Made by a program: the position numbers and the translations under genes. The notes below the pieces were generated by a model that did not search any database, was not told the origin of the DNA, and worked only from the letters and a program-made list of their open reading frames with translations. From an uncultured Clostridia bacterium (GTDB lineage: Bacteria > Bacillota > Clostridia > Christensenellales > Borkfalkiaceae), in contig CALVWN010000032.1 of assembly GCA_944367415.1 (NCBI GenBank), positions 1 to 59,315 of the forward strand: a DNA stretch of 59,315 nucleotides, in the 5' to 3' direction. This document shows, in pieces, positions 1 to 59,315 of this stretch; position 1 is the first letter of the stretch, and each line of letters opens with the position of its first letter.

Positions 1-2
1 AT

Positions 3-287
3 AAGCTCATAAGACCGTTTACGCCCCGCCACAATGGAAAGGTCGAGCGTTCTCACAGAACAGACCAGGAGAATTTTTACAACCATCTCACTTACTCGTC
101 GTTTGAAGAGCTGAAAGAGAAAATGGCGGAATGGAACGTGCGTTACAACAACCGCCCGCACTCTTCGCTGCGGAACAGAGAAGGCAAGAGAGTTTGGCTT
201 ACTCCATTGCAAAAGCGGGCAGAGCTTTTAGAGGACTTGAAAGAGAATACAGAATATAAAATCCGATTCTTGAAGAAAGCGGCGTAA
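3..287 (+). CDS. IS3/IS481-family transposase, C-terminal part (partial)
   Basis: The frame is open from the window edge to a TAA at 285-287, giving 94 residues. It carries the C-terminal signature of rve-type DDE transposases: PFTPRHNGKVERSHRTDQ, where the glutamate of NGKVERSH is the last catalytic acid. A YNNRPHSSL motif follows, and then a basic tail. The protein catalyses cut-and-paste or copy-out transposition of the element. The N-terminal helix-turn-helix and the first two catalytic aspartates are off the left edge, so I cannot tell whether the gene is intact. The motif fits the IS481/IS3 integrase group; the exact family is not certain. Confidence 0.8.
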   Translation, partial: KLIRPFTPRHNGKVERSHRTDQENFYNHLTYSSFEELKEKMAEWNVRYNNRPHSSLRNREGKRVWLTPLQKRAELLEDLKENTEYKIRFLKKAA

Positions 288-301
288 GCGAATTACAGCC
301 G

Positions 302-330
302 CCTGCTCCACCCAGGTGGAGCAGGTTTCT
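302..330 (+). terminator. Intrinsic terminator of the IS transposase
   Basis: The perfect arms CCTGCTCCACC (302-312) and GGTGGAGCAGG (315-325) form a very stable stem, followed by TTTCTT. It lies 14 bp after the transposase stop codon, inside the inferred IS end. Confidence 0.75.
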
Positions 331-351
331 TATGTCCAAAATCGAATATGT

Positions 352-380
352 TTGACAGTATGAATATGTTTTGTTATACT
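352..380 (+). promoter_or_regulatory. Outward promoter spanning the IS end and flanking DNA
   Basis: A consensus TTGACA (352-357) lies in the last six bases of the inferred IS end. It is 17 bp from TATACT (375-380) in the flanking sequence. The arrangement is that of a hybrid promoter made by IS insertion. The predicted start, near 387, runs straight into the hairpin at 386-427. Confidence 0.55.
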
Positions 381-385
381 ATATA

Positions 386-427
386 GGCGGTTTGCTCCTA
401 TCTATCGAAAAGGAGACCGCCGTTTTT
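386..427 (+). terminator. Intrinsic terminator directly after the IS-end promoter
   Basis: GGCGGT (386-391) pairs with ACCGCC (416-421) and CTCC (395-398) with GGAG (412-415), and a T-run follows (GTTTTT, 422-427). It would stop transcripts from the IS end before ilvC. It may originally have ended a gene that the IS displaced. Confidence 0.65.
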
Positions 428-509
428 AACGTCATCGAACAAAATTAAAAATTTTTCTAAAAACCACTGAAAATCGTTTGACAAATCACAATAAATTGCC
501 GCCGTTTGC

Positions 510-539
510 TTGACGAAATGCGGGGGAAGGGGGTATAAT
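510..539 (+). promoter_or_regulatory. Sigma-A promoter of ilvC
   Basis: TTGACG (510-515), 18 bp, TATAAT (534-539). The leader is only about 47 nt and holds no T-box or other riboswitch fold that I can see. Between 288 and 592 there is otherwise only the IS terminus, its promoter and two terminators. Confidence 0.8.
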
Positions 540-592
540 ACAAGTGATTTTATCAAAAAACCGACAATTCTTTGCATTGGAGGACGCAAATT

Positions 593-1642
593 ATGGCAAA
601 CAAGATCTACGATCCCGAGACGCAGCAGGCGCGCATCTTTCATGAGGCGGACTGCGATCTCAAGCGGCTCAAGAACAAGACTGTCGCGGTCATCGGCTTC
701 GGCAGCCAGGGGCACGCGCATGCGCTCAATCTCAAAGACAGCGGGATCAACGTCATCATCGGACTCAATCGGGGCGGCAGAACGTGGCCCATCGCCGAGA
801 AAGCGGGTTTTGCGGTCTATCCCGTCCGTGAGGCCTGCGAGAAGGCGGACGTCATCATGATGCTCACGCCCGACGAAAAGATGGCAGATATCTATAAAGA
901 GAGCGTCGCCCCCGTTCTGACGGAGGGAAAATACCTTGCCTTTGCGCACGGGTTCAACATTCATTTCAAGCAGATCGTGCCGCCTGCGGACGTCAACGTC
1001 TTCATGATCGCGCCCAAAGGCCCCGGCCATACGGTGCGCAGCGAGTACATGGAGGGACACGGCGTTCCCGACCTCGTTGCCGTCTATCAGGATCCTTCCG
1101 GCGACACGATGGATGTCGCGCTTGCCTATGCGCTCGGCATCGGCGGCGCGCGGGCGGGCGTGCTGGAGACGACCTTCAAGTGTGAGACGGAGACCGACCT
1201 CTTCGGCGAGCAGGCAGTGCTCTGCGGCGGCGTCACGGCGCTCATGAAGGCGGGCTTTGAGACGCTCGTCGAGGCGGGATACGATCCCCGCAACGCTTAT
1301 TTTGAGTGCATCCACGAGATGAAGCTCATCGTCGACCTCATCTATGCGGGCGGATTTCAGAAGATGCGGTATTCCATCTCCGACACGGCGGAGTTCGGCG
1401 ACTACGAGACGGGCAAGCGTCTTATCACCGACGATACCAAGAAGGAGATGAAGAAGATCCTCTCCGAGATCCAGGACGGCACGTTTGCTTCCAAGTGGAT
1501 CACCGAAAACAAGAGCGGCGGAAGGGCGCACTTCAATGCCTGCCGCGAGAAAGAGGCTTCGCATATGCTGGAAAAAGTGGGCGAAGAGCTGCGCGAGCTG
1601 TATTCGTGGAACAAGGAAGACAAGTACAGCGAAACAAAATAA
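593..1642 (+). CDS. ilvC: Ketol-acid reductoisomerase (NADP+)
   Basis: The protein converts acetolactate or aceto-hydroxybutyrate to the dihydroxy acids of valine, leucine and isoleucine synthesis, using NAD(P)H and Mg2+. The dinucleotide-binding GFGSQG motif is at residues 35-40. The GPGH and [12 protein letters not shown] blocks of the knotted C-terminal domain follow. At 349 residues it is a short class I enzyme. I chose ATG 593 because GGAGG at 580-584 is well spaced before it; an in-frame TTG at 572 has no ribosome site. The gene has its own promoter (510-539) and terminator (1650-1681), so it is monocistronic here, without the ilvBN, ilvD or leu genes often found beside it. The cofactor loop reads NRGGRTW, which does not settle NADPH versus NADH preference by eye. 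Confidence 0.97.
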
Positions 1643-1649
1643 CATTTTT

Positions 1650-1681
1650 ATCCTCCCGGATGCGTCCGGGGGGATTTTTTT
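1650..1681 (+). terminator. Intrinsic terminator of ilvC
   Basis: The arms ATCCTCCCGGA (1650-1660) and TCCGGGGGGAT (1665-1675) have one wobble pair and a TGCG loop; T7 follows. Confidence 0.9.
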
Positions 1682-1745
1682 CGGACAAATTGCTGTCGCT
1701 TCTGAAATTTTTTGCAAAAAATCGCTAAAAAATTCAAATTGGGTA

Positions 1746-1774
1746 TTGAAACCGAGCGCAAAATATAGTATAAT
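1746..1774 (+). promoter_or_regulatory. Sigma-A promoter of the glg operon
   Basis: TTGAAA (1746-1751), 17 bp, TATAAT (1769-1774), about 75 bp before the glgB start. The leader is roughly 70 nt and shows no obvious riboswitch. Confidence 0.75.
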
Positions 1775-1849
1775 AAGACCGATGCATGACGGATATCTTC
1801 CGTTTTTGCAAAAAAGAAGGGGGAACGACAAGTTTCTGAAGGAGTCGAG

Positions 1850-3862
1850 ATGCTGAAGAAGGAAAACCAGGAAGGCGGCGCAGCGGGGAACATGACGGAT
1901 TTTCCGCTTTACCTGTATCACCACGGCAAGAACGATCGCATCTACGAATTGTTCGGTGCGCACCGCGAGGTGCAGGACGGGCAGGAGGGGTACACCTTCC
2001 GTGTCTGGGCGCCTCATGCGCGCAGCGTCTCCGTCGTCGGAGATTTCAACGAATGGAAAGCTGACCGCAACGTGATGAACCGCATGGTGGACGGCGAGAG
2101 CTTCGAGCTGTTCATTCCGGGATTGAAGCAGTACGATACTTACAAATACTGCATCACTGCTGCGGACGGAAGGCAGCTTCTGAAGGCGGATCCCGTCGGG
2201 TTCCACACCGAGACGCCTCCCGCGACCGCGTCCAAGCTCTATGACCTGGACGGGTACGACTGGCAGGACGCCGCATATTTTGAAAAGATCGGCAAGCGCA
2301 ACATCTTTGCGTCGCCCATGAATATCTACGAGGTCAATCTGCTCTCGTGGAAGCGCCATGCGGACGGGAATTTCTATTCCTACCTCGATCTTGCGCGCGA
2401 ATTGGTGCCGTACGTCAAGGAGATGGGATATACGCACGTCGAGTTCATGCCCGTGACCGAGTTTCCCTTCGAAGGTTCGTGGGGGTATCAGGTGACGGGA
2501 TATTATGCCGTCACTTCCCGCATGGGAACGCCCAAGGATTTCATGCGCCTCGTCGACGAATTCCACAAGGCGGGCATTGGCGTCATCCTCGACTGGGTTC
2601 CCGCGCACTTCCCGAAGGACGCGCAGGGGCTTTACGAGTTCGACGGGCAGCCGCTCTACGAGAGCAGCCAGTGGGACAGAATGGAGCATAAGAGCTGGGG
2701 AACGCGCCGCTTTGATTACGGCAGGAACGAGGTGCTTTCCTTCCTCATTTCGGACGCGTGCTTCTTCTTCGACAAATACCATGTGGACGGCCTGCGCGTG
2801 GACGCGGTCGCCTCCATGCTCTATCTCGACTACGACAAGCGTCCCGGCGAATGGGTGCCCAATATCTATGGTGAAAATAAGAACCTCGAGGCGATCGCAT
2901 TCCTGCGAAAGCTCAACGAGGCGGTGTTCCTGCGCTATCCGTATGCGCTGATGATCGCCGAGGAGTCGACGGCGTGGGGACTTGTCACCAAGCCCGGTTC
3001 GGTCGGCGGGCTCGGGTTCAATTTCAAGTGGAATATGGGATGGATGAACGATATGCTCTCCTATCTCTGCCTCAATCCCTATTTCCGCAGCTACAATCAC
3101 AGCAAGCTGACCTTCTCCATGATGTATGCCTTCTCGGAGAACTATGTGCTTCCCATCTCGCATGACGAAGTGGTGCACGGGAAGTGTTCGCTCATCAACA
3201 AGATGCCGGGAACGTATGAGGAGAAGTTTGCAGGCGTGCGCTCCTTCCTCGGGTATATGATGGCGCATCCGGGCAAGAAGCTCAACTTCATGGGCTATGA
3301 ATTCGGACAGTTCAAGGAGTGGGACTACCACGAAGGGCTGGAATTTTTCCTGCGCGATACCTACGAACTGCACGGCAAGCTCTCGCTCATGGTCAACGAC
3401 CTCAACCATTTCTACAGCGGGAACGCGCCGCTCTACGAAGTGGAGGATTCGTGGGACGGATTCGAATGGCTTGCGCCGGACGATGCAGACAAAAACATCG
3501 TCGCGTTCGTCCGCAGGGACAAGGCGGGCAGAGAGATCATTGCGCTCGTCTGTTTCTCGGGCGTGGATATGCCGGGATACCGCCTCGGGGTGCCGCAGCG
3601 CGGCAAATACAGGATCGTATTCAATACCGATGACAAGAAGTACGGCGGTGACGGCAAGCTCACCAAGCGTGTTCTGAGTGCCGTCAAGAAGCCCAGCCAC
3701 GGAAAACCGTATTCCATCGGGCTGGATATGCCCAAACTCACCTGTCTGTACCTGGAGCGCGAGCCGGAGGATCCCGCAAAGGCAAAGAGCGCGTCGGGCA
3801 AGACGAAGACCGCCGGAAAGACGGCAGGCAAGGCAACTGCGGCGAAAACGCCGAAGAAATAA
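1850..3862 (+). CDS. glgB: 1,4-alpha-glucan (glycogen) branching enzyme, GH13
   Basis: The enzyme makes alpha-1,6 branches in glycogen by cutting and transferring alpha-1,4 chains. An N-terminal carbohydrate-binding module (CBM48) shows as YTFRVWAPHARSVSVVGDFN around residues 45-65. The GH13 barrel carries the nucleophile in GLRVDAVASM, the acid/base in MIAEEST and the transition-state stabiliser in ISHDEVVHGK. ATG 1850 follows a GGAG site. It is the first gene of the operon glgB-glgC-glgD-glgA. The last 35 residues are an alanine/lysine/threonine-rich tail absent from typical branching enzymes; it resembles basic nucleic-acid-binding or surface tails and its role is unknown. The family call is secure. 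Confidence 0.96.
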   Translation: MLKKENQEGGAAGNMTDFPLYLYHHGKNDRIYELFGAHREVQDGQEGYTFRVWAPHARSVSVVGDFNEWKADRNVMNRMVDGESFELFIPGLKQYDTYKYCITAADGRQLLKADPVGFHTETPPATASKLYDLDGYDWQDAAYFEKIGKRNIFASPMNIYEVNLLSWKRHADGNFYSYLDLARELVPYVKEMGYTHVEFMPVTEFPFEGSWGYQVTGYYAVTSRMGTPKDFMRLVDEFHKAGIGVILDWVPAHFPKDAQGLYEFDGQPLYESSQWDRMEHKSWGTRRFDYGRNEVLSFLISDACFFFDKYHVDGLRVDAVASMLYLDYDKRPGEWVPNIYGENKNLEAIAFLRKLNEAVFLRYPYALMIAEESTAWGLVTKPGSVGGLGFNFKWNMGWMNDMLSYLCLNPYFRSYNHSKLTFSMMYAFSENYVLPISHDEVVHGKCSLINKMPGTYEEKFAGVRSFLGYMMAHPGKKLNFMGYEFGQFKEWDYHEGLEFFLRDTYELHGKLSLMVNDLNHFYSGNAPLYEVEDSWDGFEWLAPDDADKNIVAFVRRDKAGREIIALVCFSGVDMPGYRLGVPQRGKYRIVFNTDDKKYGGDGKLTKRVLSAVKKPSHGKPYSIGLDMPKLTCLYLEREPEDPAKAKSASGKTKTAGKTAGKATAAKTPKK

Positions 3863-3894
3863 TTGAATAAAAAACTGTGATCAGGGGGTTCTTT

Positions 3895-5091
3895 ATGCAA
3901 AGAAAGAAAGAATGTGTCGCAATGTTGCTTGCGGGCGGACAGGGCAGCCGTCTCTATGCGCTCACCAACAACATTGCAAAGCCTGCAGTCGCGTTCGGCG
4001 GCAAGTATCGGATCATCGACTTCCCGCTCTCCAACTGCATCAACTCGGGGATCGACACGGTGGGCGTACTCACGCAGTACGAGCCGCTCGAGCTGAACGA
4101 GTATATCGGCAACGGGCAGCCTTGGGATCTCGACCGCTCCTTCGGCGGCGTACATATCCTGTCGCCCTATCAGGCGAAGAAGAAGTCGTCCTGGTTCGAA
4201 GGCACGGCGAACGCCATCTATCAGAACATGGCGTTCATGAAGAAGTATAATCCCGACTATATCCTCATCCTTTCGGGGGATCACATCTATAAGATGGACT
4301 ATGCGGCGATGCTCAAGGCGCACAAGGCGACGGGGGCGGACTGCACGATCGCGGCGATCGAAGTTCCCATGAAGGAGGCTTCGCGCTTCGGCATCCTCAA
4401 TACCAACGAGGACGGCTCCATCTATCAGTTCGAGGAAAAACCCAAGCAGCCCAAGAGCAATCTCGCGTCGATGGGAATTTATATTTTCACCGCAAGCAAG
4501 CTCTTCAAGTATCTCACCGAGGATGACGAGAACCCCAACTCCAGCAAGGATTTCGGCAAGGACGTACTTCCCGCCATGCTCAACGCGGGAGAGAAGATGT
4601 ACTCCTACCGCTTCCAGGGCTATTGGAAGGATGTCGGCACCATTTCTTCGCTCTGGGAAGCGAACATGGATCTGCTCGGCGAAAATCCCGCGTTCGACGT
4701 GAACGATCCAGACTGGAAGATCCATTCGCGCAATCCGCTCGCGCCGCCCGAGTATATCGGCGATAATGCCGTGCTCAGCAATTCGCTCATTTCGCTCGGC
4801 TGCGAAGTGAACGGAACGGTCGTCAATTCCGTGCTCTCGAGCAACGTCGTCATCGAGGAGGGCGCGGAGGTCGTCGACAGCGTTCTGATGGCAGGCTCGG
4901 TCGTCAAGAAGGGCGCGCGCGTCGTCTATTCCATCGTTGACGAGAATACCGTCATCGAGGAAGGCGCCACCGTCGGCGAGGACAAGGAGAAGAACGCGGG
5001 GATCGCCGTACTCGGCAGAAATATCACGATCGGCGCCGGTGCAAAGGTCGCAGGCGGTCAGATCCTGGACAAAGATTATAAGGGGGAGTAA
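3895..5091 (+). CDS. glgC: Glucose-1-phosphate adenylyltransferase, catalytic subunit
   Basis: It makes ADP-glucose from ATP and glucose-1-phosphate, the committed step of glycogen synthesis. The nucleotidyltransferase signature [10 protein letters not shown] is close to the N-terminus, [15 protein letters not shown] follows, and the C-terminal third has the hexapeptide repeats of a left-handed beta helix ([20 protein letters not shown]). I start at ATG 3895, seven bases after AGGGGG; an upstream in-frame GTG (3877) lacks a site. It is followed after 5 bp by glgD, the usual Firmicute partner with which it forms a mixed tetramer. Confidence 0.96.
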
Positions 5092-5096
5092 AGACT

Positions 5097-6215
5097 ATGG
5101 CAAATTCCGCAGTGGGAGTCATTTTTTCCAACGTACACGATGAAAATATTCCGGAGCTCTCCCGTCACAGAACGATGGCGTCTATCCCGTACGGCGGACG
5201 GTATCGTCTCATCGATTTCTCGCTCTCCAATATGGTGAACGCGGGCATCACGACGGTGGGGGTGGTCACCAAGTACAATTACCAGTCTCTGCTCGACCAT
5301 CTGGGAAGCGGCAAGGACTGGGATCTTGCGAGAAAGGACGGCGGGATCATCCTGCTGCCGCCTTACTCGGACGAGACGGACGCGCCCTATACCAACCGCC
5401 TCGAGGCGCTCAAGGGCATCACGGGGTTCCTCAATCACAGGAACGAGGATTACGTCGTCATCACCGACTGTGACGGCATTGCGCGCATCGATTATTCCGC
5501 CATCATCGCTTACCACGAGGAGAAGGGCGCGGATATCACGATGGTCTATCATGAGCAGGTCGGCCCCGTCGACTCGGGATATTACATGACGCTGACCCCC
5601 GATGAAAACGGCCGTGTGACGGGACTCAAGATCAATCCCAAGCTCAAGGCAAACTCCAAAAATGACGTTTACATCAACGTCATGGTCATCAATCGCGAGT
5701 TCCTCATCAATATCATTCAGGATGCCGTGACGCGCGGGCTTTCCAGCTTCGGCAAGGATATCCTCAGCAAGAATGTCGATACGCTCAAGATCTTCGGCTA
5801 TCCGTTCCAAGGGTACTACGCGGGGATCGATTCTCTGCAGAAATACTATGAGCACAGCATGGAGCTGCTCAGGAAGGACGTCCGCGACGAGCTGTTCGGC
5901 GCACGCGACATCTACACGAAGGTGCGCGATTCCGCGCCCAGCAAGTATGCGGAGGACGCGCACGTCAAGGATTCGCTCATCTCCGACGGCTGCATGATCG
6001 AGGGAACGGTTGAGAACTGCATCCTCTTCCGCGGCGTGAAGGTCGGAAAGGGGAGCGTCATCAAAAATTCCATCATTATGCAGGATACCGTGATCGGATC
6101 GGGCGTGCAGCTCGACTGCGTCATCACGGATAAGAACGTCGTTGTGCGCGACAAGCGTCACCTTGCGGGCTGCGCAGAACTGCCGTATTTCATCGCAAAG
6201 GGCAGAATGCTGTAA
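5097..6215 (+). CDS. glgD: Glucose-1-phosphate adenylyltransferase, GlgD regulatory subunit
   Basis: This is a GlgC homologue of 372 residues. Its N-terminus (VGVIFSNVHDENIPELSRHR) has lost the GGxGxRL phosphate-binding loop of GlgC, the mark of GlgD. The YGGRYRLIDFSLSNM block and a C-terminal beta helix remain. In studied Firmicutes GlgD is not strongly catalytic itself but raises the activity of GlgC in a GlgC/GlgD complex; that role here is inferred from family and from the 5 bp spacing after glgC. The start follows GGGGG at 5083-5087. Confidence 0.94.
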   Translation: MANSAVGVIFSNVHDENIPELSRHRTMASIPYGGRYRLIDFSLSNMVNAGITTVGVVTKYNYQSLLDHLGSGKDWDLARKDGGIILLPPYSDETDAPYTNRLEALKGITGFLNHRNEDYVVITDCDGIARIDYSAIIAYHEEKGADITMVYHEQVGPVDSGYYMTLTPDENGRVTGLKINPKLKANSKNDVYINVMVINREFLINIIQDAVTRGLSSFGKDILSKNVDTLKIFGYPFQGYYAGIDSLQKYYEHSMELLRKDVRDELFGARDIYTKVRDSAPSKYAEDAHVKDSLISDGCMIEGTVENCILFRGVKVGKGSVIKNSIIMQDTVIGSGVQLDCVITDKNVVVRDKRHLAGCAELPYFIAKGRML

Positions 6216-6263
6216 TGCAAACGGTTGTAAAGTTGTCGATCGGGGAATGATAAGGAGGTAACT

Positions 6264-7871
6264 ATGGCAGCGACAAAAAATACCAACAAAAAGAGTACGG
6301 CAAAGAAGCCGAAAGCACCCGTCGCGCCCGTTGAGGCGCCCGTCGAGGAGGCGGCGCTCGTCAACGTTGCGCCCGTCGAGGTCGTCGAGACGCCTGCGCC
6401 CGAGGCGCAGCCGGCGCCCGCACCTGCGCCCGAAGTACAGGTGGCGCCCAAGAAGAAGATCATGTTCGTCGCTTCGGAGGCAGCGCCCTTCATTGCGACG
6501 GGCGGTCTTGCCGAAGTCATCGGTTCGCTCTCCAAGGCGATCGCGGCGGATGACAGCTTCGACGTCCGTGTGATCATTCCGCTCTATCAGGATATCAAGA
6601 AGGAATATCGCAAGGACTTCAAGTTTATCGGGAACATCTTTGTTCCGCTCTCCTGGCGCAATCAGTATTGCGGCATCTTCGAGTACGAAAAGGACAACGT
6701 GAAGTTCTACTTCGTGGATAACGAGTATTACTTTAAGCGGCCCGGCTGCTATGGGTATTATGACGACGGCGAACGCTTCGCGTTCTTCTGCCGCAGCGTC
6801 ATGGAGATCCTCTCCTTCCTCAATTTTTATCCGGATATCCTGCATTGCCACGACTGGCAGGCGGCGCTCGCGGCGCTCTATCTCAAGACGATCTACTGCT
6901 TCCGCCCCGAATACCAGTTCATCCGCTCGGTGTTTACCATCCACAACATCGAGTATCAGGGCAAGTATTCGCTCGATATCCTCGAAGATCTCTTCGGCAT
7001 CTCCAACCGTTACCGTTATCTCGTTGAATACGATCGCTGCATCAACCTCATGAAGGGTGCGATCGAGTGCAGCGAGCGGTTTTCGACGGTCAGTCCGACG
7101 TATGCGGGAGAGATCAAGGATCCTTACTACGCACACGGACTCGATCCCATCATCCGCAGAAACGAGTTCAAGCTCTGCGGCATCCTCAACGGCATCGATG
7201 TCGATTATTACAATCCCAAGACGGACAAATCGCTGTTCGCGAACTATGACGTGACGGACGTCTCCAACAAGGCGGTCTGCAAGGAGGAGCTGCAGCGGAT
7301 GCTCAATCTGCCCGTCAAGGCGGATACGCCGATCATTGCAATGATCACGCGCCTCGTCGCGCACAAGGGGCTTGACCTCGTGCGGGAAGTCATCGAGCAG
7401 GTGCTTCGCCAGGACGTGCAGTTCGTTCTGCTCGGCACGGGCGATTCTACCTATGAAAACTACTTCAGCGATCTCGCGCGCAGGTATCCCGGAAAGGTGG
7501 TCTCCATCATTTCCTTCAATTCCGATCTTTCGCGCAAGATCTATTCGGGTGCCGATTTGTTCCTGATGCCTTCCAAGAGCGAGCCGTGCGGGCTTTCGCA
7601 GATGATCGCGTCACGTTACGGCACGGTTGCCATTGTTCGCGAGACGGGCGGCCTGCGCGACAGCATCACTCCGTACGGCGCGGGTGGAAACGGATTCACG
7701 TTCCATGATTACAATGCCTACGATATGCTCTACGTCATCAACGAGGCGCTCGGCGTCTACCGCGACAAAGAGGCATGGAAGGCGCTGCAGAAGAAGGCGA
7801 TGGAGTCTGATTTCTCCTGGGCGACTTCTGCGAAGTATTATATCGGGTTGTATCTCGGAATGCTCAACTGA
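6264..7871 (+). CDS. glgA: Glycogen synthase, GT5, with an N-terminal Pro/Ala/Val extension
   Basis: It transfers glucose from ADP-glucose to growing alpha-1,4 glucan. The start follows a perfect AAGGAGG site. Residues 1-62 are a low-complexity extension: first Lys/Thr-rich, then repeated APVE/PAPE units. The GT5 catalytic domain starts near residue 65 (KKKIMFVASEAAPF). The usual KTGGL nucleotide-sugar motif reads ATGGL (78-82), so the lysine that binds ADP-glucose in characterised enzymes is alanine. The C-terminal GT-B half is standard (MPSKSEPCGLSQM, TGGL). The fold and context make the call firm; whether the extension targets the enzyme or links partners is unknown. Confidence 0.95.
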   Translation: MAATKNTNKKSTAKKPKAPVAPVEAPVEEAALVNVAPVEVVETPAPEAQPAPAPAPEVQVAPKKKIMFVASEAAPFIATGGLAEVIGSLSKAIAADDSFDVRVIIPLYQDIKKEYRKDFKFIGNIFVPLSWRNQYCGIFEYEKDNVKFYFVDNEYYFKRPGCYGYYDDGERFAFFCRSVMEILSFLNFYPDILHCHDWQAALAALYLKTIYCFRPEYQFIRSVFTIHNIEYQGKYSLDILEDLFGISNRYRYLVEYDRCINLMKGAIECSERFSTVSPTYAGEIKDPYYAHGLDPIIRRNEFKLCGILNGIDVDYYNPKTDKSLFANYDVTDVSNKAVCKEELQRMLNLPVKADTPIIAMITRLVAHKGLDLVREVIEQVLRQDVQFVLLGTGDSTYENYFSDLARRYPGKVVSIISFNSDLSRKIYSGADLFLMPSKSEPCGLSQMIASRYGTVAIVRETGGLRDSITPYGAGGNGFTFHDYNAYDMLYVINEALGVYRDKEAWKALQKKAMESDFSWATSAKYYIGLYLGMLN

Positions 7872-7898
7872 CGTTGGGGGTCGGAAAAAAACAGGAAG

Positions 7899-7946
7899 AG
7901 GGGCAGGATGCTTTTTTCCTCAGGGCTTCTTTGCCCCTTCTTTTTG
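7899..7946 (+). terminator. Intrinsic terminator after glgA
   Basis: AGGGGCA (7899-7905) pairs with TGCCCCT (7932-7938), and TCTTTTT follows. It separates the synthesis genes glgBCDA from glgP, so the breakdown genes may have their own promoter or depend on read-through. Confidence 0.6.
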
Positions 7947-8008
7947 TGCTCTCATGTTTGGACGGGAGCAGAATTGTTGTAAACTTTTGATACGGGAGTA
8001 TTTGATCC

Positions 8009-10435
8009 ATGAGTAAATTGACCGAACAGGAGGCGCAGCGCCTCATTGCGGGGAAATTGTCGCGGTATTTCGGCGTTATTCCTCAGGAAGCCACGCGCGA
8101 TCAGATCTACAGGGCAGTCGTCATGAGCGTCAGAGATATCATGGCGGAAAAGCATCAGAAATTCCATCTTCGCACGAAAAAGGCGAAGGCAAAGCGCGTT
8201 TACTATCTCTGCATGGAATTTTTGATGGGGCGTTCTCTGAAAAACAGCGTCTACAATCTCGGCATTTACGACGCACTTTCGGGCGCGCTCAAGGGGTTCC
8301 ATGTGACACTGGAAGATCTGTACGAAGAGGAACCGGATGCCGGTCTCGGCAACGGGGGACTCGGCAGGCTTGCCGCCTGCTTCCTGGACGGTCTTGCGAC
8401 GCAAAACTATCCCGCAATGGGATTTTCCATCTGCTATCAGTACGGCCTCTTCAAACAGAAGATCGTGGACGGATGGCAGATCGAGCTGCCCGATGTCTGG
8501 CTGCCGGGAGGAGAGTCGTGGCTCATTCAGCGTGCCGACAAGCGCTTTATCGTGCGCTTTGAGGGGACGCTCGAGGAGAAATGGACGGATCACGGCATGG
8601 AGACGATCTATCGCAATGCGCGCGAAGTGGAGGCGGTTGCATATGATATGATGGTCTCCGGGAAAGATTCCGACTCTGTGAGCACGCTTCGCCTTTGGCG
8701 TGCGCGCTCCGTTCAGAAGTTCGATATGCAGCTCTTCTCGCAGGGAAATTATGCGGAAGTCATGCGGGAGGAAGCGGAGGCGCAACTCATCTCCAAGGTG
8801 CTGTATCCCTCCGACAATCACTATGAAGGGAAATCGCTCCGTCTCGAGCAGCAGTATTTCCTCGTCTCTGCATCGCTGCAATGCATCATTTCCGACCATA
8901 AGCGCCGCTACGGGTCTCTTTCACTGCTGCCGCAGATGGCTGCCATCCACATCAACGATACCCATCCCGCGCTTGCCATTCCGGAGCTCATGCGTATCCT
9001 TGTGGACGAAAACTATTTCAGCTGGGATGTCGCTTGGAACATCACGACGGCGACGTGTGCCTATACCAATCACACGGTGCTTGCCGAGGCGCTTGAGACG
9101 TGGCCGGAAGATCTTGTCGCGCGCAAGGTGCCGCGCATTTATGCCATTCTGAAGGAGATCAACCGCCGCTTCTGCGAGGATCTCTGGACGCATTTCCCGG
9201 GCGATTGGAACAGGATCTCCCGCATGGCGATCCTCGCAAACAACACGGTGCGCATGGCAAATCTTTGCGTCATGGGCTCGCACAGCGTCAACGGCGTCTC
9301 CGAGCTGCACAGCGATATTATCAAGAACAGCATTTTCCGCGATTTTTACGAGTATACGCCCAATAAATTCTGCAATGTGACCAACGGCATCGCACATCGC
9401 CGCTGGCTCAATCAGTCCAATCCCGAGCTTTGCGAGCTGATCACCGATTGTATCGGCGACGGATACGACAAGCAGGCGGAGAAGCTGGAGGAGCTGCGCA
9501 AGTTTGCCGACGACGAGAGCGTGTTAAAGCGTCTCGGTGAGATCAAACTTATCAAGAAGAAGCAGTTCGCCCAGCTTGCAAAAAAGCATCAGGGCGTTGA
9601 TATCGACCCGAACACGCTCTTTGACGTGCAGGTCAAGCGGATGCATGAGTACAAGCGCCAGCTGCTCAATGCGATGCATATCATTTCCGTCTATAACGCG
9701 CTGCGTGAAAATCCCGACCTTGATATTCAGCCCAAGACGTATATCTTCGGCGCGAAGGCGGCAGCCGGCTATGAGATGGCGAAAATGATCATCAAGCTCA
9801 TTTGCTTCATCTCCGAAGATATCAAGAAAAATCCCAGGATCCGCGAAAAGCTCAATGTCGTCTACATGGAAAATTACAATGTGACGATGTCGGAAGCGCT
9901 CATGCCCGCAAGTGAGATCTCCGAGCAGATCTCTCTCGCCGGGAAGGAGGCGTCCGGCACGGGCAACATGAAGTTTATGATCAACGGCGCACTGACGGTC
10001 GGAACGCTGGACGGCGCAAATGTCGAGATGGCGCAGCGCGTCGGTGAAGAAAACATCTTTATCTTCGGGCTGAATGCACAGGAAGTCAACGACATCTGGG
10101 CGAACGGCTACAATTCCAGCGCATACTACAATCAGGATCCCGAACTGCGCAAGATCGTCGAATCGCTCATCGTCGGCTTCAACGGAACGTCGTTTGCGGA
10201 GATCGCGAATTATCTCATCCGCAATGCGCCCATTGCCGATCCGTATATGTGCCTTGCGGACTATGAGTCGTACTGCAAGACGCAGAAAAAAGTCAACGAG
10301 CTGTACCGCAGCGATCCGATGGCATGGAACAAAAAGTCGCTCATGAACATTGCGGCGTCCGGGTATTTCTCCGCCGACAGAAGCATCCGCGACTATTCCA
10401 ATCTGATCTGGAATCTGAAACAGGTCAATAAATAA
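8009..10435 (+). CDS. glgP: Glycogen/maltodextrin phosphorylase, GT35
   Basis: It releases glucose-1-phosphate from the ends of alpha-1,4 glucans with a PLP cofactor. The 808-residue length is normal. The PLP motif EASGTGNMKFMINGALTVGT is present; the cofactor lysine is in GNMK, and the motif usually reads GTSNMK. The N-terminal half has the VYYLCMEFLMGR and GNGGLGRLAACFLD blocks typical of the family. The start is ATG 8009 after GGGAG. It follows the glgA terminator by about 60 bp and precedes a GH13 hydrolase by 21 bp, together making the glycogen-breakdown pair. Confidence 0.96.
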   Translation: MSKLTEQEAQRLIAGKLSRYFGVIPQEATRDQIYRAVVMSVRDIMAEKHQKFHLRTKKAKAKRVYYLCMEFLMGRSLKNSVYNLGIYDALSGALKGFHVTLEDLYEEEPDAGLGNGGLGRLAACFLDGLATQNYPAMGFSICYQYGLFKQKIVDGWQIELPDVWLPGGESWLIQRADKRFIVRFEGTLEEKWTDHGMETIYRNAREVEAVAYDMMVSGKDSDSVSTLRLWRARSVQKFDMQLFSQGNYAEVMREEAEAQLISKVLYPSDNHYEGKSLRLEQQYFLVSASLQCIISDHKRRYGSLSLLPQMAAIHINDTHPALAIPELMRILVDENYFSWDVAWNITTATCAYTNHTVLAEALETWPEDLVARKVPRIYAILKEINRRFCEDLWTHFPGDWNRISRMAILANNTVRMANLCVMGSHSVNGVSELHSDIIKNSIFRDFYEYTPNKFCNVTNGIAHRRWLNQSNPELCELITDCIGDGYDKQAEKLEELRKFADDESVLKRLGEIKLIKKKQFAQLAKKHQGVDIDPNTLFDVQVKRMHEYKRQLLNAMHIISVYNALRENPDLDIQPKTYIFGAKAAAGYEMAKMIIKLICFISEDIKKNPRIREKLNVVYMENYNVTMSEALMPASEISEQISLAGKEASGTGNMKFMINGALTVGTLDGANVEMAQRVGEENIFIFGLNAQEVNDIWANGYNSSAYYNQDPELRKIVESLIVGFNGTSFAEIANYLIRNAPIADPYMCLADYESYCKTQKKVNELYRSDPMAWNKKSLMNIAASGYFSADRSIRDYSNLIWNLKQVNK

Positions 10436-10456
10436 TTTATTCAGCCGAGAACACCT

Positions 10457-12280
10457 ATGCATTTTTACTATAACCCTTTGGACAAAGCCTGCAAAAGCCG
10501 CACGGGCGCATTCCCGCGCGGCAGTTTGGTGACCTTTCGGCTTTATTGGGATGAAGCGGGCGCAATGCCGGATCATCTGGACGCACGGTTTGTATTTTGG
10601 CAGGACGGAAAAGACCGTACGCCGCTCTCCATGCACAGAACGGAAAACGGCTTCGCGGTCACGCTGCGCTTTCATCAGACAGGGCTGTATTTCTACTATT
10701 TCCGCATCGGGGATGCATACTACGGATGCGGAAGTTTGCGCGACGGAACCTTTATGCCGCAGGCAAACCTTGCCGTCTGGCAGATCACCGTCTACGACGA
10801 AAGCTATCATACACCCGATTGGATGAAGGGCGGCGTGATGTATCAGATCTTCCCCGATCGTTTTTATCGCTCTGGGAAACTGCCCGTCGGCAAGGGAAAG
10901 ATCCTGCGCGATGACTGGGGCGGCGTTCCTTCTTACCGCCCGAACGAATACGGAAAAGTTCTGAACAATGACTTCTTCGGCGGAAACCTGAAGGGGATCT
11001 GCGAGAAGCTCGATTATCTGCAGTCGCTCGGCGTGACCGTTCTCTATCTCAATCCTATTTTTGAAGCATATTCCAATCACCGCTATGACACGGGAGACTA
11101 TCTGAAAGTCGATCCCTTGCTTGGAACGGAGGACGACCTTGCGGAACTCGTTACCGAAGCGGACAAGAGGGGGATCCGGATCGTTCTTGACGCCGTGCTC
11201 AACCACACGGGTTCTGACAGCCGGTACTTCAATAAGTACGGGCACTATGACAGCGTCGGCGCCTATCAGTCGCTGCAATCGCCCTATGCCGATTGGTATC
11301 ATTTCCGTGAGTTTCCCGATTGTTACGACAGCTGGTGGGGGATTGATACCCTTCCCGCCGTCAACGAACAGTCGCCCTCCTATCAGGAATTTGTATTTGG
11401 CAAGGACGGCGTGCTGCGCCATTGGCTTCAGCTCGGGATCGGCGGATATCGTCTCGATGTCGCCGATGAACTGCCCGATTTCTTCCTCGAAAAATTGCGC
11501 GCAACCGTCAAGGATGCGCGATCGGACGCCGTGATCATCGGCGAAGTCTGGGAGGACGCGTCCAATAAGATCGCCTACAGTGAGCGCAGGAAATATTTGC
11601 AGGGGCACGAGTTGGACAGTGTCATGAATTATCCGCTCAAAGACGCGATCATTGGATTTGTTGAATCCGGAAAGACGCTGCAGCTGCGTGAGACGCTCTA
11701 TCTGCTCATCGATCACTACCCGAAGGAGACGCTTGATTGTCTCATGAACATCCTCGGTACGCACGATACGGCGCGCATTCTCACGGTGTTCGGCGGGAAA
11801 AACTGTGCGAACAAGGACGAGATGGCGGTCACCTCACTGACCGTTTCCGAGCGTGATCTCGCCAAAAGGATGGTGATGATGGCTGCCTTCCTGCAGTTCA
11901 CGCTTCCCGGCGTGCCGTGCATCTATTATGGCGATGAGAATGCAATGGAGGGCTATCAGGATCCGTTCTGCCGCCGCTGCTTTGATTGGCTGCATACCGA
12001 TCGCGAGCTGTTTGCGTTCTATCAGAAGCTGAGCTCGATCCGCAAACAGTTTACCGCATTCCGCGACGGGGAGTACGACGAGGTCTATGCCGACAGCGGC
12101 TGCATCGTCTATGTGCGCAGAAATACAGAACAGACCGTCTATCTCTGGGTCAACAATTCCAGCGGAGAATATGCCATCCGCTTCCGCGGCACGTTCTACG
12201 AGCATCTCACCGGGAAAACGTTCTCGGAAAAGCTGGAATTCGGGCCGAAATCCTACGGAATTTTCACGAGAACGAAGTAA
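10457..12280 (+). CDS. GH13 alpha-amylase family enzyme (neopullulanase / pullulanase-like)
   Basis: This is a cytoplasmic-looking enzyme of 607 residues without a signal peptide. An N-terminal beta domain of about 120 residues is followed by the GH13 barrel (GVMYQIFPDRFY). The four conserved regions are visible: DAVLNHTG, GGYRLDVADEL (nucleophile Asp), IIGEVWED (acid/base Glu) and LGTHDTARI. It probably cuts alpha-1,4 and/or alpha-1,6 bonds in glycogen limit dextrins next to GlgP. The exact specificity (neopullulanase, cyclomaltodextrinase or type I pullulanase) cannot be read from motifs. The stop codon lies in a 12 bp tandem duplication (12273-12296). Confidence 0.88.
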   Translation: MHFYYNPLDKACKSRTGAFPRGSLVTFRLYWDEAGAMPDHLDARFVFWQDGKDRTPLSMHRTENGFAVTLRFHQTGLYFYYFRIGDAYYGCGSLRDGTFMPQANLAVWQITVYDESYHTPDWMKGGVMYQIFPDRFYRSGKLPVGKGKILRDDWGGVPSYRPNEYGKVLNNDFFGGNLKGICEKLDYLQSLGVTVLYLNPIFEAYSNHRYDTGDYLKVDPLLGTEDDLAELVTEADKRGIRIVLDAVLNHTGSDSRYFNKYGHYDSVGAYQSLQSPYADWYHFREFPDCYDSWWGIDTLPAVNEQSPSYQEFVFGKDGVLRHWLQLGIGGYRLDVADELPDFFLEKLRATVKDARSDAVIIGEVWEDASNKIAYSERRKYLQGHELDSVMNYPLKDAIIGFVESGKTLQLRETLYLLIDHYPKETLDCLMNILGTHDTARILTVFGGKNCANKDEMAVTSLTVSERDLAKRMVMMAAFLQFTLPGVPCIYYGDENAMEGYQDPFCRRCFDWLHTDRELFAFYQKLSSIRKQFTAFRDGEYDEVYADSGCIVYVRRNTEQTVYLWVNNSSGEYAIRFRGTFYEHLTGKTFSEKLEFGPKSYGIFTRTK

Positions 12281-12288
12281 TTTGCGAA

Positions 12289-12309
12289 GTAATATGCGTG
12301 ACATAGTAT
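12289..12309 (+). repeat. Dispersed 21 bp near-palindrome, copy 1
   Basis: GTAATATG-CGTGA-CATAGTAT, nine bases after the GH13 stop codon. Its left half is also the second unit of a tandem duplication CGAAGTAATTTG/CGAAGTAATATG (12273-12296). See the other copies at 22475, 28929, 34983, 38742 and 48055. Confidence 0.7.
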
Positions 12310-12332
12310 TCGTATTACGACAGCAAAAATGA

Positions 12333-12367
12333 AAAAAGGCAGGCGGCATATTTCCGCCTGCCTTTTT
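12333..12367 (+). terminator. Intrinsic terminator after the GH13 gene
   Basis: AAAAAGGCAGGCGG pairs with CCGCCTGCCTTTTT around the loop CATATTT. Confidence 0.93.
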
Positions 12368-12779
12368 GATCGTTCGTGAGGAAAGCAAAGTAATCAGGCA
12401 TAAAAAATTTCATAAGAAATAATAAAGGCAAAAATCTCGGCGTACTGAAACGTAGCAGTCGCCGGAACGCTCACAGACATCATAAACAAATACAGACAAC
12501 AGCAAGAATCAATCGATACAGCTGCCTTGTTACAGAACAGATTTTTATGAAATGTCCTGTAAAAGCAGCTTTTTTAGCATAACTATGCGTAAAAGCTGCA
12601 TTTTGCGAATAGTTATGGATGTTCCCCTCGCGTGTTTTCAGGGCGTCTTTTCGCCATCGTCTTAAAATCTTTTGCAAAATTTTGCCCGTTTTTTCTCTTG
12701 TCGTCCTGCTGCGATTTATGCTCTTTTTGCGCTGCCCTCTTTTGTGTCAGCTTAAGTCCCCTTTAACTATTCGTAAAAT
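12368..12779. other. Intergenic region with strong dyads, no convincing gene
   Basis: This AT-rich stretch of about 410 bp lies between the GH13 terminator and the recombinase promoter. It holds a small hairpin, GGCG-T-ACTG paired with CAGT-CGCC (12439-12463), and a large dyad (12578-12617). It also has an alternative pairing of GCAGCTTT (12565-12572) with AAAGCTGC (12592-12599). A 65-codon - strand frame (12480-12677) has no homology that I recognise and no ribosome site, so I do not call it a gene. A small RNA or a recombination/binding region is possible. Confidence 0.5.
12578..12617. other. 17-6-17 bp inverted repeat resembling a tyrosine-recombinase core site
   Basis: The left arm CATAACTATGCGTAAAA (12578-12594), spacer GCTGCA (12595-12600) and right arm TTTTGCGAATAGTTATG (12601-12617) form a dyad whose arms agree at 15 of 17 positions. 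A third half-site, AACTATTCGTAAAA (12766-12779), ends at the first base of the recombinase gene's -35 box. The geometry is that of Xer/integrase core sites, or of an operator. Confidence 0.5.
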
Positions 12780-12808
12780 TTGACCTTTCTTGCAAAATGT
12801 GCTATAAT
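12780..12808 (+). promoter_or_regulatory. Extended -10 promoter of the recombinase gene
   Basis: TTGACC (12780-12785), 17 bp, TATAAT (12803-12808) preceded by TGC (extended -10). Seven bases from the last base of the -10 box brings the predicted start to the A of ATG 12815, so the mRNA looks leaderless. Confidence 0.75.
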
Positions 12809-12814
12809 GTTTAT

Positions 12815-13885
12815 ATGGCAAGGATCTCAAAAAATAATTCCGATTTTTATCAGGATCGTAATCTGAAAAACCTCGACAGGATCGATCGATTGCTTGAAGA
12901 GCTTCCGCCCTTTTGCGAGGATTTTGTACGCGGGATCGAGACGCGGACAAGCCCTCTTACGCGCCTCAACTATGTCTATGATCTGCGCATTTTTTTTGAT
13001 TATCTCTCGCGGAAAAAGTTTCGTCAAAAGCCGATGACAGAGCTGACGCTGGAGGATCTTGAGGCGGTGACTGACACTGACCTGGAGCTTTATCTGAGCT
13101 ATCTTTCCAATTATCGGTTTGCAGGCAAGCGTCTCTCCTGTGATGAGCGTGCCAAAGCGCGTAAGCTCTCCGCCGTGCGTTCGATGTTCAAATATTTCTT
13201 CAATAAGGGCCTCATTGAGAGCAATCAGACGACCAAGGTCGCGACGCCGAAATTGCATGAAAAAGAGATCATTCGTCTGGAAGGCAGCGAGGTCTCCTCT
13301 TTGCTCGATACGGCGGAACACGGTGACGGATTGTCCGACCATGCATTCGGATACCATGAAAAGACCAAGGTGCGTGACTGCGCCATCCTCACCCTCTTTT
13401 TGGGAACGGGCATCCGTATTTCCGAGTTGGTCGGCCTCAACAACGAGAGCATTGATTTTTCCAACAATTCTTTTGTCGTGACGCGCAAAGGCGGCAATCA
13501 TGCCATTCTCTATTTTTCGGAGGAAGTCGGCGATGCGCTTGCAGCATATCTTGCGCAAAAAGAGAGCGATCCGCGCATCCCCCCTTCCGAACACGCGCTC
13601 TTTCTTTCGCTGCAATATAAGCGGATCTCCGTGCGCGCCGTTGAAAATCTTGTCAAAAAATATGCCAAGATCGTGACGCCGCTCAAGAAGATCACGCCGC
13701 ACAAGCTGCGCTCCACATACGGTACGGCGCTCTATCGCGAGACGGGCGATATTTATATCGTTGCAGACGTTCTCGGGCATCGTGACGTCAACACAACGCG
13801 GAAGCATTATGCCGCCATCACGGAGGATCACCGCCGTTCGGTGGCGGATGCCGTCAAATTACATCATCCGGAGGACGAATCGTGA
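12815..13885 (+). CDS. Tyrosine recombinase (XerC/XerD-like)
   Basis: This is a site-specific recombinase of 356 residues. An N-terminal SAM-like core-binding domain (about 30-135) precedes the catalytic domain with all active residues: Arg201 (GTGIRISEL), Lys225, His296 and Arg299 (HKLR), His322 (LGHRD) and Tyr332 (RKHY). It may act as the chromosome-dimer resolvase of this lineage or on the dyad at 12578-12617; neither is shown. I start at ATG 12815 and reject ATG 12797, which lies across the -10 box. No Shine-Dalgarno site is present and the transcript is predicted to begin at the start codon. Its stop overlaps the GTG of hflX (GTGA). Confidence 0.9.
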   Translation: MARISKNNSDFYQDRNLKNLDRIDRLLEELPPFCEDFVRGIETRTSPLTRLNYVYDLRIFFDYLSRKKFRQKPMTELTLEDLEAVTDTDLELYLSYLSNYRFAGKRLSCDERAKARKLSAVRSMFKYFFNKGLIESNQTTKVATPKLHEKEIIRLEGSEVSSLLDTAEHGDGLSDHAFGYHEKTKVRDCAILTLFLGTGIRISELVGLNNESIDFSNNSFVVTRKGGNHAILYFSEEVGDALAAYLAQKESDPRIPPSEHALFLSLQYKRISVRAVENLVKKYAKIVTPLKKITPHKLRSTYGTALYRETGDIYIVADVLGHRDVNTTRKHYAAITEDHRRSVADAVKLHHPEDES

Positions 13886-15105
13886 CGGAAGCCGTCTATG
13901 TCATTCAGCCCGTATTTTCCGATGAGGCGGAGGCGAATGCCTTACAGGAAGAAGCGATCTCTCTGATCGAGAGTGCGGGTGCATCCTATGCCGGGACGCT
14001 GCGCGCTCGCATTCGCGAGGTCAATCCCGCGACCTTTCTCGGTGAAGGCAAAGTCGCGGAACTGCGGACGTGCATCGATGGTCTGGATGTCACCGTACTC
14101 TTCAACGGCGACCTCTCCCCCTCTCAGACCGTCAATCTCTCTGAGGCTTTGGGCGGGAAAAAGATCATCGACCGCACGACGCTCATCCTCGATATTTTCG
14201 CCCTGCGCGCCGAGAGCCGTGAAGGCAAGCTGCAGGTGGAGCTTGCCCAGCTGCGGTACCTCTATCCCCGTCTCAAGGGCAAGGGCGAGGCGCTCTCCCG
14301 TCTCGGAGGCGGAATCGGAACGCGCGGCCCGGGCGAGACGCAGTTGGAGACAGACCGTCGTCATATCCGCGCGCGCATCCGCTCTCTCGAAGAAAAACTT
14401 TCCAAGACCGAGCAACGGCGCGGGCTGCAGACCGAGCGCAGAAAAAAAGACGGTGTGCGCACCGTCTCGCTCGTCGGGTATACCAACACGGGAAAATCCA
14501 CCCTTCTCAATGCGCTCACGGGCGCGGACGTCTTTGTCAAGGATGCCCTCTTCGCCACGCTCGACCCGACCTCCCGCAACGTGGAGATCGACGGCATGGA
14601 TTTTCTGCTCACCGATACCGTCGGCTTTTTGCGCGATCTGCCCCACCACCTCATCGAGGCATTCAAATCCACGCTGGAAAGCGCCGTACACTGCGATCTT
14701 GCGCTCATTGTCTGCGATGCGGGCGGCGACTTTGAAATGCAGCTCTCCACGACGCTTGAAACGCTGCGCGGGATGCAGTTTTCCTCCCCCTATCTCGTGG
14801 TGATGAACAAATGCGACGGCGTGTCGTCGACGGCGGGATTTCCCGCCGATGCGATCTACATTTCGGCAAAATATGGGCGCGGGTTAGACTTTCTGAAGCA
14901 GAAGATCTTTGACGCGCTGAAAGATCGCTTCGTCCGTGCGCGGTTGTTCATTCCCTATGCGCATGCGGACGGCTATGCCGCGCTGCGTTCGCTCGTCACC
15001 GAGACGGAGGTAAAATACACCGATCGCGGCAGCCTGATCTCTGCAGTCATCCCCGTCGAACACGCTGCAAAATTTGAGAAATTTCTCGAAAGAAGCAAAA
15101 ATTGA
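13882..15105 (+). CDS. hflX: GTPase HflX
   Basis: This is a ribosome-associated GTPase that splits stalled or stress-hibernating 70S ribosomes. The N-terminal HflX domain contains the glycine-rich GGGIGTRGPGETQLETDRR signature. The G domain follows with GYTNTGKS (G1), DTVGF (G3) and NKCD (G4), then a short C-terminal domain; the 407-residue length is usual. It starts with GTG 13882, which overlaps the recombinase stop by four bases, so it is translationally coupled to it. Its TGA abuts the stop codon of a convergent small gene with no terminator in between. Confidence 0.96.
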   Translation: MTEAVYVIQPVFSDEAEANALQEEAISLIESAGASYAGTLRARIREVNPATFLGEGKVAELRTCIDGLDVTVLFNGDLSPSQTVNLSEALGGKKIIDRTTLILDIFALRAESREGKLQVELAQLRYLYPRLKGKGEALSRLGGGIGTRGPGETQLETDRRHIRARIRSLEEKLSKTEQRRGLQTERRKKDGVRTVSLVGYTNTGKSTLLNALTGADVFVKDALFATLDPTSRNVEIDGMDFLLTDTVGFLRDLPHHLIEAFKSTLESAVHCDLALIVCDAGGDFEMQLSTTLETLRGMQFSSPYLVVMNKCDGVSSTAGFPADAIYISAKYGRGLDFLKQKIFDALKDRFVRARLFIPYAHADGYAALRSLVTETEVKYTDRGSLISAVIPVEHAAKFEKFLERSKN

Positions 15106-15303
15106 TCAGCTTTTTTTCTGCTCGCGGGCATATTCGTCGGGATCGGTATAGACTTTGTCGATGCGGATGGCGGCGAACTCCTTGATGTCGAGGCACTTTC
15201 CGCAGTTATCGCAGATCTTATTCGGATCGAGGTCGCAGACTTCGCACTCCATGCAGCCGTCGCATTCCTTGCTTTCATCCAGAACACACATTTTTCTTTC
15301 CAT
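15106..15303 (-). CDS. Small cysteine-rich protein (putative metal-binding)
   Basis: This protein of about 65 residues has a CxxCxxCxxC run (CDGCMECEVCDLD) and then CDNCGKC, a pattern suited to zinc or an iron-sulfur cluster. I recall similar small hypothetical proteins in Clostridia but no assigned function. Two starts are possible, ATG 15303 and ATG 15291, with only weak ribosome sites; an ATG at 15339 would add an unlikely N-terminus. It is convergent with hflX and divergent from lexA, so its upstream region is shared with the LexA-controlled promoter. Confidence 0.7.
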   Translation of the reverse strand: MERKMCVLDESKECDGCMECEVCDLDPNKICDNCGKCLDIKEFAAIRIDKVYTDPDEYAREQKKS

Positions 15304-15370
15304 ACCGAAGAGTATATTCCTTTTCCCGAAAAAAAGCAAGGACTTTTCAAAAAATATTTTGAAAAATTTA

Positions 15371-15409
15371 GAACAAATGTTTGCAATCCTTACCCGAATA
15401 TGCTATAAT
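15371..15409 (+). promoter_or_regulatory. lexA promoter with a LexA box
   Basis: GAACAAATGTTTG (15371-15383) fits the Gram-positive LexA box (CGAACRNRYGTTYG) except for the first C. It overlaps the -35 element TTGCAA (15381-15386), which is 17 bp from TATAAT (15404-15409). This indicates autorepression and SOS control, possibly also of the divergent small gene. Confidence 0.8.
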
Positions 15410-15428
15410 GATAGCAAGGAGAACCATC

Positions 15429-16028
15429 ATGCTTGACAAACGCAAACTTGACGCAGTGCTTTCGTTCATCAACCGGTACACGGATGAAAACGGCTTCCCC
15501 CCCACCGTACGCGATATTTGCGCGGAATTGCAGATCAAATCGACTGCAACGGCGTATGATTACGTCAATCGTCTCAAGGAGATGGGCCGCCTGCAAAAGA
15601 CGGCCGGAAAAAAGCGGGCGGTCGCGCTCGCCAATTCCAACACGGTGCGCGTGCCCCTGATCGGTACGGTCACCGCCGGTGCTCCTATTCTCGCATCGGA
15701 GAATTATGAGGGATTTTATACCTTGCCGACTGCGGAGTTTTCCGGCGACGGGCTGTTTTTGCTGACCGTCAAGGGCGACAGTATGATCGAAGCGGGCATT
15801 TTCGACGGTGACAAGATCGTCGTCAGAAAGCAGGAGACCGCCGAGAACGGAGACATTGTGGTCGCCATGTTTGACGACGGCGTCAGCGAAGGCGCCACCG
15901 TCAAGCGTTTTTTCGTGCGCGACGGAAAATACATTCTGCATCCCGAAAACAGCGCGCTGCATGATTACATTTTGGACAGCGTGACGATCCTCGGAAAGGT
16001 GATCGGTTTACTGCGATCTTTCCGGTAA
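15429..16028 (+). CDS. lexA: LexA repressor, SOS regulator
   Basis: The protein is a transcriptional repressor that cleaves itself when RecA filaments form. A winged helix-turn-helix domain (about 1-65, PPTVRDICAEL) is followed by the peptidase S24 domain. The cleavage site is Ala83-Gly84 (VTAGAP), the nucleophile Ser118 (GDSM) and the general base Lys159 (ATVKR). ATG 15429 follows AAGGAG; an earlier in-frame ATG (15381) lies in the promoter and is rejected. A LexA box overlaps its -35 element. A bidirectional terminator (16038-16070) separates it from rluB. Confidence 0.97.
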   Translation: MLDKRKLDAVLSFINRYTDENGFPPTVRDICAELQIKSTATAYDYVNRLKEMGRLQKTAGKKRAVALANSNTVRVPLIGTVTAGAPILASENYEGFYTLPTAEFSGDGLFLLTVKGDSMIEAGIFDGDKIVVRKQETAENGDIVVAMFDDGVSEGATVKRFFVRDGKYILHPENSALHDYILDSVTILGKVIGLLRSFR

Positions 16029-16037
16029 CGATATGAC

Positions 16038-16070
16038 AAAAAAGAGATCCCCGCGGCGGGGATCTCTTTT
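16038..16070. terminator. Bidirectional terminator between lexA and rluB
   Basis: AAAAGAGATCCCC pairs with GGGGATCTCTTTT around GCGGC, with A-runs and T-runs on both sides. It can serve both convergent genes. Confidence 0.92.
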
Positions 16071-16073
16071 CGT

Positions 16074-16778
16074 TTACAGATTTTTGAGGTAGAACACTTC
16101 TTCCTGCGAGAGACGGCGCACGGCGCCGCGGTCAAGGCCCGTGAGCGTGAGGTCTCCGATCTTTTGCCGTTTGAGGAAGGCGACCTGCTTCCCGACCGCC
16201 TCGAACATCTTGCGGATCTCGCGGTTTCTTCCCTCGGTCAGCACGACGCGCAGTTTGGTGAATTTTTTATTGGTCTCTGTCACCGATACCTTGCATTTCT
16301 TGCTGACGACGCCGGGAGCGATCTCCACGCCGGCGCGCAGACGGTTGAGCTGCACGTCGGTGATCGTTCCGTCTATCCGCACGAGATAGGTCTTTGCGAT
16401 CTCGCTCTGCGGCGCGGTGAGCCGATAGGCAAGATCGCCGTCGTTGGTGAGCAGAAGCATCCCTTCGGTGTCATAATCGAGACGTCCGACGGGAAATACT
16501 CTGCCCGCGCCTTCGGGCAGGAGATCCATGACCGTCTTTCTCCCCTTGTCATCCGAAACGGTGCAAAGGTACCCCTTCGGCTTGTTGAGGAGATAGTATT
16601 CATATTTGACTTTATGCGACAGCGTCTTGCCGTCGAGCATGACGACGTCATCGGCAGACACGTCGTCGCCCGCCCGCGCCACTCTTCCGTTGATGGTCAC
16701 GCGGCCTGCCGCTATGATCTCGTCGCTTCCGCGGCGGGAGGCGATCCCCTGCTCCGCCAAAAATTTATTGATTCGCAT
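16074..16778 (-). CDS. rluB: 23S rRNA pseudouridine synthase (RluB/RsuA family)
   Basis: It converts a uridine of rRNA to pseudouridine. An N-terminal S4 RNA-binding domain (MRINKFLAEQGIASRRG) precedes the catalytic domain with the aspartate of VGRLDYDTEGMLLLTNDG. The later KTYLVRIDG and EGRNREIRKMFEAVG blocks are typical. In Firmicutes the single RluB homologue modifies 23S rRNA near position 2605; the exact target here is inferred. The start overlaps the upstream D,D-carboxypeptidase gene by 14 bp, an arrangement that agrees with the dac-rluB order common in Clostridia. Confidence 0.93.
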   Translation of the reverse strand: MRINKFLAEQGIASRRGSDEIIAAGRVTINGRVARAGDDVSADDVVMLDGKTLSHKVKYEYYLLNKPKGYLCTVSDDKGRKTVMDLLPEGAGRVFPVGRLDYDTEGMLLLTNDGDLAYRLTAPQSEIAKTYLVRIDGTITDVQLNRLRAGVEIAPGVVSKKCKVSVTETNKKFTKLRVVLTEGRNREIRKMFEAVGKQVAFLKRQKIGDLTLTGLDRGAVRRLSQEEVFYLKNL

Positions 16779-17805
16779 CTGAACCGTCCCAAGATAAGTT
16801 TCTGCTATCCATGATATACAAATTCTGTGAAAAAATCAAGTCATTTGCAAGAAAAATTTTGAGACAACCGGCAATTGCTCCCACAGTTTCGGGAATCTCC
16901 TCGGAAAGCTCCGTTTCGGAGCGTATGAGGGCGAATTCCTCCCGCCTGAGCGGGTAACGGAAATCGGCGCGAACACCCGTGCGAGCGGGCAGGAGTGCGT
17001 CGTCGATGAGTGGCAGCATCGTGTACTGCGCAAACGCTTCGTCAAGCAATTCTGTTGTACGCTCGTACATCTGCGGGCTGTTGAGGACGACGCTGACAAG
17101 CGTCATTCCGCAGCGTTCGGCGCTCGTGACGAGGCAGCGCCCTGCGTCCGCCGTGAATCCCGTCTTGATGCCGTTTGCGCCCTCGTAGGAGGCGAGCATC
17201 TTGTTCTTGTTCTGCCAGTTGCGGGGCGCATAGTACCGCGTGGAGACGATGGTGCGGAAGGTCTCGTTCTGCATGGCGTAAGCGGCGATGAAGGCAAGAT
17301 CGCGCGCCGTCGTCCTGTGCCGTTTGTCGGGGAGTCCGTGCGGATTGACAAAGCAGCTGTCCGTCGCCCCCACCATCGCGGCCTTTTCGTTCATTGCCTG
17401 TGCGAAGGCGCGGATGCTGCCGCTGTGATGGAGCGCAAGCGCTGCAGCGGCGTCGTTGCCCGAGCGCAGCATGAGTCCGTACAGCAGTTCTTCGACTGTA
17501 TAGACCTCCCCCGCCTTCAGATAGATGCTGGAACCCTCCACGCCGGCGGCTTCCGCGGGAATAACGACGGGCTCCTTCAGATCGCAGTCGTCGAGAATGA
17601 GGATGGCGGTGAGGATCTTGGTCGTGCTTGCGTTCGGCAGCGGCGTCGTTGCATTTTTCTCCCACAGGATGCGGCGGGAAGAGACTTCCGCCACACACTC
17701 TGCCGCACTCTCCGTTGCGGCGGAGGCCGTGACCGGTGCACCCGTCAGAAACAGAACGGGCAGCATTGCGGTCAAAAGCAGGACGGGCAGCCGTTTTTTA
17801 CGCAT
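16765..17805 (-). CDS. D-alanyl-D-alanine carboxypeptidase (S11 family)
   Basis: This penicillin-binding enzyme trims the terminal D-Ala of peptidoglycan stem peptides. A signal peptide (MRKKRLPVLLLTAMLPVLFL, cut near ASA) leads to the active-site STTK motif. The second motif is SGN and the third GIKTGFT. At 346 residues it lacks the long beta-sandwich and amphipathic tail of PBP5-type enzymes, so membrane anchoring is uncertain. The start follows AAGGGGG. It overlaps ytfJ by 8 bp and rluB by 14 bp. The place beside ytfJ suggests a sporulation-linked cell-wall role similar to DacB/DacF, which is inference. Confidence 0.92.
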   Translation of the reverse strand: MRKKRLPVLLLTAMLPVLFLTGAPVTASAATESAAECVAEVSSRRILWEKNATTPLPNASTTKILTAILILDDCDLKEPVVIPAEAAGVEGSSIYLKAGEVYTVEELLYGLMLRSGNDAAAALALHHSGSIRAFAQAMNEKAAMVGATDSCFVNPHGLPDKRHRTTARDLAFIAAYAMQNETFRTIVSTRYYAPRNWQNKNKMLASYEGANGIKTGFTADAGRCLVTSAERCGMTLVSVVLNSPQMYERTTELLDEAFAQYTMLPLIDDALLPARTGVRADFRYPLRREEFALIRSETELSEEIPETVGAIAGCLKIFLANDLIFSQNLYIMDSRNLSWDGSDANQ

Positions 17806-18175
17806 CTTCCCCCTTGTTGACGAGACGTCCGATGAGGTCGCCCGCCTTCTCGATCAGGCCGTCCAGCGCATCGTCCGTGATGCGCACGACGCGGCACTCC
17901 TTTCCGTCGTCGATGAGAAAGCCGGCGGGTTTGACGTTGATGACCGTGCCCGCGCCTCCCGCAAACGGGAGACATTCGTCTTCCTCGATCTTCTTGACGT
18001 CGCCGTATTCGCCTCCGCCCGAGAGGTACCCCATCGTCACCTTCGTGAAGGGAATGACCTGCGTTCCGCTCGCCGTCTGTACGGGGGCGCCGATGACGGT
18101 GTTCACGTCGACGATTTTCGTCAGTCTTTCCGCAGTTTTTTCAAGGAAGCCGTCGATTTTCTTTGTTTCATCCAT
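17798..18175 (-). CDS. ytfJ: Spore protein YtfJ (GerW family)
   Basis: The protein has 125 residues with the family's pattern: an N-terminal helix, then GAPVQTASGTQVIPFTKVTMGYLSGGG and a glycine-rich GGAGTVINVKPAGFLI segment. In Bacillus subtilis YtfJ (GerW) is a forespore protein needed for correct germination with some germinants. It lies after a membrane protein gene, as ytfI lies before ytfJ in Bacillus. It overlaps the upstream gene by 55 bp and the downstream D,D-carboxypeptidase gene by 8 bp, so the three are clearly co-transcribed. Confidence 0.93.
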   Translation of the reverse strand: MDETKKIDGFLEKTAERLTKIVDVNTVIGAPVQTASGTQVIPFTKVTMGYLSGGGEYGDVKKIEEDECLPFAGGAGTVINVKPAGFLIDDGKECRVVRITDDALDGLIEKAGDLIGRLVNKGEDA

Positions 18176-18702
18176 TTCAAAAATTCCTCCGTTGCCTTTT
18201 TCGCAAACGCGATCGTCAGAACAAGCCCGTTCATTACGGCGCAGATGCCGATACTGCCCTTCAGACAGGGTCTGTTATACAAGATCGTCCTGCTGCGAAA
18301 GGATAAAAAGGCGCTTTTTTCGTGTAAAAAGGCATACGCGATCCCCGAAGCCGCCGTGAAAAATGCCGCGAACAAAATGCTGTTTGCGTTCTGTGCGCCG
18401 CCCGTTTCCAGCAGCTGATGGAACTTGCAAAGCTGAAATCCCTTCGTCACTTCAAACTTCTTCCGCGCGCCCGCCATCTCCGAAAAGGGAACGATGACCG
18501 CTTTCTTTTCGGAGAGATGCAGCACAAGCCCCTCTCCACGCAACTCCGCATATCCGCCGAACAGGCGAAGCGTATGATACAGCGAGACGGAAAACCAGCC
18601 CCTGTTTTCGGCGGCGTCAAGGTAGAGATCGGCGCTCACATAGACGGGCATGAGAAAGAGGATCGCTCCGAAAAAGAACGAATACACAAAAAATTCGCCC
18701 AT
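18121..18702 (-). CDS. Membrane protein, possibly YtfI/DUF2953-like
   Basis: This protein of 193 residues has an N-terminal hydrophobic segment (about 5-22) and further hydrophobic stretches near 105-120 and 145-165, and it ends in a basic tail. I do not recognise a firm domain. Its place just before ytfJ matches ytfI (DUF2953) of Bacillus, which is the only reason for the suggestion. ATG 18702 has no Shine-Dalgarno site and is part of the 3' arm of a terminator-like hairpin (18687-18723). Upstream, TCATA and CATATTA (17 bp apart) resemble a sigma-G/sigma-F promoter whose start would fall near the ATG. Confidence 0.65.
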   Translation of the reverse strand: MGEFFVYSFFFGAILFLMPVYVSADLYLDAAENRGWFSVSLYHTLRLFGGYAELRGEGLVLHLSEKKAVIVPFSEMAGARKKFEVTKGFQLCKFHQLLETGGAQNANSILFAAFFTAASGIAYAFLHEKSAFLSFRSRTILYNRPCLKGSIGICAVMNGLVLTIAFAKKATEEFLKWMKQRKSTASLKKLRKD

Positions 18703-18723
18703 GACTGTAATATGGGCGAATTT
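18687..18723 (-). terminator. Terminator-like hairpin after scpB that contains the next gene's start codon
   Basis: Perfect 12 bp arms AAATTCGCCCAT and ATGGGCGAATTT surround a 9-base loop and are followed by a T-run in the - direction. The ATG of the 3' arm is the start codon of the gene at 18121-18702. Confidence 0.75.
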
Positions 18724-18741
18724 GCAAAAAATATGAAGTTT

Positions 18742-19449
18742 TCAGCCGATCTTGACGATATCCGCGTCGTCCAACCCTTTCAAAAAGTCCGGGATCTCGT
18801 AGCCTTCGTTGAGATCCTGCTCCGACTTCTGTTCCTGTGCGGGCGTCTCCTGCGCGGAGGCGGTCTGTGCAGACGCGTCCTCCTGCAGCTCGTCGCGGGC
18901 ATAGAGATATGTATCGTGCTCCTCTTCTGTGCGCGTGATTGCCGCCATCAGCTCGTTGTAATCGGGGAGATCTTCGAGGGAATGCAGTTTGAAGCGTTTG
19001 AGGAATTCATCCGTTGTCGCAAACAGGACGGGCCTGCCGACGGCGTCCTTTCTGCCGCACGGGTAGATGAGCTTGAGGTCGAGCAGCACATTGACGGCAT
19101 AGTCGCTGTTGAGTCCGCGCAGCAGCTCGATCTCCGTACGGGTGATGGGCTGTTTGTAGGCGATGATGGCGACCGTTTCGAGGATGGTGCGCGTCAATTC
19201 CTTTTCACGGATGGGATTGAGTACGGCGGCGACGCTCTCCTTGTATTTGGGATTGGAGCCGAGCTGCGCTTTTTTGTTGAACTCCAGAAGGACGATGCCG
19301 CCGTCCTCGCCGTAATGTTCTTTCAGTTCTTTGAGCGACTTTTTCACTTCCCCTTCCGTGACATTGAGCTTTTCGGCAATGTCGGCGATGGGAACGCCCT
19401 TTCCGGAGGCGAACAGGATCGCCTCAATCGTATGAGTCAATGGTTCCAA
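18742..19449 (-). CDS. scpB: Condensin subunit ScpB
   Basis: The protein is a winged-helix dimer that binds ScpA in the Smc-ScpAB condensin needed for chromosome segregation. The family core is visible: LTHTIEAILFASGKGVPIADIA at the N-terminus, then LTRTILETVAIIAYKQPITRTEIELLRG and VGRPVLFATTDEFLKRF. The C-terminal 60 residues are an acidic, Gln/Ala-rich tail longer than usual. I choose the TTG start at 19449 because GAGGAGG lies six bases before it; ATG 19464 has no spaced ribosome site, and longer starts would only read out-of-frame scpA sequence. It overlaps scpA by 26 bp. Confidence 0.93.
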   Translation of the reverse strand: MEPLTHTIEAILFASGKGVPIADIAEKLNVTEGEVKKSLKELKEHYGEDGGIVLLEFNKKAQLGSNPKYKESVAAVLNPIREKELTRTILETVAIIAYKQPITRTEIELLRGLNSDYAVNVLLDLKLIYPCGRKDAVGRPVLFATTDEFLKRFKLHSLEDLPDYNELMAAITRTEEEHDTYLYARDELQEDASAQTASAQETPAQEQKSEQDLNEGYEIPDFLKGLDDADIVKIG

Positions 19450-20245
19450 GTCCGGCCTCCTCATCCCTGTCGGGATTGAGCGAAATCGTGATCTCGCCAA
19501 ACGTCGTATCCTGCCTGACGCGCAGGAACTGATATTTGAGCAGTTCGAGGATCGCCTGGAAGGTCGTGACGATCTCCGATTTGGTATAATCTTTTGTAAA
19601 GAGCTGTTCGAATTTGACTTCCTTCTCCGATTCGAGGCTCTCAAGCACAAACTCGATCTTCTGTTCGACGGTGAAGGAATCGCGCGGGATCTCGCGCACT
19701 TCCTCCTCCTTCAAACTCTCCTCCCGTTTGAGGAGCAGCCGCGAGAAGGCGTCGATCAGTCCGTTCATCGTTAGATTTTCCAGCGTAAAGACGGTACGGA
19801 TCTCGCCGACGTCTTTGTCGGGTTCTTTGAAGTAATACCCGATCGTTTCAAGTTCCTTGAGCTTGGACGTCTCCCCTTTGATGAGCTTATATTCCTCTCT
19901 GAGTGCCTGGATGAGCCGTGCTTTATCCTCTTCGATCTCGGCGTCAAGCTCGGGATCCTCTTCGAGGTTGGGAACGAGCGACTGCGCCTTGATCTTGATG
20001 AGGGTCGCTGCAATGTTGAGATAATCGCTCACCTTGTCGACGTCAAGATAGGGAAGCCCCTTCATGTAATCGAGGAATTGTTCCGTCACCTGCGAAATGA
20101 AGATGTCCTGGATCTCGATCTCCTCTTTGTTGACGAGATAGAGCAGCAGATCGAGCGGCCCTTCAAAGTTGCTGAGGACGGTCGTATAGTCGACGTTGGA
20201 GTCAAATTTTTCGCTGATCGATTTGATCCGCGCCTGATCTACCAT
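19424..20245 (-). CDS. scpA: Condensin subunit ScpA
   Basis: The protein is the kleisin subunit that bridges the Smc heads. The N-terminal SNFEGPLDLLLYLVNKEEIEIQDIFI motif region is diagnostic, YLDVDKVSDYLNIAATLIKIKAQSLV follows, and the C-terminal winged helix that binds Smc is present. The start ATG 20245 overlaps the stop of the upstream site-2 protease gene (ATGGTAG). The order protease-scpA-scpB is common in Firmicutes and suggests one transcript from the promoter at 20933-20961. Confidence 0.95.
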   Translation of the reverse strand: MVDQARIKSISEKFDSNVDYTTVLSNFEGPLDLLLYLVNKEEIEIQDIFISQVTEQFLDYMKGLPYLDVDKVSDYLNIAATLIKIKAQSLVPNLEEDPELDAEIEEDKARLIQALREEYKLIKGETSKLKELETIGYYFKEPDKDVGEIRTVFTLENLTMNGLIDAFSRLLLKREESLKEEEVREIPRDSFTVEQKIEFVLESLESEKEVKFEQLFTKDYTKSEIVTTFQAILELLKYQFLRVRQDTTFGEITISLNPDRDEEAGLGTIDSYD

Positions 20246-20925
20246 GGAATCAACCCCCAAAGTGCCCGGATCGGCCAACCGAGGATCCCCGTCGCAAACT
20301 GCATGAACCAGCCGAGGATGTTGAACCACGCCATCTGCCAAATGCCGATACGGACGAGGATCTGGCAGATAAAGCTCTCGATGATGAGTCCGAACAGAAT
20401 ATACTGCCCGTTGTTGCGCAGGAAACGGAACACCCTGCCCCGCCGTTTGTTGACGGCGTCGAGGATGCGGAATCCGTCCAACGGGTACAGCGGGAGCAGG
20501 TTGAAGACAAAGAAGCTCAGGCTGTATGCGAAGACAAAGTAGAAGAAATTCTCAAGCAAAAGCGAGAGAAAGGGAATGCCGGGCAGATAATGCGCCACGA
20601 CGAGATAGAGCGGATAGATGAGAAGCGCCGTCAGATAGTTCATAACGACGCCCGCGCAGGCGGTCAATCCGAGGCCTGTACGGTAGTTTCGGAAATTTTC
20701 CGGATTGATGGAGACGGGCTTTGCCCAGCCGAAGCCGACAAACGTGAAGCAGATCAGCCCCCAAAGGTCGAAATGACGCAGCGGATTGAGCGACAGCCGA
20801 CCGCTCCACTTCGGCGTCGGATCTCCGCAGCGATAGGCAACAAACGCGTGCGCAAATTCATGCAGCGTCAGAACGATGACGACGGCGCAGAAACTTGCAA
20901 GCAGCTCGACGATATATTCAGCCAT
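20239..20925 (-). CDS. Site-2 protease family membrane metalloprotease
   Basis: This integral membrane zinc protease of 228 residues has the HEFAH (HExxH) motif in the first transmembrane segment and NLLPLYPLDG (the third zinc ligand) in a later one. It belongs to the small S2P/M50 group found next to scpA in Firmicutes. Its substrate is unknown. No Shine-Dalgarno site precedes ATG 20925. A -10 box (TATAAT, 20938-20933) lies seven bases upstream, so the mRNA should start at or one base from the ATG. It is the first gene of the operon with scpA and scpB. Confidence 0.9.
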   Translation of the reverse strand: MAEYIVELLASFCAVVIVLTLHEFAHAFVAYRCGDPTPKWSGRLSLNPLRHFDLWGLICFTFVGFGWAKPVSINPENFRNYRTGLGLTACAGVVMNYLTALLIYPLYLVVAHYLPGIPFLSLLLENFFYFVFAYSLSFFVFNLLPLYPLDGFRILDAVNKRRGRVFRFLRNNGQYILFGLIIESFICQILVRIGIWQMAWFNILGWFMQFATGILGWPIRALWGLIPW

Positions 20926-20932
20926 ATATTGT

Positions 20933-20961
20933 ATTATATCGGATTTTCAAAAAAATAGCAA
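20933..20961 (-). promoter_or_regulatory. Promoter of the site-2 protease-scpAB operon
   Basis: On the - strand, TTGCTA (20961-20956), 17 bp, TATAAT (20938-20933). The predicted start is at the ATG (20925), so the transcript is probably leaderless. Confidence 0.6.
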
Positions 20962-21040
20962 GAAAATGTTCGTCGATTGGCAAAATTCTCTACAACAAAA
21001 TGCGCGGAATAGCGTTTACGCCGCAAGATGTTGTGTTTTT

Positions 21041-21074
21041 TGACAAAATCCCCGCGGAGAGGATCCGCGGGGAT
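21041..21074 (-). terminator. Intrinsic terminator of lysA
   Basis: ATCCCCGCGGA and TCCGCGGGGAT (21048-21058 / 21064-21074) form a perfect stem just after the lysA stop codon. TTTTGTCAAAAAA follows on the - strand. Confidence 0.85.
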
Positions 21075-21079
21075 ACGGG

Positions 21080-22408
21080 TCATTTCAAACGCTGCGGGAT
21101 CACGTCGTTGCGGACGAGATCGGCATAGCTCTGCGGTCGGACGATGTACTCTGCCTTCCCGTCCCGGACGAGTACGGCGGGCGGGATCAGATTGCGGTTA
21201 TAGTTGGATGCCATCGAATAGTTATAGGCGCCTGTGGAAAGCACGGCAATGAGATCCCCTCTGCGCGCCTTCGGGAGATTGAAGTCGACGCCGATGAGGT
21301 CGCCGCTCTCGCAGCATTTACCGGCGATGCTGACAAGTTCCGTCGCCTCCTCTGCGGCGCGGTTCGCAAGCACTGCCGTGTATTTGCTCTGATAGAGCGC
21401 ATAACGGGGATTGTCGAACATTCCCCCGTCGATCGCGACATACTTGCGGATGCCGGGGATCTCTTTGATCGCGCCCACCGTATAGAGCGTGATGCCCGCC
21501 TCTCCCACGATGGAGCGCCCCGGCTCGAGATAGACAAAGGGAAGCCTGAGCCCGTACGCACGGCATCCCTCCTTGATGGTGGAGAGCAGCGCGCGCAGAT
21601 AATCTGCATACCCTTCGACGTCGATCATGGCGTCACCCTCTGCATACCAGATGCCGAACCCGCCCCCGAGGTTGAGTGCGTCCGCCTCGAAACCGAGTTT
21701 TTCCTTCATCTGTGCCATGAAGGCAAGATTTTTCTGTACGGCAAGCACGAAGGACTGCTTCTCAAAGATCTGCGATCCGATATGGCAGTGGTAGCCGTGC
21801 AGCTTCAGGTGCGGTTTGGAGAGAACATATGCCGTCATCTCCTCCGCCGCGCCGTTTGCGACCGAAAATCCGAACTTGGAGTCAGGGGTCGCCGTCTGCA
21901 CATAGGCATGCGTGTGCGCTTCGACGCCGGGATTGATGCGGATGAGTACATCCTGAACCATGCCGCGCGCCGCTGCCTCTTCCTCGATGAGGTCGGCTTC
22001 CGAGCGGGAATCCACGACGATCATCCCGATCTTCGCGTCGAGCGCCTCGCGGATCTCGCCGGGCAGCTTGTTGTTGCCGTGCATCGTGATATACTCTGCG
22101 GGGAACCCTGCAGAGAGCGCCGTATACAGTTCGCCCCCCGAGACGACATCCACGCCGATCGCTTCCTGCCGGGCGATCGCATAGATCGCCTCGCAGGAGA
22201 ACGCTTTGGAGGCATACAGCACAAGGCCGTTTCCGCCGTATTCGTTCCGGATGGTGTCGCGGTAAATTGCCATCATATTGCGGATGTACGCTTCGTCAAA
22301 GACATAGAGCGGCGTGCCGAATTGTCCGGCGAGCTCGACACAGTCTGCTCCGCCGATCTCCAAATGTCCTTTTGCATTGATTTTCAACGTATCTCTTGTA
22401 TGGATCAT
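21080..22408 (-). CDS. lysA: Diaminopimelate decarboxylase
   Basis: The PLP enzyme turns meso-diaminopimelate into lysine. It is a fold-III protein of 442 residues. The PLP lysine lies in LYASKAFSC, the glycine-rich phosphate loop is LNLGGGFGI, and the HCHIGSQIF, YLEPGRSIV and CCESGD motifs are all in place. I start at ATG 22408 because the -10 box lies directly before it; an earlier in-frame ATG at 22468 would sit upstream of the promoter, in the preceding terminator. There is no ribosome site; the mRNA is predicted to be leaderless. It stands alone between two terminators, far from the dapF-like domain in this window. Confidence 0.96.
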   Translation of the reverse strand: MIHTRDTLKINAKGHLEIGGADCVELAGQFGTPLYVFDEAYIRNMMAIYRDTIRNEYGGNGLVLYASKAFSCEAIYAIARQEAIGVDVVSGGELYTALSAGFPAEYITMHGNNKLPGEIREALDAKIGMIVVDSRSEADLIEEEAAARGMVQDVLIRINPGVEAHTHAYVQTATPDSKFGFSVANGAAEEMTAYVLSKPHLKLHGYHCHIGSQIFEKQSFVLAVQKNLAFMAQMKEKLGFEADALNLGGGFGIWYAEGDAMIDVEGYADYLRALLSTIKEGCRAYGLRLPFVYLEPGRSIVGEAGITLYTVGAIKEIPGIRKYVAIDGGMFDNPRYALYQSKYTAVLANRAAEEATELVSIAGKCCESGDLIGVDFNLPKARRGDLIAVLSTGAYNYSMASNYNRNLIPPAVLVRDGKAEYIVRPQSYADLVRNDVIPQRLK

Positions 22409-22414
22409 ATCCAA

Positions 22415-22444
22415 ATTATAGCACGTTTTTGCCATCCGGGTCAA
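22415..22444 (-). promoter_or_regulatory. Promoter of lysA
   Basis: On the - strand, TTGACC (22444-22439), 18 bp, TATAAT (22420-22415) with TGC before it (extended -10). Six bases separate the -10 box from ATG 22408. The -35 box starts right after the T-run of the terminator at 22446-22486. Confidence 0.75.
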
Positions 22445-22445
22445 T

Positions 22446-22486
22446 AAAAAAGTGACATAGGATCGCAAAAAACAATACTATGTCAC
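22446..22486 (-). terminator. Terminator of the DacF-like gene, built from an inverted pair of the dispersed repeat core
   Basis: On the - strand GTGACATAG (22486-22478) pairs with CTATGTCAC (22460-22452), and T6 follows. One arm belongs to repeat copy 2. Confidence 0.75.
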
Positions 22487-22495
22487 GCAGTTTAC
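22475..22495 (-). repeat. Dispersed 21 bp near-palindrome, copy 2
   Basis: Read on the - strand it is GTAAACTG-CGTGA-CATAGTAT. It lies between the DacF-like gene and lysA, and a second inverted CTATGTCAC nearby completes a terminator stem. Confidence 0.7.
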
Positions 22496-22513
22496 TATGC
22501 TAATTGTCAAAAA

Positions 22514-23674
22514 TCAAGCGATATTCCAACGATTTGCCTCTTCGCGGTAAGCATCCCACCATGTGTAAGCGGGAGCCTCGTCGCAGCTGACAAGGTCGGT
22601 GCGAGCGATTTCCACACCGTCGCGCGTCAGGATCGCCTGCCCGATGATCTCCCCCTTTGCAACGGGTGCGCGCAACGGCTCCGTCATGACGCTGACATCG
22701 TAATGCTCCTCTGTTCCGCGTCGTTTGAGAGCACTTAATGTCGTCTTGGGTGCCAATGCGACCTCTTTGATGCGGCTGCCGCGCACGGACAGCAGTGTTT
22801 CGAGCGGTGTTCCCGCGCTTAAATAGGTGATGCTCTCGAAATTGTCAAATGCGTAGTCGAGCAGTGTCGTGGCTGCCAAGAACCGCGTCTTGGAAGTCTC
22901 CGATCCGATCACGACGGAGATGACGCGCATTTCCCCTCTCTTGGCCGAGCAGGCAAGGCAGAATCCTGCTTCGTTCGTGAACCCCGTCTTTCCGCCGTCG
23001 CAACCGTCATACAGGCGAATGAGCTTATTGGTATTTGTCATCTGCGTCGTTCGTCCGTCCGGATGCGTGAAATCCTCCAGCCAGATACGTGCATATTCAT
23101 GGTATTTTTCGTGCCGCAGGAGTTCGCGCAGCATGAGCGCGACGTCTTTTGCGCACGAATACTGCGTCTCCTTCGGAAGACCCGTGCAGTTTGCGAAGAG
23201 CGTGTTTTCCGCGCCGAGCTGCTTTGCGCGTGCGTTCATCTTCTCGCAAAACGCACTTTCGCTTCCCGCGATGCGTTCGGCGATCGCCACGCACGAGTCG
23301 TTTGCCGAACAGACGACGATGCTCTTGAGCAGCTGTCCCACGGGATAACAAAGTCCTGCGCCCAGAAAAACCTGCGAGCCGCCCATCCCCGCCGCACGCT
23401 CGGATACCGTGATCTCTTCCTCGTAATTGAGTCTTCCCGCATCCGCTTCCTCAAAGGCGAGCAGCAGCGTCATGATCTTGCACATACTTGCGATGGGCAG
23501 GCGCGCCGTCTCCGACTTGCCGAACATCTGCACGCCGCTCGCATCGTCCATAAGACAGGCAGCCTTGCAGTCGATCGCGACCTCCTCGGCGCGCGCACTG
23601 ACTTTTGTTCCTCCGATCACCGCGGCAACGCCGAGAAAGAGTGCCATTGCCGCGCATATCCATCCCCTTCTCAT
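22514..23674 (-). CDS. D-alanyl-D-alanine carboxypeptidase (DacF-like)
   Basis: This is a second S11 enzyme in the window, acting on peptidoglycan stem peptides outside the membrane. From ATG 23674 it has a signal peptide (MRRGWICAAMALFLGVAAVI, cut near ARA). The catalytic motif is SMCK, the second SAND and the third GGKTGFT, and a C-terminal beta domain completes 386 residues. The start is uncertain: ATG 23710 and ATG 23725 lie at or inside the terminator of spoIVB, so I prefer 23674. The sequence GTATA, a 14 bp gap and GCGCAAACTG upstream resembles a sigma-F promoter, which would suit DacF; this is a weak match. In Bacillus and Clostridium spo0A occupies this place after spoIVB. Confidence 0.88.
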   Translation of the reverse strand: MRRGWICAAMALFLGVAAVIGGTKVSARAEEVAIDCKAACLMDDASGVQMFGKSETARLPIASMCKIMTLLLAFEEADAGRLNYEEEITVSERAAGMGGSQVFLGAGLCYPVGQLLKSIVVCSANDSCVAIAERIAGSESAFCEKMNARAKQLGAENTLFANCTGLPKETQYSCAKDVALMLRELLRHEKYHEYARIWLEDFTHPDGRTTQMTNTNKLIRLYDGCDGGKTGFTNEAGFCLACSAKRGEMRVISVVIGSETSKTRFLAATTLLDYAFDNFESITYLSAGTPLETLLSVRGSRIKEVALAPKTTLSALKRRGTEEHYDVSVMTEPLRAPVAKGEIIGQAILTRDGVEIARTDLVSCDEAPAYTWWDAYREEANRWNIA

Positions 23675-23710
23675 ATCCGCAGTTTGCGCCGCCTTTCGGA
23701 ATTTATACAT

Positions 23711-23736
23711 AAAAAGACGGAGCATATCCGCTCCGT
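23711..23736 (-). terminator. Intrinsic terminator of spoIVB
   Basis: On the - strand ACGGAGC (23736-23730) pairs with GCTCCGT (23723-23717), followed by CTTTTT. Confidence 0.8.
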
Positions 23737-23741
23737 GCTTT

Positions 23742-24752
23742 TCAGTTGCCAAGCATTTTTTCGATGCCGATGCCGTATCCGCGCGTCGGATCGTTGAGAA
23801 AGACGTGCGTGACGGCGCCGATGAGCTTTCCGTTCTGCACGATTGGACTTCCGCTCATGCCCTGCACGATGCCGCCCGTTTCGCGCAGCAGATCTTCATC
23901 CGTCACTTTGATGACAAAGTTTTTGTTGCTGCGGTTTCCCGCGTCCACCTTGGCGATCGCCACGTCATACGCCTGCGGCGTGACGCCGTCGACCGTCGAA
24001 TAGATGACCGCCTTCCCGATCGTTGCCTGCGCAAGCGGCGCCGTTTCCACCGTCTGCGCATTGGAAAAGTCGTACCCGCCGGCGAATTTTCCGTATAATC
24101 CCGTCTCGCATACCTTGTCGGCTTCCGCGATGGGCGAATCATTGAGCATAAGTCCGCGCAGTTCCCCCGCGTGTCCGCGCTCCCCTCTGCTGACACCGAC
24201 GATGCTGCAGCGGTACACCGCTGCTTCGGCGAGACTGAGCGAAGTGCGGCTCTCGTCGCAGACGGCGTGCCCGAGCGCGCCGAACCGCCCGCTCTTTTTT
24301 TCGATATAGGTGATGGTGCCGATGCCGGAGAGCGTATCGCGGATGAGAATGCCGATCTTGTACTTTCCGTCCTTTTTGTCTTTGAGCGGCGTGAGCGCCA
24401 TCTCCAGATGCTCTCCACTGCGTTTGACGAGGAAGTTGGTCTGCTCTCCGTTGGTGCGCGCCAGTGCGTCCGACAGTTCGGAGATCGTGCGCGTATGGAT
24501 GCCGTCGACGGCGACGATGAGATCGCCCGTCTTCATGCCCGCCTGCGACGCGGGGCAACCGGTGCCCGCCTCCGAGCAGATCTCCTTGAACGCTACGATC
24601 TCCACGCCGTTTGCAGAGAGAGAAAATCCCGCCGTCATGCCGCCGAGATAATACTGTGTTCCCTCGGCAGCGGCAGGCGCATGCACGGCACCTCCCGACA
24701 GGGCGCAGACGGCGAGCAGGAGTCCTGCAAATAAAAATTTCAGCTTACGCAT
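23742..24752 (-). CDS. spoIVB: SpoIVB serine peptidase
   Basis: This forespore-secreted protease crosses into the intermembrane space and triggers pro-sigma-K processing. A signal or anchor segment (MRKLKFLFAGLLLAVCALSG) is followed by a PDZ domain (ACPASQAGMKTGDLIVAVDG-type block). The SA-clan catalytic region has the histidine in FGALGHAVCD and the serine in GMSGSPIVQNG. The start ATG 24752 follows GGAGG. It lies 61 bp after recN as in Bacillus. A possible sigma-G -35 (GCATA) is present in that gap, but the -10 is poor. A terminator follows, so the DacF-like gene downstream is probably expressed separately. Confidence 0.95.
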   Translation of the reverse strand: MRKLKFLFAGLLLAVCALSGGAVHAPAAAEGTQYYLGGMTAGFSLSANGVEIVAFKEICSEAGTGCPASQAGMKTGDLIVAVDGIHTRTISELSDALARTNGEQTNFLVKRSGEHLEMALTPLKDKKDGKYKIGILIRDTLSGIGTITYIEKKSGRFGALGHAVCDESRTSLSLAEAAVYRCSIVGVSRGERGHAGELRGLMLNDSPIAEADKVCETGLYGKFAGGYDFSNAQTVETAPLAQATIGKAVIYSTVDGVTPQAYDVAIAKVDAGNRSNKNFVIKVTDEDLLRETGGIVQGMSGSPIVQNGKLIGAVTHVFLNDPTRGYGIGIEKMLGN

Positions 24753-24813
24753 TCCGACCTCCGTTTCGTATACAGAAGTCAATTTGCGTAAGCCGAACAA
24801 TTTCTATGCAGGG

Positions 24814-26508
24814 TCAGGCAAGCGTATTTTTATAGTCCTGCGCCGCGCGAAGCAGTTCCTCTGCGTGCAGAAGCGCCGTCTTGCTCTCCGAACCGCCGAT
24901 GAGCCTTGCGATTTCTCTGACGCGTTCCTCCCCCTCCACCGCATGAATAACGGTGAATGTGCGGCCGTCCGCCTCCCGTTTTTCTATGTAGAACTCGCGG
25001 TCGGCGAATGCGGCGATCTGTGCGAGGTGCGACACGGCGATGATCTGTACATTTTTGGCGATCTTGCAGAACTTTTCGCCGACGACGCGCGCCGTCTTTC
25101 CGCCGATCCCCGCGTCGATCTCGTCGAAGATATATGTTCCGATGGTGTTGACGGCGGAGAGCTGCGTCTTGATCGCGAGCATGAAGCGGCTCATTTCGCC
25201 GCCGCTGATGATCTTGCCGAGCTCCTTGAGCGGCTCCCCCGCATTGGCGGAGAAGAGAAAGGTCGCGCCGCCCAGTCCTTCCGATGTTGCACGGGCAACG
25301 TCATCGCGCGTGAAATCGCCCAAGCGGATCTCGAATTGCGGCGAGGCGATGTTGAGCGTCGCAAGCTCCTTTACGACGCGTGCAGTGAAGGCCTCTGCCG
25401 CCTGCGCGCGTGCGTTGCGCAATCGGACGCAGGTCTCGTAGATGGCATCTTCGAGAGAATGCAGCCGTTTGCCGAGCTGCTCGAAGCGTGCCTCGCTGTC
25501 CGAGAGCAGGTCGTATTCCTCGCGCGCCCTTCCGAGAAAGCCGAGGATGGCGGCGACGTCGCCCCCATACTTTTTTTTGAGGGAGCGCAGCTCGTCAAGG
25601 CGCGCTTCGACGCGCTCCTCCTCCCGTTCGTCGAGATCGAGTTCGCCGAGCAGATCTTCGGCAGTGGCTGCAATGTCCTCCGCTTCGGCCGCCGCGCTTT
25701 CCAATCGGTCGCAGAGCGCGGAATACCGTTCGTCGAGACGGGCGATCGCACCCATGCTTCTGCCCGCGCTGCGCAGCGTGTCTGCGCTGCCGCCGTCCTC
25801 TGCGACAAACTGTCTGACGGCGCCGAGCGCATCGAGGATCTTTTCCGCATTGCGGAACTTTTCGCGAAACGCGACAAGCTCTTCCTCCTCGCCCTCTCTG
25901 AGGTCGGCGCGTTCGATCTCGTCGATCTGGAATTTGAGAATATCCAGCCTGCGCTCGCGCTCTCCCTCGTCGCCGCCCAGCTTCTGGCGATCGGCAAGGA
26001 TGGCGCGTCGCTCGGAAAGCTGACCCGCAAGCGTTTTTTTGCACGCTGCGACCGTCTCGCCCGCGACGTCGTCCAAAAGACGCAGCTGGTTGGTTTCCTT
26101 TAAGAGAAAGAAATGTTCGCTCTGACCGTGTACGTCGACGAGGAGTGCCGTGATCCTGCGCAGCATTGCCGCCGTGACGGCGCAGCCGTTGAGTTTCAGC
26201 GAGCTTTTGCCGTCCGAAGTGAGCTTCCTCGAGAGAATGAGCGTCTCCCCCGCCTCGATATCGTATTCGGCAAGGATCTCAGCGATGCGTGCGTCGTCGG
26301 TATAAAATTCGGCGCGTACAAAACATTCGTTCTCGCCCGAGCGAATAAGTCCCCTGTCCGCCTTTGCGCCGAGTACGAAGTCGATCGCGTCGAGGATGAC
26401 CGACTTACCCGCGCCCGTCTCGCCGGAGAGGACGTTTAATCCGTCGGAAAATTCGATCTCCGCCCGTTCGATGAGCGCGACATTGCGAATGGCCAGTCTC
26501 TGCAGCAT
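24814..26508 (-). CDS. recN: DNA repair protein RecN
   Basis: This SMC-like ATPase is recruited early to double-strand breaks. Walker A is SGETGAGKSVIL near the N-terminus. Two long coiled-coil arms rich in Glu/Arg/Ala (about 150-370) surround a short hinge. The signature IISGGEMSRFMLAIK and Walker B TYIFDEIDAGIGG are near the C-terminus. The 564-residue length is usual. It starts one base after the argR stop codon, the classic argR-recN pair. I saw no LexA box directly before it. Confidence 0.96.
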   Translation of the reverse strand: MLQRLAIRNVALIERAEIEFSDGLNVLSGETGAGKSVILDAIDFVLGAKADRGLIRSGENECFVRAEFYTDDARIAEILAEYDIEAGETLILSRKLTSDGKSSLKLNGCAVTAAMLRRITALLVDVHGQSEHFFLLKETNQLRLLDDVAGETVAACKKTLAGQLSERRAILADRQKLGGDEGERERRLDILKFQIDEIERADLREGEEEELVAFREKFRNAEKILDALGAVRQFVAEDGGSADTLRSAGRSMGAIARLDERYSALCDRLESAAAEAEDIAATAEDLLGELDLDEREEERVEARLDELRSLKKKYGGDVAAILGFLGRAREEYDLLSDSEARFEQLGKRLHSLEDAIYETCVRLRNARAQAAEAFTARVVKELATLNIASPQFEIRLGDFTRDDVARATSEGLGGATFLFSANAGEPLKELGKIISGGEMSRFMLAIKTQLSAVNTIGTYIFDEIDAGIGGKTARVVGEKFCKIAKNVQIIAVSHLAQIAAFADREFYIEKREADGRTFTVIHAVEGEERVREIARLIGGSESKTALLHAEELLRAAQDYKNTLA

Positions 26509-26509
26509 A

Positions 26510-26965
26510 TCAACCTTTTACAATGGAAGTGAGCCGCTCCGCGATCCCGCTTCCCTCCTCCGAAGTTTCGCAGATCAGAAGGACGGTGTCATCGCCCGCG
26601 ATCGAACCGACGACTTCGCTGTATGCAAGTTCGTCGATGACGACACCCGCATTGGGGCCGCTCCCGGGCAGCGTCTTGAGAACGACGAGATTTCCGACGT
26701 TGCGGATGCTGACGATGCAGGTGCGGAAGAGCGCGCGCATCTTATCGGATAGTCCGCCCTCGTTTTCACGCACGCAGGCATAGCGGAAGCGCTTCTCTTT
26801 TCCGCGTACTTTGAAGAGGCGCAGATCTTTGACGTCGCGCGAGACGGTCGCCTGCGTCACCGAAATGCCGCGTGCGGCAAGTTCGGCGCACAGCTCGTCC
26901 TGCGTCTCGATCTCCTTCTCCTCAATGAGCGATAAAATGGCTTCGTGCCGAAGATTTCTTGACAT
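26510..26965 (-). CDS. argR: Arginine repressor ArgR/AhrC
   Basis: The protein is an arginine-dependent hexameric regulator: it represses arginine synthesis and can activate catabolism. The N-terminal winged helix (ISVTQATVSRDVKDLRL) binds DNA. The C-terminal domain has the arginine-binding and trimer motifs GSGPNAGVVIDEL and GSIAGDDTVLLI. The 151-residue length is normal. Likely targets include the arg/car operon at the right end of this window, whose promoter is off the edge. It lies between nadK and recN, the conserved Firmicute order. Confidence 0.96.
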   Translation of the reverse strand: MSRNLRHEAILSLIEEKEIETQDELCAELAARGISVTQATVSRDVKDLRLFKVRGKEKRFRYACVRENEGGLSDKMRALFRTCIVSIRNVGNLVVLKTLPGSGPNAGVVIDELAYSEVVGSIAGDDTVLLICETSEEGSGIAERLTSIVKG

Positions 26966-26977
26966 GATGTCCCTCGT

Positions 26978-27766
26978 TTAACTGATTTTTTGGGTGAGCC
27001 GGCGAAAATATTCGCTCAATCCGCGTGTCAAAAAGCTTGCCGTGCGCGCGGCTTTGCGAACGATGAGCTTGTCCGAAGCGCCCGCTTCACCGAGATAAAC
27101 GCCGTCGCCGTACAGCACCAACGCTCCCTGCGGCAGCGAGAAACCAAGCTCGCTCTTGTCCGAGTAGGCGATGGGACGGCTGCGCATGGAGAACGCACAC
27201 ACGGGCGTGAGCTGGAAGGTCGCGCAGTCGGGCGTCATGATGCTGCCGCCCGCGGAGAGCGAATAGGCTGTGGAGCCTGTGGGCGTCGAGACAATGAGCC
27301 CGTCGGCGATAAATTCGCCCGCATGGCTGCCGTCGATGGTCACCGAGATGGTGACGACCTTGTTTTCCTTTCCGGGTGCGACGGGATGCAGGAGCGCAAG
27401 CTCGTTCAGACACACGAACGAGCGTCCGTTCAGTTCCGCCTCGAGCATGGAGTGCTCGATGCGCGCACACGAGGCGTCCAGAATGAGCGGAACCGCCTGT
27501 TCGTACTCCGTCCGTTCGAACTCGGTGAGAAAGCCGAGCCTGCCGAAGTTGATGCCCATGATGGGAATGTCCTGCATGGATGCGCGCTTTGCGACGCGCA
27601 GCATGGTTCCGTCGCCGCCCAGAACGAGCAGCCTGTCCACGCCGCCGATCTCTTCGAGATCGGAAAAGATGACGGCGCTGTGGCGCGCGCGTTCGATGCG
27701 GCGTGCAAGATCCTCCGCGACACTTCGTTCCGCCTGATCGGGATTGTAAAAAATACCAATGTTCAT
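26978..27766 (-). CDS. nadK: NAD kinase
   Basis: It phosphorylates NAD to NADP. The GGDGTML motif holds the catalytic aspartate, and LNELALLH and DGLIVSTPTGSTAYSLSAGG are the conserved NAD-binding blocks; 262 residues is typical. The ATG at 27766 lies seven bases after a TATAAT box. The only ribosome-like bases (AGGG) touch the ATG, so the transcript is probably leaderless. It starts the unit nadK-argR-recN-spoIVB. Confidence 0.95.
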   Translation of the reverse strand: MNIGIFYNPDQAERSVAEDLARRIERARHSAVIFSDLEEIGGVDRLLVLGGDGTMLRVAKRASMQDIPIMGINFGRLGFLTEFERTEYEQAVPLILDASCARIEHSMLEAELNGRSFVCLNELALLHPVAPGKENKVVTISVTIDGSHAGEFIADGLIVSTPTGSTAYSLSAGGSIMTPDCATFQLTPVCAFSMRSRPIAYSDKSELGFSLPQGALVLYGDGVYLGEAGASDKLIVRKAARTASFLTRGLSEYFRRLTQKIS

Positions 27767-27773
27767 CCCTGCT

Positions 27774-27802
27774 ATTATACAATAATGCCTGCATATATGC
27801 AA
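27774..27802 (-). promoter_or_regulatory. Promoter of nadK-argR-recN
   Basis: On the - strand, TTGCAT (27802-27797), 17 bp, TATAAT (27779-27774). The predicted start is at or one base before ATG 27766. Confidence 0.6.
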
Positions 27803-27827
27803 GCATTTTTAGAAAAATTATTGTGTT

Positions 27828-28589
27828 TCAAATTGATTTTTCTGCGTTTTTCAGGAACGCTTCCGGAGGGATCGGGGTTCCGCCCTTTTGCAAAAAGACA
27901 ACATATTCGATATTTTTATGCGGATGGACGGGGGCACAGACAATTGCGCGCGGTGCAAGGGAAAGCGTCATACAGAAGGCATAAAAATCGGCGAGCAGCG
28001 CGCGGTGATAGCGCACCGGAAGAATCCCGCCCTTGCCGAGCCCCTTCCCGCCGCATTCGAACTGCGGCTTGAACAGAACAAATGCACGGCCGCCGTCGTC
28101 GAGCAAATCTGCAACGGCGGGCAGGACGAGTTTTAAGGAGATAAAGCTCAGATCAGAGACGACGCCATCGAGCGTCATTCCGAAGTCGGCGCGCGTGAGA
28201 TAGCGTGCATTCGTCTCATCCATGACGGTGACGCGTGCATCCTTCGCAACAGATGGCGCGAGCTGCGCCCTTCCGACATCTACTGCAAAAACGTGCCGTG
28301 CGCCGCGCGCAAGCAGCACTTCCGTGAATCCGCCCGTGCTTGCGCCCAGGTCGGCAAACGTCGCCCCGGCGACATTTTCGCCGAATGCGTCGAGCCCGCG
28401 CTCGAGCTTGTATCCGCCGCGGGAAACGTATGTCGTTCCGGCATCCGCAAAGACAAACACATCGCTTGAGGAAACGTCGTCGGAGGGAGAGAGCAGCTTG
28501 CCGTTCCGCATGATCTCTCCGCGCTTGAGCGCATCTTTTGCCCGCGTGCGGGAACCGTATTTATCGGCAAAAAAGAGATCAGCACGCAT
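27828..28589 (-). CDS. tlyA: TlyA family rRNA 2'-O-methyltransferase
   Basis: The S4 domain at the N-terminus (MRADLFFADKYGSRTRAKDAL) is followed by an FtsJ/RrmJ-type methyltransferase domain with the SAM motif FADLGASTGGFTEVLLARGA. Mycobacterial TlyA methylates 16S and 23S rRNA at cytidine 2'-OH groups; the target in Clostridia is less certain. The older name is hemolysin A. The ATG at 28589 overlaps the dxs stop by 11 bp, as in the conserved dxs-tlyA pair. Confidence 0.92.
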   Translation of the reverse strand: MRADLFFADKYGSRTRAKDALKRGEIMRNGKLLSPSDDVSSSDVFVFADAGTTYVSRGGYKLERGLDAFGENVAGATFADLGASTGGFTEVLLARGARHVFAVDVGRAQLAPSVAKDARVTVMDETNARYLTRADFGMTLDGVVSDLSFISLKLVLPAVADLLDDGGRAFVLFKPQFECGGKGLGKGGILPVRYHRALLADFYAFCMTLSLAPRAIVCAPVHPHKNIEYVVFLQKGGTPIPPEAFLKNAEKSI

Positions 28590-30291
28590 GGCAGGAAAGA
28601 AGATAGTCAAGGATATCCCTGAAGTTCGGCCCGAATTCATCGGCAAGCTCCGTTACGGTGCCATGCGGGATAAAGGTGTCCTTGCATCCGAACGAGCGCA
28701 CAATCTGCCCTGTGCCGCGCAGAACGCGTGCGATCGCGTCGCCCAGTCCGCCCGACAAGACGTTGTCCTCAATGGTGACGACATATTTCTCCTTTCGCGA
28801 CAGGAGAAATGGCTCGTCGACGGGCTTCAGGAACCGTGCATTGACCAGCGTTGCGCACACACCTTTTTCCTGCGCCGCCGAGAGCACGCGTGAGGCGAGT
28901 TTGATGCATCGTTCCCCCGCCGCATAGATGATTATGTCTGACAGATTACTCTGTAAAACCTCGAATTTCCCGATTTCGACACTTTCGCACGTCCCTTCTT
29001 CGCCCTCTCTCGGGTATCGGATGGCGAGCGGCGCGCCGTAGGACGCGCTCAGACGCAACATGGCGCGGAATTCGGCGATGTTTTTCGGTATGGCAATGGT
29101 CAGGTTGGGGACGGGCGCGAGGTAAGATAGATCGAAGACGCCCTGATGGGTCTCCCCGTCCGCTCCCGTGATGCCGGCGCGGTCGATGCAGAATGTTACG
29201 GGCAGATTTTGTCCGCACACATCGTGGATGATCTCGTCATAGGCACGCTGGAGAAAGGTGGAATAGATGGCATAATAGGGCCGCATCCCCTCTGCCGCGA
29301 GTGCGGCGGAGAGAACGCAGGCGTGCTCTTCACAGATCCCGACGTCAAAGGCGCGCTCCGGAAAGGCGCGGAAGAAGGGGCGAAGTCCGAGCGAGTCGGT
29401 CATCGCCGCCGTGACCGCGACAATGCGGCCGTCCGTCTGCGCGAGTTCGGTCAGCTCCTCGCCGAGCGCAGCGGAGTATTCTTTTCCCGGATGCGCGGGG
29501 GAGATGCCGTGCGTGCGGTCGGGGCGCTGTTCGCAGAAGGCGTACCCCTGCCCCTTTCGCGTCGTCACATGGAGCAGAACGCTCGTCTTCTGCAGCGCCT
29601 CCTTTGCCTTTTCCATTGCGGGAAGCAGTTCTTCGAGGTCGTTGCCGTTGCAGATGCCGAAATATTTCAGCCCGTATCGCTCGAAGAGCGCGACGTCTTC
29701 AAGCGGAGCCGCCCCCTCTTTCAGCTCGGACAGTACCTCATGCGTACCGCCCACCGTCGGCGAAATAGACATTCCGTTGTCGTTGAGCACGATGAGGATG
29801 TTCGTCGAAAGAATCTTCAGACTATTGAGTGCCTCATAGATCAAGCCGTTGTTGAACGAGCCGTCTCCGACGAGGGCAATGACGGAGAAGTCTTCCCCCT
29901 TCAGATCGCGGGCTTTGGCAATGCCGAGTGCGGCGGAGATCGCCGTTCCCGCGTGTCCCGTCTCATAGCAATCGTATTCGCTCTCTCCGCGCTTGGGGAA
30001 CCCGGAGATCCCGCCGCGGCTGCGCAGCGTGTCAAAGGTTTCGGCGCGGTCGGAGAGGAGCTTGTGCGCATAGCACTGATGCCCCACGTCGAATACGATC
30101 TTATCGCGGGGAAAATCAAAGACACGATGAAGCGCGACGGTCAACTCCACCGCCCCCAGATTGGAGGCGAGATGCCCGCCGCGCACGGATACTGTCTGAA
30201 AGATCTCCCGCCGCACCGTTTCGCACACTTCCTGCAGACGGGAAATGGGGGCATTTTTCAGCTCCCCGCTCGTGATTTGTCTCATGCTCAT
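28579..30291 (-). CDS. dxs: 1-deoxy-D-xylulose-5-phosphate synthase
   Basis: The first enzyme of the MEP isoprenoid pathway; it joins pyruvate and glyceraldehyde-3-phosphate with thiamine diphosphate. TPP is bound by GDGSFNNGLIYEALN, where well-studied enzymes have GDGxxTGG. The glutamate of ICEEHA and the DRAGITGADGETHQG block are present. At 570 residues it is about 50 shorter than usual, mainly in the N-terminal third. Residues coded at 28929-28953 (LQSNLSDII) coincide with repeat copy 3, where homologues have a similar-length loop before the DVTII strand. It is 9 bp after ispA. Confidence 0.95.
   Translation of the reverse strand: MSMRQITSGELKNAPISRLQEVCETVRREIFQTVSVRGGHLASNLGAVELTVALHRVFDFPRDKIVFDVGHQCYAHKLLSDRAETFDTLRSRGGISGFPKRGESEYDCYETGHAGTAISAALGIAKARDLKGEDFSVIALVGDGSFNNGLIYEALNSLKILSTNILIVLNDNGMSISPTVGGTHEVLSELKEGAAPLEDVALFERYGLKYFGICNGNDLEELLPAMEKAKEALQKTSVLLHVTTRKGQGYAFCEQRPDRTHGISPAHPGKEYSAALGEELTELAQTDGRIVAVTAAMTDSLGLRPFFRAFPERAFDVGICEEHACVLSAALAAEGMRPYYAIYSTFLQRAYDEIIHDVCGQNLPVTFCIDRAGITGADGETHQGVFDLSYLAPVPNLTIAIPKNIAEFRAMLRLSASYGAPLAIRYPREGEEGTCESVEIGKFEVLQSNLSDIIIYAAGERCIKLASRVLSAAQEKGVCATLVNARFLKPVDEPFLLSRKEKYVVTIEDNVLSGGLGDAIARVLRGTGQIVRSFGCKDTFIPHGTVTELADEFGPNFRDILDYLLSCHAC
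28929..28949 (-). repeat. Dispersed 21 bp near-palindrome, copy 3 (inside dxs)
   Basis: Read on the - strand: GTAATCTG-TCAGA-CATAATCA, preceded by CAGA. In the dxs frame it encodes SNLSDI-I. Confidence 0.6.
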
Positions 30292-30300
30292 CCTCGACGA

Positions 30301-31173
30301 TCAGCGATCTCTGCCGCGCACATAGTCTGTCATTTCATCCAGGAACTGTACGTCGGCCCCTTTCATCGTATGAAGGATCTCGTGGCATTTGCGCGTCAAT
30401 GTGTCTGCCTGTTTTCGCGCGCCCTGCAGTCCGTACACTTTGACGGCGGTCAATTTCCCCTCCTGCGCATCCTTGCCGACCGTCTTTCCGAGGGCATCCT
30501 TGCTGCCGACTTCATCGAGAATATCATCCGTCATCTGGAAGAGTGCGCCGAGCGCGAGTCCGTATTTTGTCGCCGGATCCGGTTCGTTTCCGGCGAGGAT
30601 GGCGGCCATCTGCACGGGCGCCGCGATCAGCCTTCCCGTCTTGTTGCGGTAGATCGTCAGAAGCGCCTGCTCATCTCCCGTCGCATTGGAATAGAGCAGA
30701 TCGAATGACTGTCCCGAGACCATTCCCTCCGCGCCTGCCGCCTTTGAGAGCGCCTGTGCCGCACGAAGATGTCTGCCATCGCGGCCGCATTCTTGCAGCA
30801 AGCGGTCGAAGGCGTAAGAGAGCAGTGCATCGCCCGCAAGAATGGCGTTTGCCTCCCCGAACATTTTATGGTTGGAGGGGCGCCCTCTGCGGAAATCGTC
30901 GTTGTCCATTGCGGGCAAGTCGTCGTGAATGAGTGAATAGGTGTGGATGCACTCGAGCGCAAACGCCAGCCCCTCTTCGCCGCGATAAGAGAGCCCGAAG
31001 GCTTCGAGCGCAGAAAAAAATAGCACGGGGCGCACGCGTTTTCCCCCCGAAAGGAGGGAATAACGCATACTCTCCGCGAGAACAGGCGGTTCAAAAGTCA
31101 TACCCGCGCACTGATTTTGCAGATATTCTTCAAAGTGCGTGCGATATGCCTCATATTGTTGTAAGAAATTCAT
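30301..31173 (-). CDS. ispA: Polyprenyl (farnesyl/geranylgeranyl) diphosphate synthase
   Basis: It condenses isopentenyl diphosphate with allylic diphosphates. Both aspartate-rich motifs are clear: HDDLPAMDNDD (first) and FQMTDDILD (second). GGKRVRP and KTGRLI are also present. The 290-residue size and the place before dxs fit IspA, which makes farnesyl diphosphate; product length cannot be proved by eye. It overlaps the folD stop by 4 bp. The xseA/xseB genes that stand between folD and ispA in Bacillus are absent. Confidence 0.94.
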   Translation of the reverse strand: MNFLQQYEAYRTHFEEYLQNQCAGMTFEPPVLAESMRYSLLSGGKRVRPVLFFSALEAFGLSYRGEEGLAFALECIHTYSLIHDDLPAMDNDDFRRGRPSNHKMFGEANAILAGDALLSYAFDRLLQECGRDGRHLRAAQALSKAAGAEGMVSGQSFDLLYSNATGDEQALLTIYRNKTGRLIAAPVQMAAILAGNEPDPATKYGLALGALFQMTDDILDEVGSKDALGKTVGKDAQEGKLTAVKVYGLQGARKQADTLTRKCHEILHTMKGADVQFLDEMTDYVRGRDR

Positions 31174-32015
31174 CGCAACGACCTCTGCGCGCAGGAAAGC
31201 GTGTTTTTCAGCAGCATGGCAATGGTCATCGGGCCGACGCCGCCCGGAACGGGCGTGATCATGGAGGTCTTGGGCGCGACGGCGTCATAATCCACATCGC
31301 CGACGAGCTTGCCGTCTACACGGTTGATCCCGACGTCAATGACGGCGGCGCCCTCTTTGACCATATCTGCGGTCACGAACTTGGCGCGCCCGATCGCCGC
31401 GACGAGAATATCCGCCTGTGCGCAGATGGAGGCGAGATCTTTTGTTTTGGAATGGCATACCGTGACGGTAGCATTGGCATTGAGCAGCAGCATTGCCATC
31501 GGTTTGCCGACAATATTGCTGCGGCCGATGACGACGGCGCGCTTCCCGGCGATTTCTGCGCCCGAGCGCGCGAGCAGCTCCATGACGCCGAGCGGCGTGC
31601 AGGCGACCGTTCCCTCTTTGCCGCAGGCGAGCCTGCCGAGGTTTTCTGCCGAGAAACCGTCGACGTCTTTTTCCGTCGGAATGAGCGCAAGGATGCGCTC
31701 CGCGTCGAGGTGTCCGGGAAGAGGCAGCTGCACGAGGATCCCGTGGATGCGTTCATCCTCCGCAAGCTGCACGACGAGCGATTCCACTTCGTCCTGCGTC
31801 GCATCGGCGGGCAGACGATAGGCGGACGACAGGAAGCCGACCTCTTCACACGCCTTGATCTTGTTGCGGACATATACCGCCGAAGCAGGGTCATCCCCCA
31901 CCAAAACGACTGCCAGACCGACTTTTATGCCGTTTTCAGCGAAAAATTTTTCTGCATCCTCTTTGACTTCCGCGCGGATCTGCGCTGCGATCTCTTTTCC
32001 GTCAATGCGTTTCAT
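31170..32015 (-). CDS. folD: Bifunctional methylene-THF dehydrogenase / methenyl-THF cyclohydrolase
   Basis: It interconverts 5,10-methylene- and 10-formyl-tetrahydrofolate for purine synthesis and formylation. The catalytic lysine lies in YVRNKIKACEEVG. ILVQLPLPGHLD, the Rossmann motif VIGRSNIVGKP and the closing TPVPGGVGPMTIAMLL block are all canonical. The 281-residue length is usual. The start overlaps the nusB stop by 4 bp and the stop overlaps ispA by 4 bp, so translation is coupled. Confidence 0.97.
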   Translation of the reverse strand: MKRIDGKEIAAQIRAEVKEDAEKFFAENGIKVGLAVVLVGDDPASAVYVRNKIKACEEVGFLSSAYRLPADATQDEVESLVVQLAEDERIHGILVQLPLPGHLDAERILALIPTEKDVDGFSAENLGRLACGKEGTVACTPLGVMELLARSGAEIAGKRAVVIGRSNIVGKPMAMLLLNANATVTVCHSKTKDLASICAQADILVAAIGRAKFVTADMVKEGAAVIDVGINRVDGKLVGDVDYDAVAPKTSMITPVPGGVGPMTIAMLLKNTLSCAQRSLR

Positions 32016-32404
32016 TTGTTGATGATCCCTCCGAGAACCCCGTTTACGAAGTCGGCCGAGCGCTCCGTAGAATATTTGCGCGCGAGCGCCGTCGCCTCCG
32101 AAACGGAGACGACGGGCGGCACGTCATCCAGATAGTCGATCTCCGCAAGCGCCAGCAGAAGAACGGCGCGATCTGCGGGATAGATGCGGTAGTCTGCGAA
32201 GCGCGTCACGGCGCCGGCAAGCTGTGCGGATAACTCCTCTTTATGGCTTGTGTAGACATGGAAAATGCGCTCTGCAAAGGCGCACTCCTCCTCGTTGAGT
32301 TTTGCCTGCCGATAGAGCGCGGCGCGGAAATTTTTTTCCCCGTCGCCGCCGAACAAGTCGGCAAAGATGATTTTGAATGCTGCTTCGCGCGCGTCGTTTC
32401 TCAT
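32012..32404 (-). CDS. nusB: Transcription antitermination factor NusB
   Basis: An RNA-binding protein that, with S10 (NusE), joins the antitermination complex on rRNA operons. The protein is all-helical, 130 residues, and starts MRNDAREAAFKIIF. The C-terminal family signature is SEATALARKYSTERSADFVNGVLGGI. ATG 32404 is chosen over ATG 32419 because GAGGAAAT precedes it. A very stable hairpin (32424-32453) lies just upstream of the ribosome site and may limit expression or mark an mRNA processing point. Confidence 0.93.
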   Translation of the reverse strand: MRNDAREAAFKIIFADLFGGDGEKNFRAALYRQAKLNEEECAFAERIFHVYTSHKEELSAQLAGAVTRFADYRIYPADRAVLLLALAEIDYLDDVPPVVSVSEATALARKYSTERSADFVNGVLGGIINK

Positions 32405-32423
32405 GATGTATTTCCTCATGCAA

Positions 32424-32453
32424 GCGTTCCCTCTCGCATTTGAGAGGGAACGC
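32424..32453 (-). promoter_or_regulatory. Strong 12 bp hairpin between asp23 and nusB
   Basis: GCGTTCCCTCTC and GAGAGGGAACGC are perfect arms around a 6-base loop, and no T-run follows in the - direction. It is therefore not a typical terminator. It lies four bases from the nusB ribosome-site region. Confidence 0.6.
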
Positions 32454-32470
32454 CGCTGTTTTGTGTTGAT

Positions 32471-32845
32471 TCAGGCGTTTGCCGCTTCGTCGGCGGCCTC
32501 GGGCGAAGGCTCCGCCTCGCTCTTGGGCGCGGGGAAAATAACGCTCGTGATGTGAACGTCCACCTTGGCGATCTTGTATTTTGTCATGGATTCGACCATC
32601 TGTTTGATGGTCTGCTGGATGCGGAACGCAAGTTCGGGCACCTTGTATCCGTAGTAGGCGATCACGGAAATGTCGACAAAGACGCCCTCTTTTTCAAAGC
32701 AAACCTTGATCCCCTTATTCTTGGACGGTACAAGCTCGATGCCCTCCGTCTCCTGCAGGCTCAATACGATGATGCCGCTCACGATGTCGGAGCTATAGGT
32801 GATTTTCCCCTTCTGACCGTTGGGATTGTGCTTGATACTTGCCAT
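32471..32845 (-). CDS. Asp23/Gls24 family envelope-stress protein (YqhY-like)
   Basis: This 124-residue protein has the Asp23 fold pattern: KGKITYSSDIVSGIIVLSLQETEGI, GVFVDISVIAYYGYKVPELAFRIQQTIKQMVESMT and VDVHITSVIF. Its C-terminal tail is acidic and Ala/Pro-rich. In Bacillus yqhY lies in the same place before nusB and has been tied to control of acetyl-CoA carboxylase; accBC genes, which precede it there, are missing here. ATG 32845 follows GGAGA and has its own extended -10 box. Confidence 0.9.
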   Translation of the reverse strand: MASIKHNPNGQKGKITYSSDIVSGIIVLSLQETEGIELVPSKNKGIKVCFEKEGVFVDISVIAYYGYKVPELAFRIQQTIKQMVESMTKYKIAKVDVHITSVIFPAPKSEAEPSPEAADEAANA

Positions 32846-32867
32846 AACAGTCTCCTTTTCCGAAACC

Positions 32868-32876
32868 ATTATAGCA
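32868..32876 (-). promoter_or_regulatory. Extended -10 promoter of asp23-nusB-folD
   Basis: TGCTATAAT on the - strand (TATAAT 32873-32868), about 20 bp before the asp23 start. I see no good -35, which is acceptable for an extended -10 element. Confidence 0.55.
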
Positions 32877-32905
32877 CATCTTTTCAGGAATTACCACTAT
32901 TTTTT

Positions 32906-33385
32906 TCAACTTTCCGCATAAACAGGCATAATTATGATGTTTCCGTCGCGGATCTTTTGCTCAACCTCGAGCGCATAGAAGATTTTTGTCACCATTTCGT
33001 CCGTCAATTCCGCGGAATTGACAAAGACATTGATATTTTCGGTATCCCCGATCGCGACGGCTGCATCGGAGAATCCCATCGACTTTAAGATGGATTCCAT
33101 GACGAGTTCATCCTCCATCGCCTCCACGAGTTCCTGCTTGCGCTCGAGCGCGGCGCTGTATTCCTCGCTGCCCTCCTCGTAGGCGGAGATGACGCTGTCG
33201 AGCTGTACGAACTCTTCGCTGCGCGTCGAGTTGCGGTCGGCACGGTAGGTCGTGAAGTAGTTTGCTTCCACATCGGCGTTGACGTCCTGCGTCTGTGTTC
33301 CCGCGAGCACAAAGTTGCAGACAGCGGTGACGGCAAGCAGCAGGACGAGCGTTGACATGAGTGCGATCTTCTTCGTGTTTGACAT
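32906..33385 (-). CDS. spoIIIAH: Stage III sporulation protein AH
   Basis: This mother-cell protein has one N-terminal transmembrane segment (residues 7-29). Its outer domain lies in the intermembrane space, where SpoIIIAH binds forespore SpoIIQ to form the feeding-channel link. The 159-residue protein has the typical YFTTYRADRNSTRSEEFVQLDSVI helix and a ring-building C-terminal fold related to YscJ/FliF. Last gene of the spoIIIA operon; 28 bp after spoIIIAG. Confidence 0.94.
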   Translation of the reverse strand: MSNTKKIALMSTLVLLLAVTAVCNFVLAGTQTQDVNADVEANYFTTYRADRNSTRSEEFVQLDSVISAYEEGSEEYSAALERKQELVEAMEDELVMESILKSMGFSDAAVAIGDTENINVFVNSAELTDEMVTKIFYALEVEQKIRDGNIIIMPVYAES

Positions 33386-33413
33386 GATTCTATCTCCTTC
33401 TCACAATGATTTT

Positions 33414-33764
33414 CTATGAACCCGAAGGGCAGACGAGTACCCTGTTTTCGGCTATATCCAATACCCGCGCGGCGATTTGCGTGAGACGAAGGCGCACGAG
33501 GATGCCGTCTTTTCCGCTGAAAAAGACGACGGCGCCCGTCGCCGTATCCCCTTCGCGCGTGACAAAGACGGAGACCTCCCCCGCATCCTCCACTTCGGAA
33601 AGCACGGCGGCAAGACGTGCCTCATCGTCCGTCATGGCGCTCGTAGTCGTTGCCTGCGGCTTTCCGAACACGAGCCAGCAGGCAAGAAGAAGCGCAAGCG
33701 CTGCTGCGGCGATGAGCAGGATGCGTGCGGTCGGGCTTTTCAGGACGGAACGCAAAGATTTCAT
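33414..33764 (-). CDS. spoIIIAG: Stage III sporulation protein AG
   Basis: This 116-residue protein has an N-terminal transmembrane segment (about 14-33) and a small ring-building domain (LAAVLSEVEDAGEVSVFVT), as in SpoIIIAG. It is clearly shorter than the 200-residue Bacillus protein; the extra beta-insertion that forms the tall SpoIIIAG barrel seems to be missing. It overlaps spoIIIAF by 4 bp (ATGA). Confidence 0.88.
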   Translation of the reverse strand: MKSLRSVLKSPTARILLIAAAALALLLACWLVFGKPQATTTSAMTDDEARLAAVLSEVEDAGEVSVFVTREGDTATGAVVFFSGKDGILVRLRLTQIAARVLDIAENRVLVCPSGS

Positions 33765-34216
33765 ATGACCTCCGCTTCACAGCCGTACTTTGCCTTGAGC
33801 GCGCTTTCGATCTCTTCGCTAATATGTATATGCTCGTCCCGGTCAAATATTCCCGCATTTTCCCATTCGACGGTAATTTTTTCATAGGAAAATGTCTCAT
33901 CTGCCCGAACTGTGACGGTGACGGCGGCTTCGATGCCGTATTCTTCCGCGAGATACGCCGCGATCGCTTCTTCGTCCCCATCGGCGGCAAGGTCGGCACA
34001 GTAGGAAAGATAGGCTTCATCCGTTCCGATCTCCCCTGCGCTCCAGTCGAACGATCCCTGCGTCAGAAAGTTTGCAAGCGGCGAGACCATGACGAAGAGG
34101 ATGACGAGCTTGGTCGCGCCTTTCAGGAATTTACCCATCTTTCCGCTCGGAGAGAGAATGGTGATGAGTGCGGAGAGAAGAACGGCGCCTGCAATGCTCA
34201 GAATATATCCCTTCAT
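33761..34216 (-). CDS. spoIIIAF: Stage III sporulation protein AF
   Basis: This 151-residue protein has two N-terminal transmembrane helices (about 5-22 and 32-50) and a soluble C-terminal domain with an alpha/beta pattern. Position in the operon, size and topology match SpoIIIAF. The start is ATG 34216, sharing one base with the spoIIIAE stop (TGATG). It is part of the mother-cell channel complex; its exact role is not known even in Bacillus. Confidence 0.9.
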   Translation of the reverse strand: MKGYILSIAGAVLLSALITILSPSGKMGKFLKGATKLVILFVMVSPLANFLTQGSFDWSAGEIGTDEAYLSYCADLAADGDEEAIAAYLAEEYGIEAAVTVTVRADETFSYEKITVEWENAGIFDRDEHIHISEEIESALKAKYGCEAEVI

Positions 34217-35418
34217 CAGAAGATGACCCCCGTAGAACACACGAGCAGCAGAATGGTCAGAAAATACAGAAAGGCGACACACAGGATCCCGGCGAGGAAA
34301 AACCCGCTGTCTGTCGCAAGGCGGGAGAGAAAGGCGGAGATCTTTCCGCCGACAGGTTCCGTCGCGGCAGCGGACAGGCGCAGAAACAGCTGAAAGGCGA
34401 CGAACAGCAGTGCGGGGCGCAGCAGTGTCGCAAAGAGCAAAAAGACAGCGAACGAACCGAGCGCGTTTTTGATGAGCGCGCTGCCTGCGAGGACAAGATC
34501 CAATCCGCCCGAAAGAAATCCTCCTACGATGGGAACGGAACCGGAGACGAGGTATTTGATGGCGCGCAGCGAAAGTCCGTCGTATTGCGAGGAGGAGATC
34601 CCCTGCACGGTGAGGAAGATCGCAAACAACCCGAGCGAGAGTCCGATGAGCCACTTGTTAATGCTCTTGAAAAGCTCCCCGAGCTTTTCCGTCCGGACAT
34701 CGGGCGAAAGATTGCCCAAAAATGCGAGGACGATGACGACGACGGACGTGGGAAGAACGACGGCGGTGAACAGCTCGCAGACGGAACCTGACAAAAAGGC
34801 GACGGCAGGCCGGAATACGCCCGCGGAGACGGAGCCGCCGCTCGCCGCCATGAGCGTCAAAAGAATGGGATATACAATCTCCATCTGCCGCTGCATCTGT
34901 GCGATCGATGAAAATCCTGTTTGCAACAGATCGGTCAACACCGCAAGGACGACCGCGCCGACAGAAAGATAGGAAATGAAATGTATTATGTCAGTCATAT
35001 TACTCTGCAAAAATCCATTTTTTGCAGAATTTAGGATGCCGCAAAGCAGTGCAACGGCGAGAATGACCGCAAATGACGGCAGCATTGCCCTGCCGTCTTC
35101 CCATACGAGATCGAAAATCGCCTGCCAAAGCGTCGGATAATCGACGGCAAAATCGCCCGAGATCACATCTGAAAGCGTTTCTTTGAGATCGATTTTCTCA
35201 AAATCCGAAAGCTGATCGAGATATTGCTGCAGCTCCTCCGTATCGAGCGCCTGCAGCAGTTCGTCGACCTCTGCCTGCAGTTTTCCGATCGCTTCCTCCT
35301 CTTCCGCCGTGTAGGCGCATACGTCGGAAACGGTTCCGGAAAGCATGAAGAGAAGCATCGTAATGACAATGACCACGAAGGGTCTCCACCGTTTTTTTGT
35401 GCGTCTGTATCCGATCAT
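34216..35418 (-). CDS. spoIIIAE: Stage III sporulation protein AE
   Basis: The protein has 400 residues: an N-terminal signal or anchor segment (about 11-35), a soluble helical stretch and then about seven transmembrane helices. It is the largest membrane subunit of the SpoIIIA complex. The family motif ILLTLMAASGGSVSAGVF is clear. ATG 35418 overlaps the spoIIIAD stop (ATGA). Repeat copy 4 (34983-35003) encodes SNMTDII between predicted helices. Just upstream of it in the gene a perfect TGCAAAAA...TTTTTGCA stem occurs in the coding strand. Confidence 0.94.
   Translation of the reverse strand: MIGYRRTKKRWRPFVVIVITMLLFMLSGTVSDVCAYTAEEEEAIGKLQAEVDELLQALDTEELQQYLDQLSDFEKIDLKETLSDVISGDFAVDYPTLWQAIFDLVWEDGRAMLPSFAVILAVALLCGILNSAKNGFLQSNMTDIIHFISYLSVGAVVLAVLTDLLQTGFSSIAQMQRQMEIVYPILLTLMAASGGSVSAGVFRPAVAFLSGSVCELFTAVVLPTSVVVIVLAFLGNLSPDVRTEKLGELFKSINKWLIGLSLGLFAIFLTVQGISSSQYDGLSLRAIKYLVSGSVPIVGGFLSGGLDLVLAGSALIKNALGSFAVFLLFATLLRPALLFVAFQLFLRLSAAATEPVGGKISAFLSRLATDSGFFLAGILCVAFLYFLTILLLVCSTGVIF
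34983..35003 (-). repeat. Dispersed 21 bp near-palindrome, copy 4 (inside spoIIIAE)
   Basis: Read on the - strand: GTAATATG-ACTGA-CATAATAC, preceded by GCAGA. Encodes SNMTDII in the spoIIIAE frame. Confidence 0.7.
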
Positions 35419-35816
35419 GCAATCAGCTCCAACAAATCTCCGACGAGCGAGAGAACGCTTTCCAGGATGGGAACGGCAAGAATGAGTACAAGGATCTTCC
35501 CGCAGAAGATCAGCTTGTCCGCAAGAGAGCTTTGCCCGAAATCCTGCAGGATCCCGGCACTGAATTCCACCAGATATCCGATTCCGACCATCTTCAGGAG
35601 CGTTTTGACGATCGCGGCGTCCAATCCCGTCATCTGTGCGATCTCGGAGAAAATGCCGATGCTTCCCCGAAAGACTTCGAGGACGACGAGAAGCAGGATC
35701 ACGCTTCCCGCAATGGTGATGACGACGGCAAGTTCCGGCTTCGTGCTTTTGACGAGGATCGCGGCGACGGCTGTGACGAACGCAATGCCGATCAGCTGAA
35801 AGATCTGAGCGCTCAT
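35415..35816 (-). CDS. spoIIIAD: Stage III sporulation protein AD
   Basis: A 133-residue membrane protein with about four hydrophobic helices. The family core GLDAAIVKTLLKMVGIGYLVEF-type block is present. SpoIIIAC and SpoIIIAD are related to each other. It overlaps spoIIIAC and spoIIIAE by 4 bp on each side, which makes the operon a chain of coupled genes. Confidence 0.94.
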   Translation of the reverse strand: MSAQIFQLIGIAFVTAVAAILVKSTKPELAVVITIAGSVILLLVVLEVFRGSIGIFSEIAQMTGLDAAIVKTLLKMVGIGYLVEFSAGILQDFGQSSLADKLIFCGKILVLILAVPILESVLSLVGDLLELIA

Positions 35817-36010
35817 GTGACACCGAACAGCTCACGGATGGTTTCGAATAAATCGCCGATCATTGTCACGGCGATGGTGAGCGCAATGACGAGACCCACG
35901 ATAGAGACGACGGTGGAGATGTCGTCGCGATCGGATTTTTTGAGGATCTGACAGACGACTGTGACGATGATCCCGATCGCCGCAAGCCGGAAGATGACTG
36001 AGATATCCAT
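35813..36010 (-). CDS. spoIIIAC: Stage III sporulation protein AC
   Basis: A 65-residue protein with two transmembrane helices, starting MDISVIFRLAAIGIIVTVV, with the typical polar KKSDRDDIST loop between them. Size, topology and position identify it. It starts one base after the spoIIIAB stop and overlaps spoIIIAD by 4 bp. Confidence 0.94.
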   Translation of the reverse strand: MDISVIFRLAAIGIIVTVVCQILKKSDRDDISTVVSIVGLVIALTIAVTMIGDLFETIRELFGVT

Positions 36011-36011
36011 T

Positions 36012-36482
36012 TCAGAGAATCAAGATCACGAAGGCAAGACCGGCGAGCAGGCCCAGCTTCAGATAGAGCGCATTCCGCGCTTTGCTTTCCTTTTCGCTTG
36101 CCGCAGAGCGCTCTTCGAGCGGCTTGCGCCGCGCGGAAAAATACTCCCGCTGTGCGGCGGCGTCTCCCCTCCCGAGCATTGCAAAATAGTCGGCGCACTC
36201 CGCCTTCTCCTCTTTGGTAAGAAAGTCAGGCAGGGAATCGGCAGCGTGGCGCCTCGTCCATTCTTCGAGCGTTTTTTTGAAGTCTCCCGAAGCGGGGTAT
36301 TCTGAAAGAAAGACGGGAAGCGGCTTGCGCGCATACTCGAGCTCGCTCACATAACGTGCATTAAAATCCTGGAATTGCCTGTAAAAAGCGTACCGGCAAC
36401 GGTATTTGTTGGCGGCCAGATAACCGATCCCCGTGCTGAACGTGACGGCGAGGCAAGCGAGCAGAACTTTAAGCCAGACCAT
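36012..36482 (-). CDS. spoIIIAB: Stage III sporulation protein AB
   Basis: A 156-residue protein with one hydrophobic helix at each end (about 4-24 and 138-156) and a charged helical domain between them, similar to type II secretion GspF-like pieces, as in SpoIIIAB. The sequence is more diverged than its neighbours, so the call rests on topology and operon position. It overlaps spoIIIAA by 14 bp. Confidence 0.88.
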   Translation of the reverse strand: MVWLKVLLACLAVTFSTGIGYLAANKYRCRYAFYRQFQDFNARYVSELEYARKPLPVFLSEYPASGDFKKTLEEWTRRHAADSLPDFLTKEEKAECADYFAMLGRGDAAAQREYFSARRKPLEERSAASEKESKARNALYLKLGLLAGLAFVILIL

Positions 36483-37305
36483 CGTCTTCTCCTGCGATCG
36501 AGCCGATCTTTCCGAGTCCGCTCAAAACGATGTATCTTTCAAAGATCTTTTCCGGAACATCCTCGCTGCGGGTGAGGTGTGCGGATGCGAATACGCAGAT
36601 CCCGCCCATCCTCGCGCGTCGTACTGCCTCGTAGTCCTCCGGCTGCAGTTCATCCGTCACAATGAGATCGGGGCGCATGGCACGGATCCCCGCCGTAAAT
36701 GCGGCGCGCTTGTCCGCAAACCGCATGACGTCGGCACAGCTCCCGAGGTCTCCGGCGGACAGCTCTCCGCGCTCGTCGCTCACAAGAACATTGGCGTGCC
36801 TGCGTTCGCAGACGAGACGCGCCAGTTCGCGCAGCAGGGTCGTTTTTCCGTATCCCGGAGGAGAAAGCAGGATCAGCGACTGAAGACGATCGGCGAGGCA
36901 GCGTGCGTAGATCTCGTCCGCGCAGCCCGGAATGGCGTGCGGGATGCGGATGCAGAGCGATGTGACGGTATGGACGGAGAGAATGTGTCCTTGTTCGGTG
37001 ACATAACTTCCCGCGATGCCGATGCGCTCCCCCGCTGCGCCCGTGAGAAATCCCTGTTTGATCTGCTCTGCAGAAGAATAGACGGAGTATCCGCTTGCGG
37101 CAAAGACGGTGTCGGAAAGCTCCTTTTGCGTCGGTACAAGTGCATCCCGCTCCCCTTCCGCTCGCCCGCACTCGCCGAGCCAGATATATTCGCCGCCGAG
37201 ATTGGCGCGAAGCGGCTTGTCCGCACGGATGCGCAGTTCATACAGTCGATGTAAATTTACATGGCGGATCGCATGAAGGATGCGCGGCGGAAGAAAATCG
37301 AGCAT
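36469..37305 (-). CDS. spoIIIAA: Stage III sporulation protein AA (secretion-type ATPase)
   Basis: The cytosolic AAA+ ATPase that powers the SpoIIIA complex. Walker A is SPPGYGKTTLLRELARLV and the Walker B region is DLIVTDEL. The N-terminal domain contains RIRADKPLRANLGGEY. The 278-residue protein starts at ATG 37305, which lies directly after the sequence CTTATACC. No ribosome site is obvious and I could not assign a clean sigma-E promoter. It is the first gene of the complete spoIIIAA-AH operon. Confidence 0.95.
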   Translation of the reverse strand: MLDFLPPRILHAIRHVNLHRLYELRIRADKPLRANLGGEYIWLGECGRAEGERDALVPTQKELSDTVFAASGYSVYSSAEQIKQGFLTGAAGERIGIAGSYVTEQGHILSVHTVTSLCIRIPHAIPGCADEIYARCLADRLQSLILLSPPGYGKTTLLRELARLVCERRHANVLVSDERGELSAGDLGSCADVMRFADKRAAFTAGIRAMRPDLIVTDELQPEDYEAVRRARMGGICVFASAHLTRSEDVPEKIFERYIVLSGLGKIGSIAGEDDGLA

Positions 37306-37360
37306 GGTATAAGATATTCGGACTTCCCGAAAAAAATGACGTGCGGGATAGGTTTTTATA

Positions 37361-37385
37361 AAAAAAAATCCCGGCCGAAGCCGGG
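37361..37385 (-). terminator. Intrinsic terminator of the miaB-mutS-mutL-miaA group
   Basis: CCCGGC and GCCGGG with a CGAA/TTCG loop, then T8 in the - direction. It separates the PLP-enzyme gene from spoIIIAA. Confidence 0.9.
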
Positions 37386-37399
37386 AGTATCCTGCCGCA

Positions 37400-38623
37400 T
37401 CAGGCAGTGAGTTTTTTGAGGATCTCGCGCACCGCAAGCTTACAGTGTTCGTACGTCAGTCCGCCCTGGAAGTAGGCGACATATGGCTCACGGATGGGCG
37501 CATCGGCAGACAGCTCGATGCTTGAACCCGCGTTGAATGTTCCTGCTGCCATGATCACCTTGCAGTCATAGCCGGGCATATCCCATGCCTCGAGCTTGAC
37601 AAAGGAGTCGACGGGCGAGACTTCCTGTACCGACTGAATAAAATCCGTGAGCTGTTGCTCGGTGTCAAAGCGAACGGCGCGCGTGATATCGGGCGGCATT
37701 CTGTCGATCGACGGAAAGTTTTCATAGCCGAGTTCTGCCATGCACTGCCCGATGAGCAGCCCTCCTTTGAGGCTCTGCGCGACGACGTGCGGAGCGAGGA
37801 AAAAACCTTGGTAATAGAGCTGGTAGCCGTAGGCGTAGGAACCGATCTCGCCGCCAACGGAGGGCGCCGTCAGCCTGTTCTCACACGCCGCAACATAGCG
37901 CGCACCGCCTGCGATATAACCGCCCGTCGGGGCGAGCCCTCCGCCCGGGTTTTTGATGAGGGAGCCTACGATGAGATCGGCGCCGACCTGTGTCGGCTCC
38001 CGCGTCTCGACAAATTCGCCGTAGCAATTATCGACGAAAATGCAGCCGGTAAATCCGCACGCCCGCACACAGCTGCACGCGTCGGCGATCTCGTCGATCG
38101 TGAAGGAATCGCGCAGCTCATACCCGCGCGAGCGCTGGAGATAAACCATGTCGTAGTGCTTTTTCCGCAGCGCTTTTCCGACGGCTTCGCGGTCGATCTT
38201 GCCCGCCTTGTCAAGCTCCAATATCTCAAATTCGATCCGGAAATCGGCAAGCGAGCCGTTTCCCTTTCCCCAGATCACGTTTCGGATGGTGTCATACGGC
38301 ATTCCGCTGATGCAGAGCGCCCGATCGCCGGGACGCAGGATCCCGAACAGGGCGACGGTCAAAGCGTGCGTTCCGCTCAACAGCGCGGGAGATACGACGG
38401 CGCGTTCGGTGCCGAATGTGCGGGCATAGACGTTTCCGAGGCATTCTCTGCCCTCGTCGCCATAGCCGTAACCCGTCGTCGCCGCAAAGTGTCGGAGTGC
38501 GATGCGTTCCTCACGGAAGGCGGAAAGCACTTTTTCCTGGTTTACAAGCGCGATCTCGTCGATGCGCCGGAACATGGGAGCAAGTTTTTGCTCTGCAGCT
38601 GCAATTCTTTCTTCTACAGTCAT
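37400..38623 (-). CDS. PLP-dependent enzyme of the 'aluminium resistance' / methionine gamma-lyase-like family (YnbB-type)
   Basis: A 407-residue fold-I PLP enzyme. The cofactor lysine is in VGSLIKNPGGGLAPTGGY, the pyridine-binding aspartate in IFVDNCYGEF, and the substrate-loop block is VSPALLSGTHALTVALFGILRPGD. The family is widely annotated as aluminium resistance protein from an old cloning result; the real reaction is unknown, with cystathionine- or methionine-lyase chemistry suspected from its relatives. It follows miaA with a 4 bp overlap, as ynbB lies near miaA and hfq in Bacillus. No hfq gene is seen here. Confidence 0.9.
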   Translation of the reverse strand: MTVEERIAAAEQKLAPMFRRIDEIALVNQEKVLSAFREERIALRHFAATTGYGYGDEGRECLGNVYARTFGTERAVVSPALLSGTHALTVALFGILRPGDRALCISGMPYDTIRNVIWGKGNGSLADFRIEFEILELDKAGKIDREAVGKALRKKHYDMVYLQRSRGYELRDSFTIDEIADACSCVRACGFTGCIFVDNCYGEFVETREPTQVGADLIVGSLIKNPGGGLAPTGGYIAGGARYVAACENRLTAPSVGGEIGSYAYGYQLYYQGFFLAPHVVAQSLKGGLLIGQCMAELGYENFPSIDRMPPDITRAVRFDTEQQLTDFIQSVQEVSPVDSFVKLEAWDMPGYDCKVIMAAGTFNAGSSIELSADAPIREPYVAYFQGGLTYEHCKLAVREILKKLTA

Positions 38624-39519
38624 AAAAAAGATCCGATCTCCTTGAGTGCCGCCTCGTCATCGGACGGCTTCAGCCAATGTAAATTGGGCAATTTCTTAAA
38701 AAATGTGATCTGACGTTTGGCATAATTGCGCGTGTTTTTTTGTATTATGTCACACATATTACAATGCAAATCGTCATTTTTCAAATATTCAATGACCTCT
38801 TTATACCCGATCCCCTGCATGGATTGCGCGTTCTCGGGTACCCCGGCGGCAAGCAAGCCTTCGACCTCCTCGACAAGCCCCCCTTTGAGCATGGCCTGCG
38901 TGCGCAGATCGATACGGCGATAAAGTTCCTCGCGGGGATAGTCGTAGGCAAATGCCTCATAGGGATATCGCGGTGTACGCGCATCCGCCTGCGAAGACTT
39001 TTTCTTTCCCGTCAGTTCATAGATCTCAAGTGCACGGATAACGCGCTTGACGTCGTTGGGATGCAGCTTTTCCGCGCTCTCGGGGTCAACGAGCCGGAGC
39101 CGTTCGTGCAGCGCCTCTCTGCCCTTTTCGCGCTCGAAGGCCTCATACTTTGCACGGATCGCCGCATCTGCGGGCGCGTGCCCGAACCCGCTCCGAAAGA
39201 GGACGGCGTTCATATAGAAACCCGTGCCGCCGCACAGAACGGGCAGCTTTCCGCGCGCAAAAATATCCTCGATCACGGGGATCGCGCGCATTTCAAAATC
39301 GTGTACGGAAAAGCCGTCACGCGGATCGACGATATCAATGAGGTGATGCGGAACGCCCCCCATCTCCTCCCGAGTTGGCTTTGCCGTGCCGATATTCAGC
39401 CCCCGGTAGATAAGGTATGCGTCGCAGGAAACGATCTCCCCGCCGAAGCGCTGCGCGCATTTGACTGCGAGCGCCGTCTTTCCGGACGCCGTTGCGCCGC
39501 AAATGACGAGCAGCTTCAT
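38620..39519 (-). CDS. miaA: tRNA dimethylallyltransferase
   Basis: It adds a dimethylallyl group to A37 of tRNAs reading UNN codons; MiaB in this same cluster then methylthiolates it. The P-loop GATASGKTALAV, the CDAYLIYRGLNIGTAKPT block (usual SDSxQVYxxxDIGTAKP), DPRDGFSVHDFE and LPVLCGGTGFYMNA are canonical. Near the C-terminus NTRNYAKRQITFFKK is family-typical, but the helix before it reads LHCNMCDIIQ, coded by repeat copy 5. The length there appears unchanged against other MiaA proteins. It overlaps mutL by 4 bp. Confidence 0.96.
   Translation of the reverse strand: MKLLVICGATASGKTALAVKCAQRFGGEIVSCDAYLIYRGLNIGTAKPTREEMGGVPHHLIDIVDPRDGFSVHDFEMRAIPVIEDIFARGKLPVLCGGTGFYMNAVLFRSGFGHAPADAAIRAKYEAFEREKGREALHERLRLVDPESAEKLHPNDVKRVIRALEIYELTGKKKSSQADARTPRYPYEAFAYDYPREELYRRIDLRTQAMLKGGLVEEVEGLLAAGVPENAQSMQGIGYKEVIEYLKNDDLHCNMCDIIQKNTRNYAKRQITFFKKLPNLHWLKPSDDEAALKEIGSFL
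38742..38762 (-). repeat. Dispersed 21 bp near-palindrome, copy 5 (inside miaA)
   Basis: Read on the - strand: GTAATATG-TGTGA-CATAATAC, preceded by TTTGCATT. Encodes CNMCDII in the miaA frame. Confidence 0.7.
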
Positions 39520-41399
39520 ACGATCCTCTTGAAAAGCTTTTCAAATTCGCTCTTCTTCATTTTGACGACGGCAGGACGGCCGTGCGGGCACTTCATGTTT
39601 GTATCGCCATCCATTTGCCGAATGAGCGAATCGACCTCCTGCTCCGTGAGACGGTCGCCGCCCTTAACGGCAGCCTTGCAGGCCGCGGTGGCAAGTTTGT
39701 CTTTGAGCAGATCGGTAAGGCGGATGGCGCGCAGGCTCTCCATGCTCGACAGGATTTCCCGGAAGAAGGCGTCAAGGTCAATACCCATGAGGTCGGTCGG
39801 CACGGACGAGACGCGTACACTCGCGTCTCCGAATTCCTCGATCTCAAAACCGATCTCCCGAAGAACGGGGAAATTTTTTTCGAGAAAGGCAAATTCCTGC
39901 GCGTTGAGCGAGATCACAAAGGGAACGAGCATGGGCTGCGATGTCGCCGTGCGCGCTTCCCATGACGCTTTCAGACGCTCAAAGAGGATGCGCTCGTGCG
40001 CGGCGTGCTGATCGATAAAATAGGCATCGTCTCCCGCCTGGTAGATGAGATAGGTATGGAACAGTTCGCCCTTGTATTCGAGCGAGGCGGGGTCGACGCG
40101 ATCCTGACGCACTTTGGCGGCCCGCTCGCGCAAAAGCCGCTGGTTTTCCGCAAATACGTCCTCTCCCGCAGGAGGCAGAACGGTCTGTTCCGACTGCGCG
40201 ACGGAGGGCTGACGCACTTCCATGCGTACCCTGTCTTCTTCCAGAAAATGCGGTTCGTTTCCCTTCGGCAGGGAGACATCGAAGGCAAGTTCGCGCTTTG
40301 CCTGCGCATAGCTCATCGCCGGCTCCTGCGGCGGTGCCTCCGGAACAGGAGGCTGCAAAAAGCTGTCCTGTACGGGGGTTTTCTGCTCCTGAGGAGGCGT
40401 AACAAGATATTCAAGCGCACGCAAACTGCCGTCTAAAACGGAGGATACGACGGAATAGACGCAGCCGTAAACCACCTGATTGTCTGCGAAGCGTACGTCT
40501 GCCTTGTTGGGATGCACGTTGACGTCCACCACTTCGGGCGGAAGATCGAGAAACAGCACATAGAAGGGATACTGCCGCTTCATGAGATAGCTTGCATAGG
40601 CGTTGGTGACGGCGGCGCCGACCGTCTGATTGACGACATACCGCCCATTGACGAACAGGCTCTGGTAGGTTCTGTTCGCCTTGTAAAAATTTCTGTTTCC
40701 GAGAAAACCGTAAAGATGCAGCCCGTGTTTTTCGGCGTCGATCCGGATGCAGTTTTTCAGCGTTTCCGCGCCGTAGACGGCGACGAGCGCCGCGGAGAGG
40801 CCGTCGCCGAAGGAGCGGTATTTTGTTTTTCCGTCTGCAATATAGGTGAAGGAGATCTCCGGACGGGAGAGCAGAAAGCGCGCCATGACGCCGCTGATAT
40901 CCGCCTCCTCCGCCGTATCGGATTTGAGAAATTTCAGCCGCGCGGGCACATTGAAGAACAGATCCTCCACCGTGACGACAGTGCCGTCTGCGCCGGCTGC
41001 GGGCGTCACTTCGCCGAGAAGCCCGCCCGTGCAAGCAAGGGAAAACGCTTCCCCGCCCGCCGTGCGCGAGAGGATCTCCATGCGGGAGACGGAAGCGACC
41101 GAGGCGATCGCCTCACCGCGGAAGCCGAGCGTCTGAATATGGAACAGATCATCCGCCGTCTCCAGTTTGCTCGTCGCGTGTGCGGAGTAGGCGAGCGGAA
41201 GATCTTCTTTGGCGATCCCGCTGCCGTTATCGCTTACGCGGATGCGTTTTTTTCCGCCCTGCTCGATTTCCACGGTGATCTGCGTTGCGCCCGCGTCAAC
41301 GGCGTTCTCCACAAGTTCCTTGACAACGGAATAGGGTCTGTCGACCACCTCCCCCGCCGCGATCTTGTTGTAGACGTTGGGTGCAAGAAGTCGGATCAT
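39516..41399 (-). CDS. mutL: DNA mismatch repair protein MutL (endonuclease type)
   Basis: The GHKL ATPase domain shows IAAGEVVDRPYSVVKELVENAVDAGA and VSDNGSGI. A Pro/Gln-rich linker (about 345-430) follows. The C-terminal domain carries the latent nuclease motif DQHAAHERILFE plus ACKAAVK and CPHGRP, so this MutL should nick DNA itself as in Bacillus. The protein is 627 residues long from ATG 41399, which has GGAGA upstream and overlaps the mutS stop (ATGA). The partner MutS is directly upstream. Confidence 0.96.
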   Translation of the reverse strand: MIRLLAPNVYNKIAAGEVVDRPYSVVKELVENAVDAGATQITVEIEQGGKKRIRVSDNGSGIAKEDLPLAYSAHATSKLETADDLFHIQTLGFRGEAIASVASVSRMEILSRTAGGEAFSLACTGGLLGEVTPAAGADGTVVTVEDLFFNVPARLKFLKSDTAEEADISGVMARFLLSRPEISFTYIADGKTKYRSFGDGLSAALVAVYGAETLKNCIRIDAEKHGLHLYGFLGNRNFYKANRTYQSLFVNGRYVVNQTVGAAVTNAYASYLMKRQYPFYVLFLDLPPEVVDVNVHPNKADVRFADNQVVYGCVYSVVSSVLDGSLRALEYLVTPPQEQKTPVQDSFLQPPVPEAPPQEPAMSYAQAKRELAFDVSLPKGNEPHFLEEDRVRMEVRQPSVAQSEQTVLPPAGEDVFAENQRLLRERAAKVRQDRVDPASLEYKGELFHTYLIYQAGDDAYFIDQHAAHERILFERLKASWEARTATSQPMLVPFVISLNAQEFAFLEKNFPVLREIGFEIEEFGDASVRVSSVPTDLMGIDLDAFFREILSSMESLRAIRLTDLLKDKLATAACKAAVKGGDRLTEQEVDSLIRQMDGDTNMKCPHGRPAVVKMKKSEFEKLFKRIV

Positions 41400-43963
41400 T
41401 GATATTTCTCCTTCCATTCGGATATGAGCGCGAGCGCCTGCATGGGCGTGAGAAGGTTGACGTCGATCTCGCGCAGGTCGTTGACAAGCTCGGCGGCTTT
41501 GCTCTCCTCGGGCAGCGCTTCTTCGTATTCCGGCTGCTCTTTGACGCGCTTTTTCTCGCCGCGCTCGAGTTCTTTGAGAATGACCTTCGCGCGGTTGGTC
41601 ACCTCCTCCGGAACGCCCGCAAGCGCAGCGACTTCCACGCCGAAGGAGCGGGATGCCCCGCCGCGCACGATCTTGCGCAGGAATACGATGTTCCCTGCGA
41701 TCTCCCGCACGCTGATCTTGTAGTTTTTGACCCCTTCGAGCTTGCCCTCAAGCTCGGTCAGTTCATGATAGTGCGTCGCAAACAGCGTCTTGGCACGCAC
41801 GTTCCGGGTGAGATATTCAATGACCGACCATGCGATGGACAGTCCGTCAAAGGTGCTCGTCCCCCTTCCCACCTCGTCGAGAATGAGAAGGCTGCGCTCC
41901 GTTGCGTTTCGGAGAATGTTCGCGACCTCCGTCATCTCAACCATGAACGTACTTCGGTCGAGAATGAGGTTGTCGTTTGCGCCGATCCGGGTGAAGATCT
42001 TGTCTGTGAGCGGTATCCGCGCCCGTTTTGCGGGAACGAAAGAGCCGACCTGCGCCATGAACGTGATGAGCGCGACCTGCCGAAGATAGGTGCTCTTTCC
42101 TGCCATATTCGGCCCTGTGATGATCATGGTGCGCGAATCGCCGTTGTCAAGCATACAGTCGTTGGGGACAAAGCGCTCCTTGGAGATCGCTTCGACGACG
42201 GGATGCCGTCCCTCTTCGATCTCGAGCGCGCCGTCCTCCGCGATCTCCGGACGGCAGTATTTGTTCTCCTTTGCCACCGTTGCGAGTGCGACGAGACAAT
42301 CGAGCATGGCGACGGCGCTTGCAATGCTCTGGAAAACGGGAATGTTCTTGGCAAGCATCCCGACGATCTCGCCGAAGAGATGCTCTTCGAGTCGGCTTGC
42401 GGCATCGCTGCTTCCGAGGATTTTTTGCTCAAGCTCCTTTAATTCCTCCGTAGTGTAGCGCACGCCGTTCGCGAGCGTCTGACGGGGAACATAGGAGTAC
42501 GGCACCTTATCCTTGAACGAGTTGCTCACTTCAATGTAGTACCCGAAAACACGGTTATAGCCGACTTTCAGCGTTCTGATCCCCGTGTTTTCCCGCTCAC
42601 GCGTCTCCAGCGCGAGGACGAGCGATTTTCCGTCATCCTTGACGGCGCGCAGTTCGTCGAGCTGTGCATTGTAACCGCGGCGGATATAGCCGCCTTCTTT
42701 GAGTGTCGTCGCGTCCTGCGCGATCGCACGCTCCAACAGGTTGCACACGGGCGCGGTATCTACGAGCATCGAGGAGATCTCCTGCAGCATCGCAGAGGAA
42801 AATCCCGTCAGCTGAAATTTGAGATTCGGGATGGTCGCAAGCGACGATGCCAGTAAAAGGCAGTCCCGCGGCTGGATATTGCCGTTAGAGACGCGCCCTG
42901 TGAGACGCTCGATGTCGCGGACGCCGCCCAGCATATCGCCGATCCCCATGCGGATGACCGTCGCACGATACAGCTCGTCCACCGCGTCGAGACGGCGTTC
43001 GATCGCACGTTTTTCCAGCAGCGGCGCGGAGAGCATGGAGACAAGTCTGCGTGCGCCCATGCCCGTCTTGGTCTTATCGAGTACCCAAAGAAGCGAGCCG
43101 TACTTCTTCCCCTCCGCGTTGTTTTTGAGGATCTCAAGATTGCGCACGGCGGTCGCGTCGAGCGACATATTTTGTTTTCTGTCCGCAATGTGCAGGCGGT
43201 TGATGTTGGAGAGCGCGTGTTTCTGTGTCTCGCGCAGGTATTCGAGCAGCGCGCCGACGGCGCAGACGATCGCAGAATGTTCTTTGACGCCGAGTGCATC
43301 CGGGGAAGCCGCCTTGAGCTGCTCCAGAAGGCTGCGTCTGGCGGTCGGATAGAAGAATGCTTGGGGCAGATAGCAGGAGAATGCGGGCAGCGCGCCCCGC
43401 TGCGCCTCGACGTCGTCCTTCGTCTCGAGAAGCAAGGCATCATTGCAGATGACCTCCGCGACGGAGAGATTGAGCAGTGCCGAGAGGATGCCTTCTGCAT
43501 TCTCCTCTTCGGCAGCATTGAGTTCCCCCGTTGTGATATCCGCCCAGGCAAGCGCATATCCTTCCTCCGTCTTGCAGGCGCAGGCAATGTAGTTGTTTTT
43601 CTTTTCGTCGAGCTGATTGTCCTCGATGACCGTCCCCGCCGAAACGACGCGGATGACATCGCGCTCCACCATCCCTTTGCCGGCGGTCGGCTCGGTGAGC
43701 TGTTCGCAAATGGCGACGCGCTCCCCCATCGAGACGAGCTTGGCGATATAGCTGTCGGCGGCGTGATATGGGATCCCGCACATGGGCGCGCGCTCCTTCA
43801 GCCCGCAATCTCTGCCCGTCAGTGTGAGATCGAGCAGTTTGGAGACGCGGACGGCGTCATCGAAGAACATCTCATAAAAGTCTCCGAGACGGTAAAAGAG
43901 CACGCAGTCCTTGTATTTTTCCTTCATGGAGAGATAGTGCTCCATCATCGGCGAAAGCCCCAT
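41396..43963 (-). CDS. mutS: DNA mismatch repair protein MutS
   Basis: It recognises mismatches and small loops. The N-terminal mismatch-binding domain has YRLGDFYEMFFDDA (Phe-x-Glu family) and APMCGIPYHAAD. The ATPase has Walker A GPNMAGKSTYLRQ, DEVGRGTSTFDG and FATHYHELTELE. The 855-residue protein is a normal MutS1, with a C-terminal dimer/clamp region. A ribosome site GGAGG precedes the ATG. It lies 42 bp after miaB in the cluster sir2-miaB-mutS-mutL-miaA. Confidence 0.97.
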   Translation of the reverse strand: MGLSPMMEHYLSMKEKYKDCVLFYRLGDFYEMFFDDAVRVSKLLDLTLTGRDCGLKERAPMCGIPYHAADSYIAKLVSMGERVAICEQLTEPTAGKGMVERDVIRVVSAGTVIEDNQLDEKKNNYIACACKTEEGYALAWADITTGELNAAEEENAEGILSALLNLSVAEVICNDALLLETKDDVEAQRGALPAFSCYLPQAFFYPTARRSLLEQLKAASPDALGVKEHSAIVCAVGALLEYLRETQKHALSNINRLHIADRKQNMSLDATAVRNLEILKNNAEGKKYGSLLWVLDKTKTGMGARRLVSMLSAPLLEKRAIERRLDAVDELYRATVIRMGIGDMLGGVRDIERLTGRVSNGNIQPRDCLLLASSLATIPNLKFQLTGFSSAMLQEISSMLVDTAPVCNLLERAIAQDATTLKEGGYIRRGYNAQLDELRAVKDDGKSLVLALETRERENTGIRTLKVGYNRVFGYYIEVSNSFKDKVPYSYVPRQTLANGVRYTTEELKELEQKILGSSDAASRLEEHLFGEIVGMLAKNIPVFQSIASAVAMLDCLVALATVAKENKYCRPEIAEDGALEIEEGRHPVVEAISKERFVPNDCMLDNGDSRTMIITGPNMAGKSTYLRQVALITFMAQVGSFVPAKRARIPLTDKIFTRIGANDNLILDRSTFMVEMTEVANILRNATERSLLILDEVGRGTSTFDGLSIAWSVIEYLTRNVRAKTLFATHYHELTELEGKLEGVKNYKISVREIAGNIVFLRKIVRGGASRSFGVEVAALAGVPEEVTNRAKVILKELERGEKKRVKEQPEYEEALPEESKAAELVNDLREIDVNLLTPMQALALISEWKEKYQ

Positions 43964-44005
43964 AGTGTTTCCTCCATCGTATATAACTCATACCCGCGCT
44001 GGGAT

Positions 44006-45304
44006 TTATACCAATTCTCCGTAGAGCGAGACGCCGTTTGCACGCGTCACTTTCATCTGCACGAATTCTCCGACACAGTTGGTCGCGCACGGAAAATAAC
44101 CCATCCTGCCGAGCGGTTCCCGCCCGAGATACATTCCCTTCTTTTCATCAAAGTCCTCGCACAGCACTTCGATGGTCTTCCCGACATATTTCTCGCTCTT
44201 GCGGCGGGTGTTTTCGTTGACCTGTTCGATGAGCCGCGCGATCCGTGCCTTTGAGACGGCTTCCGGGATCTGCCCCTCCATTGCTGCCGCCTTCGTTCCC
44301 GTCCTCGGGGAGTAGATGAAGGTGAATGCCGATGAAAAATCCGCCTCCTTGACGAGGGAGAGCGTCTCTCCGAATTCTTCCTCCGTCTCGGTAGGGAATC
44401 CCACGATAAGGTCGGTCGTCAGCTCGCCGTCGGGGATCTCGCGTCGGAACAGGGCAACTTTTTCCAGATACTCTTCGCGCGTATAGCGCCTGTTCATGAG
44501 CGAGAGAATGCGCGTCGAACCCGACTGCGCGGGAAGATGCAGAAGATTGCAGATCTTGTCGTGTTTCTTCATGACGGCGACGAGCGCGGAGGAAAAATCC
44601 TTCGGATGCGACGTCATGAACCGCAGACGGAATTTGCCTTCGACAGACGCCACCCGATCGAGCAGCGCGGGAAAATCCGTGTCGCCGTCCCGGTAAGAAT
44701 TGACGTTTTGTCCGAGCAGCGTGATCTCCTTATATCCGGCAGCGACGAGTGTGCGCACCTCTTCGAGGATGCGCTCCGCTGAGCGGCTCTTTTCTCTGCC
44801 CCGTACATAGGGAACGATGCAATAGGTACAGAAATTGTTGCATCCGTAGGTAATGTTTACCCATGCGTTGGGATAGCTCGTGCGGAACGCCTCGGCGCCG
44901 TCCTCCGTCTCCGCGCGGTCTTGCAGGAGAGAGACGACCTTCTTTTCCCGCTTTTTCCGCTCGATGAGCGCAGGAAGTTCGGCGACGTTATGCGTGCCGA
45001 AGATGATGTCGATGAAGGGAAATTTTTTGACGAGCAGCGCCGCTTTCCCCTCCTCCTGCGCCATGCAGCCGCCCACGGCGATGAGCATCCCCTTGCGGCG
45101 GCGCTTTAATTTTTTGAGCGCGCCGATGTTGCCGAACGCATGGTTCTCCGCATTTTCCCGGATGCAGCAGGTGTTGAAGACGATGATGTCGGCGTCCTCT
45201 GCGGGCGCTTCCCCGGTATATCCGATGCCGCGCAGCAGTCCCGCGATCTTTTCCGATTCGTGGACGTTCATCTGGCAGCCGTATGTGACGATATGATATT
45301 TCAT
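44006..45304 (-). CDS. miaB: tRNA-2-methylthio-N6-dimethylallyladenosine synthase MiaB
   Basis: A radical-SAM methylthiotransferase that acts on i6A37 made by MiaA. The N-terminal UPF0004 domain has the three cysteines of the auxiliary cluster (YGCQMN, FNTCCIRENAE, VGGCMAQ). The radical-SAM cluster motif is CNNFCTYC. A C-terminal TRAM domain ends the protein (432 residues). It overlaps the sir2 stop by 4 bp (ATGA) and precedes mutS by 42 bp. Confidence 0.96.
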   Translation of the reverse strand: MKYHIVTYGCQMNVHESEKIAGLLRGIGYTGEAPAEDADIIVFNTCCIRENAENHAFGNIGALKKLKRRRKGMLIAVGGCMAQEEGKAALLVKKFPFIDIIFGTHNVAELPALIERKKREKKVVSLLQDRAETEDGAEAFRTSYPNAWVNITYGCNNFCTYCIVPYVRGREKSRSAERILEEVRTLVAAGYKEITLLGQNVNSYRDGDTDFPALLDRVASVEGKFRLRFMTSHPKDFSSALVAVMKKHDKICNLLHLPAQSGSTRILSLMNRRYTREEYLEKVALFRREIPDGELTTDLIVGFPTETEEEFGETLSLVKEADFSSAFTFIYSPRTGTKAAAMEGQIPEAVSKARIARLIEQVNENTRRKSEKYVGKTIEVLCEDFDEKKGMYLGREPLGRMGYFPCATNCVGEFVQMKVTRANGVSLYGELV

Positions 45305-46026
45305 GAATGTTCCTCAAGATAGGACGGGAGCGCGCCCAACGCCTCCCCCACTTTTTCATGCAGCACGAGCGTGCACTTCCCGTCCAGCGGCGTGGGGTCG
45401 CGGTTGATGAGCACAAGATTGTCGCCCCGGAAATAGTCGACAAAGGAAGCCGCCGGATATACGGTGAGCGAGGTGCCCGCCACAATGAGCGTATCGGCAG
45501 CAGCGATCGCGCGAATGGCTCCCTCGATCGTGTCGCCGTCGAGCGGCTCCTCGTAGAGCACGACGTCGGGTTTCACGATCCCACCGCACGAACAGCGCGG
45601 AATGCCGCTGCTCTCCGCGATAAAGGACGCGGGATAGGCTTTTTTGCACGAAAGGCAATGATTTCTGTGAATGCTGCCGTGCAACTCAAAGACGCGCTTG
45701 CTCCCTGCCGCCTGATGGAGTCCGTCGATGTTCTGCGTGACGACGGCGAGCAGCTTTCCCGCCTGCTCCCACTGCGCAAGTTTTTTGTGCGCGGCATTCG
45801 GCTTTGCCCAAAGCGGCAGCATTTTGTCGCGGTAAAAGCGGAAGAACTCCTCCGTATGTGCATGGAAATAGGACGCGCTCAGCATGACTTCGGGCGGAAC
45901 GCTGTATTTTTGATGATATAGTCCGTCGGCGCTGCGGAAGTCGGGGATGCCGCTCTCCGTCGAAACGCCCGCACCGCCGAAAAAGACGATGCGATGGCTT
46001 TTGTCAGTTATCTCACGAAGTGTCAT
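45301..46026 (-). CDS. Sirtuin, NAD-dependent protein deacylase
   Basis: It removes acyl groups from lysines with NAD. The NAD-binding GAGVSTESGIPDFRS block is present, in which the usual first alanine also remains. VVTQNIDGLHQAAGS and FELHGS carry the catalytic histidine. The zinc site is CLSC...CSCGG. The 241-residue length is that of a class U/III bacterial CobB. It is the first gene of the sir2-miaB-mutS-mutL-miaA group; a TACAAT -10-like box lies 17 bp upstream of the ATG. It is divergent from the PBP gene. Confidence 0.94.
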   Translation of the reverse strand: MTLREITDKSHRIVFFGGAGVSTESGIPDFRSADGLYHQKYSVPPEVMLSASYFHAHTEEFFRFYRDKMLPLWAKPNAAHKKLAQWEQAGKLLAVVTQNIDGLHQAAGSKRVFELHGSIHRNHCLSCKKAYPASFIAESSGIPRCSCGGIVKPDVVLYEEPLDGDTIEGAIRAIAAADTLIVAGTSLTVYPAASFVDYFRGDNLVLINRDPTPLDGKCTLVLHEKVGEALGALPSYLEEHS

Positions 46027-46092
46027 CTTTTCACCGATATCCTATTGTATCACAATCCTGTAAAATTTTCAACAAATGAGCGCGGATTCCGC

Positions 46093-46120
46093 GAATTTTT
46101 CCGTGCTTCGCGCATACTGT
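46093..46120 (+). promoter_or_regulatory. Possible sigma-E-type promoter of the class A PBP gene
   Basis: GAATTTT (46093-46099), 13 bp, CATACTGT (46113-46120). Both boxes are close to the Bacillus sigma-E consensus (KMATATT / CATACAMT). Only five bases separate the box from ATG 46126, and no ribosome site is present. Confidence 0.35.
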
Positions 46121-46125
46121 CTGTG

Positions 46126-48294
46126 ATGAAACGTGTTCTTAAAATCACGGGCGTCGCGGCAGCGCTGTTTGCCGTTCTGTTTCTTGCGCTTGCGCTCTAT
46201 TTTCTCATCGTGACGGCGGACGTCCGCCTCGACCGCACCAGGCTCACGATGCCGACGGCGAACATCACGCTCTATGACGCCTTCGGCGAGGAGATCCCGG
46301 CAGCCGCAGCGGGCAATTCGCTCTCTCGCCTGCCGGCGCACGTCGGTCAGGCGTTCGTCGCCGTGGAAGATAAACGCTTTTATAAGCATCACGGCGTGGA
46401 TGTGCGCCGCATGGCGGGCGCCCTTCTCCATAATATCGGAAGTTTTTCCTTTCGGGAGGGCGCATCCACCATTTCGCAGCAGCTCATCAAAAACACCCAT
46501 CTGTCGAGTGAAAAGACGATCGCAAGAAAGCTGCGTGAGATCCGTCTCGCCGCGCGCCTCGAAAAGGCATACTCCAAGGAGGAGATCCTGGCACTCTACT
46601 TAAATTCCATTTACTTCGGCCACAGTGCCTTCGGGATCGGCAATGCGGCACATTTTTATTTCGGGAAAGAGGCGTCCGAGCTGACGGTCGCGGAGAGCGC
46701 CATGCTCGCTGCGGTCGTGCGCTCTCCCAATCGCTATTCTCCCTTCCGCGATGCGGAGAGCTGCCGTGCGCGGCGAGATCTCGTGCTCAGGCTCATGCTC
46801 GATCAAGGGTATCTTACCCGCGAAGAATATGAACGCGCAACGGCGGAACCCCTTCCGGATGCTCCGTTTGAAGTGCAGGCGCAGAACGCCTATCTGCGTC
46901 TTGTCTGGGACGAGCTTGATGCGCTCTTTCCCGAAGCGGAGAAATACGGTACCTGGAACGTGGAGACCTATTATCGGCCCGATCTGCAGGAAGAATTGCA
47001 GAAAACAGATTGCGGGTGCGACTTTTGTGCGCTGATCCGTGACAATCACGAGGATGCGATCGTCGCGCTCGCCGCAACGGCAGGAATCCCTCTGCGCTCT
47101 CCTGCTTCCACGATCAAGCCGCTGCTCGTGTACGCGCCCGCGCTGGAGGAAGGTCTTATCTCCCCCGCATCGCCCGTGCTCGACGCCAAGACGGATTTCG
47201 GCGGGTATGCACCGGATGACTACGGCGGCGCGAGCGGCGGCTATATGAGTGTCCGACATGCGCTTGCGCACAGCGTGAATATTCCCGCCGTGCGCATCCT
47301 GAATGAGCTTGGCGTTGTGTGCGGAACATCGTATCTGAACCGCCTCGGCATTCCGGTCGATGAGGACGATGCGTCGCTTGCGCTCGCACTCGGCGGAATG
47401 CGGACGGGCGTGCGCCTAACGCAGCTCGCCGACGGCTATTCCGTCTTTGCGGATGGCGGAAAGTATTCCCCTTCCGCGACCATCCGACGCATTACACGGG
47501 AGGACGGATCGGCGGTCTATGAACGTCGACAGACTGCACGAAATGTGTTTTCGGAGGATGTGTGCTGGCTGATGAACGATATGCTTCAGACTGCGGTGAA
47601 GGAAGGCACGGCAAAGCGCCTGCGCGCACTCCCTTTCCCTGTCTGCGCAAAGACGGGAACGGCGGGTACCGAGGCAGGCAATACGGACGCATATTGTATC
47701 TCCTATACCGCCGACCATGTTGCCGCGGTCTGGGTGGGAAATGCGGACAATGCGCCGACCGATATCACGGGCGGAGGTCTTCCTGCCAACGAAGTCCTTC
47801 GCATCCTGCGTGCGCTCTATCGGGACGGCGCGCCGTCGCCCCTGTTCTCCAGCGAACGGGTGGTGCGCCTGCATTATGACGGAGAGCTGTATGAGCGCGA
47901 CCATGCGCTCTACCTCTCCGATCCTGCCGCGCCGCCGTTCAGCGATCCGGCGGAGTATTTCCGCGCAGAAAACACGCTTCCCGTCAGTACGCGGTTTTCC
48001 CTGCCGACCATCCGTACGCCCAAAATCACAATCGATCATGGAAGCGTCAAAATAGTATTATGTCAGACAGAATACTATGATTATGACGTAATAAGAGAAA
48101 ATCGCGGCAAAAAAGCCACGATTTACAGCGGAAAATACCGCAACGCCATCATCGACAACTCGGTCACGGCCGGTGAGACATATCGTTATACCGTCATTCC
48201 GCGCTACAGGGAGCATTCGGGCGATCCCGTTGTCCTCCCCTGTGTCACGCTGCCGCGGGGCGAAAAGATCCCAGACCGCTGGTGGGATCAATGA
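46126..48294 (+). CDS. Class A penicillin-binding protein (glycosyltransferase-transpeptidase)
   Basis: A bifunctional peptidoglycan synthase of 722 residues. One N-terminal transmembrane helix (about 7-30) leads to the GT51 domain with VEDKRFYKHHGVD (catalytic Glu), GASTISQQLIKN and KEEILALYLNSIYFG. The transpeptidase domain has STIK (catalytic Ser), the second motif SVN and CAKTGTAG. The C-terminal 90 residues form a small fibronectin-like extension, in which repeat copy 6 encodes IVLCQTEYY. The start is ATG 46126, without a ribosome site but with a possible sigma-E promoter just before it, so a sporulation role is plausible but unproven. The stop overlaps that of convergent thiI. Confidence 0.93.
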   Translation: MKRVLKITGVAAALFAVLFLALALYFLIVTADVRLDRTRLTMPTANITLYDAFGEEIPAAAAGNSLSRLPAHVGQAFVAVEDKRFYKHHGVDVRRMAGALLHNIGSFSFREGASTISQQLIKNTHLSSEKTIARKLREIRLAARLEKAYSKEEILALYLNSIYFGHSAFGIGNAAHFYFGKEASELTVAESAMLAAVVRSPNRYSPFRDAESCRARRDLVLRLMLDQGYLTREEYERATAEPLPDAPFEVQAQNAYLRLVWDELDALFPEAEKYGTWNVETYYRPDLQEELQKTDCGCDFCALIRDNHEDAIVALAATAGIPLRSPASTIKPLLVYAPALEEGLISPASPVLDAKTDFGGYAPDDYGGASGGYMSVRHALAHSVNIPAVRILNELGVVCGTSYLNRLGIPVDEDDASLALALGGMRTGVRLTQLADGYSVFADGGKYSPSATIRRITREDGSAVYERRQTARNVFSEDVCWLMNDMLQTAVKEGTAKRLRALPFPVCAKTGTAGTEAGNTDAYCISYTADHVAAVWVGNADNAPTDITGGGLPANEVLRILRALYRDGAPSPLFSSERVVRLHYDGELYERDHALYLSDPAAPPFSDPAEYFRAENTLPVSTRFSLPTIRTPKITIDHGSVKIVLCQTEYYDYDVIRENRGKKATIYSGKYRNAIIDNSVTAGETYRYTVIPRYREHSGDPVVLPCVTLPRGEKIPDRWWDQ
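48055..48075 (-). repeat. Dispersed 21 bp near-palindrome, copy 6 (inside the PBP gene, antisense)
   Basis: Read on the - strand: GTATTCTG-TCTGA-CATAATAC. It is extended by perfect outer arms ATAGTATT/AATACTAT (48052-48059 / 48071-48078). Here the gene runs on the opposite strand to the motif. Confidence 0.65.
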
Positions 48295-49442
48295 AGGGAG
48301 AACCGTTCCGCCGTTGCGAGCGCCTCTTCGAGAAGTGCCTCCACGTCAAGTTTTTTCTCCTCCTCTTCGATGAAGGAAAGTTTGGGCTTGATGGCGGGGA
48401 ACTCGGGTAAAAAAACGGTACAGCAGTCCTCATATGGAAGAACTGACGTCTCAAATGTGCCGATCTTTTTGGCGCGGACAATGATCTCCTCTTTGTCAAA
48501 TCCGATGAGCGGACGCAGCACGGGCATGGTCACGACTGCATTGGAGGACGTGATCCCCTCGATGGTCTGGGAAGCGACCTGCCCGAGGCTCTCGCCCGTA
48601 ATGAGACATTTTGCGCCCTTTTTCTTCGCAATGCGTTCCGCGATGCGGAACATAAAGCGCCTTAAAAGTGTCACGTTCAGTTCAGCCGCACATTTCTTAT
48701 GGATTTCTTCCTGAATGTGCGTCACCTTGACAGTCGTTATACTTTCGCCGAGCGTGTAGCGCGAAAGGATGCGTGCAAGCTCGATCACCTTGTCGCGCGC
48801 CTGTTCGTTGGTGTATGGATAACTGTGGAAGTGCAGATATTCCACTTCCATCCCACGCTTTGCCATCATATATCCCGCGACGGGAGAGTCGATCCCGCCT
48901 GAGATGAGCAGCACGCCTTTAGAGGAAGTGCCGACCGGCATTCCGCCCGCCCCCTCCTCAAACGTACCGAATACAAGCGCCGTTCCTTCCTCGCGGATAT
49001 CGAGATAGACGACGCCCTGCGGCGCGTGCACGTCCACGCGAAGCGATGGATGCGCCTGCAGGAGCCGTGCGCCGATCTCGGCATTGAGCTGAGGAGAAGT
49101 CATGGGATATTTCTTGTCTGCACGATGCGTGTCGACCTTAAATGTGCCGCTCTTGGGGCAGACGACGAGCGCCGCCTCGAGGATGCTGTCGAGGTCGTTG
49201 GACACGCGATATCCGACCGAATAGGAATGTACGCCGAACACGCGCGCGATGCGGCTGCAGATCTCGTCTGCATCCTGATCCGCGAAGGCGGCAACAAGAT
49301 AGCGCCCGCTCGTGCGGCGCAGTTCATGGCGGATCCCCTTGAGCGATTTTTCAAGATTGACACAGAAGATACGCTCAAAGTAACCGCGGTTTTTGCCCTT
49401 TAAGTGGATCTCCGCATAGCGGATGATGATGACTTTTTCCAT
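48288..49442 (-). CDS. thiI: tRNA 4-thiouridine synthase ThiI
   Basis: It adenylates and thiolates U8 of tRNA, taking sulfur from a cysteine desulfurase. An N-terminal ferredoxin-like and THUMP region (about 1-165) precedes the PP-loop ATPase with LLISGGIDSPVAGYM. At 384 residues it lacks the C-terminal rhodanese domain, the usual Firmicute form. The gene lies 2 bp after a cysteine desulfurase, its natural sulfur donor. Its stop codon region overlaps that of the convergent PBP gene by 7 bp, so both genes share terminal bases. Confidence 0.95.
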   Translation of the reverse strand: MEKVIIIRYAEIHLKGKNRGYFERIFCVNLEKSLKGIRHELRRTSGRYLVAAFADQDADEICSRIARVFGVHSYSVGYRVSNDLDSILEAALVVCPKSGTFKVDTHRADKKYPMTSPQLNAEIGARLLQAHPSLRVDVHAPQGVVYLDIREEGTALVFGTFEEGAGGMPVGTSSKGVLLISGGIDSPVAGYMMAKRGMEVEYLHFHSYPYTNEQARDKVIELARILSRYTLGESITTVKVTHIQEEIHKKCAAELNVTLLRRFMFRIAERIAKKKGAKCLITGESLGQVASQTIEGITSSNAVVTMPVLRPLIGFDKEEIIVRAKKIGTFETSVLPYEDCCTVFLPEFPAIKPKLSFIEEEEKKLDVEALLEEALATAERFSLH

Positions 49443-49444
49443 AT

Positions 49445-50560
49445 TCAGCCTCCGAAGGCGCGTGCCGCCTCATTCATGGCGCGTGCTGCCGCCTGCACCT
49501 CTTCCATCGTGTTGGAGGGGCAAAAACTCACACGCACCACCCCGTCCAGGATCTTGCCGTCATATCCGCACGCCTCCAAAACACGGCTGTGCGGTTTTTT
49601 GGAATTGCAGGCGCTGCCCGTTCCGACCGCAACGCCCAGATCCCAGAGCATTCTTTGCAGCGTCTCTCCCCTTTTTCCGGGTGCGGAGACCGTCAGAATA
49701 TAGGGTGATCCGCCCTCCGGCGAGATGCGCACAAACAGCTGTTTGTCGAGCAGCGACCAGAGCTGCTCGCGCATGGCGGCGATGCGCGCAGCATCCTTCT
49801 CGAGCGATGCAAATTTTTCCTGCGCCGCATAATAAAAGCAGGCAATGCCGTAGACGTTCTCCGTTCCGCTCCGCAGCCCGTTTTCCTGTCCGCCCCCGTG
49901 AAGGTAAGCGGAAAGCGCGGAATAGCCCTTTCTGCGCAGGAGTGCGCCCGTTCCCTTGAGCGCGCCGATCTTGTGCGCGCTGACAGAGTACAGATCGATG
50001 TCTTTCGTGAGGCGGAACGCGAGCTTTCCGTAAGCCTGTACGCCGTCGCTCATGAAGACGGCACGCGGATTTTTCTGCTTGACGCGGCGGGCAATGTCCG
50101 CAATGTCGTTGACGGCGCCCGTCTCATTGGAAACATGGATGACGGAGACGAGCGAAGTCTTTTCGTCGACGAGAGACAACAGCGCATCGACATCCACGCT
50201 TGCATCCTTGTTAAGGGGCGCAAATCGTGTCTCCACGCCGCGGTTTTTCAGTTCCTTATAGCTTTCGAATACAGCGGAGTGTTCCCCCATCGTGGTGACG
50301 GCGTTGCCGCGCCGTGCCGCGGAAAAGATCGCCTGATTGTCCGACTCTGTTCCGCAGGAGGTAAATATGAGGGAAAAGAGTGCAGGATCTGCGATTTGTT
50401 CCAAGAGAAAACCGCGTGCGTCGCGAATCAGCCGCGCCGCTTCCGCACCGCCGTGGTAGAGTGCGGAGGGATTATAGTAACATTCGGTAAGATAGTGCGC
50501 AGCACGGGCAAGCGCCCCGTCTGAGGGGCGCGTTGTCGCTGCATTGTCAAGATAGATCAT
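49445..50560 (-). CDS. Cysteine desulfurase (NifS/IscS-like, ThiI partner)
   Basis: The PLP enzyme transfers sulfur from cysteine to acceptors. Its PLP lysine is in SVSAHKIGALKGTG and the active cysteine in VGTGSACNSKKPHSRVLEA. FTSCGTESDNQAI is the cofactor-phosphate loop, with Cys where most have Gly or Ser. The 371-residue protein resembles the short NifZ-type desulfurases that sit beside thiI in Firmicutes and serve tRNA thiolation. The ATG overlaps the stop of the upstream membrane gene by 4 bp. Confidence 0.94.
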   Translation of the reverse strand: MIYLDNAATTRPSDGALARAAHYLTECYYNPSALYHGGAEAARLIRDARGFLLEQIADPALFSLIFTSCGTESDNQAIFSAARRGNAVTTMGEHSAVFESYKELKNRGVETRFAPLNKDASVDVDALLSLVDEKTSLVSVIHVSNETGAVNDIADIARRVKQKNPRAVFMSDGVQAYGKLAFRLTKDIDLYSVSAHKIGALKGTGALLRRKGYSALSAYLHGGGQENGLRSGTENVYGIACFYYAAQEKFASLEKDAARIAAMREQLWSLLDKQLFVRISPEGGSPYILTVSAPGKRGETLQRMLWDLGVAVGTGSACNSKKPHSRVLEACGYDGKILDGVVRVSFCPSNTMEEVQAAARAMNEAARAFGG

Positions 50561-51162
50561 TTGCTTTCAAACTTGTTTCTGCCTGCCGCAAGGACGAGAA
50601 ATTCGAGCAGCTCCATTCTGCATTCCAACACATAGATCTGTTTTCCCGCAGGGGAAGAATAGAGCAGATAGATAAACTTTTTCCCCTCCGCAGGTTCGTG
50701 GTTGGGTGTGAGCGGAATTGCCTTTTTTCCGTTCTGACCCGCCATGATGCGCTCAAAAGAATTGCTTTCCACATAGCCGATCTGCAGGATCTGCGACGCC
50801 TTGAAGGTGTGCAGATGCTTCCTCGATTTTCCGTTGAAGACCTTTGTAACGCGCAGCTCGTCCTCCACGAAGGTGTAGTCGAAGCTGACATTAAATTTGC
50901 GTTTCAAATAACGGAACAGGAAAAAGAACCCGACCAGGAAGAGAATGGGAAGCAGCCACATGACGACGGCGATCGCCTTGTCGGCACCCGTCATCTCATC
51001 GTTGGAGAGGAGCGCCGGTACATAGGTGAGCGAGAAAAACACGAGAAGTACGGCGATGACGAGGACAATGATACTTGCAATGTGAAAGATGAGATAGGAG
51101 CGCCGTTCTGCTTTTTCACGCGTTGTGATCGCGCTCTCTTCATAGAATGCCGAGCGTGCCAT
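50557..51162 (-). CDS. Two-helix membrane protein, DUF6106-like
   Basis: A 201-residue protein with two transmembrane helices (about 26-50 and 65-85) and a cytosolic beta-rich domain (FNVSFDYTFVEDELRVTKVFNGKSRK) that resembles a bacterial PH-type or DUF6106 domain. I recognise the pattern but no function. It shares one base with the end of carB::dapF and overlaps the desulfurase gene by 4 bp, so it belongs to the same transcription unit. Confidence 0.75.
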   Translation of the reverse strand: MARSAFYEESAITTREKAERRSYLIFHIASIIVLVIAVLLVFFSLTYVPALLSNDEMTGADKAIAVVMWLLPILFLVGFFFLFRYLKRKFNVSFDYTFVEDELRVTKVFNGKSRKHLHTFKASQILQIGYVESNSFERIMAGQNGKKAIPLTPNHEPAEGKKFIYLLYSSPAGKQIYVLECRMELLEFLVLAAGRNKFESK

Positions 51163-54100
51163 CAGAACTCCACCGTGCCTTCATAGATTTTTTCGACATT
51201 GCCCGTCAGCGTGACGTGTCCGTCTTCGGAGTGATAACGCACAAAGAGATCTCCGCCCTTGACTTTGACGGTGATGTCGGTATCCGCCTTGCAAAGCCCG
51301 TTCAGCACAGCGGCGATCGCAGCCGCCGCAGCGCCGGTGCCACACGCCCACGTCTCGCCGTTGCCGCGCTCCCAGACGCGCATCTTGACCGTGCTCTCAT
51401 TGACGACGCGGATAAATTCCACATTCGTCTTTGCCGGGAAGTATTCACTGTTTTCGATGCGCGGCCCGAGCGTTTCAACGGGTACGTCATCCACCTTTTC
51501 GCAGAAGATGACGCAGTGCGGGTTGCCGAGATTGACGAGCGTGACATGATAGGTCTTGCCGTCCAGCTCCATCGGCTGATTGACGATGCGCTCCCCCTTC
51601 CAGACGGAGGGAATACACTCGCCGCGCAGCTCCACCGTTCCGAGGTCGGCACTGGCGGACGTCACGACGCCGCCGAAGGAGTACACCTTGACGTCGCGTA
51701 CGCCGCTCATCGTCTCGATCGTCATTTCCGTCTTGCGGACGATCCCCTTTTCATAGAGATACTTCGCGACACAGCGGATGGCATTGCCCGCCATTTGCCC
51801 CTCGCTGCCGTCCTGGTTGAAGATGCGCATCTTCGCATCCGCAACTTTGGAGCGTTCGATGAGCACGATGCCGTCGCCGCCGATGCCGTAGTGACGGTCG
51901 ACGAAGTTGACCGCCAGCGATTCGGGGCAGGTGATCTTGCCGTCAAGATCCTCAAAGTAGATATAGTCATTGCCGCACGACTGCATTTTGACGAATTTCA
52001 GTTCCGTCTTTTTGGTGCGCAGATTGTTGATATCGACAAGCTCGGTGTTGTACTCCGTAAACTTGCTGGCGAGAATGTCGCAAAGAGAGTTCGCCGTGTC
52101 GAGAGAGGTCAGCACGGTGATGCCGAGCAGGATGGCATGGTGATGCAGCTCGATATAGTCGTTGATGGAGTCGACGTCCGTCTTGCCCGTATAGATGATA
52201 TAGTCGATCTTCCCCTCATCCATCAGCCCGGAGACCTGTTTGGTCGCCTTGAGCCGATCGACCACGGTGACGTCGATGCCGAGATCGGAGATGACCTTCG
52301 CCGTTCCCGCCGTCGCATAGAGATTACAGCCGAGGTCGGCGAATTTTTTTGCGATGGAGACGATCTCAAATTTATCCTGGTCGTTGACGGTGAAGTAGAC
52401 GCCGACCGGCTTTTCCTTGGTCGGGTGGCACATCTTGAAGCCCGCCGAGACAAGCCCCTTGAAGAGCGCTTCCTCGATGGTCTTGCCGATGCCCAGAACC
52501 TCGCCCGTCGACTTCATCTCGGGGCCGAGCTGCGAGTTGACGTCGTTGAGCTTTTCAAAACTGAATACGGGCACCTTGACGGCAACGTAGGGCGAATTGG
52601 GATACAGCCCAGTGCCGAAGCCGAGCTTTTTGAGCTTCGCCCCCACCATGATCTTGGTCGCAAGCTCCACCATCGGCACGCCCGTCACCTTGGAGATATA
52701 CGGAATGGTGCGCGACGCGCGCGGGTTGACCTCGATGACGTAGAGTTGATTCTGATAGATGAGGTATTGAATGTTGATCAGCCCCTTCGTCTTTAAGGAG
52801 AGCGCGAGCTTGGTGGAAATATCAACGATCTTCTCGAGCATCGCGTCGCTCAGATGATAGGGCGGATAGACGGCGATGGAGTCGCCGGAGTGGACGCCTG
52901 CGCGCTCGATATGCTGCATGATGCCGGGGATGAGTACGTCGACGCCGTCCGAGATGGCATCCACTTCCAGCTCACTGCCCATGAGGTATTTGTCGCACAG
53001 GACAGGATTTTCAATGTGCTGAGCGAGGATGACGTCCATATAGCGGGAGATGTCATTCTCGGTGAAAGCGATGGTCATGTTCTGCCCGCCAATGACATAG
53101 GAAGGCCGTAGCAGCACGGGATAGCCGAGCTTCTCCGCTGCGGCGATCGCCTCCTCTTTGGTCATGACGGTAAGTCCCTTCGGGCGCGCAATGTGGAAGG
53201 CCTCCAGCAGCTCGTCGAAGCGTTCGCGATCCTCCGCCATATCGACGGAATCGGCGCTCGTGCCGAGGATACGCGTTCCCGTTTTGTCGAGATAGCCGCA
53301 CAGCTTGATCGCCGTCTGTCCGCCGAAGGTGATGACGACGCCGTAAGGCTTCTCCACGTCGAGCACGTTCTGCACGTCCTCGGGCGTGAGCGGCTCAAAA
53401 TACAGTCTGTCCGCCGTATCGAAGTCGGTGGAGACCGTCTCGGGGTTATTGTTGATGATGATGACCTCGTAGCCGAGCTCCTTGAGTGTCCAGACGCAGT
53501 GAACGGAGGAGTAATCGAACTCGATGCCCTGTCCGATGCGGATGGGCCCGGAGCCGATGACTACGATGCGCTTTTTCTTGCTGGTCTTTACGAAGGGCAG
53601 CGCTTCATCGTGATCGGGTTCATCGTAAGTCGAGTAGAAATAAGGGGTCTGCGCGGCAAATTCCGCAGCGCAGGTATCGACCATCTTGAAGACGGCGCGG
53701 CGGTGCGGCGGCAGCTTTTCGCCCGAGAAGCGCGCAAGCGCCTTGTCGGGATAGCCGAGTTTCTTTCCCGTCAGATAGACGCTGCGGGAGAGTTTTTTGC
53801 TCGCGATCTCCCCTTCATAGTCAACGAGGTTTTTGAGTTTAGTAAGGAACCACTCGTCGATCTTCGTCACCGAATGGATCTCGTCGACGGAGATCCCCTT
53901 CTTGAGCGCCGCAAAGACCGCAAACAGTCTCTCGTCCGTCATCTTGCCGATCTCGACGCGCAGCTCTTCGGCGGTCATGCCCTCAAATTTCGGATGATTG
54001 AGGGTGTCCAGTCCGATCTCCGCGCCGCGCACCGCCTTCATGATCGCCTGTTCAAAGGAGGTGCCGATCGCCATGACCTCTCCCGTCGCCTTCATGCGGG

Positions 54101-55220
54101 AGCCGAGTTCGCGCTTTGCATAGAGGAATTTGTCGAAGGGCCACTTTGGCAGTTTGACAACGACATAGTCGATCGCCGGCTCGAAGCAGGCATATGTCTT
54201 GCCCGTGACGTCGTTTCTGATCTCATCGAGCGTATAGCCGAGCGCGATCTTGGTCGCGACCTTTGCGATGGGATAGCCCGTCGCCTTACTTGCGAGCGCC
54301 GAGGAACGCGACACACGCGGATTGACCTCGATGACCGCATAGTCAAAGCTGTCGGGATGCAGCGCAAACTGGCAATTACAGCCGCCCTCGATGCCGAGTT
54401 CGGTGATGATATTGAGGGATGCCGTGCGCAGCATCTGATATTCCTTGTCGGAGAGGGTCAGACAGGGCGCGACGACGATGGAGTCGCCCGTATGGATGCC
54501 GACGGGATCGAAGTTCTCCATCGAGCAGACGGTGATGACGTTGCCGGCGCTGTCGCGCAGCACCTCGAATTCGATCTCCTTCCAGCCGCCGATGTACTTT
54601 TCGATGAGCACCTGCGTGATGGGCGAGAGCATGAGCCCGTTGTGGGAGATGAGACGCAGCTCCTCCTCGTCATGCGCGACGCCGCCGCCCGCGCCGCCCA
54701 GCGTGAACGCAGGGCGCACGATGACGGGATAGCCGAGGTTGCCGGCGATGGCGACGCATTCCTCCACCGTATAGGCAATGTCGGAGGGAACGACGGGCTG
54801 GCCGATCTTCTGCATGGTCTCCTTGAACAGCTCACGATCCTCCGCGCGGTCGATGGCGTCCAGTTTGGTACCGATGAGCTTGACGCCCCACTCGTCCAGA
54901 AATCCCTCTTTGGCGAGTTTGCATCCCATTGTCAGCCCCGTCTGTCCGCCGAGCGAGGCAAGCAGGGAGTCAGGACGCTCTTTTATGATGATGCGCTTGA
55001 GGCTGTCCTCGGTGAGCGGTTCGAGGTAAATTTCATCCGCGAGCATCCTGTCCGTCATGATGGTCGCGGGATTGGAGTTGCAGAGGACGACGTTGACGCC
55101 CGCGTCCTTCAGCACGCGGCACGCCTGCGCGCCCGCATAGTCAAATTCGGCGGCCTGTCCGATGACGATCGGCCCGGAACCGATCACGAGCACTTTCTTG
55201 ATGTCACTTCTCTTCGGCAT
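51162..55220 (-). CDS. carB-dapF: Fusion: carbamoyl-phosphate synthase large subunit (CarB) + diaminopimelate epimerase-like domain (DapF)
   Basis: One frame of 1352 residues without a stop. Residues 1 to about 1070 are complete CarB: two ATP-grasp halves (SGPIVIGQAAEFDYAG; SGPIRIGQGIEFDYSS), an oligomerisation part and the C-terminal MGS allosteric domain ending TSLDTANSLCDIL. A linker of about 15 residues leads into a full DapF-like domain from about residue 1074 (LKFVKMQSCGNDYIYF, GIGGDGIVLIER, LGNPHCVIF, ETWACGTGA). The second catalytic cysteine is Cys1293. At the first site the motif reads GQMAGNAIRC, so the usual cysteine of MCGN is Ala1144. The junction has no start codon of its own with a ribosome site. 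ATG 55220 follows AGGAGAAG. It overlaps carA by 17 bp. CarB activity is near certain; epimerase activity is open. Confidence 0.93.
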   Translation of the reverse strand: MPKRSDIKKVLVIGSGPIVIGQAAEFDYAGAQACRVLKDAGVNVVLCNSNPATIMTDRMLADEIYLEPLTEDSLKRIIIKERPDSLLASLGGQTGLTMGCKLAKEGFLDEWGVKLIGTKLDAIDRAEDRELFKETMQKIGQPVVPSDIAYTVEECVAIAGNLGYPVIVRPAFTLGGAGGGVAHDEEELRLISHNGLMLSPITQVLIEKYIGGWKEIEFEVLRDSAGNVITVCSMENFDPVGIHTGDSIVVAPCLTLSDKEYQMLRTASLNIITELGIEGGCNCQFALHPDSFDYAVIEVNPRVSRSSALASKATGYPIAKVATKIALGYTLDEIRNDVTGKTYACFEPAIDYVVVKLPKWPFDKFLYAKRELGSRMKATGEVMAIGTSFEQAIMKAVRGAEIGLDTLNHPKFEGMTAEELRVEIGKMTDERLFAVFAALKKGISVDEIHSVTKIDEWFLTKLKNLVDYEGEIASKKLSRSVYLTGKKLGYPDKALARFSGEKLPPHRRAVFKMVDTCAAEFAAQTPYFYSTYDEPDHDEALPFVKTSKKKRIVVIGSGPIRIGQGIEFDYSSVHCVWTLKELGYEVIIINNNPETVSTDFDTADRLYFEPLTPEDVQNVLDVEKPYGVVITFGGQTAIKLCGYLDKTGTRILGTSADSVDMAEDRERFDELLEAFHIARPKGLTVMTKEEAIAAAEKLGYPVLLRPSYVIGGQNMTIAFTENDISRYMDVILAQHIENPVLCDKYLMGSELEVDAISDGVDVLIPGIMQHIERAGVHSGDSIAVYPPYHLSDAMLEKIVDISTKLALSLKTKGLINIQYLIYQNQLYVIEVNPRASRTIPYISKVTGVPMVELATKIMVGAKLKKLGFGTGLYPNSPYVAVKVPVFSFEKLNDVNSQLGPEMKSTGEVLGIGKTIEEALFKGLVSAGFKMCHPTKEKPVGVYFTVNDQDKFEIVSIAKKFADLGCNLYATAGTAKVISDLGIDVTVVDRLKATKQVSGLMDEGKIDYIIYTGKTDVDSINDYIELHHHAILLGITVLTSLDTANSLCDILASKFTEYNTELVDINNLRTKKTELKFVKMQSCGNDYIYFEDLDGKITCPESLAVNFVDRHYGIGGDGIVLIERSKVADAKMRIFNQDGSEGQMAGNAIRCVAKYLYEKGIVRKTEMTIETMSGVRDVKVYSFGGVVTSASADLGTVELRGECIPSVWKGERIVNQPMELDGKTYHVTLVNLGNPHCVIFCEKVDDVPVETLGPRIENSEYFPAKTNVEFIRVVNESTVKMRVWERGNGETWACGTGAAAAAIAAVLNGLCKADTDITVKVKGGDLFVRYHSEDGHVTLTGNVEKIYEGTVEF

Positions 55221-56286
55221 TTCTCTTCTCCTTCTGCATTTTCTCGATAAAGCGGTCAAACAGGAAATTGGCGTCATGCGGGCCGCCGCACGCCTCGGGG
55301 TGGAACTGCACCGTGCTTGCATTCACCTCGGGATAGTCGACGCCCTCGCAGGTGCCGTCGTTGCCGTTGATGAACGTCAGCTCCCCCACGCCCTTGACGG
55401 AGTCGCTCACGACTTCGTAGCCGTGATTTTGCGAGGAGATGAACACCTTTCCCGTCGTAAGATCTTTGACGGGCTGGTTGGCGCCGCGGTGGCCGTACTT
55501 CATCTTGCGCGTCTGACCGCCCATTGCAAGGGCAAAGAGCTGATGCCCGAGGCAGATGCCGAAGATGGGCTTCTTTCCGATGAGTTTGCGGATATTTGCG
55601 ACCACTTCCACGTTCTCTGCGGGGTCGCCCGGGCCGTTGGTGAGCATGATGCCGTCGGGATCGTAGGAGAGCGCCTCCTCCGCCGTCGTATTTGCGGGGA
55701 CTTCGATGACATAGCAGCCGCGCGCGACGAGCTCGCGCACGATATTCTGCTTTGCACCGAAGTCGTAAAGCACAACGCGCAGCCCCTTCTCGTCGCCGGA
55801 CATCGTCACCCTGTCCGATGAGACCGTCTTGACGGCGTCTCTGACGCGGTATGCCTTCAGCGCCGCAAAATCGTCGAACGGGCGGAAGGTGATCGCCGCA
55901 TTCATGACGCCCGCCTCGCGGACGATGCGGGTGAGCTCACGCGTATCCACGCCGAACACGGCGGGAATGCCCTGATCCTTGAGGAACTGCTCCAGTGTCA
56001 TCTCACAGCGGAAATTGGAGGGTGCGTCGCACTTTTCGCGCACGACATACGCAGTCAGCCAGCATTTCTTGCTCTCCTTGTCGGAGAGAATGATACCATA
56101 GTTTCCGATGAGCGGGAAGGTCTGCGTGACGATCTGCCCGTAGTAGCTCGGGTCGGTGAGCGTCTCGATGTATCCGGTCATGCCTGTCGTGAAGACAAGT
56201 TCGCCGATCACCTCTTTCTCTGCGCCGAAGGAGTACCCTTCGAACACCTTGCCGTTCTCCAATGTAAGATATACTTTCTTGTACAT
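55204..56286 (-). CDS. carA: Carbamoyl-phosphate synthase small subunit
   Basis: The glutaminase subunit that feeds ammonia to CarB for arginine (and pyrimidine) synthesis. The N-terminal CPSase domain has TTGMTGYIETLTDPSYYGQIV. The class I amidotransferase domain carries the nucleophile in FGICLGHQLFALAMG and the His/Glu pair in VQFHPEACGGPHD. The 360-residue length is usual. It lies between argF and carB, so this pair is probably the arginine-controlled one. Confidence 0.97.
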   Translation of the reverse strand: MYKKVYLTLENGKVFEGYSFGAEKEVIGELVFTTGMTGYIETLTDPSYYGQIVTQTFPLIGNYGIILSDKESKKCWLTAYVVREKCDAPSNFRCEMTLEQFLKDQGIPAVFGVDTRELTRIVREAGVMNAAITFRPFDDFAALKAYRVRDAVKTVSSDRVTMSGDEKGLRVVLYDFGAKQNIVRELVARGCYVIEVPANTTAEEALSYDPDGIMLTNGPGDPAENVEVVANIRKLIGKKPIFGICLGHQLFALAMGGQTRKMKYGHRGANQPVKDLTTGKVFISSQNHGYEVVSDSVKGVGELTFINGNDGTCEGVDYPEVNASTVQFHPEACGGPHDANFLFDRFIEKMQKEKRNAEEK

Positions 56287-56301
56287 AAGTTCTCCCGATG
56301 T

Positions 56302-57204
56302 TTATTTCATGACCTTGCACAGAACCGCTTTCTGCGCGTGCAGCCTGTTCTCCGCCTCTTCGAAGATCTCGTCGGCGTGCGCTTCGAACACCTCTGCGGT
56401 GATCTCCTCGCCGCGGTGTGCCGGAAGACAGTGCAGTACCATCGCGTCATGCTTTGCAACGGACATTGTATCCGCATTGATCTGATAGCCCGCAAACGCC
56501 TTCTCGCGCTTTGCTTTCTCCTCTTCCTGTCCCATCGACGCCCACACGTCGGTATAGAGAACGTCCGCATCGGCTGCCGCCTCTTTGACGTCCGTCGTCA
56601 TTGTGAACGAACCGTTCTCCTTCGCCCATGCGACGAGTTTTTCATCCGGCTCATATCCCTTCGGGCAGGCGATCGCAAAGGACATCCCCATCTTGACCGC
56701 ACCGACCATGAGCGAGTTTGCCATGTTGTTGCCGTCACCGATGAAGCACATCTTCAGCCCCTTGAAGGTACCCTTGCGTTCCCGGATGGTCATGAGATCG
56801 GCAAGTACCTGACAGGGATGGCAGTAGTCGGTCAGCCCGTTGATGACGGGGATGGAGCCGTACTTTGCAAGATCCTCCACTTCCTTCTGCGCGAATGTGC
56901 GGATCATGATGGCGTCGAGGTAGCGGGAAAGCACGCGCGCCGTGTCCTCCACGGGCTCGCCGCGCCCGATCTGCAGATCGCGGTTGGACAAAAAGAGCGC
57001 GTTGCCGCCCAGCTCGTACATCCCCACTTCAAAGGAGACGCGGGTGCGAGTGGACGATTTCTGAAAGATCATGCCCAGCTTTTTCCCCTTCAGATATTCC
57101 TTGAAGATGCCGTGCTTGCGCTCATACTTGAGCTGATCGGCAAGATTGAGGATGGACAGGATCTCCTCGCGCGAGAGATCTGCAAGTTTCAAAAGATGTT
57201 TCAT
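56302..57204 (-). CDS. argF: Ornithine carbamoyltransferase
   Basis: It makes citrulline from ornithine and carbamoyl phosphate, the product of the next two genes. The carbamoyl-phosphate motif is SSTRTRVSFEVGMYELGG, the FMGD-type ornithine block is GDGNNMANSLM, and the catalytic HCLPAHRGEEIT is present. The 300-residue length is normal. It overlaps the argD stop by 4 bp and precedes carA by 15 bp. Confidence 0.97.
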   Translation of the reverse strand: MKHLLKLADLSREEILSILNLADQLKYERKHGIFKEYLKGKKLGMIFQKSSTRTRVSFEVGMYELGGNALFLSNRDLQIGRGEPVEDTARVLSRYLDAIMIRTFAQKEVEDLAKYGSIPVINGLTDYCHPCQVLADLMTIRERKGTFKGLKMCFIGDGNNMANSLMVGAVKMGMSFAIACPKGYEPDEKLVAWAKENGSFTMTTDVKEAAADADVLYTDVWASMGQEEEKAKREKAFAGYQINADTMSVAKHDAMVLHCLPAHRGEEITAEVFEAHADEIFEEAENRLHAQKAVLCKVMK

Positions 57205-58364
57205 CGGAGTACCTCCCTGAGGATGGACAGACCTTCGTCCATCTCCGTCTTTGTGATGGTGAGCGGCGGAACGAGGCGCAGCCGCTTATGCGCCGTCAGA
57301 ACGAGCAGCCCATGTTCGAGGCAGGCGGCGGCGACCTGCTTCGCATCCTTGTCGAGATCGAGCCCGATCATCATGCCCAGCCCCGTGACTGCACGGACGC
57401 CGTCCAGATTTTTCAGCTTTGCGCGCAGATAGGCGGCCTTCCCCTGTACTTCGAGCAAAAAATCCTTTGTGATGCGGGAGATGACGTTGATCGCTGCCGC
57501 GCAGGAGACGGGATTGCCGCCGAATGTCGAGCCGTGATCGCCCGCCGAGAAGGCATTCTCCGCCCGCTTGAAGAAGAGACAGGCGCCGATGGGAAGTCCT
57601 CCCGCAAGTCCCTTTGCGGTCGTCACGATGTCGGGCGTGATGCCGTACTGCTCATAGGCGTACAGTGTGCCGCAGCGGCCGTTCCCGCACTGCACTTCGT
57701 CACAGATGAGCAGAACGTCGCTCTCCGCACACCATGCGGCGAGTTCTTTGACGAAGCCCTGGTCGAGCGCCGTCACGCCGCTCTCCCCCTGCACGCACTC
57801 GATGATGACCGCGCAGGTATCCTCTCCCGCGGCGCGCTTCACATCGGCAATGTTCGCCTCCGCATAGGAGACGTCGGGAACGAACGGCCCGAAATACTTG
57901 TGAAATTCCTCCTGTCCCGTCGCCGTCAGCGTGAAGAGCGTGCGCCCGTGGAAGCTGTCCTTTAAGGAGACGATGCGGCTCCTTCCCGCCCCGTATTTCA
58001 TGAAAGAATACTTTCTCGCAGCCTTCAGCGCGCACTCGTTGGCTTCACCGCCCGAGTTGGAGAAGAACACGCGCTTTGCCCCCGTCCTCTCGCAGAGAAG
58101 TCTGGCGAGCTTTACCTGCGGTTCCGCATAGTAGTAATTGCTGACGTGCTGGATCTTGCCGAGCTGTTCGATGACGGCAGCCTTCCATTCCTCGTCGTTT
58201 GCGCCGAAGATATTGACGGCGATCCCCGCGCCGAAGTCGATGTATTCCTTCCCCTCGCTGTCCGTAAGCGTTGCGTTCTTGCCGCCCACGAGCGCGACGG
58301 GATAGCGCGCATACGTTCTGGCGAGATATTCGCCGTCCAGCTCCCTGATTTCCTGAAAATTCAT
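57201..58364 (-). CDS. argD: Acetylornithine aminotransferase
   Basis: A class III PLP aminotransferase that makes N-acetylornithine from the semialdehyde; the family often also serves N-succinyl-diaminopimelate. The PLP lysine is in TTAKGLAGGLPIGA, the aspartate in LLICDEVQCGNGR, and the phosphate loop is FSNSGGEANECALKAAR. The 387-residue protein starts at ATG 58364 after AAGGAG; an ATG at 58412 inside argB is rejected. The arg operon context supports ArgD. Confidence 0.95.
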   Translation of the reverse strand: MNFQEIRELDGEYLARTYARYPVALVGGKNATLTDSEGKEYIDFGAGIAVNIFGANDEEWKAAVIEQLGKIQHVSNYYYAEPQVKLARLLCERTGAKRVFFSNSGGEANECALKAARKYSFMKYGAGRSRIVSLKDSFHGRTLFTLTATGQEEFHKYFGPFVPDVSYAEANIADVKRAAGEDTCAVIIECVQGESGVTALDQGFVKELAAWCAESDVLLICDEVQCGNGRCGTLYAYEQYGITPDIVTTAKGLAGGLPIGACLFFKRAENAFSAGDHGSTFGGNPVSCAAAINVISRITKDFLLEVQGKAAYLRAKLKNLDGVRAVTGLGMMIGLDLDKDAKQVAAACLEHGLLVLTAHKRLRLVPPLTITKTEMDEGLSILREVLR

Positions 58365-58404
58365 GACGCTCCTTATAATCGTAAAAATGGGTGCCTGAAA
58401 AAAA

Positions 58405-59262
58405 TCAGTCACCTTTTACGAACATGGTACCCAGCCCCTCGTCCGAGAGAAGCTCAAGCAATATGGAATGTTTGACTCTGCCGTCCGTGATAAAGACGCG
58501 CCCCACGCCGTTGCGGATGGCGTCGCGGCAGCAGTTGACTTTGGGGATCATGCCCCCCGAAATGACGCCCTCTTTGACGAGAGAGGGAATGTCGGAGACG
58601 TACACCTTCTTGATGAGGCTGCTTTCATCGTCCCGCGAACGGAGCAGTCCGCGTACATCCGTCATGAGGATGAGGCTCTCCGCTTTGAGCGCACCCGCAA
58701 TGGCGGATGCCGCGGTGTCCGCGTTGACGTTGTAGATATTGCCTTCGTCGTCATACCCGACGGTGGAGACGACCGGGAGATACCCCGCGTCCAGGCAGCT
58801 CGTCAGAATGTGCGTGTTCACCTCGTCGATCTTGCCGACGAAGCCGAGCTCCTCGCTCTCCTTGCTGCACTTCAACAGATTCCCGTCGATGCCGCAGATG
58901 CCGATCGCCCGCGCGCCCATCGAACCGAGCATATGCACAAGGTTTTTATTGACTTTGCCCGCAAGCACCATCCGGACGACTTCCGCCGTCTCTTCATCGG
59001 TATAGCGCAGTCCGTTGACAAAGCGGGATTCGATCCCCATGCGCTTCATGGTCTGGGAGATCTCCGGGCCGCCGCCGTGAACGAGCACGACCTTGATCCC
59101 GACAAACCGCAAAAGCGTCATGTCGCGCATGACCAGCCGCTTTAACTCGTCATCCGTCATGGCGTTCCCGCCGTACTTGACGACCAGAATTTTATTCTGA
59201 TATTTCTCGATGTAGGGCATTGCCTCCAGGAGAAATTCTGCCTGTTCTTCCTTTCCGATCAC
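58405..59262 (-). CDS. argB: Acetylglutamate kinase
   Basis: It phosphorylates N-acetylglutamate, the second step of arginine synthesis. The ATP site is KYGGNAM, the substrate loop LVHGGGPEISQTM, and the closing block is ISGGMIPKVNCC with VNADTAASAIAGAL before it. The N-terminal helix (EQAEFLLEAMPYIEKY) is the form found in arginine-inhibited hexameric enzymes. It starts with GTG at 59262, which overlaps the argJ stop (GTGA). The 285-residue length is typical. Confidence 0.97.
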   Translation of the reverse strand: MIGKEEQAEFLLEAMPYIEKYQNKILVVKYGGNAMTDDELKRLVMRDMTLLRFVGIKVVLVHGGGPEISQTMKRMGIESRFVNGLRYTDEETAEVVRMVLAGKVNKNLVHMLGSMGARAIGICGIDGNLLKCSKESEELGFVGKIDEVNTHILTSCLDAGYLPVVSTVGYDDEGNIYNVNADTAASAIAGALKAESLILMTDVRGLLRSRDDESSLIKKVYVSDIPSLVKEGVISGGMIPKVNCCRDAIRNGVGRVFITDGRVKHSILLELLSDEGLGTMFVKGD

Positions 59263-59315
59263 GTCCTGTAATCTCCGTTGATCTTTACATAGTCATAGGT
59301 GAGGTCGCACCCCCA
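59259..59315 (-). CDS. argJ: Glutamate N-acetyltransferase / amino-acid acetyltransferase ArgJ, C-terminal end (partial)
   Basis: The last 18 codons before a TGA at 59259-59261, running off the right edge. The residues WGCDLTYDYVKINGDYRT are the characteristic C-terminus of the ArgJ beta chain. ArgJ recycles the acetyl group from acetylornithine to glutamate. Four-base overlap with argB shows the usual argC-argJ-argB-argD-argF order, with argC and the operator presumably to the right. Confidence 0.9.
   Translation of the reverse strand, partial: WGCDLTYDYVKINGDYRT

Follow-up and report, generated by a model that had tools for sequence, protein, structure and literature searches.

The window, a stretch of 59,315 nucleotides from an uncultured Clostridia bacterium, contains a reading frame in which CarB, the large subunit of carbamoyl-phosphate synthase (CPS), is continued by a domain of the diaminopimelate epimerase DapF. 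The locus raises the question of what an epimerase-derived domain does at the end of a CPS, and whether it is still an enzyme. The control of CPS is a textbook case, and an added amino-acid-binding domain together with an altered nucleotide region, in a branch of gut and other Bacillota, would be, if true, a new mode of that control.

The carB::dapF frame and its distribution

The earlier note had described CarB and DapF as fused in a single frame, both full length, with no internal ribosome site; the single frame and the full length of both parts were borne out. No internal stop codon lies between the ATG and the stop of the 1352-codon frame (Table 1), and the fusion recurs in the 175 genomes compared. 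The NCBIfam model TIGR01369 matched residues 2-1048 with 1408.9 bits (cut-off 1027) and TIGR00652 matched residues 1075-1350 with 262.2 bits (cut-off 114.65). Pfam domains agreed, giving the CarB domain order followed by DapF; by sequence, the first part belongs to the CarB family and has its domain order, and the fused domain belongs to the DapF family. Among codons 1041-1100, which span the junction, the sole in-frame start codon is ATG 1079, upstream of which no clear ribosome-binding site was seen. The GC3 is similar across the junction, at 0.80 on the CarB side and 0.78 on the DapF side.

Table 1. Features of the carB::dapF locus, with positions in the window.
Feature	Position	Strand	Basis
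argB, acetylglutamate kinase	58405..59262	-	TIGR00761
argD, acetylornithine transaminase	57201..58412	-	TIGR00707
argF, ornithine carbamoyltransferase	56302..57204	-	TIGR00658
carA, overlaps carB by 17 bases	55204..56286	-	TIGR01368
carB::dapF, single ORF, 1352 codons and stop	51162..55220	-	Frame read; start ATG 55220, stop 51162-51164
CarB part, residues 1-1073	52002..55220	-	TIGR01369
MGS (allosteric) domain of CarB, residues 952-1038	52107..52367	-	PF02142, 44.1 bits (cut-off 24.1)
Residues 1010-1029, YTGKTDVDSINDYIELHHHA, where the STSxKGRxPxRDSVKIRRKA-type motif is expected	52134..52193	-	
DapF domain, residues 1074-1352	51165..52001	-	TIGR00652
Codon of Ala1144, which replaces the first catalytic Cys	51789..51791	-	
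Codon of Asn1287, site varying most consistently with the first Cys	51360..51362	-	
Codon of Cys1293, second catalytic Cys, retained	51342..51344	-	

An artefact, whether a frameshift or a chimeric contig, is ruled out by the recurrence of the fusion in 175 genomes, single-contig ones included. A sequencing error near position 52000 is likewise not the cause, because the fusion occurs in other families and classes, including the single-contig genomes G069, G606, G964 and G985.

The gene order argB-argD-argF-carA-carB::dapF is that of an arginine operon, and the small subunit gene carA adjoins carB::dapF. Directly behind the fusion lies an ORF of 201 amino acids (50557-51162, reverse strand), the N-terminal half of which resembles membrane helices by eye; neither NCBIfam (at E 1e-10) nor Pfam (over its cut-off) gave a match to it.

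In 61 genomes of the window's genus, 33 CarB copies are whole or nearly whole within their contig, and all are fused, with frames of 1313-1409 amino acids; the remaining genuine CarB matches are broken by contig ends. Nine genomes of the genus have stand-alone DapF alone; in eight of them no convincing CarB was seen, and in the ninth (G035) the CarB match is broken where the contig stops. Three genus genomes without CarB (G009, G030 and G033) gave neither an ATCase nor an OTCase match and kept stand-alone dapF; judging from these matches, they seem to have lost the use of carbamoyl phosphate as a whole. Beyond the genus the fusion was found in many families when 396 genomes of the order, 393 of the class and 299 of the phylum were searched, frequencies at these three levels being "at least" values. 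Among the matches listed for the phylum, those of 14 genomes, one of which is the window's own, extend across both parts.

The comparison table comprises 175 fused copies from 42 families. Outside it stand G021, G022, G028, G339 and G400, whose fused copy is split by contig ends, and other genomes in which the fusion was also seen, among them G455, G518, G609, G612, G644, G659, G701, G713, G771, G964, G977, G996 and G1015 and further genomes of the genus.

A CarB tree of 42 sequences, with its root placed on L377, puts the fused copies in a single clade with a support of 97. An unfused CarB, L374 of G893, is nested in this clade and likely represents loss of the DapF domain; L340, also scored as unfused on the tree, comes from the genus and is interrupted by the end of its contig. 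The six unfused CarB loci L372-L377 were searched for a DapF-like ORF within 6 kb of sequence, and none was found. The simplest reading suggested by the tree is one fusion event, after which the fusion spread vertically, perhaps also horizontally, and was rarely lost.

The earlier note knew of no described protein of this architecture. Likewise, no description of a CarB-DapF fusion was met in the open-access titles and abstracts listed, although such fusions may exist in protein databases as automatic annotation. The nearest paper, PMC9026213, makes no mention of one in the part of its text available.

Catalytic cysteines and other sources of meso-DAP

In canonical DapF, proton transfer is carried out by two cysteines. 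Meso-diaminopimelate (meso-DAP) is also yielded, without an epimerase, by meso-DAP dehydrogenase (Ddh), which appears as a separate route in the available text of PMC9026213. Single-cysteine mutants of Corynebacterium glutamicum DapF (CgDapF) and of PddB are reported to be almost dead (PMC5296763, PMC8225329), the C83A mutant of the former having lost its activity almost completely (PMC5296763).

In the window's fused domain the first cysteine (Cys1) is replaced by Ala1144 and the second (Cys2) is retained as Cys1293, so that one of the two catalytic cysteines is missing. A second, stand-alone dapF, for which the earlier note had proposed a search, was found in the same genome (G000:C65:9819-10640) and encodes both cysteines. 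The fused DapF of the window is, from its residues, probably not a working epimerase. The proposal of two enzymes on one chain is not supported for the window's genome; it does fit other families (f14, f32 and most of f6), in which no DapF besides the fused two-Cys domain was found and the chain could be bifunctional.

Among the 175 fused copies, 69 have both cysteines, 86 have lost Cys1 alone, 19 have lost both and one has lost Cys2 alone. Cys1 is thus lost in 105 copies, 86 of which retain Cys2, and its place is taken by Ala, Gly, Ser or Thr. Stand-alone copies, defined as DapF-like matches outside CarB, kept Cys1 in 106 and Cys2 in 105 of the 108 that were fetched for reading of the cysteine pair. 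Two stand-alone DapF-like sequences, L087 (G037) and L085 (G056), have SGNG and ASGSS in place of the two cysteine motifs and belong to another DapF-like family.

The state of Cys1 follows the presence of stand-alone DapF. Across 153 unambiguous genomes of at least 90% completeness, fused Cys1 was kept in 57 of the 66 without stand-alone DapF and lost in 80 of the 87 with it (Fisher p 2e-24, kinship ignored). Completeness was entered by hand for low values and set to 95 for the others, and G416, at 88%, was excluded. Tree-based pairs, drawn on two trees, all lay in the expected direction, with 3-6 supported, which is not significant. Both cysteines are kept beside stand-alone DapF in 8 of the 175 fused copies; redundancy therefore permits the loss of Cys1 but does not force it.

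For 11 fused genomes no two-Cys DapF of any kind was found, and ten of these, G311 being the exception, have Ddh. The enzyme was present in 10 of 27 other fused genomes checked, comprising 9 of 16 in which a two-Cys fused copy is the only DapF and 1 of 11 with a Cys1-lost fused copy and stand-alone DapF. These counts suggest that catalysis is usually lost from the fused domain in cells with a further source of meso-DAP, a rule that fits most genomes.

Loss of Cys1 falls into 12 lineages on one quick DapF tree, in which the inner branches are weak and four stand-alone copies fall among fused ones; the minimum number of Cys1 changes on two other trees is 11 and 9. In 11 of the 12 lineages Cys1 was lost first or alone, f188 being without both cysteines, and Cys2 was lost first in one other copy (G236), an order bias with a binomial p of 0.006 on one tree. 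The window's copy sits in the largest Cys1-lost lineage. In Candidatus Gallimonas, taken here to be a genus of the order Christensenellales, a subclade of five genomes (L041, L052, L032, L033 and L034 of G016, G002, G006, G007 and G024, respectively) has fused DapF domains without both cysteines, in frames that are full length unless cut by a contig end.

Selection, ligand pocket and role of the fused domain

Within the genus, the median pairwise dN/dS was 0.143 for the one-Cys domain (225 pairs), 0.245 for stand-alone DapF (115 pairs) and 0.052 for the 200 CarB residues that precede the DapF domain (214 pairs), the pairs underlying each median not being independent. The subclade without both cysteines had a median of 0.31 (10 pairs), its three closest pairs giving 0.06-0.15. 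By these ratios the one-Cys domain of the genus is under purifying selection, as opposed to plain decay. The fused DapF thus has the marks of a pseudoenzyme, being derived from an enzyme, having lost a catalytic residue and being kept by selection.

Residues of DapF that contact DAP are named in PMC8225329 and PMC5296763. These contacts (H. influenzae numbering) are present in the window's fused domain and are kept, depending on the site, in 77 to 86 of the 86 one-Cys copies. In the 19 copies without either cysteine, N64 is kept in 19, E208 in 18, R209 in 14, N157 in 13 and N190 in 13. Ligand binding cannot be general, because some of these 19 copies have an eroded pocket (N190 in 13 of 19).

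Residue 1287 is the site that varies most consistently with Cys1. It is Ser or Thr in all 69 two-Cys fused copies and Asn or Ile in 87 of the 105 Cys1-lost copies, where one of the latter two is the majority state in 7 of the 12 lineages; no Asn occurs among the 107 of 108 stand-alone copies listed. By alignment the residue adjoins the Arg213-Gly214 loop of CgDapF, which is described as moving on DAP binding, when the two lobes of the protein close (PMC5296763).

The reading preferred here, at a little under an even chance, is that the fused DapF is a pseudo-epimerase which CPS has retained as a ligand-binding regulatory domain. Since a catalytic cysteine has been lost and the binding pocket kept, the domain may act as a sensor rather than as an enzyme. 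Its likeliest ligand, as far as the pocket residues indicate, would be DAP. The substrate of PddB has no distal carboxyl, and PddB is reported to have lost the residues that hold this group (PMC8225329), whereas the fused domain has kept them; DAP is for this reason preferred over ornithine or arginine.

The main rival is a structural role, in which CarB would need the DapF-derived domain for folding, for oligomerisation or for holding the allosteric domain, and ligand binding would be irrelevant. It would account for fusion of all 33 whole or nearly whole CarB copies of the genus, for the persistence of copies without cysteines as full-length frames and for the low dN/dS (0.06-0.15) of close pairs among them, but a scaffold has no need of the pocket residues and Cys2 that most one-Cys copies keep, and the unfused CarB L374 lies inside the fused clade. 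As a general explanation the scaffold is possible, with a lesser claim than a regulatory domain; for the copies without cysteines it is likely.

Changed chemistry is considerably less probable. The one-Cys domain might use Cys2 as its sole base, for example in the elimination or dehydration of an amino acid, or might remain an epimerase with another acid/base group in place of Cys1. The retention of Cys2 in 86 Cys1-lost copies and the recurrent change at residue 1287 agree with this; the substitutes for Cys1 (Ala, Gly, Ser and Thr), however, are mostly not acid/base groups, the contacts retained are those for DAP, the former substrate, and the single-cysteine mutants of CgDapF and PddB are all but inactive, as cited above (PMC5296763, PMC8225329). 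A decaying remnant, that is, a redundant DapF surviving merely through its in-frame position with carB, would match the loss of Cys1, the five-genome Gallimonas subclade without both cysteines and its median dN/dS of 0.31 (10 pairs), but is very improbable given a one-Cys median (0.143) below that of the stand-alone enzyme (0.245), no truncated copy among 33 whole genus copies and a DAP pocket that has been kept.

The MGS domain and the proposed mode of control

The STSxKGRxPxRDSVKIRRKA-type motif of the MGS domain is presumed here to line the phosphate site and to have a role in UMP/IMP binding, and Lys993 of E. coli CarB is assumed to correspond to the MGS residue aligned with it. In E. coli CarB the IMP site is placed within residues 937-1073, and Thr977 and Lys993 are named for UMP (PMC6245113).

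The motif was present in 6 of 6 unfused CarB, judged by eye, and in 69 of 70 fused CarB with Cys1 kept, the exception (G453) having one Arg to Cys change within it. It was absent from all 71 copies of the main one-Cys clade with enough CarB tail for the test (of 73), many of which have YTGxxxDxTxxDYIxLHRRA, and from 3 of 3 copies of one f4 group. The window has YTGKTDVDSINDYIELHHHA in its place, in an MGS fold still recognised by PF02142. At the position aligned with Lys993, all 69 two-Cys copies have Lys, as do 4 of 6 unfused and 29 of 103 Cys1-lost copies; the window has Arg. Twenty-nine copies of other Cys1-lost lineages retain the motif, so that the loss of Cys1 and the MGS change are not strictly coupled. 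The distribution suggests that the motif may have been lost in one or two events.

An ATCase scored above the cut-off in 28 of the 31 motif-lost genomes checked and in 21 of the 22 other fused genomes, so that pyrimidine synthesis from carbamoyl phosphate is still open to most of these cells. The same 28 of 31 weaken the idea that the motif was lost since CarB serves arginine alone. Of the 31 motif-lost genomes, 22 have an OTCase-like match about 3-6 kb upstream of the fused DapF, with contig and strand shared by the two; the count for the other fused genomes is 1 of 22. The main one-Cys clade accordingly seems, from gene neighbourhood, to be tied to the arginine operon, and control within that operon may have contributed to the MGS change or may offer an alternative cause of it.

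Under the regulatory reading, the following course of events is proposed. The sequences support that a single dapF copy was joined behind carB, most likely once, and that the fused copy lost Cys1 in about a dozen lineages, usually where stand-alone DapF or Ddh supplies meso-DAP. The one-Cys domain would still bind a diaminopimelate-like amino acid in the kept pocket, and lobe closure driven by the ligand would be passed via the neighbouring MGS domain to the synthetase sites. The CPS of the arginine operon would in this manner answer to DAP, its old nucleotide site being weakened or gone. The whole of this proposal, namely that DapF was captured once by CPS and became a diaminopimelate sensor in about a dozen lineages, replacing the nucleotide switch in the main clade and making arginine and pyrimidine synthesis answer to the supply of a peptidoglycan precursor, is speculative and would have to be called doubtful.

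The fused copies offer a natural series within one protein, from the two-Cys domain that is the sole enzyme, through the one-Cys domain with its pocket, to the domain with no cysteine. This makes it possible to test how an enzyme becomes a pseudoenzyme, the condition that releases the fused copy from its catalytic duty being the presence of stand-alone DapF or Ddh. Annotation pipelines that count the fused domain as DapF misjudge the DAP and lysine pathways in these genomes.

Several known systems resemble the fusion in part. E. coli CarB shares the domain order up to the C-terminal allosteric domain (PMC6245113) and ends there, without a DapF part. Stand-alone DapF, such as that of C. glutamicum, shares the fold family and the DAP contacts; it differs in having both catalytic cysteines and in being unfused. 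Human CPS1 is likewise a CPS with an enzyme-derived domain that lacks its catalytic cysteine (Ser294 in the glutaminase-like domain) and is described as controlled through its C-terminal domain (PMC4655335). In CPS1, however, the part that has lost its activity is the ancestral glutaminase, NAG acts as effector by binding to the MGS-type L4 domain, and there is no DapF-like part. E. coli DapF, described as the epimerase, is reported to regulate RppH, an unrelated enzyme and a separate protein, by contacting it directly (PMC4227774), which gives a precedent for a regulatory DapF.
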